In this document: piece by piece, positions 1 to 64,000 of the stretch
How positions within the stretch are numbered: the first letter of the stretch is position 1
Layout: each line of letters opens with the position of its first letter
Assembly: GCA_017744935.1 (NCBI GenBank)
Contig: JAGIAI010000035.1
Location: forward strand, 27,177-91,176
DNA length: 64,000 bases
Direction of reading: 5' to 3'
Source of the DNA: Variovorax sp.
GTDB taxonomy: Bacteria > Pseudomonadota > Gammaproteobacteria > Burkholderiales > Burkholderiaceae_C
Position numbers and translations under genes: made by a program
The notes under the pieces: model-generated
Seen by the model: the letters and a program-made list of their open reading frames with translations, nothing else
What the model was told of the DNA's origin: nothing
Databases searched by the model: none

Positions 1-567
1 GGCGCTTTTGTGCTGATCCTCGTGTGCGCGATCGGCATGCAGCTCGACCTCACATCGAAGCTGCAGGACGAAGTACAGAAGCGCCGCATCGAGGCGCAGC
101 GCCGCGAAGCGCTGGAGAAGGCCCTTCAGGGCCCACTCGCTGCCGGCCGCGTGACGTTGAACAACGGGCGCATCGGCATCAGCGGCAGCGTGCTGTTTGC
201 GGTCAGCTCGGCTGATCTGCAGCCCGAAGGTCGCCAGTTGCTCAGGACCCTCGCCGGACCGCTCGCCGCCTACCTGCGCTCGCGCGAGGAGATCCTGATG
301 GTGAGCGGCTTCACCGACGACCGCCAGGTGCGCGGCGGCAGCAAGCAGTTCGCGGACAACTGGGAACTCTCGGCGCAACGCGCATTGACGGTGACGCGCG
401 CGCTCATCGAAGAAGGGCTGCCGTCGTCATCGGTCTTCGCGGCGGCTTTCGGGGCTGAGCAGGCGGTGGCGTCCAACGCCGATGCGGAAGGACGCGCGCG
501 GAATCGCCGCGTTGAAATGGCGCCGACCCCTCGGCCTTCGAACAGCATTCCCGGGCATCGTGAGTAA
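1..567 (+). CDS. OmpA/MotB C-terminal domain protein with N-terminal TM segment (5' end truncated by window edge)
   Basis: Frame open from base 1 (GAFVLILVCAIG...); OmpA-like C-terminus with SGFTDDRQV..NWELSAQRALTV..L...G and RARNRRVE. Confidence 0.8.
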   Translation, partial: GAFVLILVCAIGMQLDLTSKLQDEVQKRRIEAQRREALEKALQGPLAAGRVTLNNGRIGISGSVLFAVSSADLQPEGRQLLRTLAGPLAAYLRSREEILMVSGFTDDRQVRGGSKQFADNWELSAQRALTVTRALIEEGLPSSSVFAAAFGAEQAVASNADAEGRARNRRVEMAPTPRPSNSIPGHRE

Positions 568-1195
568 CGACGCAGCCAGCGACAGCAACGCCACCATCGA
601 TGAGTGGCGCCAGCGCGGCGACCACCGCTTCGATCCGGTGCGCTTTCATTTCATCGAGGCGCTCGCGCGTCGTGCGGCTGGCTACGGCGGTGAAGCGCGG
701 CGCTTGCTGGACGAGCGGTTGCAGACGCACATGGCGGCCTATGCCGAAGCGCTGCAGAAGTCCCGCGAGGTCGCGGAAGTTGCATCCGCCAAGGAGCTGC
801 AGCCGATCCAGCGCAGCGCACTCGCGGAACTGGTGGAGCACATCGGACAGCACGCATCGCCATCCGGCGTCGGCCCTGCAGCCACGCCCGTTCCCTCGGG
901 CGAACTGAAGACACTGAGCTACTTCAGGAGCACCTGGTCGCGCCTGAGTGCCGATCGCCGGCTCAATCAATCACTGGCCAAGGTGCCGGAAAACGCGGGG
1001 CCGCTCAACTCGCATCACCTCGTGCACCGCGCACTCACGCTGATGCACGATCTCTCGCCGGAGTACCTCAACAAGTTCATGTCGTACGTCGACGGACTCC
1101 TGTGGCTCGACGACGCGAACACGCGCGGCCCCGCCGTTGCAAGCGCGCAGGTTGCCGAAACCGGCAAGAAAAGCGGCCGCGGCAAACGCCGCTGA
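560..1195 (+). CDS. DUF2894 domain-containing protein
   Basis: ORF in frame with 482..1195; GTG at 560 overlaps upstream stop; DUF2894-like sequence and the usual position after an OmpA-domain gene. Confidence 0.7.
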   Translation: MSNDAASDSNATIDEWRQRGDHRFDPVRFHFIEALARRAAGYGGEARRLLDERLQTHMAAYAEALQKSREVAEVASAKELQPIQRSALAELVEHIGQHASPSGVGPAATPVPSGELKTLSYFRSTWSRLSADRRLNQSLAKVPENAGPLNSHHLVHRALTLMHDLSPEYLNKFMSYVDGLLWLDDANTRGPAVASAQVAETGKKSGRGKRR

Positions 1196-1223
1196 CGGGG
1201 CCCGCCGCCCATGGGCCCTGCGT

Positions 1224-2732
1224 TCAGGCCTTGAGGGTGTTCTTGTGGATCTTGCCGTCCTTCATCACGATCATCAGGCTCGTGTCCGGCGTGGCGAGCA
1301 GCGCGATGTTGTCGAGCGGATTGCCGTCGACCAGCAACAGGTCTGCATAAGCGCCCTCTTCCAGCACGCCCAGCTTGCCCGGATAGGGATTGCGCGGCCC
1401 CGATAGCGCCATCAGCTGCGCATTGGTCGACGTTGCCATCGTGAGAATTTCGCTGTTCGAGAACCAGCGCGTGAGGTGCGTCAGCATGATGCCCTGCCGC
1501 TGCGCAAGCGCGGGCGAGAACAGCATGTCGGAGCCGAAGGCGGTCTTGATCTTGTACTTCTTCGCGAGCTTGTAGAGGCCGTCCGTGGCCCCGAAGACCT
1601 GCTGCGCGGAGATGGCGCCTTGGCCGGTCAGCCGTCCGGTGTCCTCGTCGGACAGAAAAGGTTGCGTGCTGAGCCAGACGCCCTTGTCGGCCATCAGCCT
1701 GGCTGTCGCTTCGTCCATCAGGTGTGCGTGCTCGACACAACCCGCGCCCGCATTGATCGCGCGCTGCACCGTGTTCGACGCGTAGGCGTGCACCGTGATG
1801 TAGGTGTTCCAGTCCCTCGCGACTTCGGCGGCCGCACGCACCTCGGCCTCGCTCAGGGTCGTCAGGTCGAGCGGGGTCCGCGGCGACGAGACACCGCCGC
1901 CGCCCACGATCTTGACTTGCGATGCACCCTGCGTGAGCTGTTCGCGCACGCGCAGGCGGATCTCGTCGGGACCGTCCACGATCGCGGCCGCGCCGGTCCT
2001 CTCGGTAAAGCTCGGCACGCCAGGCGTGCGCGGCACATCCGAAAGCGGGCGCAGGTCGCCATGCCCGCCGCTGCCGGTGATCATCGCGCCGCACGGATAG
2101 ATGCGCGGCCCGGGGATCAGCCCCTCGTCGATCGCCTGTTTGAACGCGAAGGTGGGGCCGCCGAGGTCACGCACCGTGGTGAAGCCCCGCAACAGCGTGC
2201 GCTCGGCCTCCGCGCTGCCCGCCAGATGGATGTAGCCGATGTTGCCTTGCAGGAGCACCGGCAGCGGCAAGGCCGCGAACAGCGAGTGCCAATGCGCATC
2301 GATCAGCCCCGGCATCATCACCCGGCCCTTGCAATCGATGAGCTGCGCGCCTGCAGGTGTCGCCGGCGTCCCGGCACCGATCGACTTGATGCGATTGCCT
2401 TCCACGAGCAGATGGCCGTCGCGCAGCGAGGCGGAGCGGCCGTCAAAAATGCGAACGTTGGTAAACAGTGTCGACTTCGGCGGTGCGGGGGTCTGAGCCT
2501 TCGCCTTCAACGGAAAGCCGAGCGCCGCAACTGATGCGGCCATGCCGGCCACGAAGCCGCGGCGCGTGAGTTCTGCGTTGATGCGACGGGTCAGTGAATG
2601 AAGCTCCGGCCGATGGCACAGGCACACGGCGCGTCGGACGAGCGTGTCGCCGGTGAGGGATGAGCATGCGTACAAAAGGGCCTCCTTGCAGATCGATGAG
2701 TTCATGCATGGTGTCCCTGCGCAACGAGGCAT
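1224..2732 (-). CDS. amidohydrolase family protein (imidazolonepropionase-like), Tat-type signal; start uncertain
   Basis: TRRGFVAGMAASVAALG signal; MPGLIDAHWH metal motif; TVRDLGG; FGSDM; ORF probably over-extended at the N-terminus. Confidence 0.8.
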   Translation of the reverse strand: MPRCAGTPCMNSSICKEALLYACSSLTGDTLVRRAVCLCHRPELHSLTRRINAELTRRGFVAGMAASVAALGFPLKAKAQTPAPPKSTLFTNVRIFDGRSASLRDGHLLVEGNRIKSIGAGTPATPAGAQLIDCKGRVMMPGLIDAHWHSLFAALPLPVLLQGNIGYIHLAGSAEAERTLLRGFTTVRDLGGPTFAFKQAIDEGLIPGPRIYPCGAMITGSGGHGDLRPLSDVPRTPGVPSFTERTGAAAIVDGPDEIRLRVREQLTQGASQVKIVGGGGVSSPRTPLDLTTLSEAEVRAAAEVARDWNTYITVHAYASNTVQRAINAGAGCVEHAHLMDEATARLMADKGVWLSTQPFLSDEDTGRLTGQGAISAQQVFGATDGLYKLAKKYKIKTAFGSDMLFSPALAQRQGIMLTHLTRWFSNSEILTMATSTNAQLMALSGPRNPYPGKLGVLEEGAYADLLLVDGNPLDNIALLATPDTSLMIVMKDGKIHKNTLKA

Positions 2733-2789
2733 GTCAACCGAATCGAAGGTCCGGTTGCGGGGCGTGCCTGTGCCTGCAAGAATCCCCCG

Positions 2790-3443
2790 ATGCCCAAACT
2801 ACGTGTACAAAGCTTCTCGGTCTCTCTCGATGGCTTCAGCGCGGGGCCGGCGCAGGACCTGCAGAACCCGCTCGGTGTTCGCGGGCCGGAGCTGATGGAG
2901 TGGGTCTTCCCGACGCGCTTCTTCCGCGCAATGCATGGTGATGGCGGCGGCGACGGCGAAACCGGCATCGACAACTCGATGGCCGAAGAAGGCTTCACGA
3001 ACCTGGGCGCCTGGATCCTCGGGCGCAACATGTTCGGCCCGGTGCGCGGTCCATGGCCCGACGACAGCTGGAAGGGCTGGTGGGGCGACGAGCCGCCGTA
3101 CCACACGCCCGTCTTCGTTCTCACGCACCATCCGCGCGAACCGCTCGGGATGAAGGGCGGCACCGAGTTCCGCTTCGTGACCGAAGGCATTCACGCGGCG
3201 CTCGAGCAGGCGAAGGCCGCGGCGGGCGGGCGCGACGTGCGCCTCGGCGGTGGTGTTTCGACCGTCAGGCAGTACCTGCAGGCCGGGCTGATCGACGAGC
3301 TGCATCTCGCGGTGCGACCGGTGCTGATGGGTTCGGGCGAGAACCTCTTCCAGGGCCTCGACCTGCATGCGCTCGGCTACGAATGCCATCGCAGCGTGGC
3401 CGGCGAGCGGGCGAACCACGTGTTCCTGCGCAAGCGCGGCTGA
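2790..3443 (+). CDS. dihydrofolate reductase family protein (RibD C-terminal domain)
   Basis: GAWILGRNMF and LGGGVSTVRQYLQAGLIDELHLAVRPVLMGSGENLF. Confidence 0.85.
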   Translation: MPKLRVQSFSVSLDGFSAGPAQDLQNPLGVRGPELMEWVFPTRFFRAMHGDGGGDGETGIDNSMAEEGFTNLGAWILGRNMFGPVRGPWPDDSWKGWWGDEPPYHTPVFVLTHHPREPLGMKGGTEFRFVTEGIHAALEQAKAAAGGRDVRLGGGVSTVRQYLQAGLIDELHLAVRPVLMGSGENLFQGLDLHALGYECHRSVAGERANHVFLRKRG

Positions 3444-3522
3444 TGCCGCTGTCCGCCGGGCGACTCCGCCGGAGGGCGGCACGCGCAGATAATGGCCGGC
3501 GCCCGCCGATGGATTCCCGCGC

Positions 3523-5130
3523 TTGAACACACCCGCTGCCACTGCCACGTCCGCGCCGTCCATCTGGAGTCCACTGAAGACCGAGGCCTTCCGCGGGCTC
3601 TGGACTGCCGGCAGTCTCTTCTTCGTCGGCAACGCCATGCTCAACATGGCCGCTTCGTGGCTGATGATCGAGGTCACGGGTTCGTCGTTTCTCTCGGCGC
3701 TGGTTCAGACCGCTTCCTTTCTTCCGATGTTCCTGCTGTCGCTGCCGGCGGGTGTGCTGGCCGATACCACGCATCGCCGCAAGCTGATGCTGCGCGTGCA
3801 GGGCGTCTACGCGGCGGCGGCGTTGCTGCTCACCGCGCTCGCCTTCGTCGGGTGGGCCGGGCCGACGACGTTGCTCTTCTTCACCTTCCTGCTCGGCGTA
3901 TGCACCGCGCTGCAATCGCCGTCGTGGAACTCGGCGGTCAGCGATGCCGTGGGCCGCAAGCAACTGCCGCAGGCCATCACGCTGATCTCGATGTCCTTCA
4001 ATGGCGCACGCGCGGTCGGGCCGGCGCTGGCGGGGCTGATCTTCGCGTGGACCGGCGGCGGCGCGGTGTTCGCGTTCGCGGTGCTCACCGCCATCGGCAT
4101 GAGCTACGCCACCCGTCGCTGGCCGCCCGCGCCACCCACGGTCGGCAAGCTGCCGGCGGAACGGCTCTGGGCCGGCATGGTCAGCGCGCTGCGCTATGCG
4201 CGCCATTCGCCGGCGATCTTCGCGCAGCTCGTGCGGACCGCAGCCTACTCGGGGCTCGGTTCGGCGCTGTGGGCGCTGCTGCCCGTGATCGCGCAGCAGC
4301 GGCTCGAACTCGGCGCAGCGGGCTTCGGCCTGTTGATGGCCTGCCTGGGCAGCGGCGCGGTCGCGGCGGGCTTCTTCGTCGGGCGCATGCGTGCGCGCTA
4401 TGGGCTCGACGCGCTCGCCATGGGCTGCTGCGTGATCTTCGCCATCGCCATGCTGGTCGGTGCACTGGTGACTTGGCACGCCGCGGTGTACGTGACCTTC
4501 GTGATCGGCGGCGCGGCGTGGATGACGATGATGTCCACCTTCAACGCCGCCACGCAGACCAGCGCATCGCCCTGGGTTCGCGCGCGGGCGGCGTCGATGC
4601 ATACCTTGTGCTCGCTGGGTTCCTTCGCGCTCGGATCGGCGCTGTGGGGTGCCGTCTCCAGCCTGCTGGGATTGCCGGCCGCGTTGTGCATCGCCGCCGC
4701 CGGCATGCTCGCGAGCGTGGCGCTCGCCCGGCCCTATCCGCTTCGCATGGGTGCGGACGACGAAGTCACGCAGGTCGCGCAATCGGACGAACTCTCGCTC
4801 GCAAGCGAGCCCGAATTCGAAGCCGGCCCGGTCGCAGTCGAAGTGGTCTATTGCATTCGCGAGGCGGATGCATCGCCTTTTCTCGATGCGGTGCGGCTGC
4901 TCGCGGTGCCGCGCCGGCGCGACGGCGCAACCTTCTGGCGCATCTACCGCGATCTCGGCGACCCGACGCGGTACGTCGAGCGCTTCATCGTCACCTCGTG
5001 GGCCGACTACCTGCGGCAGCGATCGCGCGCCACCGTCGCGAGCACGGAACTCGAGGCGAACGCCCGCAGCTTCCAGGTCGAAGGCGAAGCGGTGATCACG
5101 CGCCACTACCTCGCCGAACGCAGCTCCTGA
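3523..5130 (+). CDS. MFS transporter (MFS_3/EntS-like) with C-terminal soluble extension
   Basis: Multiple TM helices, LPAGVLADTTHRRKLML motif, about 100-aa soluble C-terminus. Confidence 0.85.
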   Translation: MNTPAATATSAPSIWSPLKTEAFRGLWTAGSLFFVGNAMLNMAASWLMIEVTGSSFLSALVQTASFLPMFLLSLPAGVLADTTHRRKLMLRVQGVYAAAALLLTALAFVGWAGPTTLLFFTFLLGVCTALQSPSWNSAVSDAVGRKQLPQAITLISMSFNGARAVGPALAGLIFAWTGGGAVFAFAVLTAIGMSYATRRWPPAPPTVGKLPAERLWAGMVSALRYARHSPAIFAQLVRTAAYSGLGSALWALLPVIAQQRLELGAAGFGLLMACLGSGAVAAGFFVGRMRARYGLDALAMGCCVIFAIAMLVGALVTWHAAVYVTFVIGGAAWMTMMSTFNAATQTSASPWVRARAASMHTLCSLGSFALGSALWGAVSSLLGLPAALCIAAAGMLASVALARPYPLRMGADDEVTQVAQSDELSLASEPEFEAGPVAVEVVYCIREADASPFLDAVRLLAVPRRRDGATFWRIYRDLGDPTRYVERFIVTSWADYLRQRSRATVASTELEANARSFQVEGEAVITRHYLAERSS

Positions 5131-5228
5131 GCGGAAGAAAAGCCATTCGCCAGCGCGCAGATCGCGCGCTACGATGGCTGCGGTCTCGTCGCATTCCGCA
5201 TCATTCCATCCGCGAAACAGGAGGAGAC

Positions 5229-6650
5229 ATGAGCAACGTACGGATCGAACACGACCTGCTCGGCGACCGCGAAGTCCCGGACGACGCCTACTACGGTGTC
5301 CATACGCTGCGGGCCAAGGAGAACTTCCAGATCACCGGGACGACCATCTCGGCCTATCCGGACCTGATCGGCGCGCTCGCTTCCGTCAAGCAGGCGGCAG
5401 CGGAAGCCAACACCGAACTCGGCCTCCTGGACCCCGGCCTTCGCGATGCGATCGTCGCCGCATGCCGCGAGGTCCGGCGAGGGTCGTTGCATGACCAGTT
5501 CGTGGTCGACGTGATCCAGGGCGGCGCGGGCACCTCTACCAACATGAACGCGAACGAGGTGATCTGCAACCGCGCGCTCGAAATCCTCGGCCACAAGCGT
5601 GGCGAGTACAAGTACCTGCATCCGAACGAGCACGTCAACATGGCGCAGAGCACCAATGACGTGTACCCGACGGCGATCCGTATCGCGACCTGCTTCGCGA
5701 TCGAGCGGCTGCTGAAAGCCATGGAATACCTGCGCGCCGCCTTCGCCGCGAAGGCCGAGGAATTTGCGCACCTGCTGAAGATCGGCCGCACGCAGTTGCA
5801 GGACGCGGTGCCGATGACCCTCGGCCAGGAGTTCTCGACCTACGCGGTAATGATCGAGGAAGACATCGCACGTCTCACCGAAGCCTCGGCGCTGATCCGC
5901 GAGATCAACCTCGGCGCGACCGCGATCGGCACCGGTATCACGGCGCACCCGGACTATGCGGGCAAGGCGCTCGCCGCGCTGTGCGACATCACAGGGCTCG
6001 AACTCTCGACTGCGCCGAACCTCATCGAAGCCACGCAGGACTGCGGTGCTTTCGTGCAGCTGTCGGGTGTGCTCAAGCGGATCGCGGTGAAGTTGTCGAA
6101 AACCTGCAACGACCTGCGCCTGCTCTCCAGCGGCCCGCGCGCGGGGTTCGGCGAGATCAACCTGCCGCCGATGCAGGCCGGCTCGTCGATCATGCCCGGC
6201 AAGGTGAATCCGGTGATCCCCGAAGTGGTCAACCAGGTGGCCTTCGAAGTGTTCGGCAACGATGTCACCGTGACCTTCGCGGCCGAGGCCGGACAGCTTC
6301 AGCTCAATGCCTTCGAGCCGATCATCGCCAACGCGCTATTCCGCAGCTTCAAGCACCTGACCAACGCCTGCATGACGCTGGCCGATCTCTGCGTGAAGGG
6401 CATCACCGCGAATCCGGCCAAGCTGGAGGAAAGCATCGAGCGCTCGATCGCGCTGGTGACCGCGCTGAATCCGATCATTGGCTACAAGCAGGCGACCGAG
6501 GTCGCCGCGGAGGCATTCGCGAACGGCACCAACGTGCGCGAGGTGGTGCTCAAGCGCAAGCTGATGACGGAAGAAGCCTTGAACGAGGCACTGCGCCATG
6601 AAGTGCTGACGCGTCCACACGTGTACGAGTCGGCGCAGCGCAAGGCCTGA
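5229..6650 (+). CDS. aspA: aspartate ammonia-lyase
   Basis: MSNVRIEHDLLGDREVPDDAYYGVHTLRA; fumarase/aspartase signature GSSIMPGKVNPVIPEVVNQV. Confidence 0.9.
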   Translation: MSNVRIEHDLLGDREVPDDAYYGVHTLRAKENFQITGTTISAYPDLIGALASVKQAAAEANTELGLLDPGLRDAIVAACREVRRGSLHDQFVVDVIQGGAGTSTNMNANEVICNRALEILGHKRGEYKYLHPNEHVNMAQSTNDVYPTAIRIATCFAIERLLKAMEYLRAAFAAKAEEFAHLLKIGRTQLQDAVPMTLGQEFSTYAVMIEEDIARLTEASALIREINLGATAIGTGITAHPDYAGKALAALCDITGLELSTAPNLIEATQDCGAFVQLSGVLKRIAVKLSKTCNDLRLLSSGPRAGFGEINLPPMQAGSSIMPGKVNPVIPEVVNQVAFEVFGNDVTVTFAAEAGQLQLNAFEPIIANALFRSFKHLTNACMTLADLCVKGITANPAKLEESIERSIALVTALNPIIGYKQATEVAAEAFANGTNVREVVLKRKLMTEEALNEALRHEVLTRPHVYESAQRKA

Positions 6651-6793
6651 GCGCGCGTTCTCGCGGATCGCGTGGCCGTGACGCCACGCCGGGCTTGCGG
6701 TTCTGCGAGCCGGATGACAAAGATCGCAATGCACCCTACCCTCTTCGGAAGTGCATCGATACTCCGTCATTCCCATTCAGACCTGAACGCCCA

Positions 6794-7615
6794 ATGATCC
6801 AACGCAGCAAAAGTACCGCTCTCTTCTTTTTTTCGGGGGCGGCACTCGCCGCTGCGATCACTGCGCAAGATGCTCGAGCCCAGGCGCGACTGGAGCAAGC
6901 GGCCGATGAATCCTGGCGCTTCTCGGTAGGGGTCGGCGTTTTCGATCGCCCCCGGTATCCCGGCAGCGGCGACAGCCAGGTCGTGGCATTGCCGCTCGTT
7001 ACCGCCAACTACGGACGCTATTTCATCGGGGGCACGCCGGGAGCGGGCTTCCCGTTCGGCGTGGGCTTCAACATCATCCAGAACGACGCATGGCGCTTCG
7101 GGGTGGCCGTGGGTGGCGAACTGACCAAGCCGCGGAAGGAGTCGGATGCACCGATCCTGCATGGGTGGGGCGATATTCCCGAAACGGCGCTTGGAAGCGT
7201 GTTCGCGTCCTATACGTACGAATGGCTCACGCTCCGGGGTTTTCTCGTTTCCGACCTGGGCGGCAACGACCAGGGAACCCGGATCGCGATCGACCTCGAA
7301 GGCCGGTATCCGGTCAATGAAAGACTGCTCCTGACCGCCGGACCCGGCATCACCTGGGCCAACGGCAACTACACGCAGACCTTCTATGGCATCAACGCGC
7401 AACAAAGCGTGATTGCCGGTGTTCCCCAGTACCGGGCGGGAGCCGGTCTCAATACGGTCCGCTTCTCCGTTGGCGCCCAGTATCAATTGACGGCCCAGTG
7501 GGGTATCGGCGCCAGCTTCACCACCGCCTGGCTGCAAGGCGACGCCAAGCGCAGTCCGATCACTGAAGACAAGACACAAGAGACCTACGGCGTCTTCGCT
7601 TCGTACCGGTTTTGA
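6794..7615 (+). CDS. MipA/OmpV family outer membrane protein
   Basis: Signal peptide, beta-barrel pattern, C-terminal F (FASYRF), FSVGVGVFDRPRYPGSGD. Confidence 0.8.
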   Translation: MIQRSKSTALFFFSGAALAAAITAQDARAQARLEQAADESWRFSVGVGVFDRPRYPGSGDSQVVALPLVTANYGRYFIGGTPGAGFPFGVGFNIIQNDAWRFGVAVGGELTKPRKESDAPILHGWGDIPETALGSVFASYTYEWLTLRGFLVSDLGGNDQGTRIAIDLEGRYPVNERLLLTAGPGITWANGNYTQTFYGINAQQSVIAGVPQYRAGAGLNTVRFSVGAQYQLTAQWGIGASFTTAWLQGDAKRSPITEDKTQETYGVFASYRF

Positions 7616-7618
7616 TCC

Positions 7619-8230
7619 ATGAATCTCCACACCTGGCTCATCTACCTGGCGGCGGCCATCGGGCTGTCGCTATCGCCCGGGCCCAACGGACTCCTCGCGC
7701 TGACGCACGGCGCGCTGCACGGGCGCCGCAAGACGCTCTACACCATCTCCGGCGGGGCACTGGGCTTCGTGATCGTCATCGCGCTGTCGATGTTCGGCAT
7801 CGGCGCGCTGCTCAAGGCATCGCTGACGTGGCTGACGGTCATGAAGTGGCTGGGCGGGGCCTACCTGGTGTGGCTTGGCATCCAGGTGTGGCGCTCGCCG
7901 CCGATCGGCATCGAAACCAGCGCACCCGTCGAGTCGCGCTCGGGCCGCTCGATGTTCGGGCAGGGCGCGCTGTCGGCGCTGACCAATCCGAAGGGAATCC
8001 TCTTCTTCGCGGCCTTCCTGCCGCAGTTCATCGACCCGGCGCACAGCCTGTGGGTGCAGTTCCTCATCATGGCCGGGACCTTTGCGGCGATCGAGATCGC
8101 CACCGAGCTGCTGATCGCCAGCATGGCCCACCGCATCAGCCCCTGGCTGCGGAAGGTCGGGCGGCGCTTCAACCAGGCCTGCGGCGGCGTGTTCGTGGCG
8201 ATCGGGGTTGCATTGCCGCTGCGTAGCTGA
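7619..8230 (+). CDS. LysE family translocator
   Basis: SLSPGPNGLLALTHGALHGRRK; LTNPKGILFFAAFLPQF. Confidence 0.88.
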   Translation: MNLHTWLIYLAAAIGLSLSPGPNGLLALTHGALHGRRKTLYTISGGALGFVIVIALSMFGIGALLKASLTWLTVMKWLGGAYLVWLGIQVWRSPPIGIETSAPVESRSGRSMFGQGALSALTNPKGILFFAAFLPQFIDPAHSLWVQFLIMAGTFAAIEIATELLIASMAHRISPWLRKVGRRFNQACGGVFVAIGVALPLRS

Positions 8231-8312
8231 CACGTCCCCGTTGGAAGGCGCGCAGGACATCGCATTCGAGCTGCTCTGATACGAATTTGCGTTCAGGAAT
8301 ATAGGTCGCGCG

Positions 8313-8552
8313 TCGCGGCAGGGGGTCTGGGGCGCGGACTCCTGCCAGGGCGGTCGGCGCTTTGCGCCGACTTCACTGCGGTGCTCGCCTGGGGGCGGCG
8401 CCGCAGAACTCACTGCGTGCCCCTTCGGTGCACTCCGTTCAAACAGCTGCGGCGAGTCAGATTACGAAGCGCGTGTCTTCGCACGCGCCCGCCCCCAGGC
8501 TGCGCTCCTCGTCGCCCCGGAAGTCGCCCACGCCCCAGACCCCCTGCCGCGA
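8313..8552. repeat. MITE-like element A: 240 bp bounded by 22-bp perfect terminal inverted repeats
   Basis: TIRs tcgcggcagggggtctggggcg (8313-8334) and cgccccagaccccctgccgcga (8531-8552); core shared with element B in opposite orientation. Confidence 0.75.
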
Positions 8553-8663
8553 AGTGACATCGTGCTTGTGCAACCGCGCACCCGAGCATCGGCTTTTCTG
8601 TCTGCGCTGCGGGTCATTCCCATCTGCGTCGCACCGAACGCTGAAACCGGCGCAACGTCTCCA

Positions 8664-8885
8664 GCCGGGGCGCCTGGGGGTGGGCTGCGGTGCGCCTATG
8701 GGGCGCCGAGGAGCGCAGCGCGGCCGGCTGCGCGTGCGAAGACACGCGCTTCGTAATCCGACTCGCCGCAGCTGTTTGAACGGAGTGCACCGAAGGGGCA
8801 CGCAGTGAGTTCTGCGGCGCAGCCGGCCGCGCGAGTACCGCAGGGAAGTCTGCGCAAAGCGCAGACCGCCCCCAGGCGCCCCGGC
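8664..8885. repeat. MITE-like element B: 222 bp bounded by 17-bp perfect terminal inverted repeats, inverted relative to element A
   Basis: TIRs gccggggcgcctggggg (8664-8680) and cccccaggcgccccggc (8869-8885); core 8700-8868 is the reverse complement of about 8350-8518 with few differences. Confidence 0.75.
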
Positions 8886-8913
8886 GTAGGGCGCGATCGG
8901 TGCCCGACAGGGG

Positions 8914-8951
8914 CAAAATGGCTAAAATCCCCAAATCGGCCAAAATGGCCG
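8914..8951 (+). promoter_or_regulatory. candidate TA operator: direct repeat caaaatggc twice, second copy inside palindrome cggccaaaatggccg
   Basis: caaaatggc at 8914-8922 and 8941-8949; palindrome 8937-8951; 26 bp before antitoxin ATG. Confidence 0.5.
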
Positions 8952-8976
8952 GATTGGAAATCCACCGGAGCCCGCC

Positions 8977-9348
8977 ATGTCCAGCCCGAATAGTTCGCGT
9001 CCCGAAGCCATCGACCGTTTCACGCGCGGTCTGCCGGCCGTTTCGGCCACCAAGCTGGTCGCAGGGATGCAGAAGGTCACCAGCGCCGTCATGACGCACG
9101 GCGCCGTGGTCGTCACCCGCCACGACGAGCCGGCCATGGTGCTGATGTCGATCGACCGCTACCTCGCGCTCGAAAAGGCGGCCGAACCTGATCTGGATGC
9201 GCTCACGCAGCAGTTCGACGACATGTTCGCCAGCATGCAGGGCGACGCCGCCGCCGCGGCGATGGAAGACGCCTTCGCGATGACACCGCCCGAATTGGGC
9301 AAGGCGGCGGTCCGCGCCGCAGGCGGCAGCAAGTCCGCCAAGAGGTGA
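8977..9348 (+). CDS. Phd/YefM-like type II antitoxin
   Basis: VSATKLVAGMQKVTSAVMTHGAVVVTRHDEPAMVLMSIDRYLALE pattern; directly precedes zeta-like kinase. Confidence 0.75.
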   Translation: MSSPNSSRPEAIDRFTRGLPAVSATKLVAGMQKVTSAVMTHGAVVVTRHDEPAMVLMSIDRYLALEKAAEPDLDALTQQFDDMFASMQGDAAAAAMEDAFAMTPPELGKAAVRAAGGSKSAKR

Positions 9349-9358
9349 CCCCCCACTG

Positions 9359-10015
9359 ATGGTCGCGCGCATCTTCGTTCTCGCGGGCGTCAACGGAGCG
9401 GGCAAGAGCAGCATCGGTGGCGCGGCGCTCGAGGCGCGCAAAGTCCCCTACTTCAATCCCGATCTCGCAGCGCGCAAGCTGCTCGACACCAATCCCACGC
9501 TCACCCAGGAAACGGCCAACGCGCAAGCCTGGGAAATGGGTCGCGCCGGCCTCGAACGCGCGCTGGCCGAGGGCCTCAACTTCGCCTTCGAAACCACGCT
9601 GGGCGCGCGCACCCTTCCCGACATGCTGCTCGCCGGCGCGCGCAAGGGTGCGCAGGTCCATGTCTGGTACGCCGGCCTGCAATCGCCCGAGAAACACGTC
9701 GAGCGCGTGAAGGAACGCGTGATCGCCGGCGGCCACGACATCCCCGAAGACAAGATCCGCGCACGCTATGTCACCAGCCGCGCGAACCTGATCCGCCTGT
9801 TGCCGCACCTCGCAAGCCTGCGCGTATACGACAACAGCATCGACGGCGATCCCAAGGCCGGCATCAAGCCGCAACCCACGCTGATCCTGCACATGGAAGG
9901 CGGCCAGGTCGTCTCGCACATCGACCTCGAGCTGGTGCCGCAATGGGCCAAGCCCGTGGTCGCCGCAGCCTTCGACGCGACGAAGAAGAAAGCGACGAAG
10001 GGGCGGCCGCACTGA
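9359..10015 (+). CDS. zeta toxin-like P-loop kinase
   Basis: Walker A GVNGAGKSS; LNFAFETTL; GGHDIPEDKIRARY..S..NL. Confidence 0.85.
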   Translation: MVARIFVLAGVNGAGKSSIGGAALEARKVPYFNPDLAARKLLDTNPTLTQETANAQAWEMGRAGLERALAEGLNFAFETTLGARTLPDMLLAGARKGAQVHVWYAGLQSPEKHVERVKERVIAGGHDIPEDKIRARYVTSRANLIRLLPHLASLRVYDNSIDGDPKAGIKPQPTLILHMEGGQVVSHIDLELVPQWAKPVVAAAFDATKKKATKGRPH

Positions 10016-10030
10016 CCGCCCGCCGCGCGC

Positions 10031-10792
10031 TCAAGGCATGACCTGCCCGCCGTTGACTTCGACGATCTGGCCGGTGACATAGCCGCTGGCTTCCGCATTC
10101 GCAAGGAACATGAAAGCGCCGATGCATTCCTCTGCGGTGCCCAGCCGGCCCATCGGAATGGCGCTCGCGAAGTTCTTCAGCACCTCGGGGCTTGAATGCC
10201 CGTCATGGAACGGCGTCTCGATCACGCCCGGCGCGACGGCGTTGACGCGAATGCCGTCCTTCACCAGCTCCTTGGCCATCGTGCGTGTGATCGTCGAAAC
10301 GAAGCCCTTGCAGGCCGCATAGAGCCCCGCGCCCGGCCCACCGCCGGTACGCGCCGCCTGCGTGGTCACGTTGATGATGGCCCCACCGCCGCCCGCCGAC
10401 ATGATCGGGATCACGCGCCGGCTCACCGCCACGACCGAACGCGCATTGAGACGGAACACCGCGTCGATGTAGTCGTCGTCCGCGTCCACGATCGGCGAGC
10501 GCCTGACGAAGCCGCCGGCGTTGTTGACGAGGATGTCGATGCGCCCGAAGGCCTCGTGCACGGCCTGCACCATGCGGTCGACCGATTTCGTGTCCATCAC
10601 GTCGGCCTGCACCAGCAGCGCCTCGCCGCCGGACGAGCGGATGTCGCGCGCCACGCTTTCGGCCTCGGCCCGGCTGCCGCGGTAGTGCACCGCCACGCGC
10701 GCGCCCGCCTTGCCCATGGCGCGCGCCACGGCCGCGCCGATGCCGGTGCTGGCACCGGTAATGAGGACTGCCTTGTTCTTCAGAACGTTCAT
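10031..10792 (-). CDS. SDR family oxidoreductase (FabG-like)
   Basis: TGASTGIGAAVARAMGKAGARV; NNAGG; YAACKG; VNAVAPGVIETPF. Confidence 0.9.
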   Translation of the reverse strand: MNVLKNKAVLITGASTGIGAAVARAMGKAGARVAVHYRGSRAEAESVARDIRSSGGEALLVQADVMDTKSVDRMVQAVHEAFGRIDILVNNAGGFVRRSPIVDADDDYIDAVFRLNARSVVAVSRRVIPIMSAGGGGAIINVTTQAARTGGGPGAGLYAACKGFVSTITRTMAKELVKDGIRVNAVAPGVIETPFHDGHSSPEVLKNFASAIPMGRLGTAEECIGAFMFLANAEASGYVTGQIVEVNGGQVMP

Positions 10793-10841
10793 GGTGAGAT
10801 CCTTTCGGGGGTTGAAGGAATCGCCACCACGGCGGGCATCT

Positions 10842-11756
10842 TCAGAGCGTCGCGGCGATGGCTTCCAGTTGGGTGAGTCGCCGGGCCATGCGGCCGACGA
10901 AGTTCTGCGTGACGTGCGGCAGCACGCGCTGCGTGGGCACCACGATGCCCACCTTCAGTCCGTTGAGCGCCTCCAGCTCGAAGGGCCGCCAGAGCAATTC
11001 CCCGCGCCTGAGTTCTTCGATGAAGGCGATCTTGGAGAAGCAGGAAATGCCCTTGCCGCCCATGATCAGGCGCTTGAGCAAGGGCGTTGAATTGCAGGTG
11101 GCGGCCGGCTCCATGTCGTCCCAGAAGTTGGCGAACTCGGGCGACGACGCGGCGCTGATCACCGGATGCGAGCTGGAGCGCAGGAAGGAGTACTTCGCGC
11201 ACTCCTTGAGCGACACCGTTTCGAAACTGGCGAGCGGATGCCCCGGCGGCATCACGATGCCGATCGGCAGGTGCGCCACGTTCATGGCTCGCACGCCCCC
11301 GGGCAGCCGGCCGAGGAACGTCAACCCGACGTCGGCCTGCCCGGCCATGACCATCTGGGCCACTTCCATGGGTTGCGTCGAAGTGATGGTGTAGGTCACT
11401 GCGGGAAAGAGCTGCAGAAACTCTTCCACCGCCGAAGGCAGCAGTTCCTCGAAGAAGGAATCCATGGCCGCGACCTTGACGTGCCCGGTGCGCTCGCCTT
11501 TGAGCGCATCGAGCTCGGTGCGCATCACCTGGAACTGGTGCAGCGTCTCCTGCGCATGCTTCAGCAGCCGCTCGCCGGCCGGATTCAATCGCAGGCCATT
11601 GGGCATGCGGTCGAACAGCTCGACGCCCAGCTCGTCTTCCAGCTTGTGGATCTGGCGGTTCACCGCGCTGGCCGCCACGTAGAGACGCTCCGACGCCTTG
11701 CGCACGGAGCCGCAGGCCGCTACTTCGATGAAGTACTTCAGGACGCTGGCATGCAT
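10842..11756 (-). CDS. LysR family transcriptional regulator
   Basis: N-terminal HTH: LKYFIEVAACGSVRKASERLYVAASAVNRQIHKLEDELGVELFDR. Confidence 0.9.
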   Translation of the reverse strand: MHASVLKYFIEVAACGSVRKASERLYVAASAVNRQIHKLEDELGVELFDRMPNGLRLNPAGERLLKHAQETLHQFQVMRTELDALKGERTGHVKVAAMDSFFEELLPSAVEEFLQLFPAVTYTITSTQPMEVAQMVMAGQADVGLTFLGRLPGGVRAMNVAHLPIGIVMPPGHPLASFETVSLKECAKYSFLRSSSHPVISAASSPEFANFWDDMEPAATCNSTPLLKRLIMGGKGISCFSKIAFIEELRRGELLWRPFELEALNGLKVGIVVPTQRVLPHVTQNFVGRMARRLTQLEAIAATL

Positions 11757-11783
11757 CAGCCGGCCCTCCTGCTGCGCTGTGCA

Positions 11784-12122
11784 CTATGCGGCCGCTCCGA
11801 CAGTGGGCAGCGCGGTGGCGATGCCGGGGTGGTCGCAGGCGCTGCGCCGCCCGTCCGCGCCGCCGGGCGAACCCAGGCCGCTGACCGAATCGTCGAAGTA
11901 CTCGCGATTGATGGCCGTGAAATGCGCGAGCCCGGGCGGCAGCCGGGACTCCTCGTAGATGGCCTGCACGGGGCAGGCCGACACGCAAACGCCGCAGTCG
12001 ATGCATTCATCCGGATGAATGTACAGAGTCCGGGCGCCTTCGTAGATGCAATCGACGGGGCAGCAAGGGACGCAGGCGCCATCCTTGCAGTCGATGCAGG
12101 CGGTGGTGATGACGTGAGCCAT
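11784..12122 (-). CDS. 2x[4Fe-4S]/[3Fe-4S] ferredoxin
   Basis: [29 protein letters not shown]...[16 protein letters not shown]. Confidence 0.9.
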
Positions 12123-12147
12123 GGCGCAATCCCTTCGTGCCGAGGCC

Positions 12148-12924
12148 TCAGCGCCCCTGCCAGCGCGGCTTGCGCTTCTGCTGGAAGGCCAGCACGCCTT
12201 CGTTGGAGTCTTCCGACTGCAGCGCGGCAACCAGCGCGGGCAGACGCATGCCGTGGGCCTGCGACGGCGAAAGCTGGCCGGTCTGGCGCACCACCTGCTT
12301 GATCGCGCGCAGCGAGAGTGGCGCACAGGCCAGCAGTTGCTGCACCCAGCGCTCGATGGCGGTGTCGAGTTCGACGCGCGGCACGACTTCGTTGATGAGG
12401 CCCATCTCCAGCGCCTGGCGCGCCTTGACGCGCTGTCCGGTCAGCATCATTCCCATTGCCTGGCGATACGGAATCTGGCGCTGCAGCAGCAGCATGCCGC
12501 CGTCGAGCGGCAGGCGCCCCACGAGGGGCTCGGGCAGGCCGAAGCTGGCTTCCTCGCAGGCGACCACGAGGTCGCAGCCGAGCACCATCTCGAAGCCACC
12601 GCCGAGCGCGAAGCCGTTGACCCGCGCGATCACCGGCACGTTCAGCGTCTCGCGCAGCGCGATGCCGCCGAAGCCGCCCGGGCGACTGGCCGCCCAGTAC
12701 TCCACGCCCTTCAGGTTGCTGGTGTTCCTCAGGTCGGCGCCCGCGCAGAAGGAGCGCTCGCCCGCACCGGTCAGCACCACCACGCGCACGTCGTCGCGCC
12801 GCTCGATGTCTTCCCAGATGCGGATCAGCTCTGTCTCGGTCGGCAGGTCGACGGCGTTGAGCACATCGGGCCGGTCGATGGTGACCCGCGCGACATGCTC
12901 CTTGACTTCGTAGAGGACGCTCAT
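12148..12924 (-). CDS. enoyl-CoA hydratase/isomerase family protein
   Basis: [45 protein letters not shown]. Confidence 0.9.
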
Positions 12925-14087
12925 TGCGCCACCTCGCTCAGTGCGCGGGCTTCCTCCAGCACTTCATCCGTGTGCTCGCCCAGCCGGGGCGGCGCACGGC
13001 GCAGGCCGGCGGCAGCGGCCGACATGTGGATCGGGCTCGCGATGAATCGCAGCGGACGGCCGCCTGGAGTCCCTCCGTCGAGGATCATTCCGTTGTGCAG
13101 CGTCTGCGGATCGACCAGCGCCTCACGCATGTCGCGCACCGGCGCCGAGAGCAGGTCCTGCTCTTCAAGCCGCGCCAGCCAGTGTTCGCGGGTGTTGGTC
13201 GCAAAGCGCTCGCGGAAGATCGTGTGCAGCTCTGCCTTGTGCTTGAACTGGGCCTGCAGATCGGCAAAGCGCGCATCCTGCGACAGGTCGTCGATCTCGA
13301 GCGCGGCGCAAATGTCGCGCAGCGGATTGGCCTTGAACGCACCCACCAGCACCAGAGGCCCGTTCTGCGTGTCGAAGACGCCCGACAGCGGCATCGCCGC
13401 CCAGTTCACCTCGGAGTCTTCCATCATGATCATCGCGGCCTCCTGCATCTGCATGGCCAGCATCGAGTTGTAGAGGGACACCGAGACCTTCTGCCCTTCG
13501 CCGGTGCGCTCGCGCTGCAACAGCGCGAAGAGGATGCCCTGAACCATGTGCATGCCGGCGGTGTAGTCGGCCAGCGCGGTCGGATAGATCGACACCGGCA
13601 CCGAGGCATCGGCGCGGCGCGCCATCACGCCAGTCAGGGCCTGCGCGAGCACGTCCTGCCCGCCCTTGTGCGCGTAGGGCCCGCTCTCGCCGTAGCCAGT
13701 GCCCACCGCGTAGATGATGCGCGGGTTCAGGCGCTTGCAGTCCTCGTAGCCCAGGCCCAGTCGCTCCATCACCCCGGCGCGGAAGTTGTTGGTGACCACG
13801 TCGGCATCGGCGATCAGGGCCTTGACCAGTTCCACCTGCGCCGGATCGCGCAGGTCGATCTCGCAGCTTCGCTTGTTGCGGTTGAGGCTGCAGAAGATCG
13901 GGTTGTCATGCCCCGCGACCGGTGCAAAGGTAGAGCGGCTCAGGTCGCCCGCACCCTTGCGCTCGATCTTGATGACGTCAGCGCCATGGTCCGCCAGCAT
14001 CTGGGTGCAGACAGGGCCCATCATCACCTGGGTGAAGTCGATCACGCGAATGCCGGCCAGCGGCAGCGTCTTGGTGTTGGGTGTCAT
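12921..14087 (-). CDS. CaiB/BaiF family CoA-transferase
   Basis: GIRVIDFTQVMMGPVCTQMLADHGADVIKIERKGAGDLSR; 4-bp overlap with the downstream gene. Confidence 0.92.
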   Translation of the reverse strand: MTPNTKTLPLAGIRVIDFTQVMMGPVCTQMLADHGADVIKIERKGAGDLSRSTFAPVAGHDNPIFCSLNRNKRSCEIDLRDPAQVELVKALIADADVVTNNFRAGVMERLGLGYEDCKRLNPRIIYAVGTGYGESGPYAHKGGQDVLAQALTGVMARRADASVPVSIYPTALADYTAGMHMVQGILFALLQRERTGEGQKVSVSLYNSMLAMQMQEAAMIMMEDSEVNWAAMPLSGVFDTQNGPLVLVGAFKANPLRDICAALEIDDLSQDARFADLQAQFKHKAELHTIFRERFATNTREHWLARLEEQDLLSAPVRDMREALVDPQTLHNGMILDGGTPGGRPLRFIASPIHMSAAAAGLRRAPPRLGEHTDEVLEEARALSEVAQ

Positions 14088-15466
14088 GCGGCCTCCGCGA
14101 AGGAACGGGCGATCTCGGGCACATCGGCATTCGGCCCTTTCTGATCACCAGGATCGGCACCCTGCGCACGCAGCGTGCGCTGCAGCTTGGCGATGTCGAC
14201 CTTGCGCACGCTCACGCCGGCATCGAGCGCCAGCGCGGCAGCAGTACCGGCAGCTTCACCCATGGCCATGCACGGCGGGATCTCGCGCGAAATCTTCTGC
14301 GCCGCAGAGGTCGACGAGTAGTGGCGGCCTGCCACCAGCAGGTTCTCGACGCTGCGCGGCACCAGCGAGCGGTACGGGTAGTAGTAGTCGCGGCCACGCG
14401 CAATGCTGTCTTCGAAGCGCACGCGCTGCGTCACGTCGTCCTTGCTCATCACATATTCGCCTTCCAGCAGACGCGTCTGGCGCACGCCGGTCTGCGGCGC
14501 GAGGTCGATCAGGTAGCAGTTGGCAAAGCCGGGCAGCTTGCTGCGGATGAATTCGATCACCTTGTGGATCGTGGCGCGGCCCTGCACTTCGGCGCGCGTC
14601 AGGTCGGCGACCTTGAGGCCGTCCAGGCCCGCCATGTGCGGGCAGTTGCACCACACCACGCCCGGCAGCGGCGTCTTGAGCCACCAGCTGTCCCATGCCC
14701 CGCCCAGCAGGTGCTTGACCTCGCGGTCGATCGCCAGGAAGGCGGCCGGCTCTTCATGCTCGAAGCGCTCGGCCTCTTCGGTGTCGACGCCGCCGAGGCG
14801 GAACACCGTCGTGACGATGTACGCGCCGCTGACGTGCGGCGCGCCAGCCGACGCGGCCACATCGAGATCGCCGGTGGCATCGATCACCACTTTGCCCAGG
14901 ATCGCTTCGCGGCCACTCTTGCTTTCGCAGATCACACCCTTGACCTGGCCGCCTTCCACCAGCGTGCGAGAGAACCACGAGTGCAGGCGCAGGTTGACGT
15001 TGGCCTGCAGCACCATTTCGAGCGACGCGCGCTTGAAGGCGTCCGGATCAAAGGCTGCGGCGAAGCAGATGGGGTGCGGCTTCTCCTTGCTGTGGAAGTC
15101 GAAGGTGCCCCAGCGCTTCCAGCGGCGGACCGACTCGGGCAGGCTGCCCCAGTCCTTCTGCTTCGGGTACTCGGCCAGGCCGCGTTCGGCCATGCGCTCG
15201 ATCATCTCGAGGCAGATGCCACGCACCGAGATCTCCTGCTGATGGCTGTCCCACATGTCGTCGAGCACCAGCACCATGCCGCCGGAAGCGAGACCGCCCA
15301 GGTGGTTGTAGCGCTCCAGCAGGGTCACGCTGGCGCCGTTGCGCGCAGCCGCCAGGGCTGCCGCCTGCCCAGCGGGGCCGCCGCCGACCACCACCACGTC
15401 CGATTCGGCTGCGACACGAATGTCGTGCGCGCTCTCATGCATCCAATCGCCAATACGGCTCATCAC
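14084..15466 (-). CDS. FAD-dependent oxidoreductase
   Basis: VVVVGGGPAGQAAALAAARNGASVTLLER; VIDATGDLDVA; NLLVAGRHYSS. Confidence 0.88.
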   Translation of the reverse strand: MMSRIGDWMHESAHDIRVAAESDVVVVGGGPAGQAAALAAARNGASVTLLERYNHLGGLASGGMVLVLDDMWDSHQQEISVRGICLEMIERMAERGLAEYPKQKDWGSLPESVRRWKRWGTFDFHSKEKPHPICFAAAFDPDAFKRASLEMVLQANVNLRLHSWFSRTLVEGGQVKGVICESKSGREAILGKVVIDATGDLDVAASAGAPHVSGAYIVTTVFRLGGVDTEEAERFEHEEPAAFLAIDREVKHLLGGAWDSWWLKTPLPGVVWCNCPHMAGLDGLKVADLTRAEVQGRATIHKVIEFIRSKLPGFANCYLIDLAPQTGVRQTRLLEGEYVMSKDDVTQRVRFEDSIARGRDYYYPYRSLVPRSVENLLVAGRHYSSTSAAQKISREIPPCMAMGEAAGTAAALALDAGVSVRKVDIAKLQRTLRAQGADPGDQKGPNADVPEIARSFAEAA

Positions 15467-15524
15467 TATCTCCTTGATTGATGGGGGAATGGAGCGGCGC
15501 GGATCGCGCCGTGCTCCTTGAGGT

Positions 15525-16373
15525 TCAGTGGCTGCTCTCGGGCTGCCAGCGGATGACGAGGCGTTCGGCCACAGTCACGAGCAGGAAGAAGAGGCCAGAC
15601 AAAGTCGCACTCATCACGATCGCGGCGTAGAGCAGCGGCGAGTCGAAGTTGAAAGTGGCCTGAAGGATCATGGCGCCGATGCCTACGGTGGCACCCACCC
15701 ACTCACCGACCACCGCGCCGATCACGCTCATCGAGGCTGCGATACGCAGTGCAGAGAACAGGTACGGCAACGAATTGAGCAGCCGCAGCCGGAAGAAGAT
15801 TTCCGTCTTGCTCGCCGACAGCACGCGCATCAGCTCCATGGCCTGCGGGTTCACCGATTCGAGCCCGCGCACCATGTTCACCAGCGTCGGGAAGAAGCAC
15901 ACCAATGCGGCGATCGTGATCTTGGGCTCCATGCCATTGCCCATGATGAGCACCAGCACCGGCGCTTTCGCGACCAGGGGAATGGCGTTGAACATCAGCA
16001 CGACCGGGAAGAAGATGTCCTGCAGCGTCTTGTTGTGGACGAATACCGTCGCGATCGCGATCGCGGCAAGGTTGCCCAGCACGAAGCCGCCAGCGGCTTC
16101 CAGCGCGGTTGGAATCAGGTTGTCGAGCAGCACCGCGCGCTTGGCGTAGAGCGTCTCGAGCACGGCCCAGGGCGACGGCGCGATGAAAGGCTTGACGTCG
16201 AAGATCGCGATCACCGCCCACCACAGGGCGATGAGTCCGCCGATGCCCAGCGCGGGCAGGATGCGGCGTCGCCAGAGCTTCCTGCGTCGCGCGGCGGCCC
16301 AGGCGGTGTACTCGGGATCGGCGGCCACGGAAGCACGCACCGGCACGGGTGTCTCGAGGGAACTGGTGGTCAT
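15525..16373 (-). CDS. ABC transporter permease (NitT/TauT type)
   Basis: Multiple TM helices; binding-protein-dependent permease loop ASMSVIGAVVGEWVGAT. Confidence 0.88.
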   Translation of the reverse strand: MTTSSLETPVPVRASVAADPEYTAWAAARRRKLWRRRILPALGIGGLIALWWAVIAIFDVKPFIAPSPWAVLETLYAKRAVLLDNLIPTALEAAGGFVLGNLAAIAIATVFVHNKTLQDIFFPVVLMFNAIPLVAKAPVLVLIMGNGMEPKITIAALVCFFPTLVNMVRGLESVNPQAMELMRVLSASKTEIFFRLRLLNSLPYLFSALRIAASMSVIGAVVGEWVGATVGIGAMILQATFNFDSPLLYAAIVMSATLSGLFFLLVTVAERLVIRWQPESSH

Positions 16374-16384
16374 GTCGGCGGCCT

Positions 16385-17167
16385 TCAGCAGGTTTCCAGC
16401 ACGCGGCGCAGATGGCCGGTGAGCTGCACGAACTCAGGTGTCTCGCGGATGGCCAGGGTGCGGTCTTCCGGCAGATTCACCGGCACGATCTCGCGGACCC
16501 GCCCGGGATTGGCGGCCAGCATCAGCACGCGCTGGCCCAGGAAGGCCGCCTCGTGGATGCTGTGCGTGACGAAGAGGATGGTCACGCCGGTTTCCTTCCA
16601 GACGCGGCGGATCTCTTCGTTGAGCCGGTCGCGCGTGATCTCGTCGAGCGCCCCGAAGGGCTCGTCCATGAGCAGGATCTTGGGATCGCTCGCGAGCGCA
16701 CGTGCGATGGAGACGCGCTGGCGCTGTCCGCCGGACATCTCATGCGGCCAGGCATTGGCGCGGTCCTTGAGGCCGACCAGCTCCAGCAGCTCCTTCGGCG
16801 ACCGGCGGCCCTTGCGGCCTGCGCCGCCGCCGACTTGCAGTGGCAGTTCCACGTTCTGCAGCGCGGTGCGCCAGGGCAGCAGCGCGGCATCCTGGAACAC
16901 GAAGCCGATGTCGCGGCGTTGACGCGCCTGCTCGGGCGTGGCGCCGAGCACGCTGACGCTGCCGCGGCTCGGTGCCTGCAGGTCGGCCACCACGCGCAGC
17001 AAGGTCGACTTGCCGCAGCCCGACGGGCCGAGCAGTGTGAGGAACTCGCCCTGCGCGACTTCGAGGTCGAGCGACTTGATCGCGGTGACGTCGCGCCGCT
17101 CGGTGAAGAAGCGCATGCCGACATCGCGGCACGAGATCGCGGAGGCGTCGTTGAGAACGGCTGCCAT
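16385..17167 (-). CDS. ABC transporter ATP-binding protein (NitT/TauT type)
   Basis: Walker A LLGPSGCGKSTLLRV; MSGGQRQRVSIARAL; ILLMDEPFGALD. Confidence 0.93.
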   Translation of the reverse strand: MAAVLNDASAISCRDVGMRFFTERRDVTAIKSLDLEVAQGEFLTLLGPSGCGKSTLLRVVADLQAPSRGSVSVLGATPEQARQRRDIGFVFQDAALLPWRTALQNVELPLQVGGGAGRKGRRSPKELLELVGLKDRANAWPHEMSGGQRQRVSIARALASDPKILLMDEPFGALDEITRDRLNEEIRRVWKETGVTILFVTHSIHEAAFLGQRVLMLAANPGRVREIVPVNLPEDRTLAIRETPEFVQLTGHLRRVLETC

Positions 17168-17170
17168 GGG

Positions 17171-18199
17171 TCAGGCCTTCACGCGCGCGTCGACGGTGTT
17201 CTTGAGCGCGCCGAGCCAGATGACGTCATCGACCTTGGGCGTGCGGGCCGTGAACTGGCCCAGGTCCGCGTAGGTCGTGATCTGCGATTGCCAGACCGCC
17301 GGGTCCATCGTTCCCCAGCCTTGCGTCTGCGCGGGACCGCCCAGCGCGTACTCCAGCATCACGTCGATGGCGGCGCGCTCGTCTTCGCGCTTGAGGTTCG
17401 GATATTCCTTGACCAGCAGGTCCACGGCCTGGTCGCGATTGGCCTTGGCGTGCTGCCAGCCGCGCGAGGTGGCGCGGACGAAGGCCTCCAGCACTTTGGG
17501 CTGCGTCTCGATGGTCTTGGTGGTGGCGTAGTACGGCAGTGCATAGAGCTGCACGCCCGCGTCCCACAGCGTGAGGTCGACGCGATCCGGACCCAGCGCC
17601 TTGAGCGCCGTGGTACTGGTGAGCCAGCCGGTGACCACATCGACCTGACCGGTCAGCAGCGGCGCCATGTCCGAACCGACCGTGACCACGGTCACGTCCT
17701 TTTCGGCGATCTTGTTCTTCGCCAGCAGCGCGCGCAGCAGGATGCCGGCAGTGGACGGGATGCCCACCTTCTTGCCCACCAGGTCGGCGGGCTTGCGCAC
17801 CGGGTTCTTGGCCAGCGAGAAGAAGGTGAAGGGATGCTTCTGGGCACCGACCGCGAAGCACTTGATCGGCAGGCCCTGCGACACCGCCAGCATGACCGAG
17901 GGGCTCGACGACACCTGGCCCACTTCGTAGCGGCCGGAGGCGACGATCGCCACGCCATCGATGTTCGGGCCGCCGGGCTGGATCGCGAACTCGATGCCCT
18001 CCTGCTCGTAGAAGCCCAGCCGCTTGGCGACGATTTCGCCGACCTGGTTGACGCTGGGGATCCAGCCGAGCTGCATGTTGATGCGCGCCTTGCCCTGGGC
18101 CAGTGCGTCGATCGAGAGAAAGCCTCCAGCCGCGAGACCGCCAGCGGCAAGCGAGGTCTTCAGCAGGCGGCGGCGTGCGGGGTCGCAAGAGTGATTCAT
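17171..18199 (-). CDS. ABC transporter substrate-binding protein (NMT1/SsuA-like)
   Basis: Twin-arginine signal RRRLLKTSLAAGGLAAGG; LGWIPSVNQVGEIVAKRLGFYEQEGIEF. Confidence 0.88.
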   Translation of the reverse strand: MNHSCDPARRRLLKTSLAAGGLAAGGFLSIDALAQGKARINMQLGWIPSVNQVGEIVAKRLGFYEQEGIEFAIQPGGPNIDGVAIVASGRYEVGQVSSSPSVMLAVSQGLPIKCFAVGAQKHPFTFFSLAKNPVRKPADLVGKKVGIPSTAGILLRALLAKNKIAEKDVTVVTVGSDMAPLLTGQVDVVTGWLTSTTALKALGPDRVDLTLWDAGVQLYALPYYATTKTIETQPKVLEAFVRATSRGWQHAKANRDQAVDLLVKEYPNLKREDERAAIDVMLEYALGGPAQTQGWGTMDPAVWQSQITTYADLGQFTARTPKVDDVIWLGALKNTVDARVKA

Positions 18200-18286
18200 G
18201 ACGGGGGTTCCTGGTTGTGGATTCGGGTCGTCTGCCGTGTGGCGTGACCGAAATTTAGGAGTTGAGGGCGTTCTCGCAAAGCACCG

Positions 18287-18311
18287 TTTTTAGGGACGGG
18301 CGGCCTAAAAA
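18287..18311. promoter_or_regulatory. candidate operator: TTTTTAGG-N9-CCTAAAAA
   Basis: 8-bp perfect inverted arms upstream of the ABC/CaiB operon; extra TTTAGG half-site at 18254-18259. Confidence 0.5.
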
Positions 18312-18652
18312 TTAGTGCCGGTAGAAACCCGGGCCCGGAGGCACTCAGCAATGGAGCGCAGGCACTGGAGCGGTGCCTATCACGCGGCTTTCACGTCCCA
18401 AAATGGCCATAAATTGAATCATTTGTGACAAACATTCGACCGTTACCCGTGATTTGCACGTTCCGATTGACGCTGGTGCGTACATCTGGCAGTTTTGTCT
18501 CCTGCGCCGAAACGGCGTAGCCGTGTCGGCGGAACTCCGCGCGACTTCATGAAGCAGGAACGCAGGAGTCGAACATGCCGAATGAGCGAATCACGGAGAG
18601 GCTTGAGCCTGGGACCACGCATCCCCGTAGCGGACATTGAAAGTACCGATCA

Positions 18653-20164
18653 ATGTCGCAAGCAACTCGGCCTCCGCGCGCATTGCTGGCCGGAGTGGTA
18701 CGCCGCCTGCAGGCTCTGCTCGCTCGCGTGCGAGGACGCCGTGACCTCGTGGGCTATCTGGACGGGCTGGAAGGCTACGAAGTCATCGGTTGGGCCGTCG
18801 ACTACGCAAGATTCCCGGCACCCACGCGCGTGGAGGTCTTGCTGGACGGCCAGTCCGTCGGGTGCATGCAGGCCGACAGCTTCCGACCGGACCTGCGCGA
18901 CGAAGGCCTGCACACCGGGCATTTCGGCTTTCGCTTCGACCTCACCCCTTACAGCGCACATGGACGGTATTGCACGCTGGAGGTGCGTTTCGAAGACAGT
19001 GGCGCCCCCCTTCGCGGTTCACCTTGGCCGCTGACGCTTATCCGCGACGGACGCAGTACCTCCAATGCGAGCGCCCGGAAAGACGACGAGAGTCCGCGCG
19101 CACCCACCCGGACGATGGGCGCGCCAGACCTGGATGCGCTGCGGCGCGAAGGGGTGCTTCTCTATGCCATACGTAGTGAAAGCGGGCTTGCCTCTCCTTC
19201 AGTGGCGCAGAACCTGAAGGCGTTTCGCGAGCTCGGCTTCGCGACTGTCGTGATCAACAACTTTCATCCACCGGCCGCTCTCGTCGAGCGTGACGATTCG
19301 CTGGTTCGCCAGACCGACATGCTGATCGAGCAGCAGTCGCGGGGGCGGGACTTTGCCGCCTGGCGCACAGGGCTCGAGCATCTTGCCCGCCAGCTTCCCG
19401 AGGCCCGCCGGGTGGTGTTCATGAACGACAGTCTCGTTGGACCGTTTCACAGACTCGGTCCCGTGATTGAACATTTCTCCGACTCAAAAGCCGATCTGTG
19501 GGGCCTCACCGAGAGCTTCGACCGCACATATCACGTTCAGAGCAGCTTCTTCGCCTGCACTCCCGAACTGTTGGCGCTGCGCGAGGTGTCCAGCCATTTC
19601 GAGCGCTATGCCGGCACGGGGCGCGACGAGGCCGTTCTGCAGGGCGAACTCGGACTATCGCAGGTCGCATTGGCAGCCGGCGCACGGCTCGAAGCGATGT
19701 GCGACTACCACCAATTGGCTGAGAAATGGCTGGAGCAAGCTGTCCGGACGGAAGCTGCCTTGCATGAAGTCCTGCGCGCCAGCCGCAAAGGCGACGGCGA
19801 TGGCGACGGCAATCCAGAGGGCACGCAAATGCTGCAATGGATCCAGACCATCAAGGAGGCGGTCTACAGCGGCGTCACGCTGAACCCGCAGCACTTCTTC
19901 TGGGACACGCTGATCGAAGAGTTCCACTATCCGTACTTGAAGCGGGAATTGTTCACCAGCAACCCCTCGAAAATCATCTCGCTTCGAAGGCTCTGGGAGG
20001 TCCTCGCGCCCTTCGATGCAGCGCTGGTGCGCTCGATGCTGCGTCACGAGATGCTCACGCAAGGCGCGCAATGCGCGCTCCCGCCGCGACGGACGGGCGT
20101 CGCACCGACAGCGCGCGCACCAGCCTCCGCCGCGCGCGACCCAGTCGCGAGGTTGTTCTCATGA
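18653..20164 (+). CDS. RgpF-like rhamnan synthesis F family protein with N-terminal accessory domain
   Basis: LYAIRSESGLASPSVAQNLKAFRELGFATVVINNF; RGRDFAAWRTGLEHL; NDSLVGPF; WGLTESFDRTYHVQSSFFACTPELL; NPQHFFWDTLIEEF. Confidence 0.75.
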   Translation: MSQATRPPRALLAGVVRRLQALLARVRGRRDLVGYLDGLEGYEVIGWAVDYARFPAPTRVEVLLDGQSVGCMQADSFRPDLRDEGLHTGHFGFRFDLTPYSAHGRYCTLEVRFEDSGAPLRGSPWPLTLIRDGRSTSNASARKDDESPRAPTRTMGAPDLDALRREGVLLYAIRSESGLASPSVAQNLKAFRELGFATVVINNFHPPAALVERDDSLVRQTDMLIEQQSRGRDFAAWRTGLEHLARQLPEARRVVFMNDSLVGPFHRLGPVIEHFSDSKADLWGLTESFDRTYHVQSSFFACTPELLALREVSSHFERYAGTGRDEAVLQGELGLSQVALAAGARLEAMCDYHQLAEKWLEQAVRTEAALHEVLRASRKGDGDGDGNPEGTQMLQWIQTIKEAVYSGVTLNPQHFFWDTLIEEFHYPYLKRELFTSNPSKIISLRRLWEVLAPFDAALVRSMLRHEMLTQGAQCALPPRRTGVAPTARAPASAARDPVARLFS

Positions 20165-21123
20165 GGGTCGATGACTACGAGTTCATGGTCGACACGGCCG
20201 CGAAGTTTTTCAGCTCCATCCGCATCCACGGCTGGTTCCACCACCCTGAGGACAAACTGATCGCAGTGCACGTGCATGACGCACACCTTCGCGATCTGAT
20301 CGCCGAAGTGGGACTGCCCTCTCCGGGCGTCGCGGGCCTGGGCATGGACAAGTGCTTTGCCGTGCAACTACTGCGCGACACGCAGACTTTCGGGGAGCAG
20401 ATTCGCATCGAGTTCGAGACGGCCAAAGGTTGGCGTCACACTGTCCCGCTGCTGGATTTGTGCCATGACCGTATCGCGCGCTATCCCACCCTGGATATGG
20501 CGAGACGGTTCAGGGAGCTCGTGATCGCGCGCCCCGGGGCCCGCCTCCTGGACATTGGCGGACGAGCGCGCAGCCGGTTCGAGCGCCGGACCGTCTATCC
20601 AGGCGTCGAGTACACGGTACTGGACATCGTCGAAGCGCCGGAGGTGGATGTGGTGGGCGACGCTCATCGCATGTCGCAACTGTTCCCGAGCGAGCGCTTC
20701 GACTTCGTGCTCTCGGTCTCGGTGTTCGAGCATCTGATGATGCCGTGGACCATCGCGATCGAGATGAACCAGGTGATGAAGCCGGGTGCGCTTGCCTACA
20801 TCCACACCCACCAGACCATAGGCTTGCACGATGCACCCTGGGACTTCTGGCGCTTCTCCGAATATGCGTGGGACGCGCTGTTCAATGCCCGCACTGGTTT
20901 CGAGATCGTCGAGCGTGGACAGGACTTCGAACAGTACATCGTCCCCTTCGTATTCCGGGAAAACAAAGAAGATGCAGAACGGTCGGCTGGTTTCGAGTCT
21001 TCGGCCGTGCTGGTTCGGAAGATCGGCGACCCGACGCTGGCATGGAACGTGACCCCTGCCGACCTCACGGCGACCAGCTATCCGGAGCACGACGATGGTC
21101 AATCGGGCAGGAATGTGTTCTAG
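20161..21123 (+). CDS. class I SAM-dependent methyltransferase
   Basis: GARLLDIGGRARSRFERR...FDFVLSVSVFEHLMMPW; ATGA overlap with upstream gene. Confidence 0.75.
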   Translation: MRVDDYEFMVDTAAKFFSSIRIHGWFHHPEDKLIAVHVHDAHLRDLIAEVGLPSPGVAGLGMDKCFAVQLLRDTQTFGEQIRIEFETAKGWRHTVPLLDLCHDRIARYPTLDMARRFRELVIARPGARLLDIGGRARSRFERRTVYPGVEYTVLDIVEAPEVDVVGDAHRMSQLFPSERFDFVLSVSVFEHLMMPWTIAIEMNQVMKPGALAYIHTHQTIGLHDAPWDFWRFSEYAWDALFNARTGFEIVERGQDFEQYIVPFVFRENKEDAERSAGFESSAVLVRKIGDPTLAWNVTPADLTATSYPEHDDGQSGRNVF

Positions 21124-21161
21124 GCGGGCTGCCCGGAACTGAACGACGAGAGGACACGGAC

Positions 21162-21935
21162 ATGGTCAAGGCTGTTCTGCTGGCCGGGGGATTGGGCACT
21201 CGCATCAGCGAGGAGACCGCCACGAAACCAAAGCCGATGATCGAGATCGGCGGCAAGCCGATCCTGTGGCACATCATGAAGATCTATTCGGCCCACGGGA
21301 TCAACGAGTTCATCGTCTGTCTCGGCTACAAGGGCTACGTGATCAAGGAGTACTTCTCGAACTACTTTCTTCACACCTCCAATGTCACGTTCGACATTGC
21401 CCACAACGAGATGTGCGTGCACAGCAACCATTCCGAACCATGGAAGGTGACGCTGATCGATACCGGTGAAGACACGATGATCGGTGGCCGCGTGAAGCGC
21501 ATCCTTCCCTATGTCGAGAACGATGAACTCTTCTGCTTGACCTACGGCGACGGCGTTGGCAACGTGGATATCGGTGCCACGATCAAGTTCCATCGAAAAG
21601 CCGGACGAATGGCAACGGTTACCGCAACCCAGCCTCCTGGGCGCTTCGGCGCCATCCGCTATGAAGGCGACAAGGTGCTTGGCTTCCAGGAAAAGCCGCA
21701 GGGCGACGGTGGCTGGATCAACGGCGGCTTTTTCGTGCTGTCGCCCTCGGTGGGGTCCTACATACAAGGAGACGACACCGTATGGGAGCGTGAACCCATG
21801 GAAAACATCGCCCGCGACGGCCAACTGTCCGTGTATTTCCACGAAGGCTTCTGGCATCCGCTCGACACGCTGCGTGACCGAAACCAGCTGGAAGAGTTGT
21901 GGCGCGCGAAGCAGGCGCCCTGGAAGGTCTGGTAG
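21162..21935 (+). CDS. rfbF: glucose-1-phosphate cytidylyltransferase
   Basis: MVKAVLLAGGLGTRISEETATKPKPMIEIGGKPILWHIMKIYSAHGINEFIVCLGYKGYVIKEYF. Confidence 0.93.
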   Translation: MVKAVLLAGGLGTRISEETATKPKPMIEIGGKPILWHIMKIYSAHGINEFIVCLGYKGYVIKEYFSNYFLHTSNVTFDIAHNEMCVHSNHSEPWKVTLIDTGEDTMIGGRVKRILPYVENDELFCLTYGDGVGNVDIGATIKFHRKAGRMATVTATQPPGRFGAIRYEGDKVLGFQEKPQGDGGWINGGFFVLSPSVGSYIQGDDTVWEREPMENIARDGQLSVYFHEGFWHPLDTLRDRNQLEELWRAKQAPWKVW

Positions 21936-21959
21936 TCACCACGCATCAAAGGAAGATCA

Positions 21960-23045
21960 ATGAACATCTTGATCGCGGGCAACATGGGCTATGTGGGGCC
22001 CGTTGTGGCGTCGCACCTGCGCGCCGCTCTGCCCGAGGCACGCTTGATCGGCTGCGACACTGGCTATTTCGCTCATTGCCTTACCGGTGCCACTCGCCTT
22101 CCGGAATCGGTGCTTGATGCCCAGCTCTTCGCCGACATCCGCGAGCTTCCCGACAGCGCGTTGCAAGGCATTGACGCAGTAGTGCTCCTGGCGGCCATCT
22201 CCAACGATCCGATGGGCGCGCGCTTCGAAGGCGTCACCGACGAAATCAACCACCGTGCCTGTTGCGACCTCGCGGGCCGAGCGCTGCGCGCGGGCGCGAG
22301 CCGCGTAGTTTTCGCATCGAGCTGCAGCATGTACGGCTTCGCAGAAGGCGGCGCACGCAGGGAAAACGACGCCCTCAATCCGCTCACCGCGTACTCGCGA
22401 TCGAAGGTCGCAGCCGAGCAGATGCTTTCCGCGCTCGATCCTGACAAGGCCGTGATCACCTCACTTCGCTTCGCCACGGCCTGCGGCATGTCCGACCGGC
22501 TGCGACTGGATCTGGTGCTCAATGATTTTGTCGCCTGCGCGCTCGCAACGCGCGAGATCACCGTCCTCAGCGACGGCACACCCTGGCGACCCCTGATCGA
22601 AGTTCGCGATATGGCCCGAGCCATCGAATGGGCCTTGCAGCGCGACCCCGCCGAAGCGGGCCGTTATCTGGCGGTCAACGTCGGCGCAGCGCGCTGGAAC
22701 CATCAGGTCAAGGATCTTGCCGACGCGGTGGCGGCCAGCGTGCCGGGCACGCAAGTCAGCATCAACCGCGACGCGCCGCCAGACCGCCGCTCCTATAGGG
22801 TGGACTTCTCGCTGTACGAAAAAGTCGCCCCCAAGCATCAACCCCTCATCGAACTGGACCAGGCCATCGGCGACCTCTTGAGCGGGCTGAAGCGCTCTGG
22901 TTTCCATGACCCGGCATTCCGCAACTCGCAGTACATGCGGCTCAAGGTACTGGAAGCCCACATGGCCGCGAACCGCCTCGACGAACGCCTGTGCTGGCGC
23001 AATACGGGACCCACCGAATCAGGGAAGCCACATGATCTTCAATGA
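21960..23045 (+). CDS. NAD-dependent epimerase/dehydratase (extended SDR)
   Basis: MNILIAGNMGYVGPVVASHL; SSCSMYG; YSRSKVAAE. Confidence 0.85.
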   Translation: MNILIAGNMGYVGPVVASHLRAALPEARLIGCDTGYFAHCLTGATRLPESVLDAQLFADIRELPDSALQGIDAVVLLAAISNDPMGARFEGVTDEINHRACCDLAGRALRAGASRVVFASSCSMYGFAEGGARRENDALNPLTAYSRSKVAAEQMLSALDPDKAVITSLRFATACGMSDRLRLDLVLNDFVACALATREITVLSDGTPWRPLIEVRDMARAIEWALQRDPAEAGRYLAVNVGAARWNHQVKDLADAVAASVPGTQVSINRDAPPDRRSYRVDFSLYEKVAPKHQPLIELDQAIGDLLSGLKRSGFHDPAFRNSQYMRLKVLEAHMAANRLDERLCWRNTGPTESGKPHDLQ

Positions 23046-23580
23046 AACGCCCTTGAAAGGCGCCTACACCATCGAGCTGGAAAAGCGCGGCGACGAGCGC
23101 GGCTTCTTTGCGCGACTGTTCTGCGCCCGGGAATTCGCGGAGAAAAACCTGGCATCGCAATTCGTGCAGATCAACAACTCATTGAGCGGCGCACGCGGCA
23201 CCTTGCGCGGCATGCACTACCAACTCGCACCGCACGATGAGGTGAAGCTGGTGCGCTGCATCCAGGGCGCGCTTTTTGACGTGATCGTCGACCTGCGGCC
23301 CGACTCGCCTACCTTCCGACGTTGGCATGGTGCCGAACTCAGCGCTTCCAACCGGCGGATGATGTACGTACCCGCCGGTTTCGCCCACGGTTTTCTCACG
23401 CTGAAGGACGACACTGAGGCGCTCTACCTGGTCAACAGCTTCTACGCACCCGACGCTGAGCGCGGTCTGCGCTTCAACGACCCTGCGCTCGGGATCGAAT
23501 GGCCCAGCGACCCAACCGTCATCTCTGCCAAGGACGAGGCCTGGCCCCTTCTCGATCCAGCCGGAGGTGCTGCCGCATGA
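23032..23580 (+). CDS. dTDP-4-dehydrorhamnose 3,5-epimerase family protein
   Basis: DERGFFARLFCAREF; QINNSLSGARGTLRGMHYQ; YVPAGFAHGFLTLKDDTEALYLVNSFYAPDAERGLRFNDPALGIEWP. Confidence 0.88.
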   Translation: MIFNETPLKGAYTIELEKRGDERGFFARLFCAREFAEKNLASQFVQINNSLSGARGTLRGMHYQLAPHDEVKLVRCIQGALFDVIVDLRPDSPTFRRWHGAELSASNRRMMYVPAGFAHGFLTLKDDTEALYLVNSFYAPDAERGLRFNDPALGIEWPSDPTVISAKDEAWPLLDPAGGAAA

Positions 23581-24524
23581 GGATTCTTCTCACCGGCGCC
23601 ACTTCATTCACTGGCCTCTGGTTCGCGCAAAAATTGCGCGCGCATGGCCACGAGGTAGTCGCCACGCTGCGTGGTTCCCGCAACAGTTATGAAGGGCCGC
23701 GCGGACATCGGGTTCGGATGTTGGACGAGTCAGGCGTTGAATGGGTGGAGTGCTGCAGCTTCGGCGACGAACGATTTCTGGCGCTGCTGGCGAGCGAACC
23801 GCTGGACGTGATCTGCCATCACGCAGCACAGGTCGGCGACTATCGGTCGTTGGATTTCGATATCGCCCAGGCATTGCAGGCCAACACGTTGGGTGCAAGG
23901 CGAGTTTTCGAGCTGATGGCCCAGCGCGGCATCCGCGCCATGGTGGCGACCGGCAGTGTCTTCGAGCCGGGCGAAGGGGCCGGCTCTGATCCTGGCCGGG
24001 CCTTCTCACCCTACGGACTCTCCAAGGGACTGAGTTGGGAGGTGTTGCGACACTGGGGAACGCTCAGCGGCGTTCCGCTGCACAAGTTCATCATCGCAAA
24101 CCCTTTTGGCCCCTGGGAAGAACCGCGTTTCTGCGCCTATCTGATGCGCACCTGGGCGGCAGGAGGCACAGCGACCGTGGCCACGCCATCCTATGTGCGA
24201 GACAACATCCATGTGTCGCTGCTCGCCGATTGCTATGCCGATTTCGTAGCCCGTTGCACGCAACAGCAGGGTACTCAGACACGCTGCGCACCGGCCGGCT
24301 ACGTAGAGAGCCAAGGCAGCTTCGCCCAGCGCTTCGCCAAGGAGATCTCTGTCAGGCTCAACATTGCGGCGCCGCTGGAGCTTGCGATGCAAGCGGAATT
24401 TCCTGAACCCTTCATGCGCACAAATACCGACCGCGTGGATGCGCAGCGCCTCGGATGGAACGAGGCCGCCGCATGGGACATGCTGGCGGACTACTATGGC
24501 ACCACCTATCTGGCGGCACGGTAA
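23577..24524 (+). CDS. NAD-dependent epimerase/dehydratase (extended SDR)
   Basis: MRILLTGATSFTGLWFAQKLRAHGHEVVATLRG; YGLSKGLSWEVLRHW; ATGA overlap with upstream gene. Confidence 0.82.
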   Translation: MRILLTGATSFTGLWFAQKLRAHGHEVVATLRGSRNSYEGPRGHRVRMLDESGVEWVECCSFGDERFLALLASEPLDVICHHAAQVGDYRSLDFDIAQALQANTLGARRVFELMAQRGIRAMVATGSVFEPGEGAGSDPGRAFSPYGLSKGLSWEVLRHWGTLSGVPLHKFIIANPFGPWEEPRFCAYLMRTWAAGGTATVATPSYVRDNIHVSLLADCYADFVARCTQQQGTQTRCAPAGYVESQGSFAQRFAKEISVRLNIAAPLELAMQAEFPEPFMRTNTDRVDAQRLGWNEAAAWDMLADYYGTTYLAAR

Positions 24525-24529
24525 GGACC

Positions 24530-25648
24530 ATGGATCGACGCGAAGAATTGCTCAAATTCATTGCCAAGGCCCAGCGCGGGATCGAGGTCGGGCCTTGGTA
24601 CAACCCCCTCACGCCCAAGCGAGACGGGTACGACTGCCTGGTACTCGACGTCTTCGATGCCACCGTCCAGCGGCAACGCATCCTTGACAACCCAGAGATC
24701 GAGGACGCTCAGGCCGAGCGCGTCGAAGAAGTAGACCTGCTGGGCACAACCGCATCGCTGCAATCGCTGGTCGACGCACGCGGTGAGCTGGGCAGCTTCG
24801 ACTACATCGTCTCCTCGCACAACATCGAACACATCCCCAACCCCATCCAGTTCTTGCGGGGCTGCGGTCGCGTGCTCCGCGCTGGCGGCTTGCTGTCGCT
24901 CGCTGCCCCGGACCGGCGAGTCAGCTTTGACTTCTTCCGGCCTCACACGCCGCTGGCCGCATGGCTCGCAGCCTGGCTGGAGGGGCGGACGCGCCCCTCC
25001 TTCATGCAGATGTTCGAACTCGAAAGTCTCCATTCGCGCTTCGACCGCGACGGGGCACTCCTCGGCGGCTTCGGTCTCGACGATGATGCAAGCCGTGTCG
25101 TGGCCCTGCGCACCCTCGCCCAAGCCTATGACAGCTGGCGCGAGCGGATCGACACCGGCGACACCGACTACCACGACACCCACTGCTGGGCCTTCACCCC
25201 CGCATCTTTCGAGCTGCTGATACGCGATGCCGTCTACCTGCGCCTCATCCCTTTCGAACTGCAAGAGATCAGCGCCACCAATGGCAATGAGTTCTACGCT
25301 CATCTGCGCAATGTCGGCTTCGGCCTCGCGCCGACCCCCGCCGAGACCGAATCTTTCTACGAATACCGCCAGCAACTGCTCCACCGTATCAACGACGAGG
25401 CAGGCGCCAACTCGATCGAAACCGCTGCGCTGCGCCGCGCACTAGCGCAAGCCACGGAGCACATCAGTCGCATCGATCCGACTGTCCGTGCGCAGGAACA
25501 CCTGGAAGCGCGACTCGTTGAACTCGAATACGCCAATCGCGCCCAGGCGGAGGCGCTGAGCGCATACCGGGCATCCACGAGCTGGCGGGTGACCGCACCT
25601 CTACGCTGGCTCGGCACGGCGTGGCGAACCGTGCGCGGCAGCGCGTGA
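24530..25648 (+). CDS. SAM-dependent methyltransferase domain protein (polysaccharide cluster)
   Basis: GIEVGPWYNPL; FDYIVSSHNIEHIPNPIQFLRGCGRVLRAGGLLSLAAPD. Confidence 0.75.
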   Translation: MDRREELLKFIAKAQRGIEVGPWYNPLTPKRDGYDCLVLDVFDATVQRQRILDNPEIEDAQAERVEEVDLLGTTASLQSLVDARGELGSFDYIVSSHNIEHIPNPIQFLRGCGRVLRAGGLLSLAAPDRRVSFDFFRPHTPLAAWLAAWLEGRTRPSFMQMFELESLHSRFDRDGALLGGFGLDDDASRVVALRTLAQAYDSWRERIDTGDTDYHDTHCWAFTPASFELLIRDAVYLRLIPFELQEISATNGNEFYAHLRNVGFGLAPTPAETESFYEYRQQLLHRINDEAGANSIETAALRRALAQATEHISRIDPTVRAQEHLEARLVELEYANRAQAEALSAYRASTSWRVTAPLRWLGTAWRTVRGSA

Positions 25649-25674
25649 TCACCCCTTGCCTTCGAGCCCAGCCG

Positions 25675-26112
25675 CTACCCCAATACGTCGTTCACCTGTT
25701 CGTTGAACTCGGTCTGGCTCAGCGCCGCACCAATTTCTCGCGGCAGCGCATCGCGCACCGAGAACACGCCGAGGATCTTCTTGCCCGACACCAGCGGCAG
25801 GTGACGGAAGCCGCGTTCAAGCATCAGCACGACGGCATCGGATACCAATGTTTCCGGCGTGACACAGATCGGATTGGGTGTCATGACCGCGCGGACGCTG
25901 GTGGTGTCCGGATCGAGTCCTCGCGCGAGGACGCGCGTCATCAGATCGCGCTCCGTGAGGATGCCCAGGAGGCTCTCTGGCGGCTCCATGACGAGCACGC
26001 TGCCGCAGTTGGCGCGCGTCATCACGCAGGCGGCGTCACGCACCGTGGCCTGTGGCGCCAGGCTGGTGACGTGCTTGCGCGAAATGGACTGGAAAACTGT
26101 GCGTTCAGCCAT
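25675..26112 (-). CDS. CBS domain-containing protein
   Basis: Two CBS repeats (ILTERDLMTRVLARGLDPDTTSVRAVMTPNP; VLMLERGFRHLPLVSGKKILGVFSVRD). Confidence 0.88.
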   Translation of the reverse strand: MAERTVFQSISRKHVTSLAPQATVRDAACVMTRANCGSVLVMEPPESLLGILTERDLMTRVLARGLDPDTTSVRAVMTPNPICVTPETLVSDAVVLMLERGFRHLPLVSGKKILGVFSVRDALPREIGAALSQTEFNEQVNDVLG

Positions 26113-26161
26113 GATCCGCCCCCTCCGTTGGGAAACATCCAATGGTGCGACGTGCCTTCGG

Positions 26162-27217
26162 TTAACGCAAGCTGGCGTTCAGCCGCTCCAGCGCCTGTAC
26201 GCCGGGGCAGAGTTCGGCCGGGCCGAGCGCATTGAGTGGCCGGTCGACGGTGTTGAGCGCGGTGTGCAGGTCGGTCGCGAGCGGGTCGACGTAGAGCAGC
26301 CCCGTCACGATCTCGCCCATCTCCTGGTGCCGCTGCATGTGCGCCATGGCCGCATAGCGGTCGGCAGGGTTGTAGTCCGGATGCAGGCTGCGCAGACGCA
26401 GGAGCGTGCCGTCGTGCTGGCGCACTTCCATGACCTCGCCCGGCGCCATGTCCACCGTGATCTCCTCGCGCGCGCTGATGAAGTCGATCCGGCTCACCGC
26501 TTCGTTGTGCTCGCGGACGTAGTCATAGCTCTTGGTGCTGCCTGGGTGGTTGTTGAACGCCACGCACGGGCTGATGACGTCGATGAACGCCGCGCCCCCA
26601 TGGCTGATCGCGCCCTTGATCAACGGCACGAGCTGCGCCTTGTTGCCCGAGAAGCCGCGCCCCACGTAGGTCGCGCCGAGCTGCAGCGCCATGGCGACGA
26701 GGTCCACCGGGCTGTCGGTGTTGACCACGCCCTTCTTGCTCTTCGAGCCCTGGTCGGCGGTGGCGGAGAACTGGCCCTTGGTGAGCCCGTAGACGCCGTT
26801 GTTCTCGACGATGTAGGCCATGCGCACCCCGCGCCGCATCGCATGCGCGAACTGGCCGAGGCCGATGGAGGCCGAATCGCCATCGCCCGACACGCCGAGG
26901 TACAACAGGTCGCGGTTGGCCAGGTTGGCGCCGGTCAGCACACTGGGCATGCGGCCGTGCACCGTGTTGAAGCCGTGCGACGCACCAAGGAAATAGTCTG
27001 GCGTCTTCGAACTGCAGCCAATGCCTGAGAGCTTCGCGACGCGATGCGGCTCGATGTCCAGCTCCCAGCAGGCCTCGATGATCGATGCCGAGATCGAGTC
27101 ATGCCCGCAGCCCGCGCACAGCGTGGAGATCTTCCCCTCGTAGTCGCGCCGCGTGTAGCCCACCTTGTTGGTGGCAAGGGTGGGATGCCGCATGCGCGGC
27201 TTGGCAATGTAGGTCAT
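26162..27217 (-). CDS. 2-oxoacid:acceptor oxidoreductase beta subunit (TPP-binding)
   Basis: ISTLCAGCGHDSISASIIEACWELD; GVSGDGDSASIGLGQFAHAMRRGVRMAYIVENNGVYGLTKGQFS. Confidence 0.92.
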   Translation of the reverse strand: MTYIAKPRMRHPTLATNKVGYTRRDYEGKISTLCAGCGHDSISASIIEACWELDIEPHRVAKLSGIGCSSKTPDYFLGASHGFNTVHGRMPSVLTGANLANRDLLYLGVSGDGDSASIGLGQFAHAMRRGVRMAYIVENNGVYGLTKGQFSATADQGSKSKKGVVNTDSPVDLVAMALQLGATYVGRGFSGNKAQLVPLIKGAISHGGAAFIDVISPCVAFNNHPGSTKSYDYVREHNEAVSRIDFISAREEITVDMAPGEVMEVRQHDGTLLRLRSLHPDYNPADRYAAMAHMQRHQEMGEIVTGLLYVDPLATDLHTALNTVDRPLNALGPAELCPGVQALERLNASLR

Positions 27218-29058
27218 GCACGCTCCTGGTTCACGCGCTTGGAGATGGTCTCGGTGATGAATCGCGCCGTGATCGGCGTGCCGTCGAAATGCAGAACTCG
27301 CACCAGCTGCGCCGGATCGACATCGAGCTCGTTCACCAGCAGGCTGTGCATCTGCGCATCGCGGTTCTGCTCGACGACGAACACCTGCTCGTGCTGCGAG
27401 ATAAACCGCGACACGCTGTCAGGGAATGGAAACGCGCGCAGACGCATCGCGTCGAGGTGGATGCCGCGCTCCTGCAAGGCTTCGAGCGCCTCGTGCATTG
27501 CGGGGCTGGTCGATCCGAAATAGATTACGCCGACCGGCGTCTTCTCGGCCGCGAGACGCACCATGGGTTGCGGCACCAGCGAAGCGGCCGTCTTGAACTT
27601 CCGCAGCAGCCGTTCCATGTTGTAGATGTAGTCCGGACCGCGCTCGGAGTAGCGCGCGTACGCATCGCGCGTCGTGCCCCGCGTGAAGAAGCTGCCCTTC
27701 GTTGGATGCGTTCCCGGCAGCGTGCGCCATGGAATGCCGTCCCCATCCACGTCCTTGTAGCGGCCGAAGTCGCGGCCGGCTTCGAGCTCCTCGGCGGTCA
27801 TCACCTTGCCCCGGTCGTAGGCACGGCTGTCGTCCCACGCAAAGGGCTCGCACAGGCGCTGGTTCATGCCGATGTCGAGATCGGTCATCACGAACACCGG
27901 CGTTTGCAGGCGATCGGCAAGGTCGAGCGCGGCTGCGGCGTGCTCGAAGCACTCGTGCGGGTCTTCGGGGAACAGAAGTACATGCTTGGTGTCGCCGTGC
28001 GATGCATAGGCGCACGCGAGGATGTCGGCCTGCTGCGTGCGCGTGGGCATGCCGGTCGATGGTCCGCCGCGCTGCACGTTGATGAGCGTGACCGGAATCT
28101 CCGCGAAGTACGCGAGCCCGATGAACTCGCTCATCAGCGAGATGCCCGGCCCGGAGGTCGCGGTGAAAGCGCGCGCGCCGTTCCACCCCGCGCCCACCAC
28201 CATGCCGATGGAGGCGATCTCGTCCTCCGCCTGCACGATCGCGAAGCGCTGCTGCCCTGTCGCGGGATCGACGCGGAACTTCGAGCAGTACTTCTGAAAG
28301 GCCTCCGCCACCGATGACGAAGGCGTGATCGGATACCACGCCGCCACCGTCGCGCCGCCATACACGCAACCCAGTGCCGCGGCACTGTTGCCGTCCACGA
28401 AGATGTGGTTGCCGACCTTGTCTGCACGCCGCACCTTGAGTCCGATCGGCTCGCGCAGGTGCTCGCGCGCGAAGTCGCATCCCAGATGCAGCGCCTGCAC
28501 GTTCGAGGCGAGCAGCCTTTCCTTGCCCTTGTACTGCTCGCCGAAGAGCTTCTCGACCACCTCGGGCTCGATGCCCAGCAGGATCGCGAGCGCCCCCACG
28601 TAGACGATGTTCTTGAAGAGCTGCCGCTGGCGCGGGTCCTGGTAGACCGCGTTGCAGATCTCGGTCAGCGGCATCCCGATGACGCGGATGTCGTCGCGGA
28701 ACTTCGATGGCGGCAGCGCGCGCGTGCTGTCGTAGAACAGGTAGCCGCCGGGCTCCAGCTCGGACACGTCGGCGTCCCACGTCTGCGGGTTCATCGCGAC
28801 CATCATGTCGGTGCCGCCGCGCCGGCCGAGATGGCCCGCTTCGGTCACGCGCACTTCGTACCAGGTCGGCAGGCCCTGGATGTTGCTCGGAAAGATGTTG
28901 CGCGGGCTCACCGGCACGCCCATGCGCAGGATGGCCTTGGCGAACAGCTCGTTGGCCGATGCCGAACCCGATCCGTTGACATTGGCGAACTTGATGACGA
29001 AATCGTTGACGGCTTCGATCTGCCGCACGATGCCCTTGGGTGGCAGTGTCGCGCTCAT
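27214..29058 (-). CDS. 2-oxoacid:acceptor oxidoreductase alpha subunit (gamma-alpha fusion)
   Basis: NVNGSGSASANELFAKAILRMG (gamma domain); YPITPSSSVAEAF; TSGPGISLMSEFIGLAYFAEIPVTLINVQRGGPSTGMPTRTQQADI. Confidence 0.92.
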   Translation of the reverse strand: MSATLPPKGIVRQIEAVNDFVIKFANVNGSGSASANELFAKAILRMGVPVSPRNIFPSNIQGLPTWYEVRVTEAGHLGRRGGTDMMVAMNPQTWDADVSELEPGGYLFYDSTRALPPSKFRDDIRVIGMPLTEICNAVYQDPRQRQLFKNIVYVGALAILLGIEPEVVEKLFGEQYKGKERLLASNVQALHLGCDFAREHLREPIGLKVRRADKVGNHIFVDGNSAAALGCVYGGATVAAWYPITPSSSVAEAFQKYCSKFRVDPATGQQRFAIVQAEDEIASIGMVVGAGWNGARAFTATSGPGISLMSEFIGLAYFAEIPVTLINVQRGGPSTGMPTRTQQADILACAYASHGDTKHVLLFPEDPHECFEHAAAALDLADRLQTPVFVMTDLDIGMNQRLCEPFAWDDSRAYDRGKVMTAEELEAGRDFGRYKDVDGDGIPWRTLPGTHPTKGSFFTRGTTRDAYARYSERGPDYIYNMERLLRKFKTAASLVPQPMVRLAAEKTPVGVIYFGSTSPAMHEALEALQERGIHLDAMRLRAFPFPDSVSRFISQHEQVFVVEQNRDAQMHSLLVNELDVDPAQLVRVLHFDGTPITARFITETISKRVNQERA

Positions 29059-30884
29059 GCGGGCACCCCCTCCGGCGCGCCGCGCTTCTCGCGCGCCTTC
29101 GGGCCGGCGGGCGTGGTCTTCAAGAGGAACTTCTGCATGTCCCAGGCACCGGTCGGGCAACGTTCGGCGCACAGGCCGCAATGCAGGCAAACGTCCTCGT
29201 CCTTGACCATCACCCGGCCGGTTTTGAGGCCACCCGACACGTACAGGTCCTGCGCTAGATTGAGTGCCGGCGCCTTCAGGCGCTCGCGCAGATCGGCCTC
29301 GTCACCATTGGTGGTGAAGGTGATGCAGTCCATGGGGCAGATGTCCACGCAGGCATCGCACTCGATGCAGGCGGTCTCGGTGAACACGGTCTGCACGTCG
29401 CAGTTGAGGCAGCGCTGCGCTTCCTTGAAGGCGGTGGCCGCATCGAAGCCCAGTTCCACCTCCACGCGGATGCTCGCGAGCGCCTTCTCCGCCTTTTCCC
29501 AAGGGACCTTGTAGCGCAGGTCGTTGGAGGTGTCGTTGTCGTAGCTCCACTCGTGGATGCCCATCTTCTGCGAGATGAGGTTGGTCATCGGCGGCGGACG
29601 ATTCGTCACCGGCTCGCCATGCAGCAGCTTGTCGATCGACACCGCTGCCTCGTGCCCATGCGCGACAGCTTCGATGATGTTCTTCGGGCCGAAGGCCGCA
29701 TCACCGCCGAAGAAGACGTTCGGCAATGTCGACTGGAAGCTGCTCTTCTCGAGCTTCGGCAGGCCCCACTTGTCGAACTCGATCCCGCAGTCGCGCTCGA
29801 TCCACGGAAACGAGTTCTCCTGCCCCACCGCCACCAGCACTTCGTCGCATTCGAAGAAGGCATCGGGCTGACCCGTGGCGACCAGCTTGCGGTTGCCCTG
29901 CTCGTCGTATTCGGCGCGCACGATCTCGAAGCGCATGCCGGTGAGCTTGCCGTTCTCGTGCACGAATTCCTTCGGCACGTGGTAGTTGATGATCGGGATG
30001 CCCTCGTGCTGCGCGTCTTCCTTCTCCCACGGCGAGGCCTTCATCTCCTCGAAGCCGCTTCGCACGATGACCTTCACGTCGGTGCCGCCGAGACGGCGGG
30101 CGGACCGGCAGCAGTCCATCGCCGTGTTGCCGCCGCCAAGCACGATCACGCGCTTGCCGATGCTCGTGATGTGGCCGAACGAGACGGAAGCCAGCCAGTC
30201 GATGCCGATGTGGATGCGCTCGGCCGCTTCCTTGCGCCCCGGCACGTCGAGGTCGCGTCCGCGCGGTGCGCCGCAGCCAACGAAGACCGCGTCCCACCCT
30301 TGCGCCATCAGCGACTTCATCGACTCGATGCGCTCGCCGGCGCGGAAGGTCACGCCGAGGTCGAGGATGTAGCCGGTCTCCTCGTCGATCACCGATTCGG
30401 GCAGGCGGAAGCGCGGGATCTGCGTGCGGATGAAGCCGCCCGCCTTGGGCTCGCCGTCGAACACCGTGACCTCGTAGCCGAGCGGGGCGAGGTCGCGCGC
30501 AACGGTCAGGGAAGCCGGCCCGGCGCCCACGCAGACAACGCGCTTGCCGTTGCGCGGCTCGACCTTGGGCATGCGCGCGCGCACGTCGTTCTTCATGTCG
30601 GCCGTCACGCGCTTGAGCCGGCAGATGGCCACCGGCTCCGGGTCTTTCGCATTACTTTCCTCGACGCGCCCTCGCCTGCACGCGGGCTCGCAGGGCCTGT
30701 CGCAGGTGCGGCCGAGGATGCCGGGGAAGACGTTGGAGGCCCAGTTGATCATGTAGGCGTCGTCGTAGCGGCGCTGGGCGATCAACCGTATGTATTCGGG
30801 GACGGGGGTGTGCGCGGGACAGGCGTACTGGCAATCGACGACCTTGTGGAAATAGGCCGGGTTGGCAATGTTGGTTCGCTGCAA
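29055..30884 (-). CDS. GltD-like FAD-dependent oxidoreductase with C-terminal 2[4Fe-4S] ferredoxin domain
   Basis: VCVGAGPASLTVARDLAPLGYEVTVFDGEPKAGGFI; VLGGGNTAMDCCR; CIECDACVDICPMDC; CLHCGLCAERCPTGAW. Confidence 0.92.
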   Translation of the reverse strand: MQRTNIANPAYFHKVVDCQYACPAHTPVPEYIRLIAQRRYDDAYMINWASNVFPGILGRTCDRPCEPACRRGRVEESNAKDPEPVAICRLKRVTADMKNDVRARMPKVEPRNGKRVVCVGAGPASLTVARDLAPLGYEVTVFDGEPKAGGFIRTQIPRFRLPESVIDEETGYILDLGVTFRAGERIESMKSLMAQGWDAVFVGCGAPRGRDLDVPGRKEAAERIHIGIDWLASVSFGHITSIGKRVIVLGGGNTAMDCCRSARRLGGTDVKVIVRSGFEEMKASPWEKEDAQHEGIPIINYHVPKEFVHENGKLTGMRFEIVRAEYDEQGNRKLVATGQPDAFFECDEVLVAVGQENSFPWIERDCGIEFDKWGLPKLEKSSFQSTLPNVFFGGDAAFGPKNIIEAVAHGHEAAVSIDKLLHGEPVTNRPPPMTNLISQKMGIHEWSYDNDTSNDLRYKVPWEKAEKALASIRVEVELGFDAATAFKEAQRCLNCDVQTVFTETACIECDACVDICPMDCITFTTNGDEADLRERLKAPALNLAQDLYVSGGLKTGRVMVKDEDVCLHCGLCAERCPTGAWDMQKFLLKTTPAGPKAREKRGAPEGVPA

Positions 30885-30990
30885 TGCGGTCTCCTGGATG
30901 CCGCCCGTTGCCCTGGGGGGAAGGCTTCACGGGTCTGGCGCCAGTATGCGCCGCGCATGTCCGGGCGCAACCTTGGTGGAATCCCGCAGC

Positions 30991-31014
30991 AAAGCGGGCA
31001 CTAATGCCCGCCTA
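30991..31014 (-). terminator. candidate intrinsic terminator downstream of lipoprotein gene
   Basis: Minus-strand stem GCGGGC-attagt-GCCCGC followed by TTT. Confidence 0.45.
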
Positions 31015-31035
31015 AGTACCTGCGTGCTACATGCG

Positions 31036-31290
31036 CTACATGCATGAGCACGAAGCGGGCTTGACGCACGAAGGTGCCGCGCTCGCCGTCTGAGCCGCGC
31101 TGGTGCCGCCGATGCAGAGCGCCTGCTTGCCCACCGGGCAGCCGGTCTCGCAGCTCGCACATGCGCCCGCGGCGGGCGCCGTGCAGCGCGGACCTTCGAT
31201 GTGGTTCTTCAGCAGGACGAGGTCGGACTGGGTTGTCGAGCACGCGCACAAGGCCAGCGCGGCGAGCACGGACAGCAGGGACAGCTTCAT
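31036..31290 (-). CDS. small Cys-rich lipoprotein
   Basis: MKLSLLSVLAALALCAC lipobox; ten Cys in 84 aa; start overlaps P450 stop (ATGA). Confidence 0.65.
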   Translation of the reverse strand: MKLSLLSVLAALALCACSTTQSDLVLLKNHIEGPRCTAPAAGACASCETGCPVGKQALCIGGTSAAQTASAAPSCVKPASCSCM

Positions 31291-32786
31291 TCGGGGGCCC
31301 TTTTGATCGAATCCCTGGCAGTGCCCAGGCCGGTCGTTCGCTCACGCAGACGCATCCGGAGCCCGACCGGGGTCATGGTGAACGCAAGCAGTTCGCGCGC
31401 CGGCTGGTGATCCGGCGTGTCGACGGACACGATGTCGAACCGGCTCAGCAGTACCGCCATCGCCATCTTCATTTCGAGCAGCGCAAGGTAGCGGCCCGGG
31501 CAGATGCGAGGGCCCGCGCCGAAAGGCATCGACGTGCGCTTCGCCGCACTGCTCATGGCGTCCGGTTCGTCCGCAAGCCAGCGCGAAGGCGCGAAGGTGG
31601 CTGCATTCGGCACGTGGTTGTCGCTCACGCTGTCGCGGCGCATCAGGGCACAAATGACCGAGCCGGCCGGCACTTCGACATCGCCCACCACCGTGTCGCG
31701 CGCAGCCTGCGCGAAGAGAAGCGGCCCGACTGGCTTGAGGCGCATGGTCTCCAGCGCGCAGGCCTCGATGAAGTCGAGATCGCCCACCTGGGCGAAGTCG
31801 GGCAACTGCCCATCCGGCAACACGCGCCGGACCTCCTCGGTCGCGCGGGCCAATTCGGCCGGGTGGCGCCACAGAAGATCGATCATCCACGCGATGGTGT
31901 TGGCGGTCGTGTCCTCGCCCGCCAGCAGCATGGTCATCACATTGCCGGCCACCTGCGTGTCGCTGATGCCACTTTCGGGCTGGTCCGCGGCGGCGATCAT
32001 CGCCTCGAGCAGATTGCGTGGATTGGTGCGCCGGTCCGGTTCGGCCTGCATCCGCTGCCGGGCCTCGGCGACGAAGCGGTCGACGGCCTCGTTGACCGCG
32101 ATCACGCCGCGCTTGAGCGCGCGGTCGCTCGATGTCGGGAACACGCGCCAGGTCGGGAACGGCGCGAGCACGCGACGCAACAATGCGGGGAATATCTTGT
32201 CGAGGTGCTGCTGGATGACATCCGCGCCGGACTCCAGCGTGTTGACCTCCGCACCGAAGGCCAGCCCCGCGATGGTGTCGACGGTGTAGCGCATCAGATC
32301 GGCCTGCAGGTCGATGTCGCGGCCTTCGCGCGCCGCCGCGGCCCAGCGGCCGCCGAGCCGGTCGGCAACCTTGCGCAGCGACGGGAAGTACGCCTTGACG
32401 TGCGCGGGGTCGAAGCCCGCCATCACCATGCGCCGCTGCCGCCGCCAGTCGTCGCCGTTGGCGCCGAACAGGCCGGGCTTGAGGCCCATCTCCTTCCCGA
32501 TGGCTTCGAGGCGGCTGGTGCGGCTGAAGCCCTCCGGCCGGTCGCGCAGGGCCGCCGCGACCGCCTGGTGCTCGCCGACGACGAGCATCGGCCGCTTGCC
32601 GAACTTCACCTTGAAATACGGCCCGTAGGCAGCGCACCAGTCCTCGAGCTGGCGATGCATGCGCTGGGGTTCGATCTGCAGCAGGTTGCCGAGCACCGGG
32701 ACGCCGCGCGGCCCCGGCAGATCTTCGATACGGCGCGCAGCCTTCGGAGGTGGTTGAAGGGTTTTCTCGACGGCGGACGTTTCCAT
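31287..32786 (-). CDS. cytochrome P450
   Basis: AGEDTTANTIAWMIDLLWRHP I-helix; ETMRLKPV (ExxR); FGAGPRICPGRYLALLEMKMA heme motif. Confidence 0.93.
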   Translation of the reverse strand: METSAVEKTLQPPPKAARRIEDLPGPRGVPVLGNLLQIEPQRMHRQLEDWCAAYGPYFKVKFGKRPMLVVGEHQAVAAALRDRPEGFSRTSRLEAIGKEMGLKPGLFGANGDDWRRQRRMVMAGFDPAHVKAYFPSLRKVADRLGGRWAAAAREGRDIDLQADLMRYTVDTIAGLAFGAEVNTLESGADVIQQHLDKIFPALLRRVLAPFPTWRVFPTSSDRALKRGVIAVNEAVDRFVAEARQRMQAEPDRRTNPRNLLEAMIAAADQPESGISDTQVAGNVMTMLLAGEDTTANTIAWMIDLLWRHPAELARATEEVRRVLPDGQLPDFAQVGDLDFIEACALETMRLKPVGPLLFAQAARDTVVGDVEVPAGSVICALMRRDSVSDNHVPNAATFAPSRWLADEPDAMSSAAKRTSMPFGAGPRICPGRYLALLEMKMAMAVLLSRFDIVSVDTPDHQPARELLAFTMTPVGLRMRLRERTTGLGTARDSIKRAPE

Positions 32787-32845
32787 GGGCGGGTTCCAGC
32801 AGTGCACCAGTGCCCGGCGAGAATCCACCGGGCCGCACCCACCTG

Positions 32846-33661
32846 TCAAGCGATGGCCGGCTTGCGGTGACGCACCCCGCGCTTGGTCGCGCGGATGTGC
32901 AGCGACAGCGGCGCGACCCGCGTGTCATCGACCACCGCATCCGCGTGTCTCGAACCGATGCCGGCGGTGGGCTCGGCGATCTTGTCGATGTCGAGACCCG
33001 CGCCGAGCACGATGTCGAACCAGTCGCTCAGCGTGCGGTGGAAGATGGGAGTCTGGAAAGGCGCGACCTGCTCGCGTTCCTTGGCTTTCAGCGTCGAGAA
33101 CCACCACGTGTCGACGCGCCCTTCGGTCGATTCGAAGTAGCCGCCAATCTCGATCGCCCGCGCCCTGCCGTTCGCGTCGCGCACCACCTCGCGGTGCGGC
33201 GGCGCGAAGCACGGATGCAGGATCGAGAACTGCAGGAAGCCACCGGGCCGCAGCACGCGGCTCGCTTCATGCAGGGCGCGCACCGGGTCCGGCATGTCCA
33301 TCAGCGACATGAAGGCGGTCACGAAATCGAAGGAGCGCGAGGCAAAGGGCAGCGCCATGCCGTCGCCGACGTGGTAGTCGATGCCCAGCGGCTCCGTCCC
33401 TTCTGCATCGCGCGCATTGCGCACGAAGGTCGGCGCGATGTCGATGGCTGTCATCCGCGCGCCGAGCCGCGCGAGTTGGCGCGTATTGCTCCCCTCGCCG
33501 CAGCCCACGTCGAGCCCCGAAAGGCCCGCCACTGGCGGCAGCATGCCGAAGAAGGCCGGACTGTTGAGCATGTCGCGGAACACATCGACACCCAGGCGAG
33601 CGAGGCGTGTCCACGCATCCGCGTTGGCCTCCCAGAAATTAGCGACGTCGTTTGAATTCAT
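32846..33661 (-). CDS. class I SAM-dependent methyltransferase
   Basis: GLDVGCGEGSNTRQLARLGARMTAIDIAPTFV; FDFVTAFMSLMDMPDP..L.EASRVLRPGGFLQFSILHPCF. Confidence 0.88.
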   Translation of the reverse strand: MNSNDVANFWEANADAWTRLARLGVDVFRDMLNSPAFFGMLPPVAGLSGLDVGCGEGSNTRQLARLGARMTAIDIAPTFVRNARDAEGTEPLGIDYHVGDGMALPFASRSFDFVTAFMSLMDMPDPVRALHEASRVLRPGGFLQFSILHPCFAPPHREVVRDANGRARAIEIGGYFESTEGRVDTWWFSTLKAKEREQVAPFQTPIFHRTLSDWFDIVLGAGLDIDKIAEPTAGIGSRHADAVVDDTRVAPLSLHIRATKRGVRHRKPAIA

Positions 33662-33722
33662 GGCTCGTGCCGCGATTTGGAGACACACGCTGCAGTGCGT
33701 CATCCACTGCAGGGAGGAGATG

Positions 33723-35078
33723 TCAGCGCTCGCGCGCCCGAAGCACATCGGCGACGAGGAATGCCAGCTCCAGGCTTTGTGATCCGTTGAGCCGTGGGTC
33801 GCAGGCGGTTCGATAGCGCTCTGCCAGCCCTTCATCCCCAAGGGCCTGCGCACCCCCGCGGCATTCGGTGACGTCCTGCCCCGTCATTTCGAAGTGAAGG
33901 CCGCCGGGGTAGGTTCCCTCCTGCCGGTGCGCTGCAAAGAAGCCGCGAACTTCATCGAGGATGCGCCCGAAGTCACGCGTCTTGTAGCCGTTCGACGAGG
34001 TCACGGTGTTGCCATGCATCGGGTCGCAACACCACACGGGCGTACGGCCAGCGTCGCGCACCGCGCGCAGCAATGGCGCAAGCGCATCGGCGACCTTGTC
34101 GCTGCCCATGCGCGCGATCAGGACGATGCGGCCGGGTTCGTGGTCCGGGTCCAGGCGATCCAGCAGCGCCAGCACGTCTTCGGGCCGGGCGGTCGGCCCC
34201 AGCTTGACGCCGACGGCATTGCCGATGCCGCGCAGGTATTCCACGTGCGCACCCTCGATGCCTCGGGTGCGCTCGCCCAGCCAGAGCAGGTGCGCCGATG
34301 CACCATAGGATCGATCGCAGCTTTCATCGCGGCGCGTCAGCGCTTCCTCGTAGTGCAGATGCAGCGCCTCGTGCGAGGTGTAGAACTCCACCGCATGCAG
34401 TTGAGGTGCCTTCGCTGCATCGAACCCGCAGGCCTCCATGAACGCCAGGGACTGATCGATGCGATCTGCCAGCTCCTCGAAGCGTTCGCCCTGCGGGCTT
34501 CGCCGGACGAAATCCGCCGTCCATCCATGCACCCGATGCAGGTCCGCGAAGCCGCCTTGCGCCAAGGCACGCAGCAAGTTGAGCGTGGCCGCCGAGTGGG
34601 AGTACGCCGTCAGGAGCCGTTGCGGATCGGGCATTCTCACATCGGCGCTGAATTCGGCGCTGTTGATGATGTCGCCACGGTAGGAAGGCAGCGTCACGCC
34701 TTGCACGGTCTCGGTATCCGAAGAACGCGGCTTCGCAAACTGCCCGGCGATCCGCCCGACCTTGATGACGGGACAGGACGCCGCATAAGTGAGGACGACC
34801 GCCATCTGGAGGATCACGCGGAACGTCGATTCCACGGGCATCTGGCCGAGTTCGTCGAAACTTTCCGCGCAGTCCCCACCTTGCAGCAGGAATGCTTCGC
34901 CACGAGAAACGGCCGCAAGCCGCGCCTTGAGCTGCGTGATCTCTCCCGGAAAGATCAGGGGAGGCAAAGACGACAGCCGGCCTTCCACCGCCCGCAGTGC
35001 ACCGGCATCGGGATAGGCAGGCAACTGCAGCGCCTTGCGCTCGCGCCAGGAGGATGGTGACCAGTGCTGCACGGCCAC
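33723..35078 (-). CDS. class II 3-deoxy-7-phosphoheptulonate synthase (DAHP synthase); GTG start proposed
   Basis: FLLQGGDCAESFDE; VIKVGRIAGQFAKPRSSD; LPSYRGDIIN; WCCDPMHGNTVTSSNGYKTR; GGLHFEMTGQDVTECRGG. Confidence 0.9.
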   Translation of the reverse strand: MAVQHWSPSSWRERKALQLPAYPDAGALRAVEGRLSSLPPLIFPGEITQLKARLAAVSRGEAFLLQGGDCAESFDELGQMPVESTFRVILQMAVVLTYAASCPVIKVGRIAGQFAKPRSSDTETVQGVTLPSYRGDIINSAEFSADVRMPDPQRLLTAYSHSAATLNLLRALAQGGFADLHRVHGWTADFVRRSPQGERFEELADRIDQSLAFMEACGFDAAKAPQLHAVEFYTSHEALHLHYEEALTRRDESCDRSYGASAHLLWLGERTRGIEGAHVEYLRGIGNAVGVKLGPTARPEDVLALLDRLDPDHEPGRIVLIARMGSDKVADALAPLLRAVRDAGRTPVWCCDPMHGNTVTSSNGYKTRDFGRILDEVRGFFAAHRQEGTYPGGLHFEMTGQDVTECRGGAQALGDEGLAERYRTACDPRLNGSQSLELAFLVADVLRARER

Positions 35079-35100
35079 GATGCTAGACCTGTCGCCGGCT

Positions 35101-36006
35101 TCAGGCCATCCCGCGCGCGGCGTGGTATCGACCCGTTCCGCGCGTGACGACGGTGTCGGTGGCAAGCACCGTCCCCGCCTCGTATTCCGGCGAGCCCGCA
35201 AGACGCTCGTAGAGGGGAGCGAAATCGATGCTGGCCAATTCCAGCAGCTCGTCCAGATGGCCCAGCACGAAGTAGGTCTCCTGGAAGTCGTCGATGCGGT
35301 AGCGCGTCTGCATCACCCGTTCGAGCTGAAAGCGGATGCGGTTCGGCGAATCGTCCTCGACGGCAAAGCGGGTCTCGCTGGCCGAGGACGCGATGCCGGC
35401 GCCATAGATCCTCAGGCCGTCGGGTTGCTGGACCAGTCCGAACTCAACCGTGTACCAATAGACCCGCGCCAGCTTCTCCAGGACACCCAGCCGCTTGGCA
35501 CGCAGCCCGCCTTCGCCGTAGGCCTGGATGTAGTCCGCGATCACCGGGTTCATCAGCATCGGAACATGGCCGAAGACATCATGGAAAACGTCGGGCTCTT
35601 CCAGGTAGTCCAGCTCATGCGGCTTGCGGATGAAATGGCCCGCCGGAAAGCGACGATTGGCCAGATGCTCGAAGAACACATCGTCCGGGACGAGCCCAGG
35701 CACCGCCACGACCTCCCAGCCGGTGCGCTTCCTCAGCACCTTCGACATCTGCTCGAAATCGGGAATCTGCTCGGGCCCGATCGGCAAGTCCTGCATGCCG
35801 CGGATGAACTCGTCGCATGCACGGCCGGGCAGCAGCTTCGACTGCCGCTCGAAGAGCGTGCGCCAGACGGCGTGCTCTTCGCTCGTGTAGTTCGACCATC
35901 CCTGGTCGATCGTCCAGTCGGGCCGCTCGGGCGCGTGCATCTCGCCGGCGGCAAGGCCGTGCCTGGCTGATTCCTTGAGTTGCTGCAGCATGGTGCGATC
36001 CATCAA
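35101..36006 (-). CDS. phhA: phenylalanine 4-monooxygenase
   Basis: Q..YTSEEHAVWRTLFERQ; HDVFGHVPML Fe-binding motif; YWYTVEFGL. Confidence 0.93.
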   Translation of the reverse strand: MMDRTMLQQLKESARHGLAAGEMHAPERPDWTIDQGWSNYTSEEHAVWRTLFERQSKLLPGRACDEFIRGMQDLPIGPEQIPDFEQMSKVLRKRTGWEVVAVPGLVPDDVFFEHLANRRFPAGHFIRKPHELDYLEEPDVFHDVFGHVPMLMNPVIADYIQAYGEGGLRAKRLGVLEKLARVYWYTVEFGLVQQPDGLRIYGAGIASSASETRFAVEDDSPNRIRFQLERVMQTRYRIDDFQETYFVLGHLDELLELASIDFAPLYERLAGSPEYEAGTVLATDTVVTRGTGRYHAARGMA

Positions 36007-36024
36007 GCGGGCCGGGACCCTGGC

Positions 36025-37128
36025 TTATGCGGGCTCTTTTTCCGCCTTGTCAGGGGCAGCCAGCACGCCGCGGTTGATCTGGTCGCGTTCCAGCGATTCG
36101 AACAGCGCCTTGAAGTTGCCTTCGCCGAAGCCTTCGCGGTAGTCGCCCTTGCGCTCGATGAACTCGAAGAACACCGGCCCGAGCATGGGCTCCGAGAAGA
36201 TCTGCAGCAGCAGCCGCGGCTTGCCGCCTTCGGTCGTGCCGTCCAGCAGGATGCCGCGCGCCTGCAACTCGCCCACCTCCTGGCCGTGGCCGGGCAGACG
36301 CTTCTCGAGGTTGTCGTAGTAGATGTCGTTCGGCGCAGTCAGCAGCGGGATGCCCGCCATCTGCAGCTGGTCGATCGAGTCGAGCAGGTTGTCGGTCAGG
36401 AGGGCGATGTGCTGGATGCCTTCGCCGTTGAACTGCATCAGGAACTCCTCGATCTGGCCGCCGCCCTGCTTGGCTTCCTCGTTGAGAGGAATGCGGATCA
36501 GGCCATCCGGCGCCGTCATCGCCTTGGAGGTCAGGCCGGTGTACTCGCCGCTGATGTCGAAGTAGCGGATCTCGCGGAAGTTGAAGAGCTTGCTGTAGAA
36601 GTCGGCCCAATAGGCCATGCGGCCGCGATAGACGTTGTGCGTGAGGTGGTCCACGACCTGGAAGCCATGGCCCTTGGGATGGCGGTCTACGCCGGGCAGG
36701 AATTCGAAATCGATGTCGTAGATCGACTTTCCGTCTTCGAAGCGGTCGATCAGGTAAAGCGGCGCACCGCCGATGCCTTTGATGGCGGGCAGGCGAAGTT
36801 CCATCGGGCCGGTGGGAATGTCGATGGGCTGAGCACCCAGTTCGAGCGCCCGCTTGTAGGCCTTGTGGGCGTCGCGCACCCGGAAGGCCAGCCCGCAGGC
36901 GGAAGCGCCGTGCTCGGCGGCGAAGTAGCCGGCCTGCCCCGGCTCGTTGTTCACGATGAAGTTGATGCCGCCCTGGCGGAACAGCAGCACGTTCTTGGAG
37001 CGGTGCTTCGCGACCAGCGTGAAACCCAGCTTCTCGAACAGTGGCTCCAGCACGCCCGGCTTGGGAGAGGCGAATTCCACAAACTCAAAGCCGCAAAGGC
37101 CCATCGGGTTCTCGAACAGGTCGGTCAT
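36025..37128 (-). CDS. hpd: 4-hydroxyphenylpyruvate dioxygenase
   Basis: [90 protein letters not shown]. Confidence 0.95.
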
Positions 37129-37233
37129 ACATCGTCTCCAGGAATGAAGCAGCCGTTGGCTGGGGGATGGAGAGACTGTAGGCATTTCCCGGCGCATTTA
37201 TCCTGCGATTTCAAGGCGCATGACCGCCTTCCA

Positions 37234-37248
37234 CGCATGATTCATGCG
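37234..37248. promoter_or_regulatory. candidate Lrp/AsnC operator palindrome CGCATGA-T-TCATGCG
   Basis: 7-bp perfect arms 11 bp before the regulator ATG, in the divergent hpd/regulator intergenic region. Confidence 0.45.
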
Positions 37249-37259
37249 AAGATGCCCGG

Positions 37260-37739
37260 ATGGAAGAAGCCATCGAGCTCGATTCTCTTGATCGACGCAT
37301 CCTGACTGTCCTGCAGGCGCAGGGACGGATCTCATTCGACGAGCTTGGCAGCCAGGTCGGCCTGTCGGCTTCCGCGGCACTTCGACGCGTGAGGCGGATG
37401 GAGGAAGCGGGCGTCATCGCCGGCTATGCGGCGCTGGTGCGTGCGCGCCGCGTGGGGCTCAACCTGACCGCCTACATCAACGTGCGGCTGGAAAAGCACA
37501 CCGGCGGCAGCAAGAGAACGCCAATGGACGGCTTCGCGGCCGAAGTCGCGACATGGCCCGAAGTGGTGGAATGCGTGTCCCTGACCGGCGACATGGACTT
37601 CCTGCTCAAGGTGCTGGTCGCGGACATGGACCACTACACCCGATTCGTCATGGACACGCTGCTGAAGCACCCGAGCGTGCAGGATTGCCGCACGAGCTTC
37701 GTCATGCGGCCGCTCAAGTCGGGAATTTCGATGGTCTAG
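37260..37739 (+). CDS. Lrp/AsnC family transcriptional regulator
   Basis: LDRRILTVLQAQGRISFDELGSQVGLSASAALRRVRRMEEAGVIAGY. Confidence 0.92.
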   Translation: MEEAIELDSLDRRILTVLQAQGRISFDELGSQVGLSASAALRRVRRMEEAGVIAGYAALVRARRVGLNLTAYINVRLEKHTGGSKRTPMDGFAAEVATWPEVVECVSLTGDMDFLLKVLVADMDHYTRFVMDTLLKHPSVQDCRTSFVMRPLKSGISMV

Positions 37740-37755
37740 CGGCGCGCGGTCCTCG

Positions 37756-38520
37756 TCAGCCCGCTTCGCGCGAACCCATCACCGTGCGCTCGCCGTCGGG
37801 GCGATGCATGTCGAGCAAGGCGCCGCTGAAGGCCCATGTCGTGGTCGACTTGAGCGCGGCCAGGAACTGCCGCTCCTGCTCCATCACGGCGTCGGCGCAG
37901 GTCCGGCGCGTGGTCGCGATCGGCCCGACGGCGATCCGGTTGCCGTCCACCGTGTAGGTGGCCTGGAAGGTATTGCACCCGGCAAAGCCCCGCACGACGC
38001 CTTCACCGAACGACAGGGAGATCGTCGTGTCGATCATCGGGCTCACCACCGCCTGCCTGCCGTTGTTGAAGCCGGTCACGTTCGAGCGCAGGCCGATCAG
38101 GCTGGGCTTGGGCTCGGCCTTGAAGGTCATCACCGGTTCGCCGCGTGCCGACATCAGCGTGAGGCTGTCGCCGCTCAGCACAGGGCGGAAAGTGCCGGCC
38201 ATCGCCTTGTGAACCGCGCCCTCCACCTTCATCGCATTGCCGTCGCACATCATCATCGAACCGGCGAGGCGGCCGATGACGAGCCGGTCTGGTTGCTTGA
38301 GGTTGTACGAGCCGAAGAAGCGGTTGCAGCCCGAAAAGCCGGAAACACGCCCGCCTTCGAACCTGGCGGTCACCGCCTGCGGCCCGCTCGGAAGAAGGCT
38401 CGTATCCAGCCCCTGCACGTTGGTGAGGGCCCAGGTCGGCCCTTCGATTCCCGCGGCCGCGGCGGACAGGGAGAACACCATCGAACCCAGCACCGTAAAG
38501 ACAGATCGCTTCGCGTTCAC
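37756..38520 (-). CDS. META domain-containing protein (two META/HslJ-like repeats)
   Basis: VSGFSGCNRFFGSY and VRGFAGCNTFQATY repeats; signal peptide. Confidence 0.8.
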   Translation of the reverse strand: MNAKRSVFTVLGSMVFSLSAAAAGIEGPTWALTNVQGLDTSLLPSGPQAVTARFEGGRVSGFSGCNRFFGSYNLKQPDRLVIGRLAGSMMMCDGNAMKVEGAVHKAMAGTFRPVLSGDSLTLMSARGEPVMTFKAEPKPSLIGLRSNVTGFNNGRQAVVSPMIDTTISLSFGEGVVRGFAGCNTFQATYTVDGNRIAVGPIATTRRTCADAVMEQERQFLAALKSTTTWAFSGALLDMHRPDGERTVMGSREAG

Positions 38521-38563
38521 TTCGGCTCCTTCGCCCTGGGGGCGTGTCGTTCGAAGCGCGATC

Positions 38564-39298
38564 TTAGTCAGAGGTCAAGACACGTCCAGGCGATCGAAGA
38601 TCACTCGATTCCGCAGCCTGCTTCGCCTGCATGCGCGTCGTGTAGTCCTGATAGGCCGGCAATGCGACGGCGGCCACGGTGCCCACCAGCATCACGACGA
38701 CGAGCACGCCAGCCATGAACGGCACGACGCTGCTCGTGCCGCCGTTGCGCGCAACGAGACCGAGTTGCCCTTCCTGGCTGCGATTGACCGCCCGCGCACG
38801 CCCGATCACGCGCTCGCAATGCCGGTAGTAGGCCGCGTCGGCAAGAAGCGGCGGCAGGATGAAGATGGCCAGCAGGTACGCCAGGTAGCCGGCGGCGATC
38901 GCCCATGGCACCGATCGCCCGAACAGCGCCGCAGGCACCAGCACCATGTAGGGAAGAAAGAAGTAGATCGCCGCCTTGCCCCACATCTTCCTGTAGAGCA
39001 GCCAATAGAAAGTGGCAAAGAACGCCGGCCAGTGCCAGCCGGCCGATGTCTTGCGCTCATGGTCGAAGAGCGCGAACTTCGCGAGATAGTGGTCGCGATT
39101 CCTGGGCCCGACTGCCGCAGCGTAGAGCTCCCGCAGCCCCTCACGCGTCTCGCGTGGGTTGTCGAGGGCGCCCAGCAGGCTCTTTCGTTGTCCGGTGCCG
39201 CCGTTGGCGGTGGGCTCCCTTCTGACACTGACGCCGCAGCTCGAGCACAGTGGAAGGGTGGGGCCGTTCAAGGTGCCGCACTGGGCGCAGTACATCAC
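38564..39298 (-). CDS. DUF2628-like zinc-ribbon membrane protein with pilin-like C-terminal segment
   Basis: CAQCGTLNGPTLPLCSSCG; HWPAFFATFYWLLYRKMWGKA; C-terminal VGTVAAVALPAYQDYTTRMQAKQA. Confidence 0.75.
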   Translation of the reverse strand: MMYCAQCGTLNGPTLPLCSSCGVSVRREPTANGGTGQRKSLLGALDNPRETREGLRELYAAAVGPRNRDHYLAKFALFDHERKTSAGWHWPAFFATFYWLLYRKMWGKAAIYFFLPYMVLVPAALFGRSVPWAIAAGYLAYLLAIFILPPLLADAAYYRHCERVIGRARAVNRSQEGQLGLVARNGGTSSVVPFMAGVLVVVMLVGTVAAVALPAYQDYTTRMQAKQAAESSDLRSPGRVLTSD

Positions 39299-39388
39299 AG
39301 CGGATCGGGCAGAACCGAAGTTGAGAATGGCGAGGTTTATATCCCAAGGATTTCGCCCGCCGAGTCGGAACTTACACCGATGCGTCGC

Positions 39389-40330
39389 TCAGGAAACGGC
39401 GACTTTCACCTTGCCTTCGGCGAAGAAGCTGCGCAAGTTCTCGATCACGAGGTCGGCCATCGCCTGACGGGTTTCGCGGGTGGCGCTGGCGACGTGCGGC
39501 AGCAGCACCACGTTGTCGAGGGCGAAGAAGGCTTCGGACACTTGCGGCTCTTTTTCGAACACGTCGAGGCCGGCACCGGCAATGCGGCCCGCGCGCAGCG
39601 CATCGAGCAGCGCGGCTTCGTCGATGACCGAGCCGCGCGAGATGTTGATGAGGAAGCCTTCGGGGCCGAGTGCGTCGAGCACGCCCGCATCGACCAGCTT
39701 GCGCGTCTCCGGCCCGCCAGCGCTCGCGACCACGAGGAAGTCCGCCCAGCTCGCGAGGCCCTTCAGCGTGGGTTCGTAGGCATGGGGGCTGTCCTGCAGC
39801 GCGCGGCGGTTGTGATAGCGCACCTCCATGTCGAAGCCGCTGCCGCGCCGTGCAATCACCCGGCCGATGCGGCCCATGCCGAGGATGCCGAGCCTCTTGC
39901 CCGAGATGCGCGTGGTCAGCGGGTACTGGCCCTTCAGCCAGTCGCCACGGCGCACGAAGCGGTCGGCCGCCGAAAAGCGGCGCGCCACGTCCATCAGAAG
40001 GCCGAAAGCGGTATCGGCGACGCAATCGTTGAGCACGTCGGGCGTGTAGCCGACCGGGATGCCGCGCTCGCGTGCACGCGCGATGTCGATGGTCTCGTAG
40101 CCGACGCCGAAGCTGGAGATCACCCGCAGGTTGGGCAGCGCATCGATCAATGCACGTTCGGCGCCATAGCGGGCCGAGCTGACGAGTGCGACGAACTCGT
40201 GGCCGTGCTCGGCGAGCCAGGCACTGTTGTCCTGCTCGGGGTCGAGCACATGCACGTCATAGCGATCGGTGAGCGCCCTTTCGAGCTGCGGCAGCAGGCG
40301 GCCTTTCTGGAGGATGCGGGGCTTGATCAT
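39389..40330 (-). CDS. D-2-hydroxyacid dehydrogenase (NAD-dependent)
   Basis: LGILGMGRIGRVIARRGSGFDMEVRYHNR; LINISRGSVIDEAALLDAL; VLLPHVASATRETRQAM. Confidence 0.92.
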   Translation of the reverse strand: MIKPRILQKGRLLPQLERALTDRYDVHVLDPEQDNSAWLAEHGHEFVALVSSARYGAERALIDALPNLRVISSFGVGYETIDIARARERGIPVGYTPDVLNDCVADTAFGLLMDVARRFSAADRFVRRGDWLKGQYPLTTRISGKRLGILGMGRIGRVIARRGSGFDMEVRYHNRRALQDSPHAYEPTLKGLASWADFLVVASAGGPETRKLVDAGVLDALGPEGFLINISRGSVIDEAALLDALRAGRIAGAGLDVFEKEPQVSEAFFALDNVVLLPHVASATRETRQAMADLVIENLRSFFAEGKVKVAVS

Positions 40331-40356
40331 GCGTTCGATGTCTTTCTGGTTCGGGT

Positions 40357-41349
40357 TCATTCGGGCTGGATGCCGGCGTCCTTCGCGACCTTGGCCCATT
40401 TGCCCATTTCCTGCGCGATGAAGGCGGAGAACTGCTCGGGCGTGCCGCCCACCGGCTCCACGCCGGCATCCATCAACCGCTGCTTCACATCGGGCAGTGC
40501 GAGGATGCGCGTCGTCTCCGCGGCGATCCTGGCAACGATCGGCTTCGGCGTGCCAGCGGGCGCGAGCAGGCCGCCCCAGGTACTGGTCTCATAGCCCGGC
40601 AGCCCGGCCTCGGCCATGGTGGGCACCTCGGGCAGCATCGCGACACGCTTGGAGGTGGTCACGGCCAGCGCGCGCAACTTGCCGGCCTTCACCTGAGTGC
40701 TCACCGCCGCGAGCGTGTCGAACATCAGCGAAACGCGGCCGCTCAACAGGTCGGGATGCGCGAGGGTGCTGCCCTTGTAGGGCACGTGCACCATGTCGAT
40801 GCCGGTCATGCTCTTGAACAACTCGCCGGAAAAGTGTGGTGCACCGCCGGAACCGCTCGACGCAAAGGAGAGTTGGCCCGGATGGGCCTTGCCATAGGCG
40901 ATCAGCTCCTTGAGGTTCTTCGCCGGGAAGGACGGCGCGACCACCAGCACCAGGGGCACGGCATGCGTCTGGACCACCGGCTCGAAGCTCTTCAGCGTGT
41001 CGAAAGGCAGCTTCTTCACCATCAACGGGTTGATCGCATGGCTGCTCGCGACCAGCGCCAGGGTGTGGCCATCCGGCGGGCTCTTGGCAACGAAGTCGGT
41101 GCCGATGATGCCGGTCGCGCCGGTCCGGTTGTCGATCACCACTGGCTGGCCCCAGCTCTCGGACATCTTCTGGCCGATCAGGCGCGCGGCGAGATCGATC
41201 GCGCCGCCGGGCGAAGCCGGCACCACGATGGTCATGGGCTTGGTCGGGAAGGTCTGCGCGTGTACAGGCCCCGAAGGCGCTACGGCAGCGAGTGTTGCGA
41301 TTGCCGCGCTGAGGATCGGCGCGATCGCGAGCTTTCGGCGTTGGATCAT
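40357..41349 (-). CDS. Bug-family tripartite tricarboxylate transporter substrate-binding protein
   Basis: FPTKPMTIVVPASPGGAIDLAARLIGQKM; VPYKGSTLAHPDLLSGRV. Confidence 0.9.
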   Translation of the reverse strand: MIQRRKLAIAPILSAAIATLAAVAPSGPVHAQTFPTKPMTIVVPASPGGAIDLAARLIGQKMSESWGQPVVIDNRTGATGIIGTDFVAKSPPDGHTLALVASSHAINPLMVKKLPFDTLKSFEPVVQTHAVPLVLVVAPSFPAKNLKELIAYGKAHPGQLSFASSGSGGAPHFSGELFKSMTGIDMVHVPYKGSTLAHPDLLSGRVSLMFDTLAAVSTQVKAGKLRALAVTTSKRVAMLPEVPTMAEAGLPGYETSTWGGLLAPAGTPKPIVARIAAETTRILALPDVKQRLMDAGVEPVGGTPEQFSAFIAQEMGKWAKVAKDAGIQPE

Positions 41350-41362
41350 CAGGTCGCTCCGC

Positions 41363-42358
41363 TCACTCGACGCGCACATTGCCCGCCTTGATCACGCGCG
41401 CATAGCGATCCTTGTCGGCATTGATGGTCGCCTGCAGTTCGGCGGGCGTCGTGCCGCGCGGCGTTGCGCCTTGCGCGATGAGCTTCTCTCGCACGTCGGG
41501 CAGGGACACCACTTCCTTCACCGCAGCAGAAAGCTTGTCGATGATCGGCTGGGGCGTGCCTGCGGGTGCCAGCAACGCGACCCACGAACCCGAATCTGCA
41601 TTGGCGATGCCTTGCTCCGAGAGCGTCGGCACATCCGGCATGCCGGGCGATCGCGTCGGGCTGGTCACCGCAAGTGCGCGCAGCTTGCCCGTCTTCACGT
41701 AGCTGGAGGTCTCAAGGATCGATGCGAAGAGCATGTCGACATGCCCGGCCATCAGGTCCGACATCGCAGGGCCACCGCCTTTGTAGGGCACGTGCGTGAG
41801 CTTCGCGCCGGTGGCCTGCTGGAAGATCTCCGCGGTGAGATGCGGCGAGCCGCCGCTGCCCGAGCTGGCGAAGGTGTATTTGCCCGGCTCGGCCTTGGCG
41901 AGCGCGACCAGTTCCTTCGGCGTCTTCGCAGGCACCTTCGGATTGACCACCAGCGCAAAGGGCAAGTCTGCAAACAGCGAGATCGGCGCGAAGGCCTTGT
42001 CCGCGTCGTAAGGCATCTTGGGATAGAGCGACTGGTTGATCGCCTGCGTCCCCACATTGCCTACCAGCAGCGTGTAGCCGTCGGGCTTGGCCCTGGCAAC
42101 CGCTTCGGCACCGACGAGGCCGCCCGCGCCGGTGCGGTTGTCCACGACGAAGGTCTGGTTGAGCTTCTCGCCCAGCTTGGTGGCCAGGATGCGTGCCGCG
42201 ATGTCGGTACCGCCGCCCGGTGCGAAGGGCACGACGATCGTCACGGTCCGCTCGGGGTAGCCGCCTTGTGCGTAGGCGGCCATGGGCGCGAGGGCGGCGC
42301 CCAGGGTGCCGAGCGCCAGGGCCACGATCGACCGGCGCGCGAATCTGCTTGTCTGCAT
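41363..42358 (-). CDS. Bug-family tripartite tricarboxylate transporter substrate-binding protein
   Basis: YPERTVTIVVPFAPGGGTDIAARILATKLGEKL; VDNRTGAGG; VPYKGGGPAMSDLMAGHVD. Confidence 0.92.
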   Translation of the reverse strand: MQTSRFARRSIVALALGTLGAALAPMAAYAQGGYPERTVTIVVPFAPGGGTDIAARILATKLGEKLNQTFVVDNRTGAGGLVGAEAVARAKPDGYTLLVGNVGTQAINQSLYPKMPYDADKAFAPISLFADLPFALVVNPKVPAKTPKELVALAKAEPGKYTFASSGSGGSPHLTAEIFQQATGAKLTHVPYKGGGPAMSDLMAGHVDMLFASILETSSYVKTGKLRALAVTSPTRSPGMPDVPTLSEQGIANADSGSWVALLAPAGTPQPIIDKLSAAVKEVVSLPDVREKLIAQGATPRGTTPAELQATINADKDRYARVIKAGNVRVE

Positions 42359-42395
42359 GCTTGCCTTTCTGGAGTGTGCGAGAAAGAAGAGAGAC

Positions 42396-43379
42396 TCAGT
42401 CGGCGGTGGCGCCCGACTTCTTCACGAGCTCGGCCCAGCGCGGGATTTCGCGCGCCATGAAGTCGCGCAGTTCTTCCGGCGAGCTGCCGACGAGTTCCAT
42501 CGCGAGCTGGTCGTGCAGCTTGGCTTGCACGTCCGGCTGCTTCAACGCGCTGACGATCTCGGCGTTCAGGCGATTGACGATCGGGCGCGGCGTGCCCTTG
42601 GGCACATAGACCGCCTGCCACGACGACATCTCGAAGTTGGGCAAGCCCGACTCGATCATGGTGGGCAGATTCGGTACCACCGCGATGCGCTTGCTGGTGG
42701 TCACCGCGAGCAGCTTGAGTTTGCCGCTCTGGACCAGCGGCATCGCGGCAGTCACCTGGTCGAACATGAAGGGCACGAGGCCGGCGGCCACGTCGGTCAT
42801 CGCGGGCGGCGTGCCCTTGTACGGCACGTGGGTCAGCTTGACGCCGATCTGATCCGCGAAAAGCTCACCCGCAAGATGGGTCGAGGTGCCTGCACCTGAC
42901 GAAGCGAAAGTGCGCTTGCTCTCGTCTTTCTTGAGCAGTGCGATCAGTTCCGCCACCGAGTTCACGCCAAGCTGCGCATTGACGATGAGCACATTGGGCA
43001 GCCGAGCCACGAGCGAGACCGGCTCGAAGTCCTTCATCGGGTCATACGGGAGCTTCTTGTAGAGGCTCGCGTTGATCGCGTGCGTGCTGATGGTGCCGCC
43101 GAAGAGCGTGTAGCCGTCGGGTGCCGCTTTCGCCACGTAGGCGGCACCGATGCCCCCGGCCTGTCCGGGCCGGTTGTCGATGACGACCGACTGCTTCAGG
43201 TTCTCGGACATCTTCTGTGCGAGCGTGCGTCCGACGATGTCGGTGGAGCCGCCCGCGGTGAAAGGCACCACGTAGGTGATCGGCTTGGCAGCGGGCCAAT
43301 CGGCGGCTTGCGCCTGCAGGCAGGTAAAGGTCGTCAGTGCGCAGGCTGCCGCGAGCAGCGCGCGTCGAAGAAGGGTCAT
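42396..43379 (-). CDS. Bug-family tripartite tricarboxylate transporter substrate-binding protein
   Basis: ITYVVPFTAGGSTDIVGRTLAQKM; IDNRPGQAG; VPYKGTPPAMTDVAAGLV. Confidence 0.92.
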   Translation of the reverse strand: MTLLRRALLAAACALTTFTCLQAQAADWPAAKPITYVVPFTAGGSTDIVGRTLAQKMSENLKQSVVIDNRPGQAGGIGAAYVAKAAPDGYTLFGGTISTHAINASLYKKLPYDPMKDFEPVSLVARLPNVLIVNAQLGVNSVAELIALLKKDESKRTFASSGAGTSTHLAGELFADQIGVKLTHVPYKGTPPAMTDVAAGLVPFMFDQVTAAMPLVQSGKLKLLAVTTSKRIAVVPNLPTMIESGLPNFEMSSWQAVYVPKGTPRPIVNRLNAEIVSALKQPDVQAKLHDQLAMELVGSSPEELRDFMAREIPRWAELVKKSGATAD

Positions 43380-43416
43380 GGCTTGTCTCTCTTTTCGGTC
43401 TTGTCCTGTCGGGCTC

Positions 43417-44127
43417 TCAGCGGCCCTTCGCCTCGCGCCATGCGGCGAAGTCGATGCGCGACTGCTCTTCGGTCGGCGGATAGAGGCCGAGGATCGAACG
43501 GCCCTCCAGCACCTTCTCCTGCACGAAGTCCTCGAACGCGGTCATCTCGATGGCCTCGGCCGCGATCTCGTCGGCGATGCCCGCCGGGATCACGATCACG
43601 CCTTCGGCATCGCCGACGATCACGTCGCCCGGCCACACCGGCGCATCGCCGCAACCGATCGGCACGTTGATGTCGATGGCCTGGTGCAGCGTGAGATTGG
43701 TCGGTGCGCTGGGGCGGGTGTGATATGCAGGGAACGGCAATTTCGCGATGTCGGGGCTGTCACGAAAGCCACCGTCGGTGACGACGCCTGCAACGCCGCG
43801 TTTCATCAGGCGGGTTACGAGAATGCCGCCGGCCGATGCGGCGCGCGCATCCTTGCGGCTGTCGATCACCATCACCGCACCTTCGGGGCATTGCTCGACA
43901 GCCTGGCGCTGCGGATGCTGGCGATCGAGAAACACGCTGATCGGGTTCAGGTCTTCGCGCGCCGGGATGTAGCGCAGCGTGAATGCCTCCCCCACCATGT
44001 TGGGCAATCCTGCGTTGAGCGGGCGCACGTCCTGGATGAACTGGTTGCGCAATCCGCGCTTGAACAACGCGGTGCAAAGCGTGGCGGTGCTGACCTTCAT
44101 CAGCTGCTCGCGGGTCTTGGGATTCAC
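43417..44127 (-). CDS. RraA/HMG-CHA aldolase-like family protein (GTG start proposed)
   Basis: VSTATLCTALFKRG; GVAGVVTDGGFRD; VGDAEGVIVIPAGIADEIA. Confidence 0.82.
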   Translation of the reverse strand: MNPKTREQLMKVSTATLCTALFKRGLRNQFIQDVRPLNAGLPNMVGEAFTLRYIPAREDLNPISVFLDRQHPQRQAVEQCPEGAVMVIDSRKDARAASAGGILVTRLMKRGVAGVVTDGGFRDSPDIAKLPFPAYHTRPSAPTNLTLHQAIDINVPIGCGDAPVWPGDVIVGDAEGVIVIPAGIADEIAAEAIEMTAFEDFVQEKVLEGRSILGLYPPTEEQSRIDFAAWREAKGR

Positions 44128-44158
44128 TGGTTTCGTCTCCGTGGCGTATCGAATGGAT

Positions 44159-45886
44159 TCAGAAGATGTCGGGCTCGGGCACCGGCTTGCCGAAGCTGGT
44201 TTCGAGGAAGTCGAAGTCGCAGCCGGCATCGGCCTGCAGGATGTGGCGGCCGAACATCCAGCCGTAACCGCGCTCATAGCGCGGCGGCGGCGGCGTCCAC
44301 GCGGCGCGGCGGTTTGCAAGCTCGGCGTCGCTGATCTCCAGGTGGATGCGCCGCGCAGGCACATCGACGGTGATGCGGTCACCGGTCTTGACCAGAGCGA
44401 GCGGTCCGCCGATCGCGGCTTCGGGCGAACAGTGCAGCAGGCAGCCGCCGTAGCTGGTGCCGCTCATGCGTGCGTCGCTCAGGCGGAGCATGTCCTTCAC
44501 ACCCTGCTTGAGCAGCTTGGTCGGGATCGGCAACATTCCCCACTCGGGCATGCCGGCGCCGCGCGGCCCGGCATTGCGGAGCACGAGGATGTCGTCGCCG
44601 GTCACGTCGAGGTCCGGATCGTCGACCGCCTTCTTGAGGCTCGGGTAGTCGTCAAAGACAATCGCGCGCCCGGTGTGCTTCAGCAGATGCGGCGCGCAGG
44701 CGCTGGGCTTGATCACGACGCCATCGGGCGCGAGGTTGCCGCGCAGCACCGCGAGTGCGCCTTCGGCATAGATCGGGTTGTCCAGCGGCCGGATGACATC
44801 GTCGTTGTAGACCTCTGCGCCTGCGATGTTCTCGCCGAGCGTGCGGCCGTTGACGGTCATCGCGTCGGTCTTCAGATGGCCGCGGATGCGCTCCAGCAGT
44901 GCCGGAAGCCCGCCTGCGTAGAAGAAGTCCTCCATCAGGTAGGCATCGCCGCTCGGCCGGATGTTGGCAATGACCGGCACTTCGCGGCTCGCTGCGTCGA
45001 AGTCGTCGAGGCTCACCGGATGCCCGGCACGGCGCGACATCGCGATGAGATGGATGATCGCGTTGGTCGAACAGCCCATCGCCATCGCGCAGGCGATGCC
45101 ATTCTCGAAATTGGCACGGGTCAGCATCTTCGCTGGCGTGAGGTCGTCCCACACCATCTCGACGATGCGGCGTCCGCAATCGGCGCTCATGCGGATGTGG
45201 TTCGCGTCGGCCGCCGGGATGCTCGACGAACCGGGCAGCGCGAAGCCGATGGCCTCGGCGATGCCCATCATCGTTGCGGCGGTGCCCATGGTCATGCAGG
45301 TGCCGTGGCTGCGCGCGATGCCGGCTTCCATCTCGTGCCAGGCCTGGTCAGACAGACGCCCTGCCCTGCGCTCATCCCAGTACTTGAAGGCGTCGGAGCC
45401 CGAGCCGAGCACATGGCCGCGCCAGTTGCCACGCAGCATCGGGCCGGCGGGCAGGTAGATGAACGGGATGCCCATGCTGAGCGCGCCCATCGTGAGCCCG
45501 GGCGTGGTCTTGTCGCAGCCGCCCATGAGCACCGCGCCGTCGACGGGGTGGCTGCGCAGCAGCTCTTCCGTTTCCATCGCGAGGAAGTTGCGATAGAGCA
45601 TGGTGGTCGGCTTGACCATGCTCTCCGACAGCGAGATCGCGGGCAGCTCCAGCGGAAAGCCGCCGGCCTGCAGGATGCCGCGCTTCACGTCATCGACGCG
45701 CTGCTTGAAATGCGCGTGGCACTGGTTCGCGTCGCTCCAGGTGTTGACGATCGCGATCACCGGCTTGCCGGCCCAGTCCGTGGGCGCGTAGCCCATCTGC
45801 ATCACGCGCGAGCGGTGGCCGAAGGATCGGAAGTCGTCAGGTGCGAACCAGCGTGCGCTGCGCAGGGTGTCGTAGGTGCGCTTCAT
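44159..45886 (-). CDS. IlvD/Edd family dehydratase (sugar-acid dehydratase-like)
   Basis: VNTWSDANQCHAHFKQRV; LMGGCDKTTPGLTMGA; SHGTCMTMGTAATM; GCSTNAIIHL; SDARMSGTSYG. Confidence 0.92.
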   Translation of the reverse strand: MKRTYDTLRSARWFAPDDFRSFGHRSRVMQMGYAPTDWAGKPVIAIVNTWSDANQCHAHFKQRVDDVKRGILQAGGFPLELPAISLSESMVKPTTMLYRNFLAMETEELLRSHPVDGAVLMGGCDKTTPGLTMGALSMGIPFIYLPAGPMLRGNWRGHVLGSGSDAFKYWDERRAGRLSDQAWHEMEAGIARSHGTCMTMGTAATMMGIAEAIGFALPGSSSIPAADANHIRMSADCGRRIVEMVWDDLTPAKMLTRANFENGIACAMAMGCSTNAIIHLIAMSRRAGHPVSLDDFDAASREVPVIANIRPSGDAYLMEDFFYAGGLPALLERIRGHLKTDAMTVNGRTLGENIAGAEVYNDDVIRPLDNPIYAEGALAVLRGNLAPDGVVIKPSACAPHLLKHTGRAIVFDDYPSLKKAVDDPDLDVTGDDILVLRNAGPRGAGMPEWGMLPIPTKLLKQGVKDMLRLSDARMSGTSYGGCLLHCSPEAAIGGPLALVKTGDRITVDVPARRIHLEISDAELANRRAAWTPPPPRYERGYGWMFGRHILQADAGCDFDFLETSFGKPVPEPDIF

Positions 45887-45932
45887 GAGTGAAAGCCGTG
45901 GGTCCTGTCTCGTTGATTTCGAAAATTAAAAC

Positions 45933-45946
45933 ACTAATATATTAGT
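45933..45946. promoter_or_regulatory. candidate GntR operator: 14-bp perfect palindrome actaatatattagt
   Basis: Perfect palindrome in an AT-rich island between the divergent dehydratase operon and the GntR gene. Confidence 0.5.
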
Positions 45947-45969
45947 ACGTCAATGCGAGAATCCCGCCG

Positions 45970-46677
45970 ATGAGGACGCACCAGAAAATCCGACTCGATC
46001 GCTCACGCCATGCCGCGCCGCAGGTGCTCGAAAGGCTGCGCGACGCGATCCTTTCGCTCGAACTCGAACCGGGTGCCGTGCTCGCGCGGCAGGAACTGGC
46101 CGAGCAGTTCGGCGTCAGCCAGACGCCGGTGCGCGAGGCCCTGCTTCGACTGAGCGAGGAAGGGTTGGTGGATGTGTTTCCGCAGCACGCCACGCTGGTG
46201 AGCCGCATCGACCTCGCGGCGGCGCGGCAGGCGCACTTTCTGCGGCGCTCGATCGAGCTGGAAATCGTTCATCAGCTCGCCGAAGAGGCGCCGCCCGGCC
46301 TGGTGCAAGACCTCGAGGCGCAGATCGCCCGCCAGGCCGCTTTGGCCACCGCGCAGCTCTACGGCGACTTCGTCGAGGCCGACCGCCGATTTCATCAACT
46401 GATGTACGAGGCCGCAGGCGTCGCCGGACTGTGGGACATGGTGGCCCGCATGTCAGGCCACGTGGATCGGCTGCGCCGACTGCACCTTCCTACCGCAGGA
46501 AAGACCGAGGCCATCCTGCGCGACCATCGCGCGATTGCGCAGGCCATCAAGCGCGGCGACCCGGCAGCCGCACAGAAGGCATTGCGCAAGCATCTCTCCG
46601 GCACGCTCAGCGCGGTCGCGGAAATCTGCGCGCGCTACCCCGACTACATCGAAGCCGAAGAAGCGCAGCCGGCGTAA
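45970..46677 (+). CDS. GntR family transcriptional regulator (FCD domain)
   Basis: VLERLRDAILSLELEPGAVLARQELAEQFGVSQTPVREALLRLSEEGLVDVFPQHATLVSRID. Confidence 0.92.
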   Translation: MRTHQKIRLDRSRHAAPQVLERLRDAILSLELEPGAVLARQELAEQFGVSQTPVREALLRLSEEGLVDVFPQHATLVSRIDLAAARQAHFLRRSIELEIVHQLAEEAPPGLVQDLEAQIARQAALATAQLYGDFVEADRRFHQLMYEAAGVAGLWDMVARMSGHVDRLRRLHLPTAGKTEAILRDHRAIAQAIKRGDPAAAQKALRKHLSGTLSAVAEICARYPDYIEAEEAQPA

Positions 46678-46694
46678 CTCGCAGCTTGCATCGG

Positions 46695-48107
46695 TCAGCC
46701 CGCGACGCCATAGGGCGTGAAGCGGCTCTGGTTCTCGTCGACATCCAGCGGCCGACCCACGAAGGGAAAGGCGCGCTGCGGGCAATCGATCCGCTCGCAG
46801 ACTTTGCAGCCCATCCCGATGGGCGTCGCAGCTTCCGGATCGCGCAGGTCGAGCCCCTTGGCATACACGAGACGGGGCGCGTGGCGAATGTCGCAGCCGA
46901 GCCCGATCGAGAACACTCTTTGCGGCGCGCCGTAACCACCCTGCCGGCTCGTCACCGTGCGTGCGATCCAGAGGTACGAGCGCCCGTCCGGCATGCGCGC
47001 CAATTGCGGAAGGATGCGCCCGGGGTGCTCGAAGGCTTCGTATACGTTCCACAGTGGGCAGGTGCCGCCGGTCCGGCTGAAGTGGAAGTGCGTCGCCGAC
47101 TGCCGCTTGGAAATGTTGCCCGCCCGATCCACCCGCACGAAGAAGAACGGCACGCCGAGCGCGCCGGGACGCTGCAGCGTGCTGAGCCGATGGCATACCG
47201 TCTCGAAGCCCACGCCGAAGTGATGTCCGAGCAGGTCGATGTCATACCGGAGCCGTTCCGCAGCTTCGAGGAACTTCGCGTACGGCAGCAGCAACGCGCC
47301 CGCGAAGTAGTTGGCCAGCCCGACGCGGGCCAGATGCCGGGACGGCGCATCGTCGGCGAACGGCGGTGCGGCCACCAGCGAATCGATCAACGCCGAAAGC
47401 TCGATCAGCGCCAACTGCGTCGCGAGCTGGAACACCTGCTGCGCCGCATCCAGCGTGACCGACAAGCGAAGCGTTCGCGTGGACGGATCGAAGTGGCGCT
47501 TGCCTCCGTGCCCCTCGGCGACGGGGAGCACACGCACCTTGTGCCTCTGCAGCAGCCGCTGCGTCAGCCATTGCACCAGCAGAGGACCGGTCGCCCCCGC
47601 TTCGTCGGCCAAGGCCTCGGCGCGCCGGTCGACCTCATCGAAGTGGTTCTGGTTGGCGAAGAAGAAATCCCGCACCGCTTCGAAAGGCATGGCGCGCGGC
47701 GTCGCGAGTTCGGATCGGTCGTCGCCCATCCGCATCGCCATGGTTTCAAGTTGCTCCTGCGCCTCGACAGTGCGGCGATGCAGTGCGATGAGGGCGCGGC
47801 CGAGCGCGGGCATCTGCGATGCGACTTCCTGCAGTTCGGGAAACGCGACGGGCTCGGGCGCATCGGCCAACGCCTCGCGCATGCCGGCCACGAGGCGGGC
47901 CTCCTCGTCTTCCGAGAACCGCTGGATGTCCACGCCCAGTGCGCGATGGATCTTCAGCAGCACCGCAACCGTCAGCGGGCGCTGGTTCTGTTCGAGTTGG
48001 TTCAGGTAGCTGGGCGACAGCCCGATCGCATTCGCCAGGGCGACCTGCGACATGTCGCGCTCGGCGCGCAGTTTGCGCAAGCGCACGCCCATGAATGTCT
48101 TCTTCAT
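46695..48107 (-). CDS. XRE-family regulator with ImmA/IrrE and DUF2083/ScfR-like C-terminal domains
   Basis: LRKLRAERDMSQVALANAIGLSPSYLNQLEQNQRPLT; C-terminal IGMGCKVCERIDCPQRAFP; divergent to prpC. Confidence 0.9.
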   Translation of the reverse strand: MKKTFMGVRLRKLRAERDMSQVALANAIGLSPSYLNQLEQNQRPLTVAVLLKIHRALGVDIQRFSEDEEARLVAGMREALADAPEPVAFPELQEVASQMPALGRALIALHRRTVEAQEQLETMAMRMGDDRSELATPRAMPFEAVRDFFFANQNHFDEVDRRAEALADEAGATGPLLVQWLTQRLLQRHKVRVLPVAEGHGGKRHFDPSTRTLRLSVTLDAAQQVFQLATQLALIELSALIDSLVAAPPFADDAPSRHLARVGLANYFAGALLLPYAKFLEAAERLRYDIDLLGHHFGVGFETVCHRLSTLQRPGALGVPFFFVRVDRAGNISKRQSATHFHFSRTGGTCPLWNVYEAFEHPGRILPQLARMPDGRSYLWIARTVTSRQGGYGAPQRVFSIGLGCDIRHAPRLVYAKGLDLRDPEAATPIGMGCKVCERIDCPQRAFPFVGRPLDVDENQSRFTPYGVAG

Positions 48108-48130
48108 CGGGATGCCTTCAGGTCAGGGTG

Positions 48131-48222
48131 ATTCGCAATATTCGCAAATTTGCAGGTTTTCATTCGCAAGAATTCGCCTTTTCAGTCATTGGCGCCAACC
48201 CGCATTCTGCGTAAATTGCGAA
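48131..48222. promoter_or_regulatory. candidate operator array: TTCGCAA-type repeats and gcaaatttgc palindrome
   Basis: attcgcaat 48131-48139, attcgcaaa 48140-48148, gcaaatttgc 48144-48153, attcgcaag 48162-48170, inverted attgcgaa 48215-48222. Confidence 0.55.
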
Positions 48223-48248
48223 GGACGACAACACCTTTGGGAGAGCCC

Positions 48249-49415
48249 ATGACCACCTCGACGGAAGCCGCACCTTCGGCAACCTTCAAGCCGAAGAAGT
48301 CCGTTGCCCTTTCGGGCATCACCGCAGGCAACACGGCGCTGTGCACTGTCGGCCGCACCGGTAACGACCTGCACTACCGCGGATACGACATCCTGGACAT
48401 CGCCGAGGTGTGCGAGTTCGAAGAGATCGCGCATCTGCTGGTTCACGGCAGGCTGCCTTCGCGCGCTGAACTGCGCGCCTACAAGAACCGGCTGAAGGCC
48501 ATGCGCGGTCTTCCGGCGAGCGTGAGGGAGGCTCTCGAAAGCCTGCCCGCCAGCGCGCATCCGATGGACGTGATGCGTACCGGCGTCTCCGCGCTCGGGT
48601 GCGTGCTGCCCGAAAAGGACGACCACAACCTGGCCGGCGCACGCGACATCGCGGACCGCCTGATGGCATCGCTCGGCTCCATGCTGCTCTACTGGTACCA
48701 CTGGAGTACCTCCGGCAAGCGCATCGAGGTCGAGACGGACGACGACTCGATCGGCGGGCACTTCCTGCATCTGCTGCACGGGCGCAAGCCTTCGCAGGCA
48801 TGGGTGAGCGCGATGCATACGTCGCTGAACCTCTATGCCGAGCACGAGTTCAACGCCAGCACCTTCACGGCGCGCGTGATCGCCGGCACCGGCAGTGACA
48901 TGTACTCGGCCATCGCCGGCGCCATCGGCGCTCTGCGCGGCCCCAAGCATGGCGGCGCGAACGAAGTCGCGTTCGAGATCCAGAAGCGCTACGACAACCC
49001 CGATGACGCCGAGGCCGACATCCGCCGCCGCGTCGAAGCCAAGGAAGTCGTGATCGGCTTCGGGCATCCGGTCTACACCGTGAGCGATCCGCGCAATGTC
49101 GTCATCAAGGGCGTGGCCCGGCGCCTGTCCGACGAGGCGGGTTCGTCGAAGATGTTCGACATTGCCGAGCGACTCGAGACCGTGATGTGGGAAGTCAAGA
49201 CGATGTTCCCCAACCTCGACTGGTTCAGCGCGGTGAGCTATCACATGATGGGGGTGCCGACGGCCATGTTCACGCCGCTCTTCGTCATCGCACGCACCAG
49301 CGGCTGGGCGGCGCATGTGATCGAGCAGCGGATCGACAACAAGATCATCCGTCCGAGCGCCAACTACACCGGGCCCGAGGACCAGAAGTTCGTTCCCATC
49401 GACCAGCGCAAGTGA
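48249..49415 (+). CDS. prpC: 2-methylcitrate synthase
   Basis: [47 protein letters not shown]; divergent from ScfR-like regulator. Confidence 0.93.
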
Positions 49416-49506
49416 CACACGGGGCGGGTATTTGCGGATCAACGGCTTGGACGACGGCGCCGGCTGGCGGCTAGCATGCCGCTACTACAACACTGGAGAT
49501 TGAGTC

Positions 49507-50484
49507 ATGACGCTGAGCCGCCGTACGTTTTCCGCAGCCATTGGAAGTCTCGCTATCCCCCTGCCGTTGATCGCTCGCGCGCAGGACGCCTTTCCCAGCA
49601 AACCCATTCGCATCATCTGCCCCTTCGCGCCCGGAGGCGGTTCGGACTTCATCGCGCGGGTGGCGTCCAACCTGCTCAGCAAGGGGTTGGGCCAGAGCGC
49701 GATCGTCGACAACCGGCCCGGGGCCGGCGGCACGCTCGGAACGGAAGTTGCGCTGCATGCGCCTGCCGACGGCTATACGCTGCTGCTGATCGCGGGCAGC
49801 TACACCGTCAACCCTTCGCTCTACAAGCTGAAGTTCGATCCCATTGCGGACATGACCCCCGTGATCCAGTTGTCCAAGGGCGCCTATGTGGTCTGCATCA
49901 ACCCTAACAAGGTGCAGGCCCGCAATCTGCAGGAACTGCTGGCCTATGGCCGGCAGAACCCCGGAAAACTGACTTTTGCCTCCGCGGGCAACGGCAGTCA
50001 CCTCCATATCGTCACCGAGTACATGTTCGGCATGGCGCAGGTCAAGGCCACGCACGTGCCTTACAAGGGCACGGGGCCGGCAGTGACCGACCTCGTGGCA
50101 GGCAACGTGGACATGCTGGTGGCGGGCACCGAGGCATTGATGCCGCACGTGAAGTCGGGACGGCTGCGCGCGCTTGCCGTCACCACCGCACAGCGGCTGC
50201 CCGCGTATCCGGATATTCCTTCGGTGGCCGAATCCGGGCTGCGCGACTACGACGTCGTCGCGTGGCACGGACTGATCGCGCCGAAGGGTGTTGCGCCCGC
50301 CACGATTGCCAAGATCAACGGTGCACTCAATACCGGGCTGAAGGCGCCTGAACTGGTGGCCCAGCTCGATCCCACCGGCGTATCGCCGGCAGGCGGGACG
50401 CCAGAGCAGTTCGGCAACCTCATCAAGGTCGAGATCCCGCGTTACGCCAAAGTCGCGAAAGACAACAACATCAAGGCCGATTGA
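49507..50484 (+). CDS. Bug-family tripartite tricarboxylate transporter substrate-binding protein
   Basis: FPSKPIRIICPFAPGGGSDFIARVASNLL; VDNRPGAGG; VPYKGTGPAVTDLVAGNVD. Confidence 0.92.
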   Translation: MTLSRRTFSAAIGSLAIPLPLIARAQDAFPSKPIRIICPFAPGGGSDFIARVASNLLSKGLGQSAIVDNRPGAGGTLGTEVALHAPADGYTLLLIAGSYTVNPSLYKLKFDPIADMTPVIQLSKGAYVVCINPNKVQARNLQELLAYGRQNPGKLTFASAGNGSHLHIVTEYMFGMAQVKATHVPYKGTGPAVTDLVAGNVDMLVAGTEALMPHVKSGRLRALAVTTAQRLPAYPDIPSVAESGLRDYDVVAWHGLIAPKGVAPATIAKINGALNTGLKAPELVAQLDPTGVSPAGGTPEQFGNLIKVEIPRYAKVAKDNNIKAD

Positions 50485-50496
50485 ACCCGGGCGGGT

Positions 50497-50511
50497 GCCG
50501 GAGACTCCGGC
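50497..50511. other. intercistronic hairpin GCCGGA-gac-TCCGGC
   Basis: 6-bp perfect stem in the 65-bp gap between the Bug gene and acnD; no T-tract. Confidence 0.35.
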
Positions 50512-50549
50512 GCTGCTCCCCGGGATGGCATCGGCCGCCCCACTTTCCC

Positions 50550-53177
50550 ATGAATCATCTTTATCGCCAGCCTCTCCCGGGCACCCATCTCGACTTCTAC
50601 GACGCACGCGCTGCTGTCGACGCCCTGCGCCCAAGTGCCTGGGCCGCCCTGCCCTACACCGCGCGCGTGCATGCCGAGAACCTCGTGCGTCGCGCAGAGC
50701 CCGAGCATCTTCAGGGTTACCTCACGCAATTGATCGAACGCCGCCGCGACATGGACTTCCCGTGGTTCCCGGTGCGCGTGGTCTGCCACGACATCCTCGG
50801 CCAGACGGCACTCGTGGACCTTGCAGGGCTGCGCGACGCGATCGCGGCCCAGGGCGGTGACCCCGCCGCCGTGAACCCCGTGGTGCCTGTGCAATTGATC
50901 GTCGACCACTCGCTGGCCGTGGAGTGCGGAGGCTTCGACCCGGACGCCTTCCGCAAGAACCGCGAGATCGAGGATCGACGCAACGAAGACCGCTTCCACT
51001 TCATCGAGTGGACGAAGAAGGCTTTCGACAACGTCGATGTGATCCCCGCGGGGAACGGGATCATGCATCAGATCAACCTGGAGAAGATGTCCCCTGTCGT
51101 ATACGTGCAGGACGGCGTTGCCTTCCCGGACACCTGCGTCGGCACCGACAGCCACACCCCGCACGTCGATGCGCTGGGTGTGATCGCGGTCGGCGTGGGC
51201 GGCCTGGAAGCCGAGAACGTGATGCTGGGCCGCGCCTCGTGGATGCGGCTGCCGGACATCGTCGGCGTGGAACTCACGGGTCGGCGTCAGCCCGGTATCA
51301 CCGCCACCGACATCGTGCTTGCGCTCACCGAATTCCTGCGCAAGGAGAAGGTGGTCGGAGCCTATGTGGAGTTCTACGGCGAAGGCGCCGAGAGCCTCTC
51401 GATCGGCGACCGCGCGACGATCTCCAACATGTGCCCCGAGTACGGTGCGACCGCCGCGCTGTTCTACATCGACCAGCAGACGATCGACTATCTGAAGCTC
51501 ACGGGACGCAGTGACGAGCAAGTGAAGCTCGTCGAGCACTATGCGAAGACGGCCGGCTTCTGGGGCGATGACCTGAAGACGGCGCAGTACGAGCGCGTCC
51601 TGCGCTTCGACCTTTCCACGGTCGTACGCAACATGGCCGGACCATCGAATCCGCATCGCCGCCTGCCGACTGCCGCGCTTCGCGAGCGAGGCATCGCGAT
51701 CGATCTCGACAAGGCGAAGGCAGAAGAAGCGCAGGGCCTCATGCCCGATGGCGCCGTCATCATCGCGGCCATCACGAGCTGCACCAACACCAGCAATCCG
51801 CGCAACGTGATCGCCGCGGCCCTGCTCGCGCGCAACGCCAATGCGCGCGGCCTCGCGCGCAAGCCATGGGTGAAGAGTTCCCTCGCGCCGGGCTCGAAGG
51901 CGGTCGAGCTGTACCTGGAAGAGGCCGGTCTGCTGCCCGATCTGGAGAAGCTCGGCTTCGGTATCGTCGCTTTCGCATGCACCACCTGCAATGGCATGAG
52001 CGGCGCGCTCGATCCAAAGATCCAGCAGGAGATCGTCGACCGCGATCTCTACGCGACCGCCGTGCTGTCGGGCAACCGCAACTTCGACGGGCGCATCCAT
52101 CCGTACGCCAAACAGGCGTTTCTTGCTTCTCCGCCTCTGGTGGTGGCCTATGCAATCGCAGGCACCATCCGATTCGACATCGAGCAGGATGTGCTGGGCA
52201 TCGATTCGCAAGGCAAGGAAGTGCGGCTGAAGGACATCTGGCCGAGCGACGAGGAGATCGACGAGATCGCCGCCAAGGCCGTCAAGCCCGAGCAGTTCCG
52301 CAAGGTGTACGAGCCCATGTTCGCGATCCGTGCGGACGACGGCGAAAAGGCCAGCCCGCAGTACGACTGGCGTGCCATGTCGACCTACATCAGGCGCCCG
52401 CCCTACTGGGACACCGAAGGCGTTGGCGCTCTGGCTGCCAATCCGCGAACGCTCAAGGGAATGCGTCCGTTGGCCTTGCTGCCGGACAACATCACGACGG
52501 ACCACCTGTCGCCCTCTAACGCGATCCTGATGAATTCCGCCGCAGGCGAGTATCTGCATCGGATGGGCCTGCCTGAAGAGGACTTCAATTCCTACGCCAC
52601 GCATCGGGGCGACCATCTGACGGCCATGCGCGCCACCTTCGCAAATCCTCAATTGGTCAACGAGATGGCCTTGGTCGATGGCGCGATGAAGAAGGGCTCG
52701 CTCGCCCGCATCGAACCCGAAGGCAAGGTGATGCGCATGTGGGAAGCCATCGAGACCTACCTGAACCGCCGACAGCCGCTGATCATCATTGCCGGCGCCG
52801 ACTACGGCCAAGGCTCCAGCCGCGACTGGGCCGCCAAGGGCGTGCGTCTCGCGGGCGTGGAGACGGTGGTGGCAGAAGGCTTCGAGCGCATCCATCGCAC
52901 CAACCTCATCGGCATGGGCGTTCTGCCTCTGGAGCTCAAGGCCGGAACGAACCGCCTGACGCTCCAGCTCGACGGCACCGAAACCTATGACGTGGCGGGC
53001 GAGCGCACGCCGGGAGCCGAACTGACGCTGCTCGTGCATCGACGAAACGGCGAAACCCTTCGCGTGCCGGTCACATGCCGTCTCGACACGGCGGAGGAAG
53101 TCTCGGTGTACGAAGCAGGCGGCGTGCTGCAGCGCTTCGCGCAGGACTTTCTCGCATCCGCCGCGGCAGCGGCCTGA
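50550..53177 (+). CDS. acnD: Fe/S-dependent 2-methylisocitrate dehydratase
   Basis: FPDTCVGTDSHTPHVDALGVIAVGVGGLEAENVMLG; SCTNTSNPRNVIAAALLARNA; immediately followed by prpF. Confidence 0.92.
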   Translation: MNHLYRQPLPGTHLDFYDARAAVDALRPSAWAALPYTARVHAENLVRRAEPEHLQGYLTQLIERRRDMDFPWFPVRVVCHDILGQTALVDLAGLRDAIAAQGGDPAAVNPVVPVQLIVDHSLAVECGGFDPDAFRKNREIEDRRNEDRFHFIEWTKKAFDNVDVIPAGNGIMHQINLEKMSPVVYVQDGVAFPDTCVGTDSHTPHVDALGVIAVGVGGLEAENVMLGRASWMRLPDIVGVELTGRRQPGITATDIVLALTEFLRKEKVVGAYVEFYGEGAESLSIGDRATISNMCPEYGATAALFYIDQQTIDYLKLTGRSDEQVKLVEHYAKTAGFWGDDLKTAQYERVLRFDLSTVVRNMAGPSNPHRRLPTAALRERGIAIDLDKAKAEEAQGLMPDGAVIIAAITSCTNTSNPRNVIAAALLARNANARGLARKPWVKSSLAPGSKAVELYLEEAGLLPDLEKLGFGIVAFACTTCNGMSGALDPKIQQEIVDRDLYATAVLSGNRNFDGRIHPYAKQAFLASPPLVVAYAIAGTIRFDIEQDVLGIDSQGKEVRLKDIWPSDEEIDEIAAKAVKPEQFRKVYEPMFAIRADDGEKASPQYDWRAMSTYIRRPPYWDTEGVGALAANPRTLKGMRPLALLPDNITTDHLSPSNAILMNSAAGEYLHRMGLPEEDFNSYATHRGDHLTAMRATFANPQLVNEMALVDGAMKKGSLARIEPEGKVMRMWEAIETYLNRRQPLIIIAGADYGQGSSRDWAAKGVRLAGVETVVAEGFERIHRTNLIGMGVLPLELKAGTNRLTLQLDGTETYDVAGERTPGAELTLLVHRRNGETLRVPVTCRLDTAEEVSVYEAGGVLQRFAQDFLASAAAAA

Positions 53178-53188
53178 ACGGAATCAAG

Positions 53189-54367
53189 ATGGCATTCGCA
53201 CCCCAGATCAAGATCCCCGCGACCTACATGCGCGGTGGAACCAGCAAGGGCGTCTTCTTCCGGCTGCAAGACCTGCCCGAAGCAGCCCAGCAACCCGGTC
53301 CGTCGCGCGACGCACTGCTGATGCGCGTAATCGGCAGCCCGGACCCTTACGGCAAGCAGATCGACGGCATGGGCGCGGCCACGTCCAGCACCAGCAAGAC
53401 TGTGATCCTGTCGAAGAGCACACGGCCCGGTCATGACGTGGACTATCTGTTCGGGCAGGTCGCCATCGACAAGGCCTTCGTCGACTGGTCCGGCAACTGC
53501 GGCAATCTCTCGGCGGCCGTCGGTCCCTACGCGATTGCCAACGGTCTGGTCTCGGCCGATCGCATTCCGGCCAACGGCCCGTGCACCGTCAGGATCTGGC
53601 AGGCCAACATCGGCAAGACCATCGTCGCCCATGTGCCGATCACCAACGGAGAAGTGCAGGAAACGGGCGACTTCGAACTGGACGGCGTGACCTTTCCGGC
53701 CGCCGAAGTGGCGCTGGAGTTCATGGATCCTGCGGACGAAGGCGAAGACGGCGGTGCCATGTTCCCGACCGGCAATCTGGTCGATGACCTGGAGGTGCCG
53801 GGCGTGGGTACGTTCAAGGCCACGCTGATCAATGCCGGCATCCCGACGATCTTCCTGAATGCGAAAGACATCGGCTACACGGGGACCGAACTGCAGAGCG
53901 CCATCAACGGCGACAGGACGGCGCTCACGCGCTTCGAGACCATCCGCGCTTGGGGCGCGGTGAAGATGGGCTTGATCAAGGACATCGCCGAAGCAGCCAC
54001 GCGGCAGCACACGCCCAAGGTCGCCTTCGTCTCACCGCCGCAGAGCTACGCGGCCTCCGGCGGAAAGTCCGTGGAAGCGGCCGACGTCGACCTGCTGGTG
54101 CGCGCGCTCTCGATGGGCCAGTTGCATCACGCGATGATGGGTACGGCGGCAGTGGCCATCGGCACGGCGGCGGCAGTGCCGGGCACGCTGGTCAATCTCG
54201 CAGCGGGTGGCGGCGAACGCCATGCAGTCCGCTTCGGCCATCCCTCCGGCACGCTCAGGGTTGGCGCGGAAGCACGACTGGATGGCGGCAAGTGGGTCGT
54301 CACCAAGGCACTGATGAGTCGCAGCGCGCGCGTGCTGATGGAAGGCTGGGTGCGTGTGCCGGGATGA
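53189..54367 (+). CDS. prpF: 2-methylaconitate cis-trans isomerase
   Basis: IPATYMRGGTSKGVFFRLQDLP; DPYGKQIDGMGAATSSTSKTVILS; DWSGNCGNLSAAVGPYAI. Confidence 0.95.
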   Translation: MAFAPQIKIPATYMRGGTSKGVFFRLQDLPEAAQQPGPSRDALLMRVIGSPDPYGKQIDGMGAATSSTSKTVILSKSTRPGHDVDYLFGQVAIDKAFVDWSGNCGNLSAAVGPYAIANGLVSADRIPANGPCTVRIWQANIGKTIVAHVPITNGEVQETGDFELDGVTFPAAEVALEFMDPADEGEDGGAMFPTGNLVDDLEVPGVGTFKATLINAGIPTIFLNAKDIGYTGTELQSAINGDRTALTRFETIRAWGAVKMGLIKDIAEAATRQHTPKVAFVSPPQSYAASGGKSVEAADVDLLVRALSMGQLHHAMMGTAAVAIGTAAAVPGTLVNLAAGGGERHAVRFGHPSGTLRVGAEARLDGGKWVVTKALMSRSARVLMEGWVRVPG

Positions 54368-54380
54368 TTCGGGCATGATT

Positions 54381-54413
54381 TCTCCTGAACGATTCGATTC
54401 ACAACTCAGGAGA
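54381..54413 (+). promoter_or_regulatory. candidate SD-sequestering hairpin upstream of Bug gene
   Basis: TCTCCTGA (54381-54388) pairs with TCAGGAGA (54406-54413), which contains the likely ribosome-binding site of the ATG at 54419. Confidence 0.45.
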
Positions 54414-54418
54414 CCCAC

Positions 54419-55390
54419 ATGACTCAAGTTCGCATCGGGCGCCGCGCAGCGGTGTTCGCCCTCTCGGCTCTGGCGCTCGCTGGCGCCGCATCGGCTCAGC
54501 AGTGGCCGACCAAGCCGATTCATTTCGTCGTGCCGTTCTCTGCAGGCGGTGCCAACGACCTGATGGCACGCGCCGCGGCCGATGGTGCTTCCAAGGCCCT
54601 CGGCCAGCCGATCGTGATCGACAACAAGCCCGGCGCCGGCGCGATGCTGGGCACCGACGTGGTCGCCAAGAGCGCGCCGGATGGCTACACCTTCCTGATC
54701 AGCGCGGCCGGCGTGGTGTCGAACAGCATGATCCGCAAGAACGTGCCGTACAAGGACAGCGACCTGGTGCCGGTGGCGATGATCGCCCTCGCGCCCTCAG
54801 TCATCGTCGCGCCGGCCGACGCGCCCTACAAGGACCTGAAGGACTTCGTTGCCGCTTCCAAGAAGGGCAAGGGCTTGCACTTCGCGACCGCGGGCACGGG
54901 CAGCACCCCGCATTTCGTCGAAGGCCTGCTCGAGAAGAACCACGGCGCCAAGCTCGACGTGGTGCCCTACAAGAGCGGCTCCGAGTCGATCACCGCCGTG
55001 CTGGGCAATCAGGTCGACGCGACGTCGGAAGCCAGCATCGTGGTGCTGCCCTACATCAAGAGCGGCAAGCTCAAGCCGCTGGCGACGACATGGACGCAGC
55101 GCATCTCCGCCTACCCGGAGCTGTCGACCGCCGTCGAACAGGGCTTCGACGACATCCGCATCGCACACTGGGCCGGCGTGCATGCGCCGGCCGGCACACC
55201 ACCCGCGATCCTCGACAAGATGGCCGAGGCAGTGGACAAGGCCATGAAGGACCCCGCCACGGTGCAGCGCCTCAAAGGCATGGGCATCGAGCCCATCGGC
55301 GGCACCCGGGCATCGTTTATCAAGTTCGTGGATGAAGAACGCGCCCGCCTCGGTGCCGTGGTCAAGTCCACTGGTATGAAAGAAGACTGA
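54419..55390 (+). CDS. Bug-family tripartite tricarboxylate transporter substrate-binding protein
   Basis: WPTKPIHFVVPFSAGGANDLMARAAADGASKAL; IDNKPGAGAMLGTDVV. Confidence 0.92.
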   Translation: MTQVRIGRRAAVFALSALALAGAASAQQWPTKPIHFVVPFSAGGANDLMARAAADGASKALGQPIVIDNKPGAGAMLGTDVVAKSAPDGYTFLISAAGVVSNSMIRKNVPYKDSDLVPVAMIALAPSVIVAPADAPYKDLKDFVAASKKGKGLHFATAGTGSTPHFVEGLLEKNHGAKLDVVPYKSGSESITAVLGNQVDATSEASIVVLPYIKSGKLKPLATTWTQRISAYPELSTAVEQGFDDIRIAHWAGVHAPAGTPPAILDKMAEAVDKAMKDPATVQRLKGMGIEPIGGTRASFIKFVDEERARLGAVVKSTGMKED

Positions 55391-55392
55391 AG

Positions 55393-56262
55393 ATGAGTTC
55401 AATCAGTACCCGCAAGACCCTGCGCTCGCTGGCCGAGGCGCGCCGCGGCGTGCTGGTGCCCGGCGCTTTCAACGCCCTTTCCGCGCGCGTCATCGAAGAC
55501 CTGGGTTTCGAGGCCATCTACATCACCGGCGCCGGTGTCACCAACATGTGGTTCGGCATGCCCGACCAGGGCTTCATGGGCCTGGCCGAGATCGCGGACC
55601 ACACGGCGCGCATTCGCGATGCGGTCAGCCTTCCCCTCATCGTCGATGCCGACACCGGCTTCGGCAATGCGCTGAACGTGCGGCACACGGTGCGCACGCT
55701 GGAGCGCGCAGGCGCCGACTGCATCCAGTTCGAGGATCAGGTCGCGCCCAAGCGTTGCGGGCATTTCTCGGGCAAGGACGTCATCTCCACCGAGGAAGCC
55801 GTCAGCAAGATCAAGGCGGCCGTCGATGCGCGGCAGGACGAAGACCTGCTCATCCTCGCCCGCACCGATGCATGCGCCACGCAGGGTTTCGAAGCGGCCA
55901 TCGAACGCGCACAGAAGTTCGCGGAAGCCGGCGCCGACATCCTGTTTGTCGAAGCGGTAACCCAGCCGGAAGAAGTGCGCGCCCTGCCCCAGCGCCTCTC
56001 GAAGCCGCAACTGATGAACATGGTGATTGGCGGTCGCACGCCGATCTTCAATGCCGACCAGCTCGCGGAGCTGGGCTACGGCATCGTCCTCTACGCCAAT
56101 GCCGCGCTGCAAGGCGCCGTGGCTGGCATGCAGAAGGCATTGACCGTCCTGCGCGACGAGAAGGAAGTGCAGGAATCCAGCGGTCTGGTCACGCCCTTCG
56201 CCGAGCGCCAACGGCTCGTCGGCAAGCCTGAGTGGGATGCGCTCGAAAAGCGCTACGTCTAG
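55393..56262 (+). CDS. isocitrate lyase/PEP mutase superfamily protein, possible 2-methylisocitrate lyase
   Basis: LPLIVDADTGFGNALNVRHTVRTLERAGADCIQFEDQVAPKRCGHFSGKDVIS; genomic context. Confidence 0.85.
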   Translation: MSSISTRKTLRSLAEARRGVLVPGAFNALSARVIEDLGFEAIYITGAGVTNMWFGMPDQGFMGLAEIADHTARIRDAVSLPLIVDADTGFGNALNVRHTVRTLERAGADCIQFEDQVAPKRCGHFSGKDVISTEEAVSKIKAAVDARQDEDLLILARTDACATQGFEAAIERAQKFAEAGADILFVEAVTQPEEVRALPQRLSKPQLMNMVIGGRTPIFNADQLAELGYGIVLYANAALQGAVAGMQKALTVLRDEKEVQESSGLVTPFAERQRLVGKPEWDALEKRYV

Positions 56263-56269
56263 CCCACCG

Positions 56270-57160
56270 TCATGAGGGCACGCCCCGGCGCGCAATGTCG
56301 ACGAACGCCTTGAGATAGTCGATCTGCGTCTCGGGTTCTCGCGCGCCGAGATAGATGTGCTTGGCGATGCCGCGCGGACCGAGACGGACCGGCACAACGT
56401 CCATCCGTTCCGCGTACTCCTCCACCAGCCAGCGGGGAAGCGCGGCGACGCCCCGGCCGCTGGCGACCATCTGCAACATGATGTCCGTGGTCTCGATGGT
56501 CTTGTGCCTCTTCGGCGTAACGCCCGCGGGCATCAGGAACTGGTTGTAGATGTCCAGGCGATCCGTCTCGACCGGATAGGTGACCAGCACTTCGCGCGTC
56601 AATTGCTGCGGCTTGACATAGCCGGCGCCGGCCAAAGGATGGCTGCGGGCGACCACCAGCACCTGCTCGTAGTCGAACACCGGCTCGAACTTCAATCCGG
56701 GCTTGAACAGCGGGTCCGGCGTGACCAGCAGGTCGATCTCATAGCCGAAGAGCGCGCCGATGCCGCCGAACTGGAATTTCTGCTTCACATCGACATCGAC
56801 ATCGGGCCATGCGGCTAGGTACGGCGACACGATCTTGAGCAACCACTGGTAGCAGGGATGGCATTCCATGCCGATGCGCAGCGTGCCGCGCTCACCCTGC
56901 GCGAACTGGCGCAGCCGTTCTTCGGCGAGATCCAGTTGCGGAAGCACACGATTGGCCACCGCCAGCAAATACTGTCCCGCCTGCGTGAGCCGCAGGCTGC
57001 GTCGTTCGCGCAGCCAGATGTCGGTGCCGAGTTGCTGCTCCAGCTTCTTCATGCTGTGGCTGAGCGCCGATTGCGTGACGCACAGGACATTGGCCGCCGC
57101 AGTGAGAGAGCCCTGCTTCTCGACCTCCTGCACGATCGCGAGATGCATCCGTTCAAGCAT
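56270..57160 (-). CDS. metR: LysR family transcriptional regulator, MetR-like
   Basis: HLAIVQEVEKQGSLTAAANVLCVTQSALSHSMKKLEQQLG; divergent from metE. Confidence 0.85.
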   Translation of the reverse strand: MLERMHLAIVQEVEKQGSLTAAANVLCVTQSALSHSMKKLEQQLGTDIWLRERRSLRLTQAGQYLLAVANRVLPQLDLAEERLRQFAQGERGTLRIGMECHPCYQWLLKIVSPYLAAWPDVDVDVKQKFQFGGIGALFGYEIDLLVTPDPLFKPGLKFEPVFDYEQVLVVARSHPLAGAGYVKPQQLTREVLVTYPVETDRLDIYNQFLMPAGVTPKRHKTIETTDIMLQMVASGRGVAALPRWLVEEYAERMDVVPVRLGPRGIAKHIYLGAREPETQIDYLKAFVDIARRGVPS

Positions 57161-57263
57161 TTGGTTGTGTATGAGTGAAATTCATGGATACGTGAGATAA
57201 GACCATTTGTCTTCATCGACTCGCGAGCCTAGCATCCACGCCCTTGACTTGCACAGAACGTAG

Positions 57264-59570
57264 ATGACCATCACTCACAACCTCGGATTCCCCCGCATCG
57301 GCGCCAGGCGCGAATTGAAGTTCGCGCTGGAGTCGTACTGGAAGGGAGAGTCCTCTCGCCGCGAACTCGAAGAACTCGGCGCGCAACTCCGGCAGCGCCA
57401 CTGGAACGACCAGCAGGGCATCGACCTCGTGCCTGTCGGCGACTTCTCTTTCTACGACCAGGTGCTTGACATGAGCTTCACGCTCGGCAATCTGCCAGTG
57501 CGGGTCCGAGGCTTTCACGGCGACACGCTCGACAACTACTTCCGGGTGGCACGGGGCCGCTCGACGCAGGCAACCGAGGCGCATGCTGGCTGCTGCGGCG
57601 GTATTGCGGCGGGCGAGATGACCAAGTGGTTCGACACCAACTACCACTACATCGTCCCCGAGTTCACTTCCGCGACCGAGTTCAGGCTCGACGCGACGCG
57701 CCTGCTGGATCAACTGACCGAAGCGAAGGCCCAGGGGGTGAAGGCGAAGCCGGTGATCGTCGGTCCGGTGACCTATCTCGCGATCGGCAAGGCCAAGGAT
57801 GACTCCGACAGGCTGGCCCTATTGCCGCGTCTTCTGCCGGTCTACGCGAAGCTGCTCGACACCCTGGCTCGCGAAGGCGTCGAATGGGTGCAGATCGACG
57901 AGCCGCTGCTTGTGACCGAGCTCGATGCAGCGTGGCAACACGCCTTCAACACGGCGTACCACCATCTCAAGAGCAGCCGCGTGAAGCTCCTGCTGGCCAC
58001 CTATTTCGGACAGCTCCAGGACAACAAGTACCTCGCCGCAAACCTCCCCGTCGCCGGCTTGCATGTGGACGCCATCAACGGCCGCGACGATGTGCTGCCG
58101 CTGCTGGGCATGCTGCCTTCGCACAAGGTGCTGTCGCTCGGCGTCATCAACGGCCGAAACATCTGGAAGACCGATCTGACTGCGGTGCTGAACTGGCTCG
58201 AACCCATTGCGGAACGGCTTGGCGATCGCCTCTGGATCGCGCCGTCATGCTCGCTGTTGCATGTGCCGGTCGATCTCGCGAGCGAGCAGAAGCTCGATGA
58301 GGAGCTCAAGTCCTGGCTGGCGTTCGCGCTGCAGAAGCTCGATGAGCTGAAGGTGCTCGCGACTGCACTTCGGCATGGCCGCGAGGCGGTTGCTTCGGAG
58401 CTGACGGCCAACCATGCGGCTCTGGCCGCGCGTCGCGCATCTCCGCGCGTGAACAATCCTGCGGTTCAAGCGGCCGTGGCTTCGATCCGCAAGCAACTCG
58501 GCGAACGCGAGAGTGCCTATTCCAGCCGCGCCCCGAAGCAGGCGGCGCTGCTCCGGCTCCCGCTCTATCCGACGACGACGATCGGCTCGTTTCCGCAGAC
58601 CGCCGAAATCCGCCATGCGCGCAGCGAATTCAAGGCCGGCCGACTGGACGCGGCGAGCTACGAGGCCGCAATGCGGGCCGAGATCGGGCGAAGCGTGCGC
58701 GAGCAGGAAGCGTTGGGGCTGGACGTGCTGGTACACGGCGAAGCCGAGCGCAACGACATGGTCGAGTACTTCGGTGAACAACTCGAGGGCTATGCCTTCA
58801 GCCAGTTCGGTTGGGTGCAGTCCTACGGCTCGCGGTGCGTCAAGCCGCCGATCCTGTTCGGCGACATCAGTCGCCCCAGTCCGATGACCGTCGAGTGGAT
58901 CCGCTACGCGCAATCGCTCACCCGCAAGCCGATGAAGGGCATGCTGACCGGGCCGGTGACGATCCTCAACTGGTCCTTCGTGCGCGACGACCAGCCGCGT
59001 TCGGCGTCGTGCAAGCAACTGGCGCTCGCCATCCGGCAGGAAGTGCTCGATCTCGAAGACGCTGGCGTGCATGTGATCCAGATCGACGAAGCGGCGCTGC
59101 GCGAGGGCCTTCCACTGCGCAAGACGCAATGGAAGGACTACCTGGACTGGGCCGTCGAGTCATTCCGCATCACTGCCAACGGCGTGCGCGACGAGACGCA
59201 GATCCACACGCACATGTGCTATTCGGAGTTCAACGACATCATCGCGTCGATCGCGGACATGGACGCGGATGTAATCACCATCGAGACCTCGCGCTCGGAC
59301 ATGGAGCTGCTCGACGCTTTCGACGATTTCAACTACCCGAACGAGATCGGTCCGGGGGTCTACGACATCCATTCGCCGAACATCCCCACGCAGGCGCACA
59401 TGGAGCAGTTGATGCGGAAAGCAGCGGAGCGCATTCCCGCGGACCGGCTCTGGGTCAATCCGGACTGCGGGCTGAAGACGCGGCAATGGGCCGAGGTGCT
59501 TCCGGCACTGACCAACATGGTGTCGGCGGCCAAGGCATTGCGCCCGTCCGCATCGACAGCAGAGGCATAG
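57264..59570 (+). CDS. metE: 5-methyltetrahydropteroyltriglutamate-homocysteine S-methyltransferase (cobalamin-independent)
   Basis: [77 protein letters not shown]. Confidence 0.97.
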
Positions 59571-59612
59571 ACCGCGCCCCTGCTGCACCAGCCTCGCGAA
59601 TAATGCGGGGCT

Positions 59613-60008
59613 ATGACTTCGCAAACGCTCAGTGAAAAGGAAGTGCGGGACTTTGCCGCCCGCGCAGCAGGTCATGCGCGCTGCCGCGCATGCACGCCGC
59701 TATGGCGGCCTGCGTGGGAGTCGCTCTCGGGCGCCACGCAGGTCGGCCACTTGTCCGGCGTCGGGTCGCTGCGTACCGAGGATGCGGCCGATCGGCTCGA
59801 TGAATACCATCCGGGCGGAACCCACCTATGGTCGCCCGACGCGCCGATCGCGCTGGGCTGGCACCCTTACAACCAGTGCTCGTTGTGGACCTGCAAGGCG
59901 TGCGACGGGGCCTTCCTGCGATACACCGAGTACGGCGGTTACTACCAGGACGAGCGCATTCGCCCGCTGATGGCCGACCTGATCGTCGCGCCGGATGCGC
60001 GCCCCTAG
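59613..60008 (+). CDS. conserved-type hypothetical protein with paired cysteines
   Basis: 131-aa ORF downstream of metE; CRAC and CxxC (CKAC) motifs. Confidence 0.55.
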   Translation: MTSQTLSEKEVRDFAARAAGHARCRACTPLWRPAWESLSGATQVGHLSGVGSLRTEDAADRLDEYHPGGTHLWSPDAPIALGWHPYNQCSLWTCKACDGAFLRYTEYGGYYQDERIRPLMADLIVAPDARP

Positions 60009-60012
60009 GCGC

Positions 60013-60927
60013 TCAATTCCTCGGCCTCGACGGCACCTCCGCTTCGAGTTGCGCGCGCATCCAGCGATGCGCGGCGTCCTCCTGATGGCGCCGGTGCCAG
60101 ATCATGTACATCGGTAGCGGCGCGCAGGTGACCGGCGGCACGACGCTCGCGAAATCGCGCAAGAGACCCTGCCCCAGCCGTGCCGGTGCGGTGGCCAGCA
60201 ACGGGCTGCCGCGCAGAAAGGCCGGCAAGCCTGCGAAGCCCGGCACCGTCACGGCGAAGCGCCTCTGCACACCGGCCTCTGCGAGCGCCTCGTCCACTGC
60301 GAGCATGCGGCGCGGCTCGTAGAGCACGGTGACGTGTTCGGCGGCAAGATAGTCGCGCCGGCCCTGCGGCGCCTCGCGCGCTGCAGGATCGTAGAAAACG
60401 CGCCAGCGGTCCTCGAAAAGACGCTTCTGCATCACGTCGCCACCCTCCGGTGGCCGGGGGCTGATCACAAGGTGGCACCCGCCATCACGCAGAAGCTCCA
60501 GCGTCGGCACGTCCGACGGAATGATGCGCAAGGACACGCCGGGTGCGAGGGCGCGCAGCCGCGCAGCCAATGCGGGCAGCAGCACATCCCGCTGGAAGTC
60601 ATTGGCGGCGATGGTGAAGGTGGTACGCCACCGGGCGGGCTCGAAGCGATCGCCGCGCGCAAACGCTTCCATGTCGGCCAGCAACTCGCGCGCCTGGGCG
60701 GCCAGCTCGCCCGCGCGCGCGGTCGCCACGATCCCGCGGCCTGATTTCACGAACAGCGGATCGCCCGCGATGGCCCGCAGGCGCCCCAGCAGATGGCTCA
60801 CCGCCGACTGCGTCACCCCGAGGTGCGCCGCTGCGCCGGTGATCGATCCGGCCTCCACCACCGCAACCAGCAGCCGGAGCAATCGGGTGTCCAGGTTGTA
60901 TTCATCGATTTCGCTCATGGGTTTCAT
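60013..60927 (-). CDS. LysR family transcriptional regulator
   Basis: NLDTRLLRLLVAVVEAGSITGAAAHLGVTQSAVSHLLGRLRAIAGDPLFVKSGRG. Confidence 0.9.
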   Translation of the reverse strand: MKPMSEIDEYNLDTRLLRLLVAVVEAGSITGAAAHLGVTQSAVSHLLGRLRAIAGDPLFVKSGRGIVATARAGELAAQARELLADMEAFARGDRFEPARWRTTFTIAANDFQRDVLLPALAARLRALAPGVSLRIIPSDVPTLELLRDGGCHLVISPRPPEGGDVMQKRLFEDRWRVFYDPAAREAPQGRRDYLAAEHVTVLYEPRRMLAVDEALAEAGVQRRFAVTVPGFAGLPAFLRGSPLLATAPARLGQGLLRDFASVVPPVTCAPLPMYMIWHRRHQEDAAHRWMRAQLEAEVPSRPRN

Positions 60928-60998
60928 GATGAACGATCTGTTTATTCGTCGCAATCGAAGTCCGACACTGAAGCTGCCCCACATACACGGAGACAGAT

Positions 60999-61340
60999 AT
61001 GGACACACCGATTCCCGGCACCACGCTCTTCGACGGCGAGCAGGCGAAGAAAGGCTATGCACTCAACAAAATGTGCTTTTCCTTCAACGAGGAAGCCAAT
61101 CGCAAGGCCTTTCTGGCGGACGAGGAGGCGTACATGCGGCGCTTCGGCCTGAACGAACAGCAGGCCGCCGCGATCCGCGCACGCAACGTGCTGCAACTGA
61201 TCGAGGCCGGCGGCAACGCCTACTACCTCGCGAAGTTCGCCGGCATCTTCAAGCTGGACATGCAGGACATCGGCGCGCAGCAGACCGGCATGACCAAGGA
61301 AGCCTTCCAGGCCAAGCTGAACGCAGCGGCCCGGCAGTAG
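60999..61340 (+). CDS. protocatechuate 4,5-dioxygenase alpha subunit (LigA-like)
   Basis: KGYALNKMCFSFNEEANRKAFLADEEAYMRRFGLNEQQAAAI. Confidence 0.9.
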   Translation: MDTPIPGTTLFDGEQAKKGYALNKMCFSFNEEANRKAFLADEEAYMRRFGLNEQQAAAIRARNVLQLIEAGGNAYYLAKFAGIFKLDMQDIGAQQTGMTKEAFQAKLNAAARQ

Positions 61341-61366
61341 CAAAAGGCGATCACTGGAGACACATC

Positions 61367-62236
61367 ATGGCAACGATCATCGGCGGGGTTGGAACTTCGC
61401 ACATTCCCGCCATCGGCGGCGCAATACACAAGGGGCTTCAGAACGAGCCCTACTGGAAGCCCTTCTTCGACGGCTTTCCGCCCATCCACGACTGGCTCGC
61501 CACCGCGCGCCCTGACGTGGTGGTGATGTTCTACAACGATCACGGACTGAACTTCTTCCTCGACAAGATGCCCACCTTCGCCGTCGGTGCCGCGGCGCAA
61601 TACACCTCGGCGGACGAGGGCTGGGGTATTCCGACCCAGCCATCGGTGCAGGGTTGCCCGGACCTTTCGTGGCAGCTGGTCAACACGCTGGTGGAGCGCG
61701 AATTCGACATCGTGAGTTGCCAGGAGATGCTGGTCGACCATGCCTGCACCCTGCCCCTGAAGCTGCTGTGGCCCCAGGCCGGCAACGACTGGCCGGTGCG
61801 CATCGTGCCGGTGTGCATCAACACCGTCCAGTTCCCACTGCCCAAGGCGAGCCGCGCCTATGCGCTGGGCAAGGCCGTCGGCGAGGCAGTGGCCGCGTGG
61901 GGTTCGGATCAGCGGGTGTTGATGGTGGCCTCGGGCGGGCTGTCGCACCAGCTCGACGGCGCGCGCGCGGGCCACATCAACAAAGGCTTCGACCTGCAAT
62001 TCATGGACAGCCTGCTGACCAACCCGGAATGGGCAACGCAGTTCTCGATCCATGACCTGGTCGAGAAGGCCGGCACACAGGGTGTCGAACTACTGATGTG
62101 GCTTGCGATGCGCGGATCGCTGACGGCTGCGGGCCCCTCCGTGCGGAAGGTGCACAGCAATTACCACATACCGATCTCGAATACCGCCACCGCCGTGATG
62201 GCACTGGCGGTCTGCGGAAGCGCCCTCAGCGGTTGA
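61367..62236 (+). CDS. protocatechuate 4,5-dioxygenase beta subunit (LigB-like extradiol dioxygenase)
   Basis: IIGGVGTSHIPAIGGAI; VVVMFYNDHGLNFFLD; MVASGGLSHQLDG. Confidence 0.92.
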   Translation: MATIIGGVGTSHIPAIGGAIHKGLQNEPYWKPFFDGFPPIHDWLATARPDVVVMFYNDHGLNFFLDKMPTFAVGAAAQYTSADEGWGIPTQPSVQGCPDLSWQLVNTLVEREFDIVSCQEMLVDHACTLPLKLLWPQAGNDWPVRIVPVCINTVQFPLPKASRAYALGKAVGEAVAAWGSDQRVLMVASGGLSHQLDGARAGHINKGFDLQFMDSLLTNPEWATQFSIHDLVEKAGTQGVELLMWLAMRGSLTAAGPSVRKVHSNYHIPISNTATAVMALAVCGSALSG

Positions 62237-62936
62237 ACCACTCCAGGAGCGCGCGGGAGACCGCTTCGGGTTGCTCCATAGTGCTCATGTGACCGCTGTT
62301 CTCGATGGCGACGAGCTGCGAGCCGGGACACATTTCGTGCATGCGCTCGTGGCGCGACAGCGGGCTCCACGCATCCTGGCGCCCGCAGAGGAACAGGGTC
62401 GGACAGCGCAGCGTGCCAAGCACGGGAGTCGCGTCGGGGCGGTTGAGCAAGGCATGGATCTGCGCCGCGAAGACGTCCGGCGTGCGCCGCTCGATCATGT
62501 CGAGGATCTCCGCAAACACGGGCGTGCCGATGCGGTCTTCGTGGACCATGCCGCGCGCCCATTGCTCGCCCATCTTGCGCATGCCGTGCTCGCGGGCGAT
62601 CTGCAGCAGCGCCATTCGCTTGTCGCGCTCCTGCGCGCCGGCATCTCCCGGCGCAATCGGATCGACACCCGTGTCGAGCAAAGCCAGCCGCTCGACCCGC
62701 GCGGGCGCGAACTTCATGATCTCTAGCGCGATGCGTCCGCCCATCGAATGGCCGGCCAGGCTGAATCGCTCTGACGGCACATTCGCCAAAACGCCGCGCG
62801 CCATCTCGCCGAGATCGTTCGCCTCGCCGTACGAGGGAATGATGCAGTCCGCCGACGCCAACGCCGAACGCTGGTACAGCCAGACGGCTTCATCGCACAG
62901 CAGCCCGGGCAACAGAACGACGCAGGGTCGGCTCAT
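62226..62936 (-). CDS. alpha/beta fold hydrolase
   Basis: VVLLPGLLCDEAVW; LAGHSMGGRIALEI; C-terminal ENSGHMSTMEQPEAV. Confidence 0.88.
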   Translation of the reverse strand: MSRPCVVLLPGLLCDEAVWLYQRSALASADCIIPSYGEANDLGEMARGVLANVPSERFSLAGHSMGGRIALEIMKFAPARVERLALLDTGVDPIAPGDAGAQERDKRMALLQIAREHGMRKMGEQWARGMVHEDRIGTPVFAEILDMIERRTPDVFAAQIHALLNRPDATPVLGTLRCPTLFLCGRQDAWSPLSRHERMHEMCPGSQLVAIENSGHMSTMEQPEAVSRALLEWFNR

Positions 62937-62939
62937 TCG

Positions 62940-63941
62940 TCAGAACTCCTCGGTATCGACTTCCTGCGTGGCCTGCGGGGCGTAGCGGTTGCCGATGACC
63001 GTCTTCTGATTGATCAGCTCTCCAGCACGCGCGATGACGGAGGCGTCCAGATCGAGATCAGCCGCCGCGAGGTTTTCACGAAGATGCGACACGCTGGTGG
63101 TCCCCGGAATCGGCACGATGTCCGAACCCTGGTGCAACAGCCAACCCAGGGCCAACTGGGCCGGTGTGCAGCCCGCTTCGCGCGCCAGGGCTTCGAACGG
63201 CGGCAGCAGCTTCAGGTTGAGTGCGTAGTTCTCCGGCGAAAAACGCGGCATCGGGCGCCGGATGTCCTTGGCGTCGAGCGACCCCACATCGGTGAGCGCA
63301 CCGGTCAGGAAGGCTCGCGCCAGCGGGCTGAACGCCACGAAGGCGGCACCGATCTCACGGCATGCTGCCAGCACGCCGATCTCGGGATTGCGCGTCCAGA
63401 GCGAATACTCCGTCTGCACCGCAGTGATCGGATGCACCGCATGCGCGCGACGCACGGTGGCGGCAGAGACTTCGGAAAGCCCCAGCGTGCGCACCTTGCC
63501 CTCCTCCACCAACCGGGACATCGCACCGATCGAATCTTCGATGGGCACCTGCTTGTCCCAACGATGCAGGTAGTAGAGATCGATCACGTCCGTTCCGAGA
63601 CGGCGCAGGCTGTCTTCGCAGTTGCGGCGCAGGGTTTCGGGACGTCCATCGATCACGCGGCGGACGACGCCGTCGTCGCCCTTCACACCGCCCATGCCGC
63701 CCTTGCTGCACAGGGTGATGCGATTGCGATGCGACTTGAGCACTCGTCCGACCAGCTCTTCGTTGGCCCCGAAGCCGTAGAGCGCCGCCGTGTCGAACAG
63801 TGTCTCGCCCGCGTCGAGCGCCGCCAGCAGCACGCGCTCCGCCTCTTCGGCCGAAGGGGGCACGCCATAGGCGTGGCTGAGGTTCATGCACCCCAGCCCG
63901 ATCGCGCTGACCTCGAAAGGTCCGATTTTTCGCGTGCGCAT
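62940..63941 (-). CDS. aldo/keto reductase
   Basis: VSAIGLGCMNLSHAYG; DAGETLFDTAALYGFGANEELVGRVL; DLYYLHRWD; VPIPGTTSVSHLREN. Confidence 0.92.
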   Translation of the reverse strand: MRTRKIGPFEVSAIGLGCMNLSHAYGVPPSAEEAERVLLAALDAGETLFDTAALYGFGANEELVGRVLKSHRNRITLCSKGGMGGVKGDDGVVRRVIDGRPETLRRNCEDSLRRLGTDVIDLYYLHRWDKQVPIEDSIGAMSRLVEEGKVRTLGLSEVSAATVRRAHAVHPITAVQTEYSLWTRNPEIGVLAACREIGAAFVAFSPLARAFLTGALTDVGSLDAKDIRRPMPRFSPENYALNLKLLPPFEALAREAGCTPAQLALGWLLHQGSDIVPIPGTTSVSHLRENLAAADLDLDASVIARAGELINQKTVIGNRYAPQATQEVDTEEF

Positions 63942-63946
63942 CCGGC

Positions 63947-64000
63947 TTACTTGAGTTGCTGTTCCAGCTGGTGCAGCACCTGGTAGCACGGCAGCACCTG
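63947..64000 (-). CDS. C-terminal fragment of a CDS truncated by the window edge
   Basis: Minus-strand frame ...QVLPCYQVLHQLEQQLK* ends 5 bp before the aldo/keto reductase start. Confidence 0.4.
   Translation of the reverse strand, partial: QVLPCYQVLHQLEQQLK

Follow-up and report, generated by a model that had tools for sequence, protein, structure and literature searches.

A composite inverted repeat of two branched hairpins, dispersed between genes in Variovorax and related bacteria

Introduction

The window analysed here, a stretch of 64,000 nucleotides from one contig of a Variovorax sp. genome, contains at positions 8313-8885 two neighbouring inverted repeats, A and B, with closely related interiors in opposite orientation and with different ends. 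The locus raises the question of whether these are two mobile elements that share an exchangeable module, or parts of a single larger structure, and what such a structure might be. The original prediction regarded them as two separate MITE-like elements with a shared core and swapped termini, possibly modular and non-autonomous, or alternatively as a structured intergenic repeat family. Among known small repeats, a REPIN pairs two REPs in inverted orientation around a diverse spacer and is non-autonomous, with singlets representing decaying remnants (PMC8049555); REPs measure 20-40 bp (PMC3733652), and bacterial MITEs are shorter than 200 bp in a review (PMC2229807). The repeat described here, frequent in a bacterial family that has been heavily sequenced, is named in none of the family databases and papers searched.

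Anatomy of the locus

The predicted boundaries of A and B held to the base, as did the perfect repeats at their ends (Table 1). The interiors are indeed reverse complements, with 92% complementarity between arms 8394-8518 and 8700-8824, 90% between arms 8348-8388 and 8831-8871, and a single mismatch between 8398-8487 and 8731-8820; in an overall alignment, the 2 cores are identical at 157 of 169 positions (93%). When folded as RNA, the whole region yields z = −19.95 against shuffles, and A and B folded separately as DNA yield −8.6 and −8.1, respectively, which, along with homologues in dozens of genera, excludes chance. None of the ORFs inside the element matched a Pfam or NCBIfam family, in agreement with the predicted lack of a plausible ORF and arguing against a single degenerate gene. 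The spacer, described as non-repetitive, has the predicted length and is single-copy in this genome, but belongs to the repeated unit elsewhere (genome G152).

Table 1. Features of the locus in window coordinates.
Feature	Coordinates	Strand	Remark
Half A	8313..8552	+	Branched hairpin with a closing stem of its own; full-length homologues with own covarying stem in many genomes
A closing stem, left arm	8313..8334	+	22-bp perfect inverted repeat
A closing stem, right arm	8531..8552	-	Partner of 8313-8334
A conserved core	8348..8518	-	Reverse-complement orientation
Spacer from A to B	8553..8663	.	111 bp; single-copy here; equivalent conserved between G152 copies
Half B	8664..8885	+	Second branched hairpin
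B closing stem, left arm	8664..8680	+	17-bp perfect here; 33 bp in sister genome G384
B closing stem, right arm	8869..8885	-	23-bp deletion relative to G384
B conserved core	8700..8871	+	
3'-end remnant of an ORF intact in G019	8243..8279	+	Left flank of the element; matches ORF 3' end
Phd/YefM-like antitoxin gene	8977..9348	+	
Zeta-toxin-like kinase gene	9359..10015	+	PF06414 above cut-off; after the antitoxin gene

Two halves of one unit

At 194 loci, cores lying close to one another were arranged head to head, core(-) before core(+), in 111 cases and the other way round in 3, with six same-direction pairs, probably split matches, set aside. Nine aligned pairs from five genomes invariably read A - spacer - B, with the closing stems changing on both sides together. 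Rather than two separate MITE-like elements, A and B are thus the fixed halves of a single composite element. The notion of swapped, modular termini did not survive comparison either: closing stems also bound other copies, and across genomes each type of terminus keeps to its own type of core, A to A and B to B. Because the branched fold of each half is maintained by compensatory change, the seemingly private terminal repeats of A and B are the closing stems of the respective halves, whereas the complete unit extends beyond them on both sides. No outer inverted repeat is recognisable at the window copy, the exact ends of which are therefore uncertain.

Such ends are apparent in the complete genome G152, in which a covariance model identified 14 cores: 6 pairs, in each of which the offset is 248 bp, and 2 B-only copies. 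Between two of the G152 copies at unrelated sites, L117 and L118, identity is 96.8% across 533 bp that include the spacer, with sharp ends. Four units in this genome, of 615, 616, 615, and 385 bp, lie within an outer inverted repeat of 19 bp, GGCCCTTTRCTGAAGTTCG and its complement, which is found in exactly 8 places, all of them ends of these units. Both B-only copies (L123 and L126) carry a stump of the A stem, like the copy in G384; single units are therefore decayed doublets. The halves can also differ in history: in genome G056, the copies at L037 and L038 are 99% identical in their B halves and 87-88% in their A halves, perhaps due to conversion between copies.

A fold conserved within each half

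Alignment of 53 cores, with those of A and B set in one orientation, gave a structure of 39 pairs, derived from the same alignment on which the changes were counted, in which 29 pairs display two-sided changes and 95% of the cells are paired; the covariation score of 0.50 compares with 0.16 for shuffled alignments and at most 0.10 for slid structures. The conserved fold lies within each half. Within genomes, identity ranges over 83-99% between A halves, 89-99% between B halves, and 64-71% between A and B, and an A half resembles the B half of its own element no more than it resembles B halves of the other copies in that genome. A giant hairpin formed by A and B together was accordingly rejected as the conserved structure. 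Given that A and B cores elsewhere are about 69% alike, the 93-98% match in the window represents local homogenisation, and it was these near-identical cores, peculiar to this locus, that had suggested module swapping. The simplest explanation would be templated correction from arm to arm, either by template switching in the hairpin or by conversion.

The element resembles the structured non-coding RNAs of Rfam in having a secondary structure conserved by compensatory base changes, which alone do not separate RNA from palindromic DNA. Were each half a folded RNA domain, for example a terminator, a stabiliser of mRNA 3' ends or a processed RNA, the covariation would reflect selection on RNA, and its very high strength accords with this possibility. 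So does the excess of G-U over A-C combinations (69 versus 15 in core orientation), according to which folding of a single strand matters. However, wobble pairs occupy 3.4% of the cells, compared with 8.1% in RNase P RNA from 24 genomes of the family, many of them also sources of the cores, analysed by the identical procedure. Furthermore, the two cores of a unit occupy opposite strands, so that no single transcript could contain both in sense orientation, and none of the 4227 Rfam families reached the gathering score in the window, with hits to the region at relaxed limits being at chance level. The wobble and G-U/A-C counts fit single-strand folding and, while not decisive, favour DNA over the usual selection on RNA; we consider a structured RNA unlikely. 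The element offers a natural case of structure conserved much better than sequence, and a caution against taking compensatory changes in a DNA palindrome as proof of an RNA.

Distribution and genomic context

Within the GTDB family of the window, matches (E<=1e-5) were found in 117 of 300 sampled genomes and 62 of 141 genera, and core matches in 9 of 61 genomes of the same genus, so that the core is not single-copy among relatives; two candidates were scored per genome in the family search, which makes copy numbers lower bounds. Among the matches listed in a pattern scan of named genomes are Rubrivivax, Piscinibacter, Methylibium, Rhodoferax, Rhizobacter, Variovorax, Xenophilus, Paucibacter, Inhella, and others. 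The source genome itself (118 contigs) carries a diverged relative of B on contig C59, and the covariance model identified additional diverged cores, a pair on C54 and others on C62 and C1. Class-wide, 19 of 274 genomes were positive with this model, including members of other families, several of which (e.g., G549 and G659) contain diverged inverted core pairs. Copies are often located at contig ends. The window unit had no match in plasmid or phage collections, nor did the units of two relatives in the plasmid collection. We found no description of such a repeat in Comamonadaceae or Burkholderiales in open-access papers, which is not proof of novelty.

Only 2 of 184 places lie within an ORF. 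At places with a called gene on either side, the flanking genes were tandem in 63 cases, convergent in 30, and divergent in 7, compared with 488, 150, and 138, respectively, for all neighbouring ORF pairs at the same loci; the counts come from a simple ORF caller, with a gene missing on one side at 82 places. This preference for gene 3' ends and avoidance of divergent promoters would suit the folded RNA considered above, whereas the patchy presence, not tied to particular genes, would not. Among 243 ORFs near copies, orthologues and common families alone recurred, with no other recurrent neighbour gene or cargo. Some orthologous copies have been kept between species (L043/L046/L104 and L062/L067), suggesting that movement may be rare or ancient. 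The alternative of a structured intergenic repeat family, also raised in the original prediction, is strongly supported, and we regard the element as a non-coding composite repeat of old origin and wide distribution, made up of two diverged units of ~230 bp in inverted arrangement.

The window locus in relatives

The sister genome G384, which is 97% identical over the left flank, has an intact B with a 33-bp closing stem that includes a single wobble position; the window B has lost 23 bp of its right arm (Table 1). By contrast with B, the A half of G384 has been reduced to the stem stump by a deletion of ~200 bp between a pair of CCTGCC repeats. Sites devoid of the element were found in 3 relatives. 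In G392, the LysE gene is joined to the phd promoter by 23 bp; in G019, an intact ORF lies between the LysE and phd genes, and the last 37 bp of this ORF persist beside the window copy; in G387, the element is absent between the same two genes. The phd/zeta toxin pair occurs without the element in relatives and is therefore not its cargo.

A long conserved palindromic structure located between genes could also be expected of a nucleoid- or repair-associated palindrome that serves chromosome architecture and does not move. However, the core is missing from most sampled members of the genus, and close relatives can lack the element, or have lost it, at a locus where others carry it, which renders this explanation highly improbable.

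Mobility and relation to known repeats

Starting from the observed arrangement, covariation, dispersal of whole units, loss of A and presence or absence at the window locus, we infer that the composite double-hairpin repeat spreads, in a REPIN-like manner, as a non-autonomous mobile element moved in trans, a reading to which, the structural description included, we assign a probability of roughly two in three. Each ~230-bp unit folds into a multi-branched hairpin with a separate closing stem, and the A-B pair is enclosed, in the most complete copies, by a further outer inverted repeat. A transposase acting in trans might then recognise the folded strand or the outer ends, by analogy with the copying of REPINs by RAYTs. 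Insertions in genes and promoters would presumably be lost, so that the element would settle mainly at gene 3' ends.

The predicted non-autonomous mobility is supported indirectly, by the dispersed copies and the empty sites, but neither a target-site duplication nor a partner transposase was found. No duplication was seen at the four best-bounded G152 copies, the exact ends of other copies not being fixed, and no ongoing insertion was observed among the sampled genomes, which include one genome per species and thereby place recent insertions beyond the reach of comparison. No transposase with matching ends was found in G152, where the outer repeat is confined to these elements, and none recurs beside copies. 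The Y1_Tnp domain (E<=1e-5) was present in 6 of 8 genomes tested and absent from G152 and G242, both of which carry the element; RAYT was therefore rejected as a necessary mobiliser for these two genomes.

These results bear on a strict REPIN/BIME population mobilised by RAYT, the Y1 tyrosine transposase. The element shares with REPINs and BIMEs the inverted palindromic doublet with asymmetric halves and a short spacer, the decaying singlets, the intergenic location and the lack of coding capacity (cf. PMC8049555). It differs in its branched units of ~230 bp, which greatly exceed the REP length cited above, in the outer inverted repeat around the pair, and in the lack of RAYT from two element-bearing genomes, one of which (G152) harbours 6 pairs. 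Unit size and the missing Y1 transposase indicate that the element is not a REPIN by membership, and a strict REPIN population mobilised by RAYT is improbable; REPINs nevertheless provide the nearest working analogy.

Similarly to MITEs such as Correia/NEMIS, RUP, and ERIC, the element is small, non-coding, intergenic and dispersed, with empty sites and, in G152 though not recognisably at the window copy, bounding inverted ends. Unlike these MITEs, it is GC-rich and, at ~570-615 bp, exceeds the size of <200 bp reported for MITEs (PMC2229807); neither TA ends nor a target-site duplication was seen, and no IS with matching ends was found. The covariation model and the defined ends render the element searchable and testable.

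Forms with long outer arms

Long outer arms are strong in some genomes only, as at L200 and L206. At these two loci, as well as at L170, L218, L224, and L240, the inverted core pair lies inside much longer outer arms, which bear hairpins such as ACTTTCTTTTGCTTCGCCAAAAGAAAGT and GGCGACCCC. The long-armed forms may represent the full-length form of a larger superfamily. A broader proposal, namely, a class-wide superfamily of double hairpins with outer inverted repeats, which would propagate through a folded single strand using neither RAYT nor a classical DDE transposase, strikes us as rather doubtful. Similar long arms surround the diverged pair L273 of G549 (contig C180), where an inverted palindrome of the CATTCCCGCGCAGGCGGGAATCCA type flanks the element, so that repeats are nested in repeats. 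Finally, at L037 (G056, contig C3, 23.4-30.7 kb), two nearly identical A-B units lie in opposite orientation with ~6 kb of ordinary genes between them, a possible substrate for inversion.
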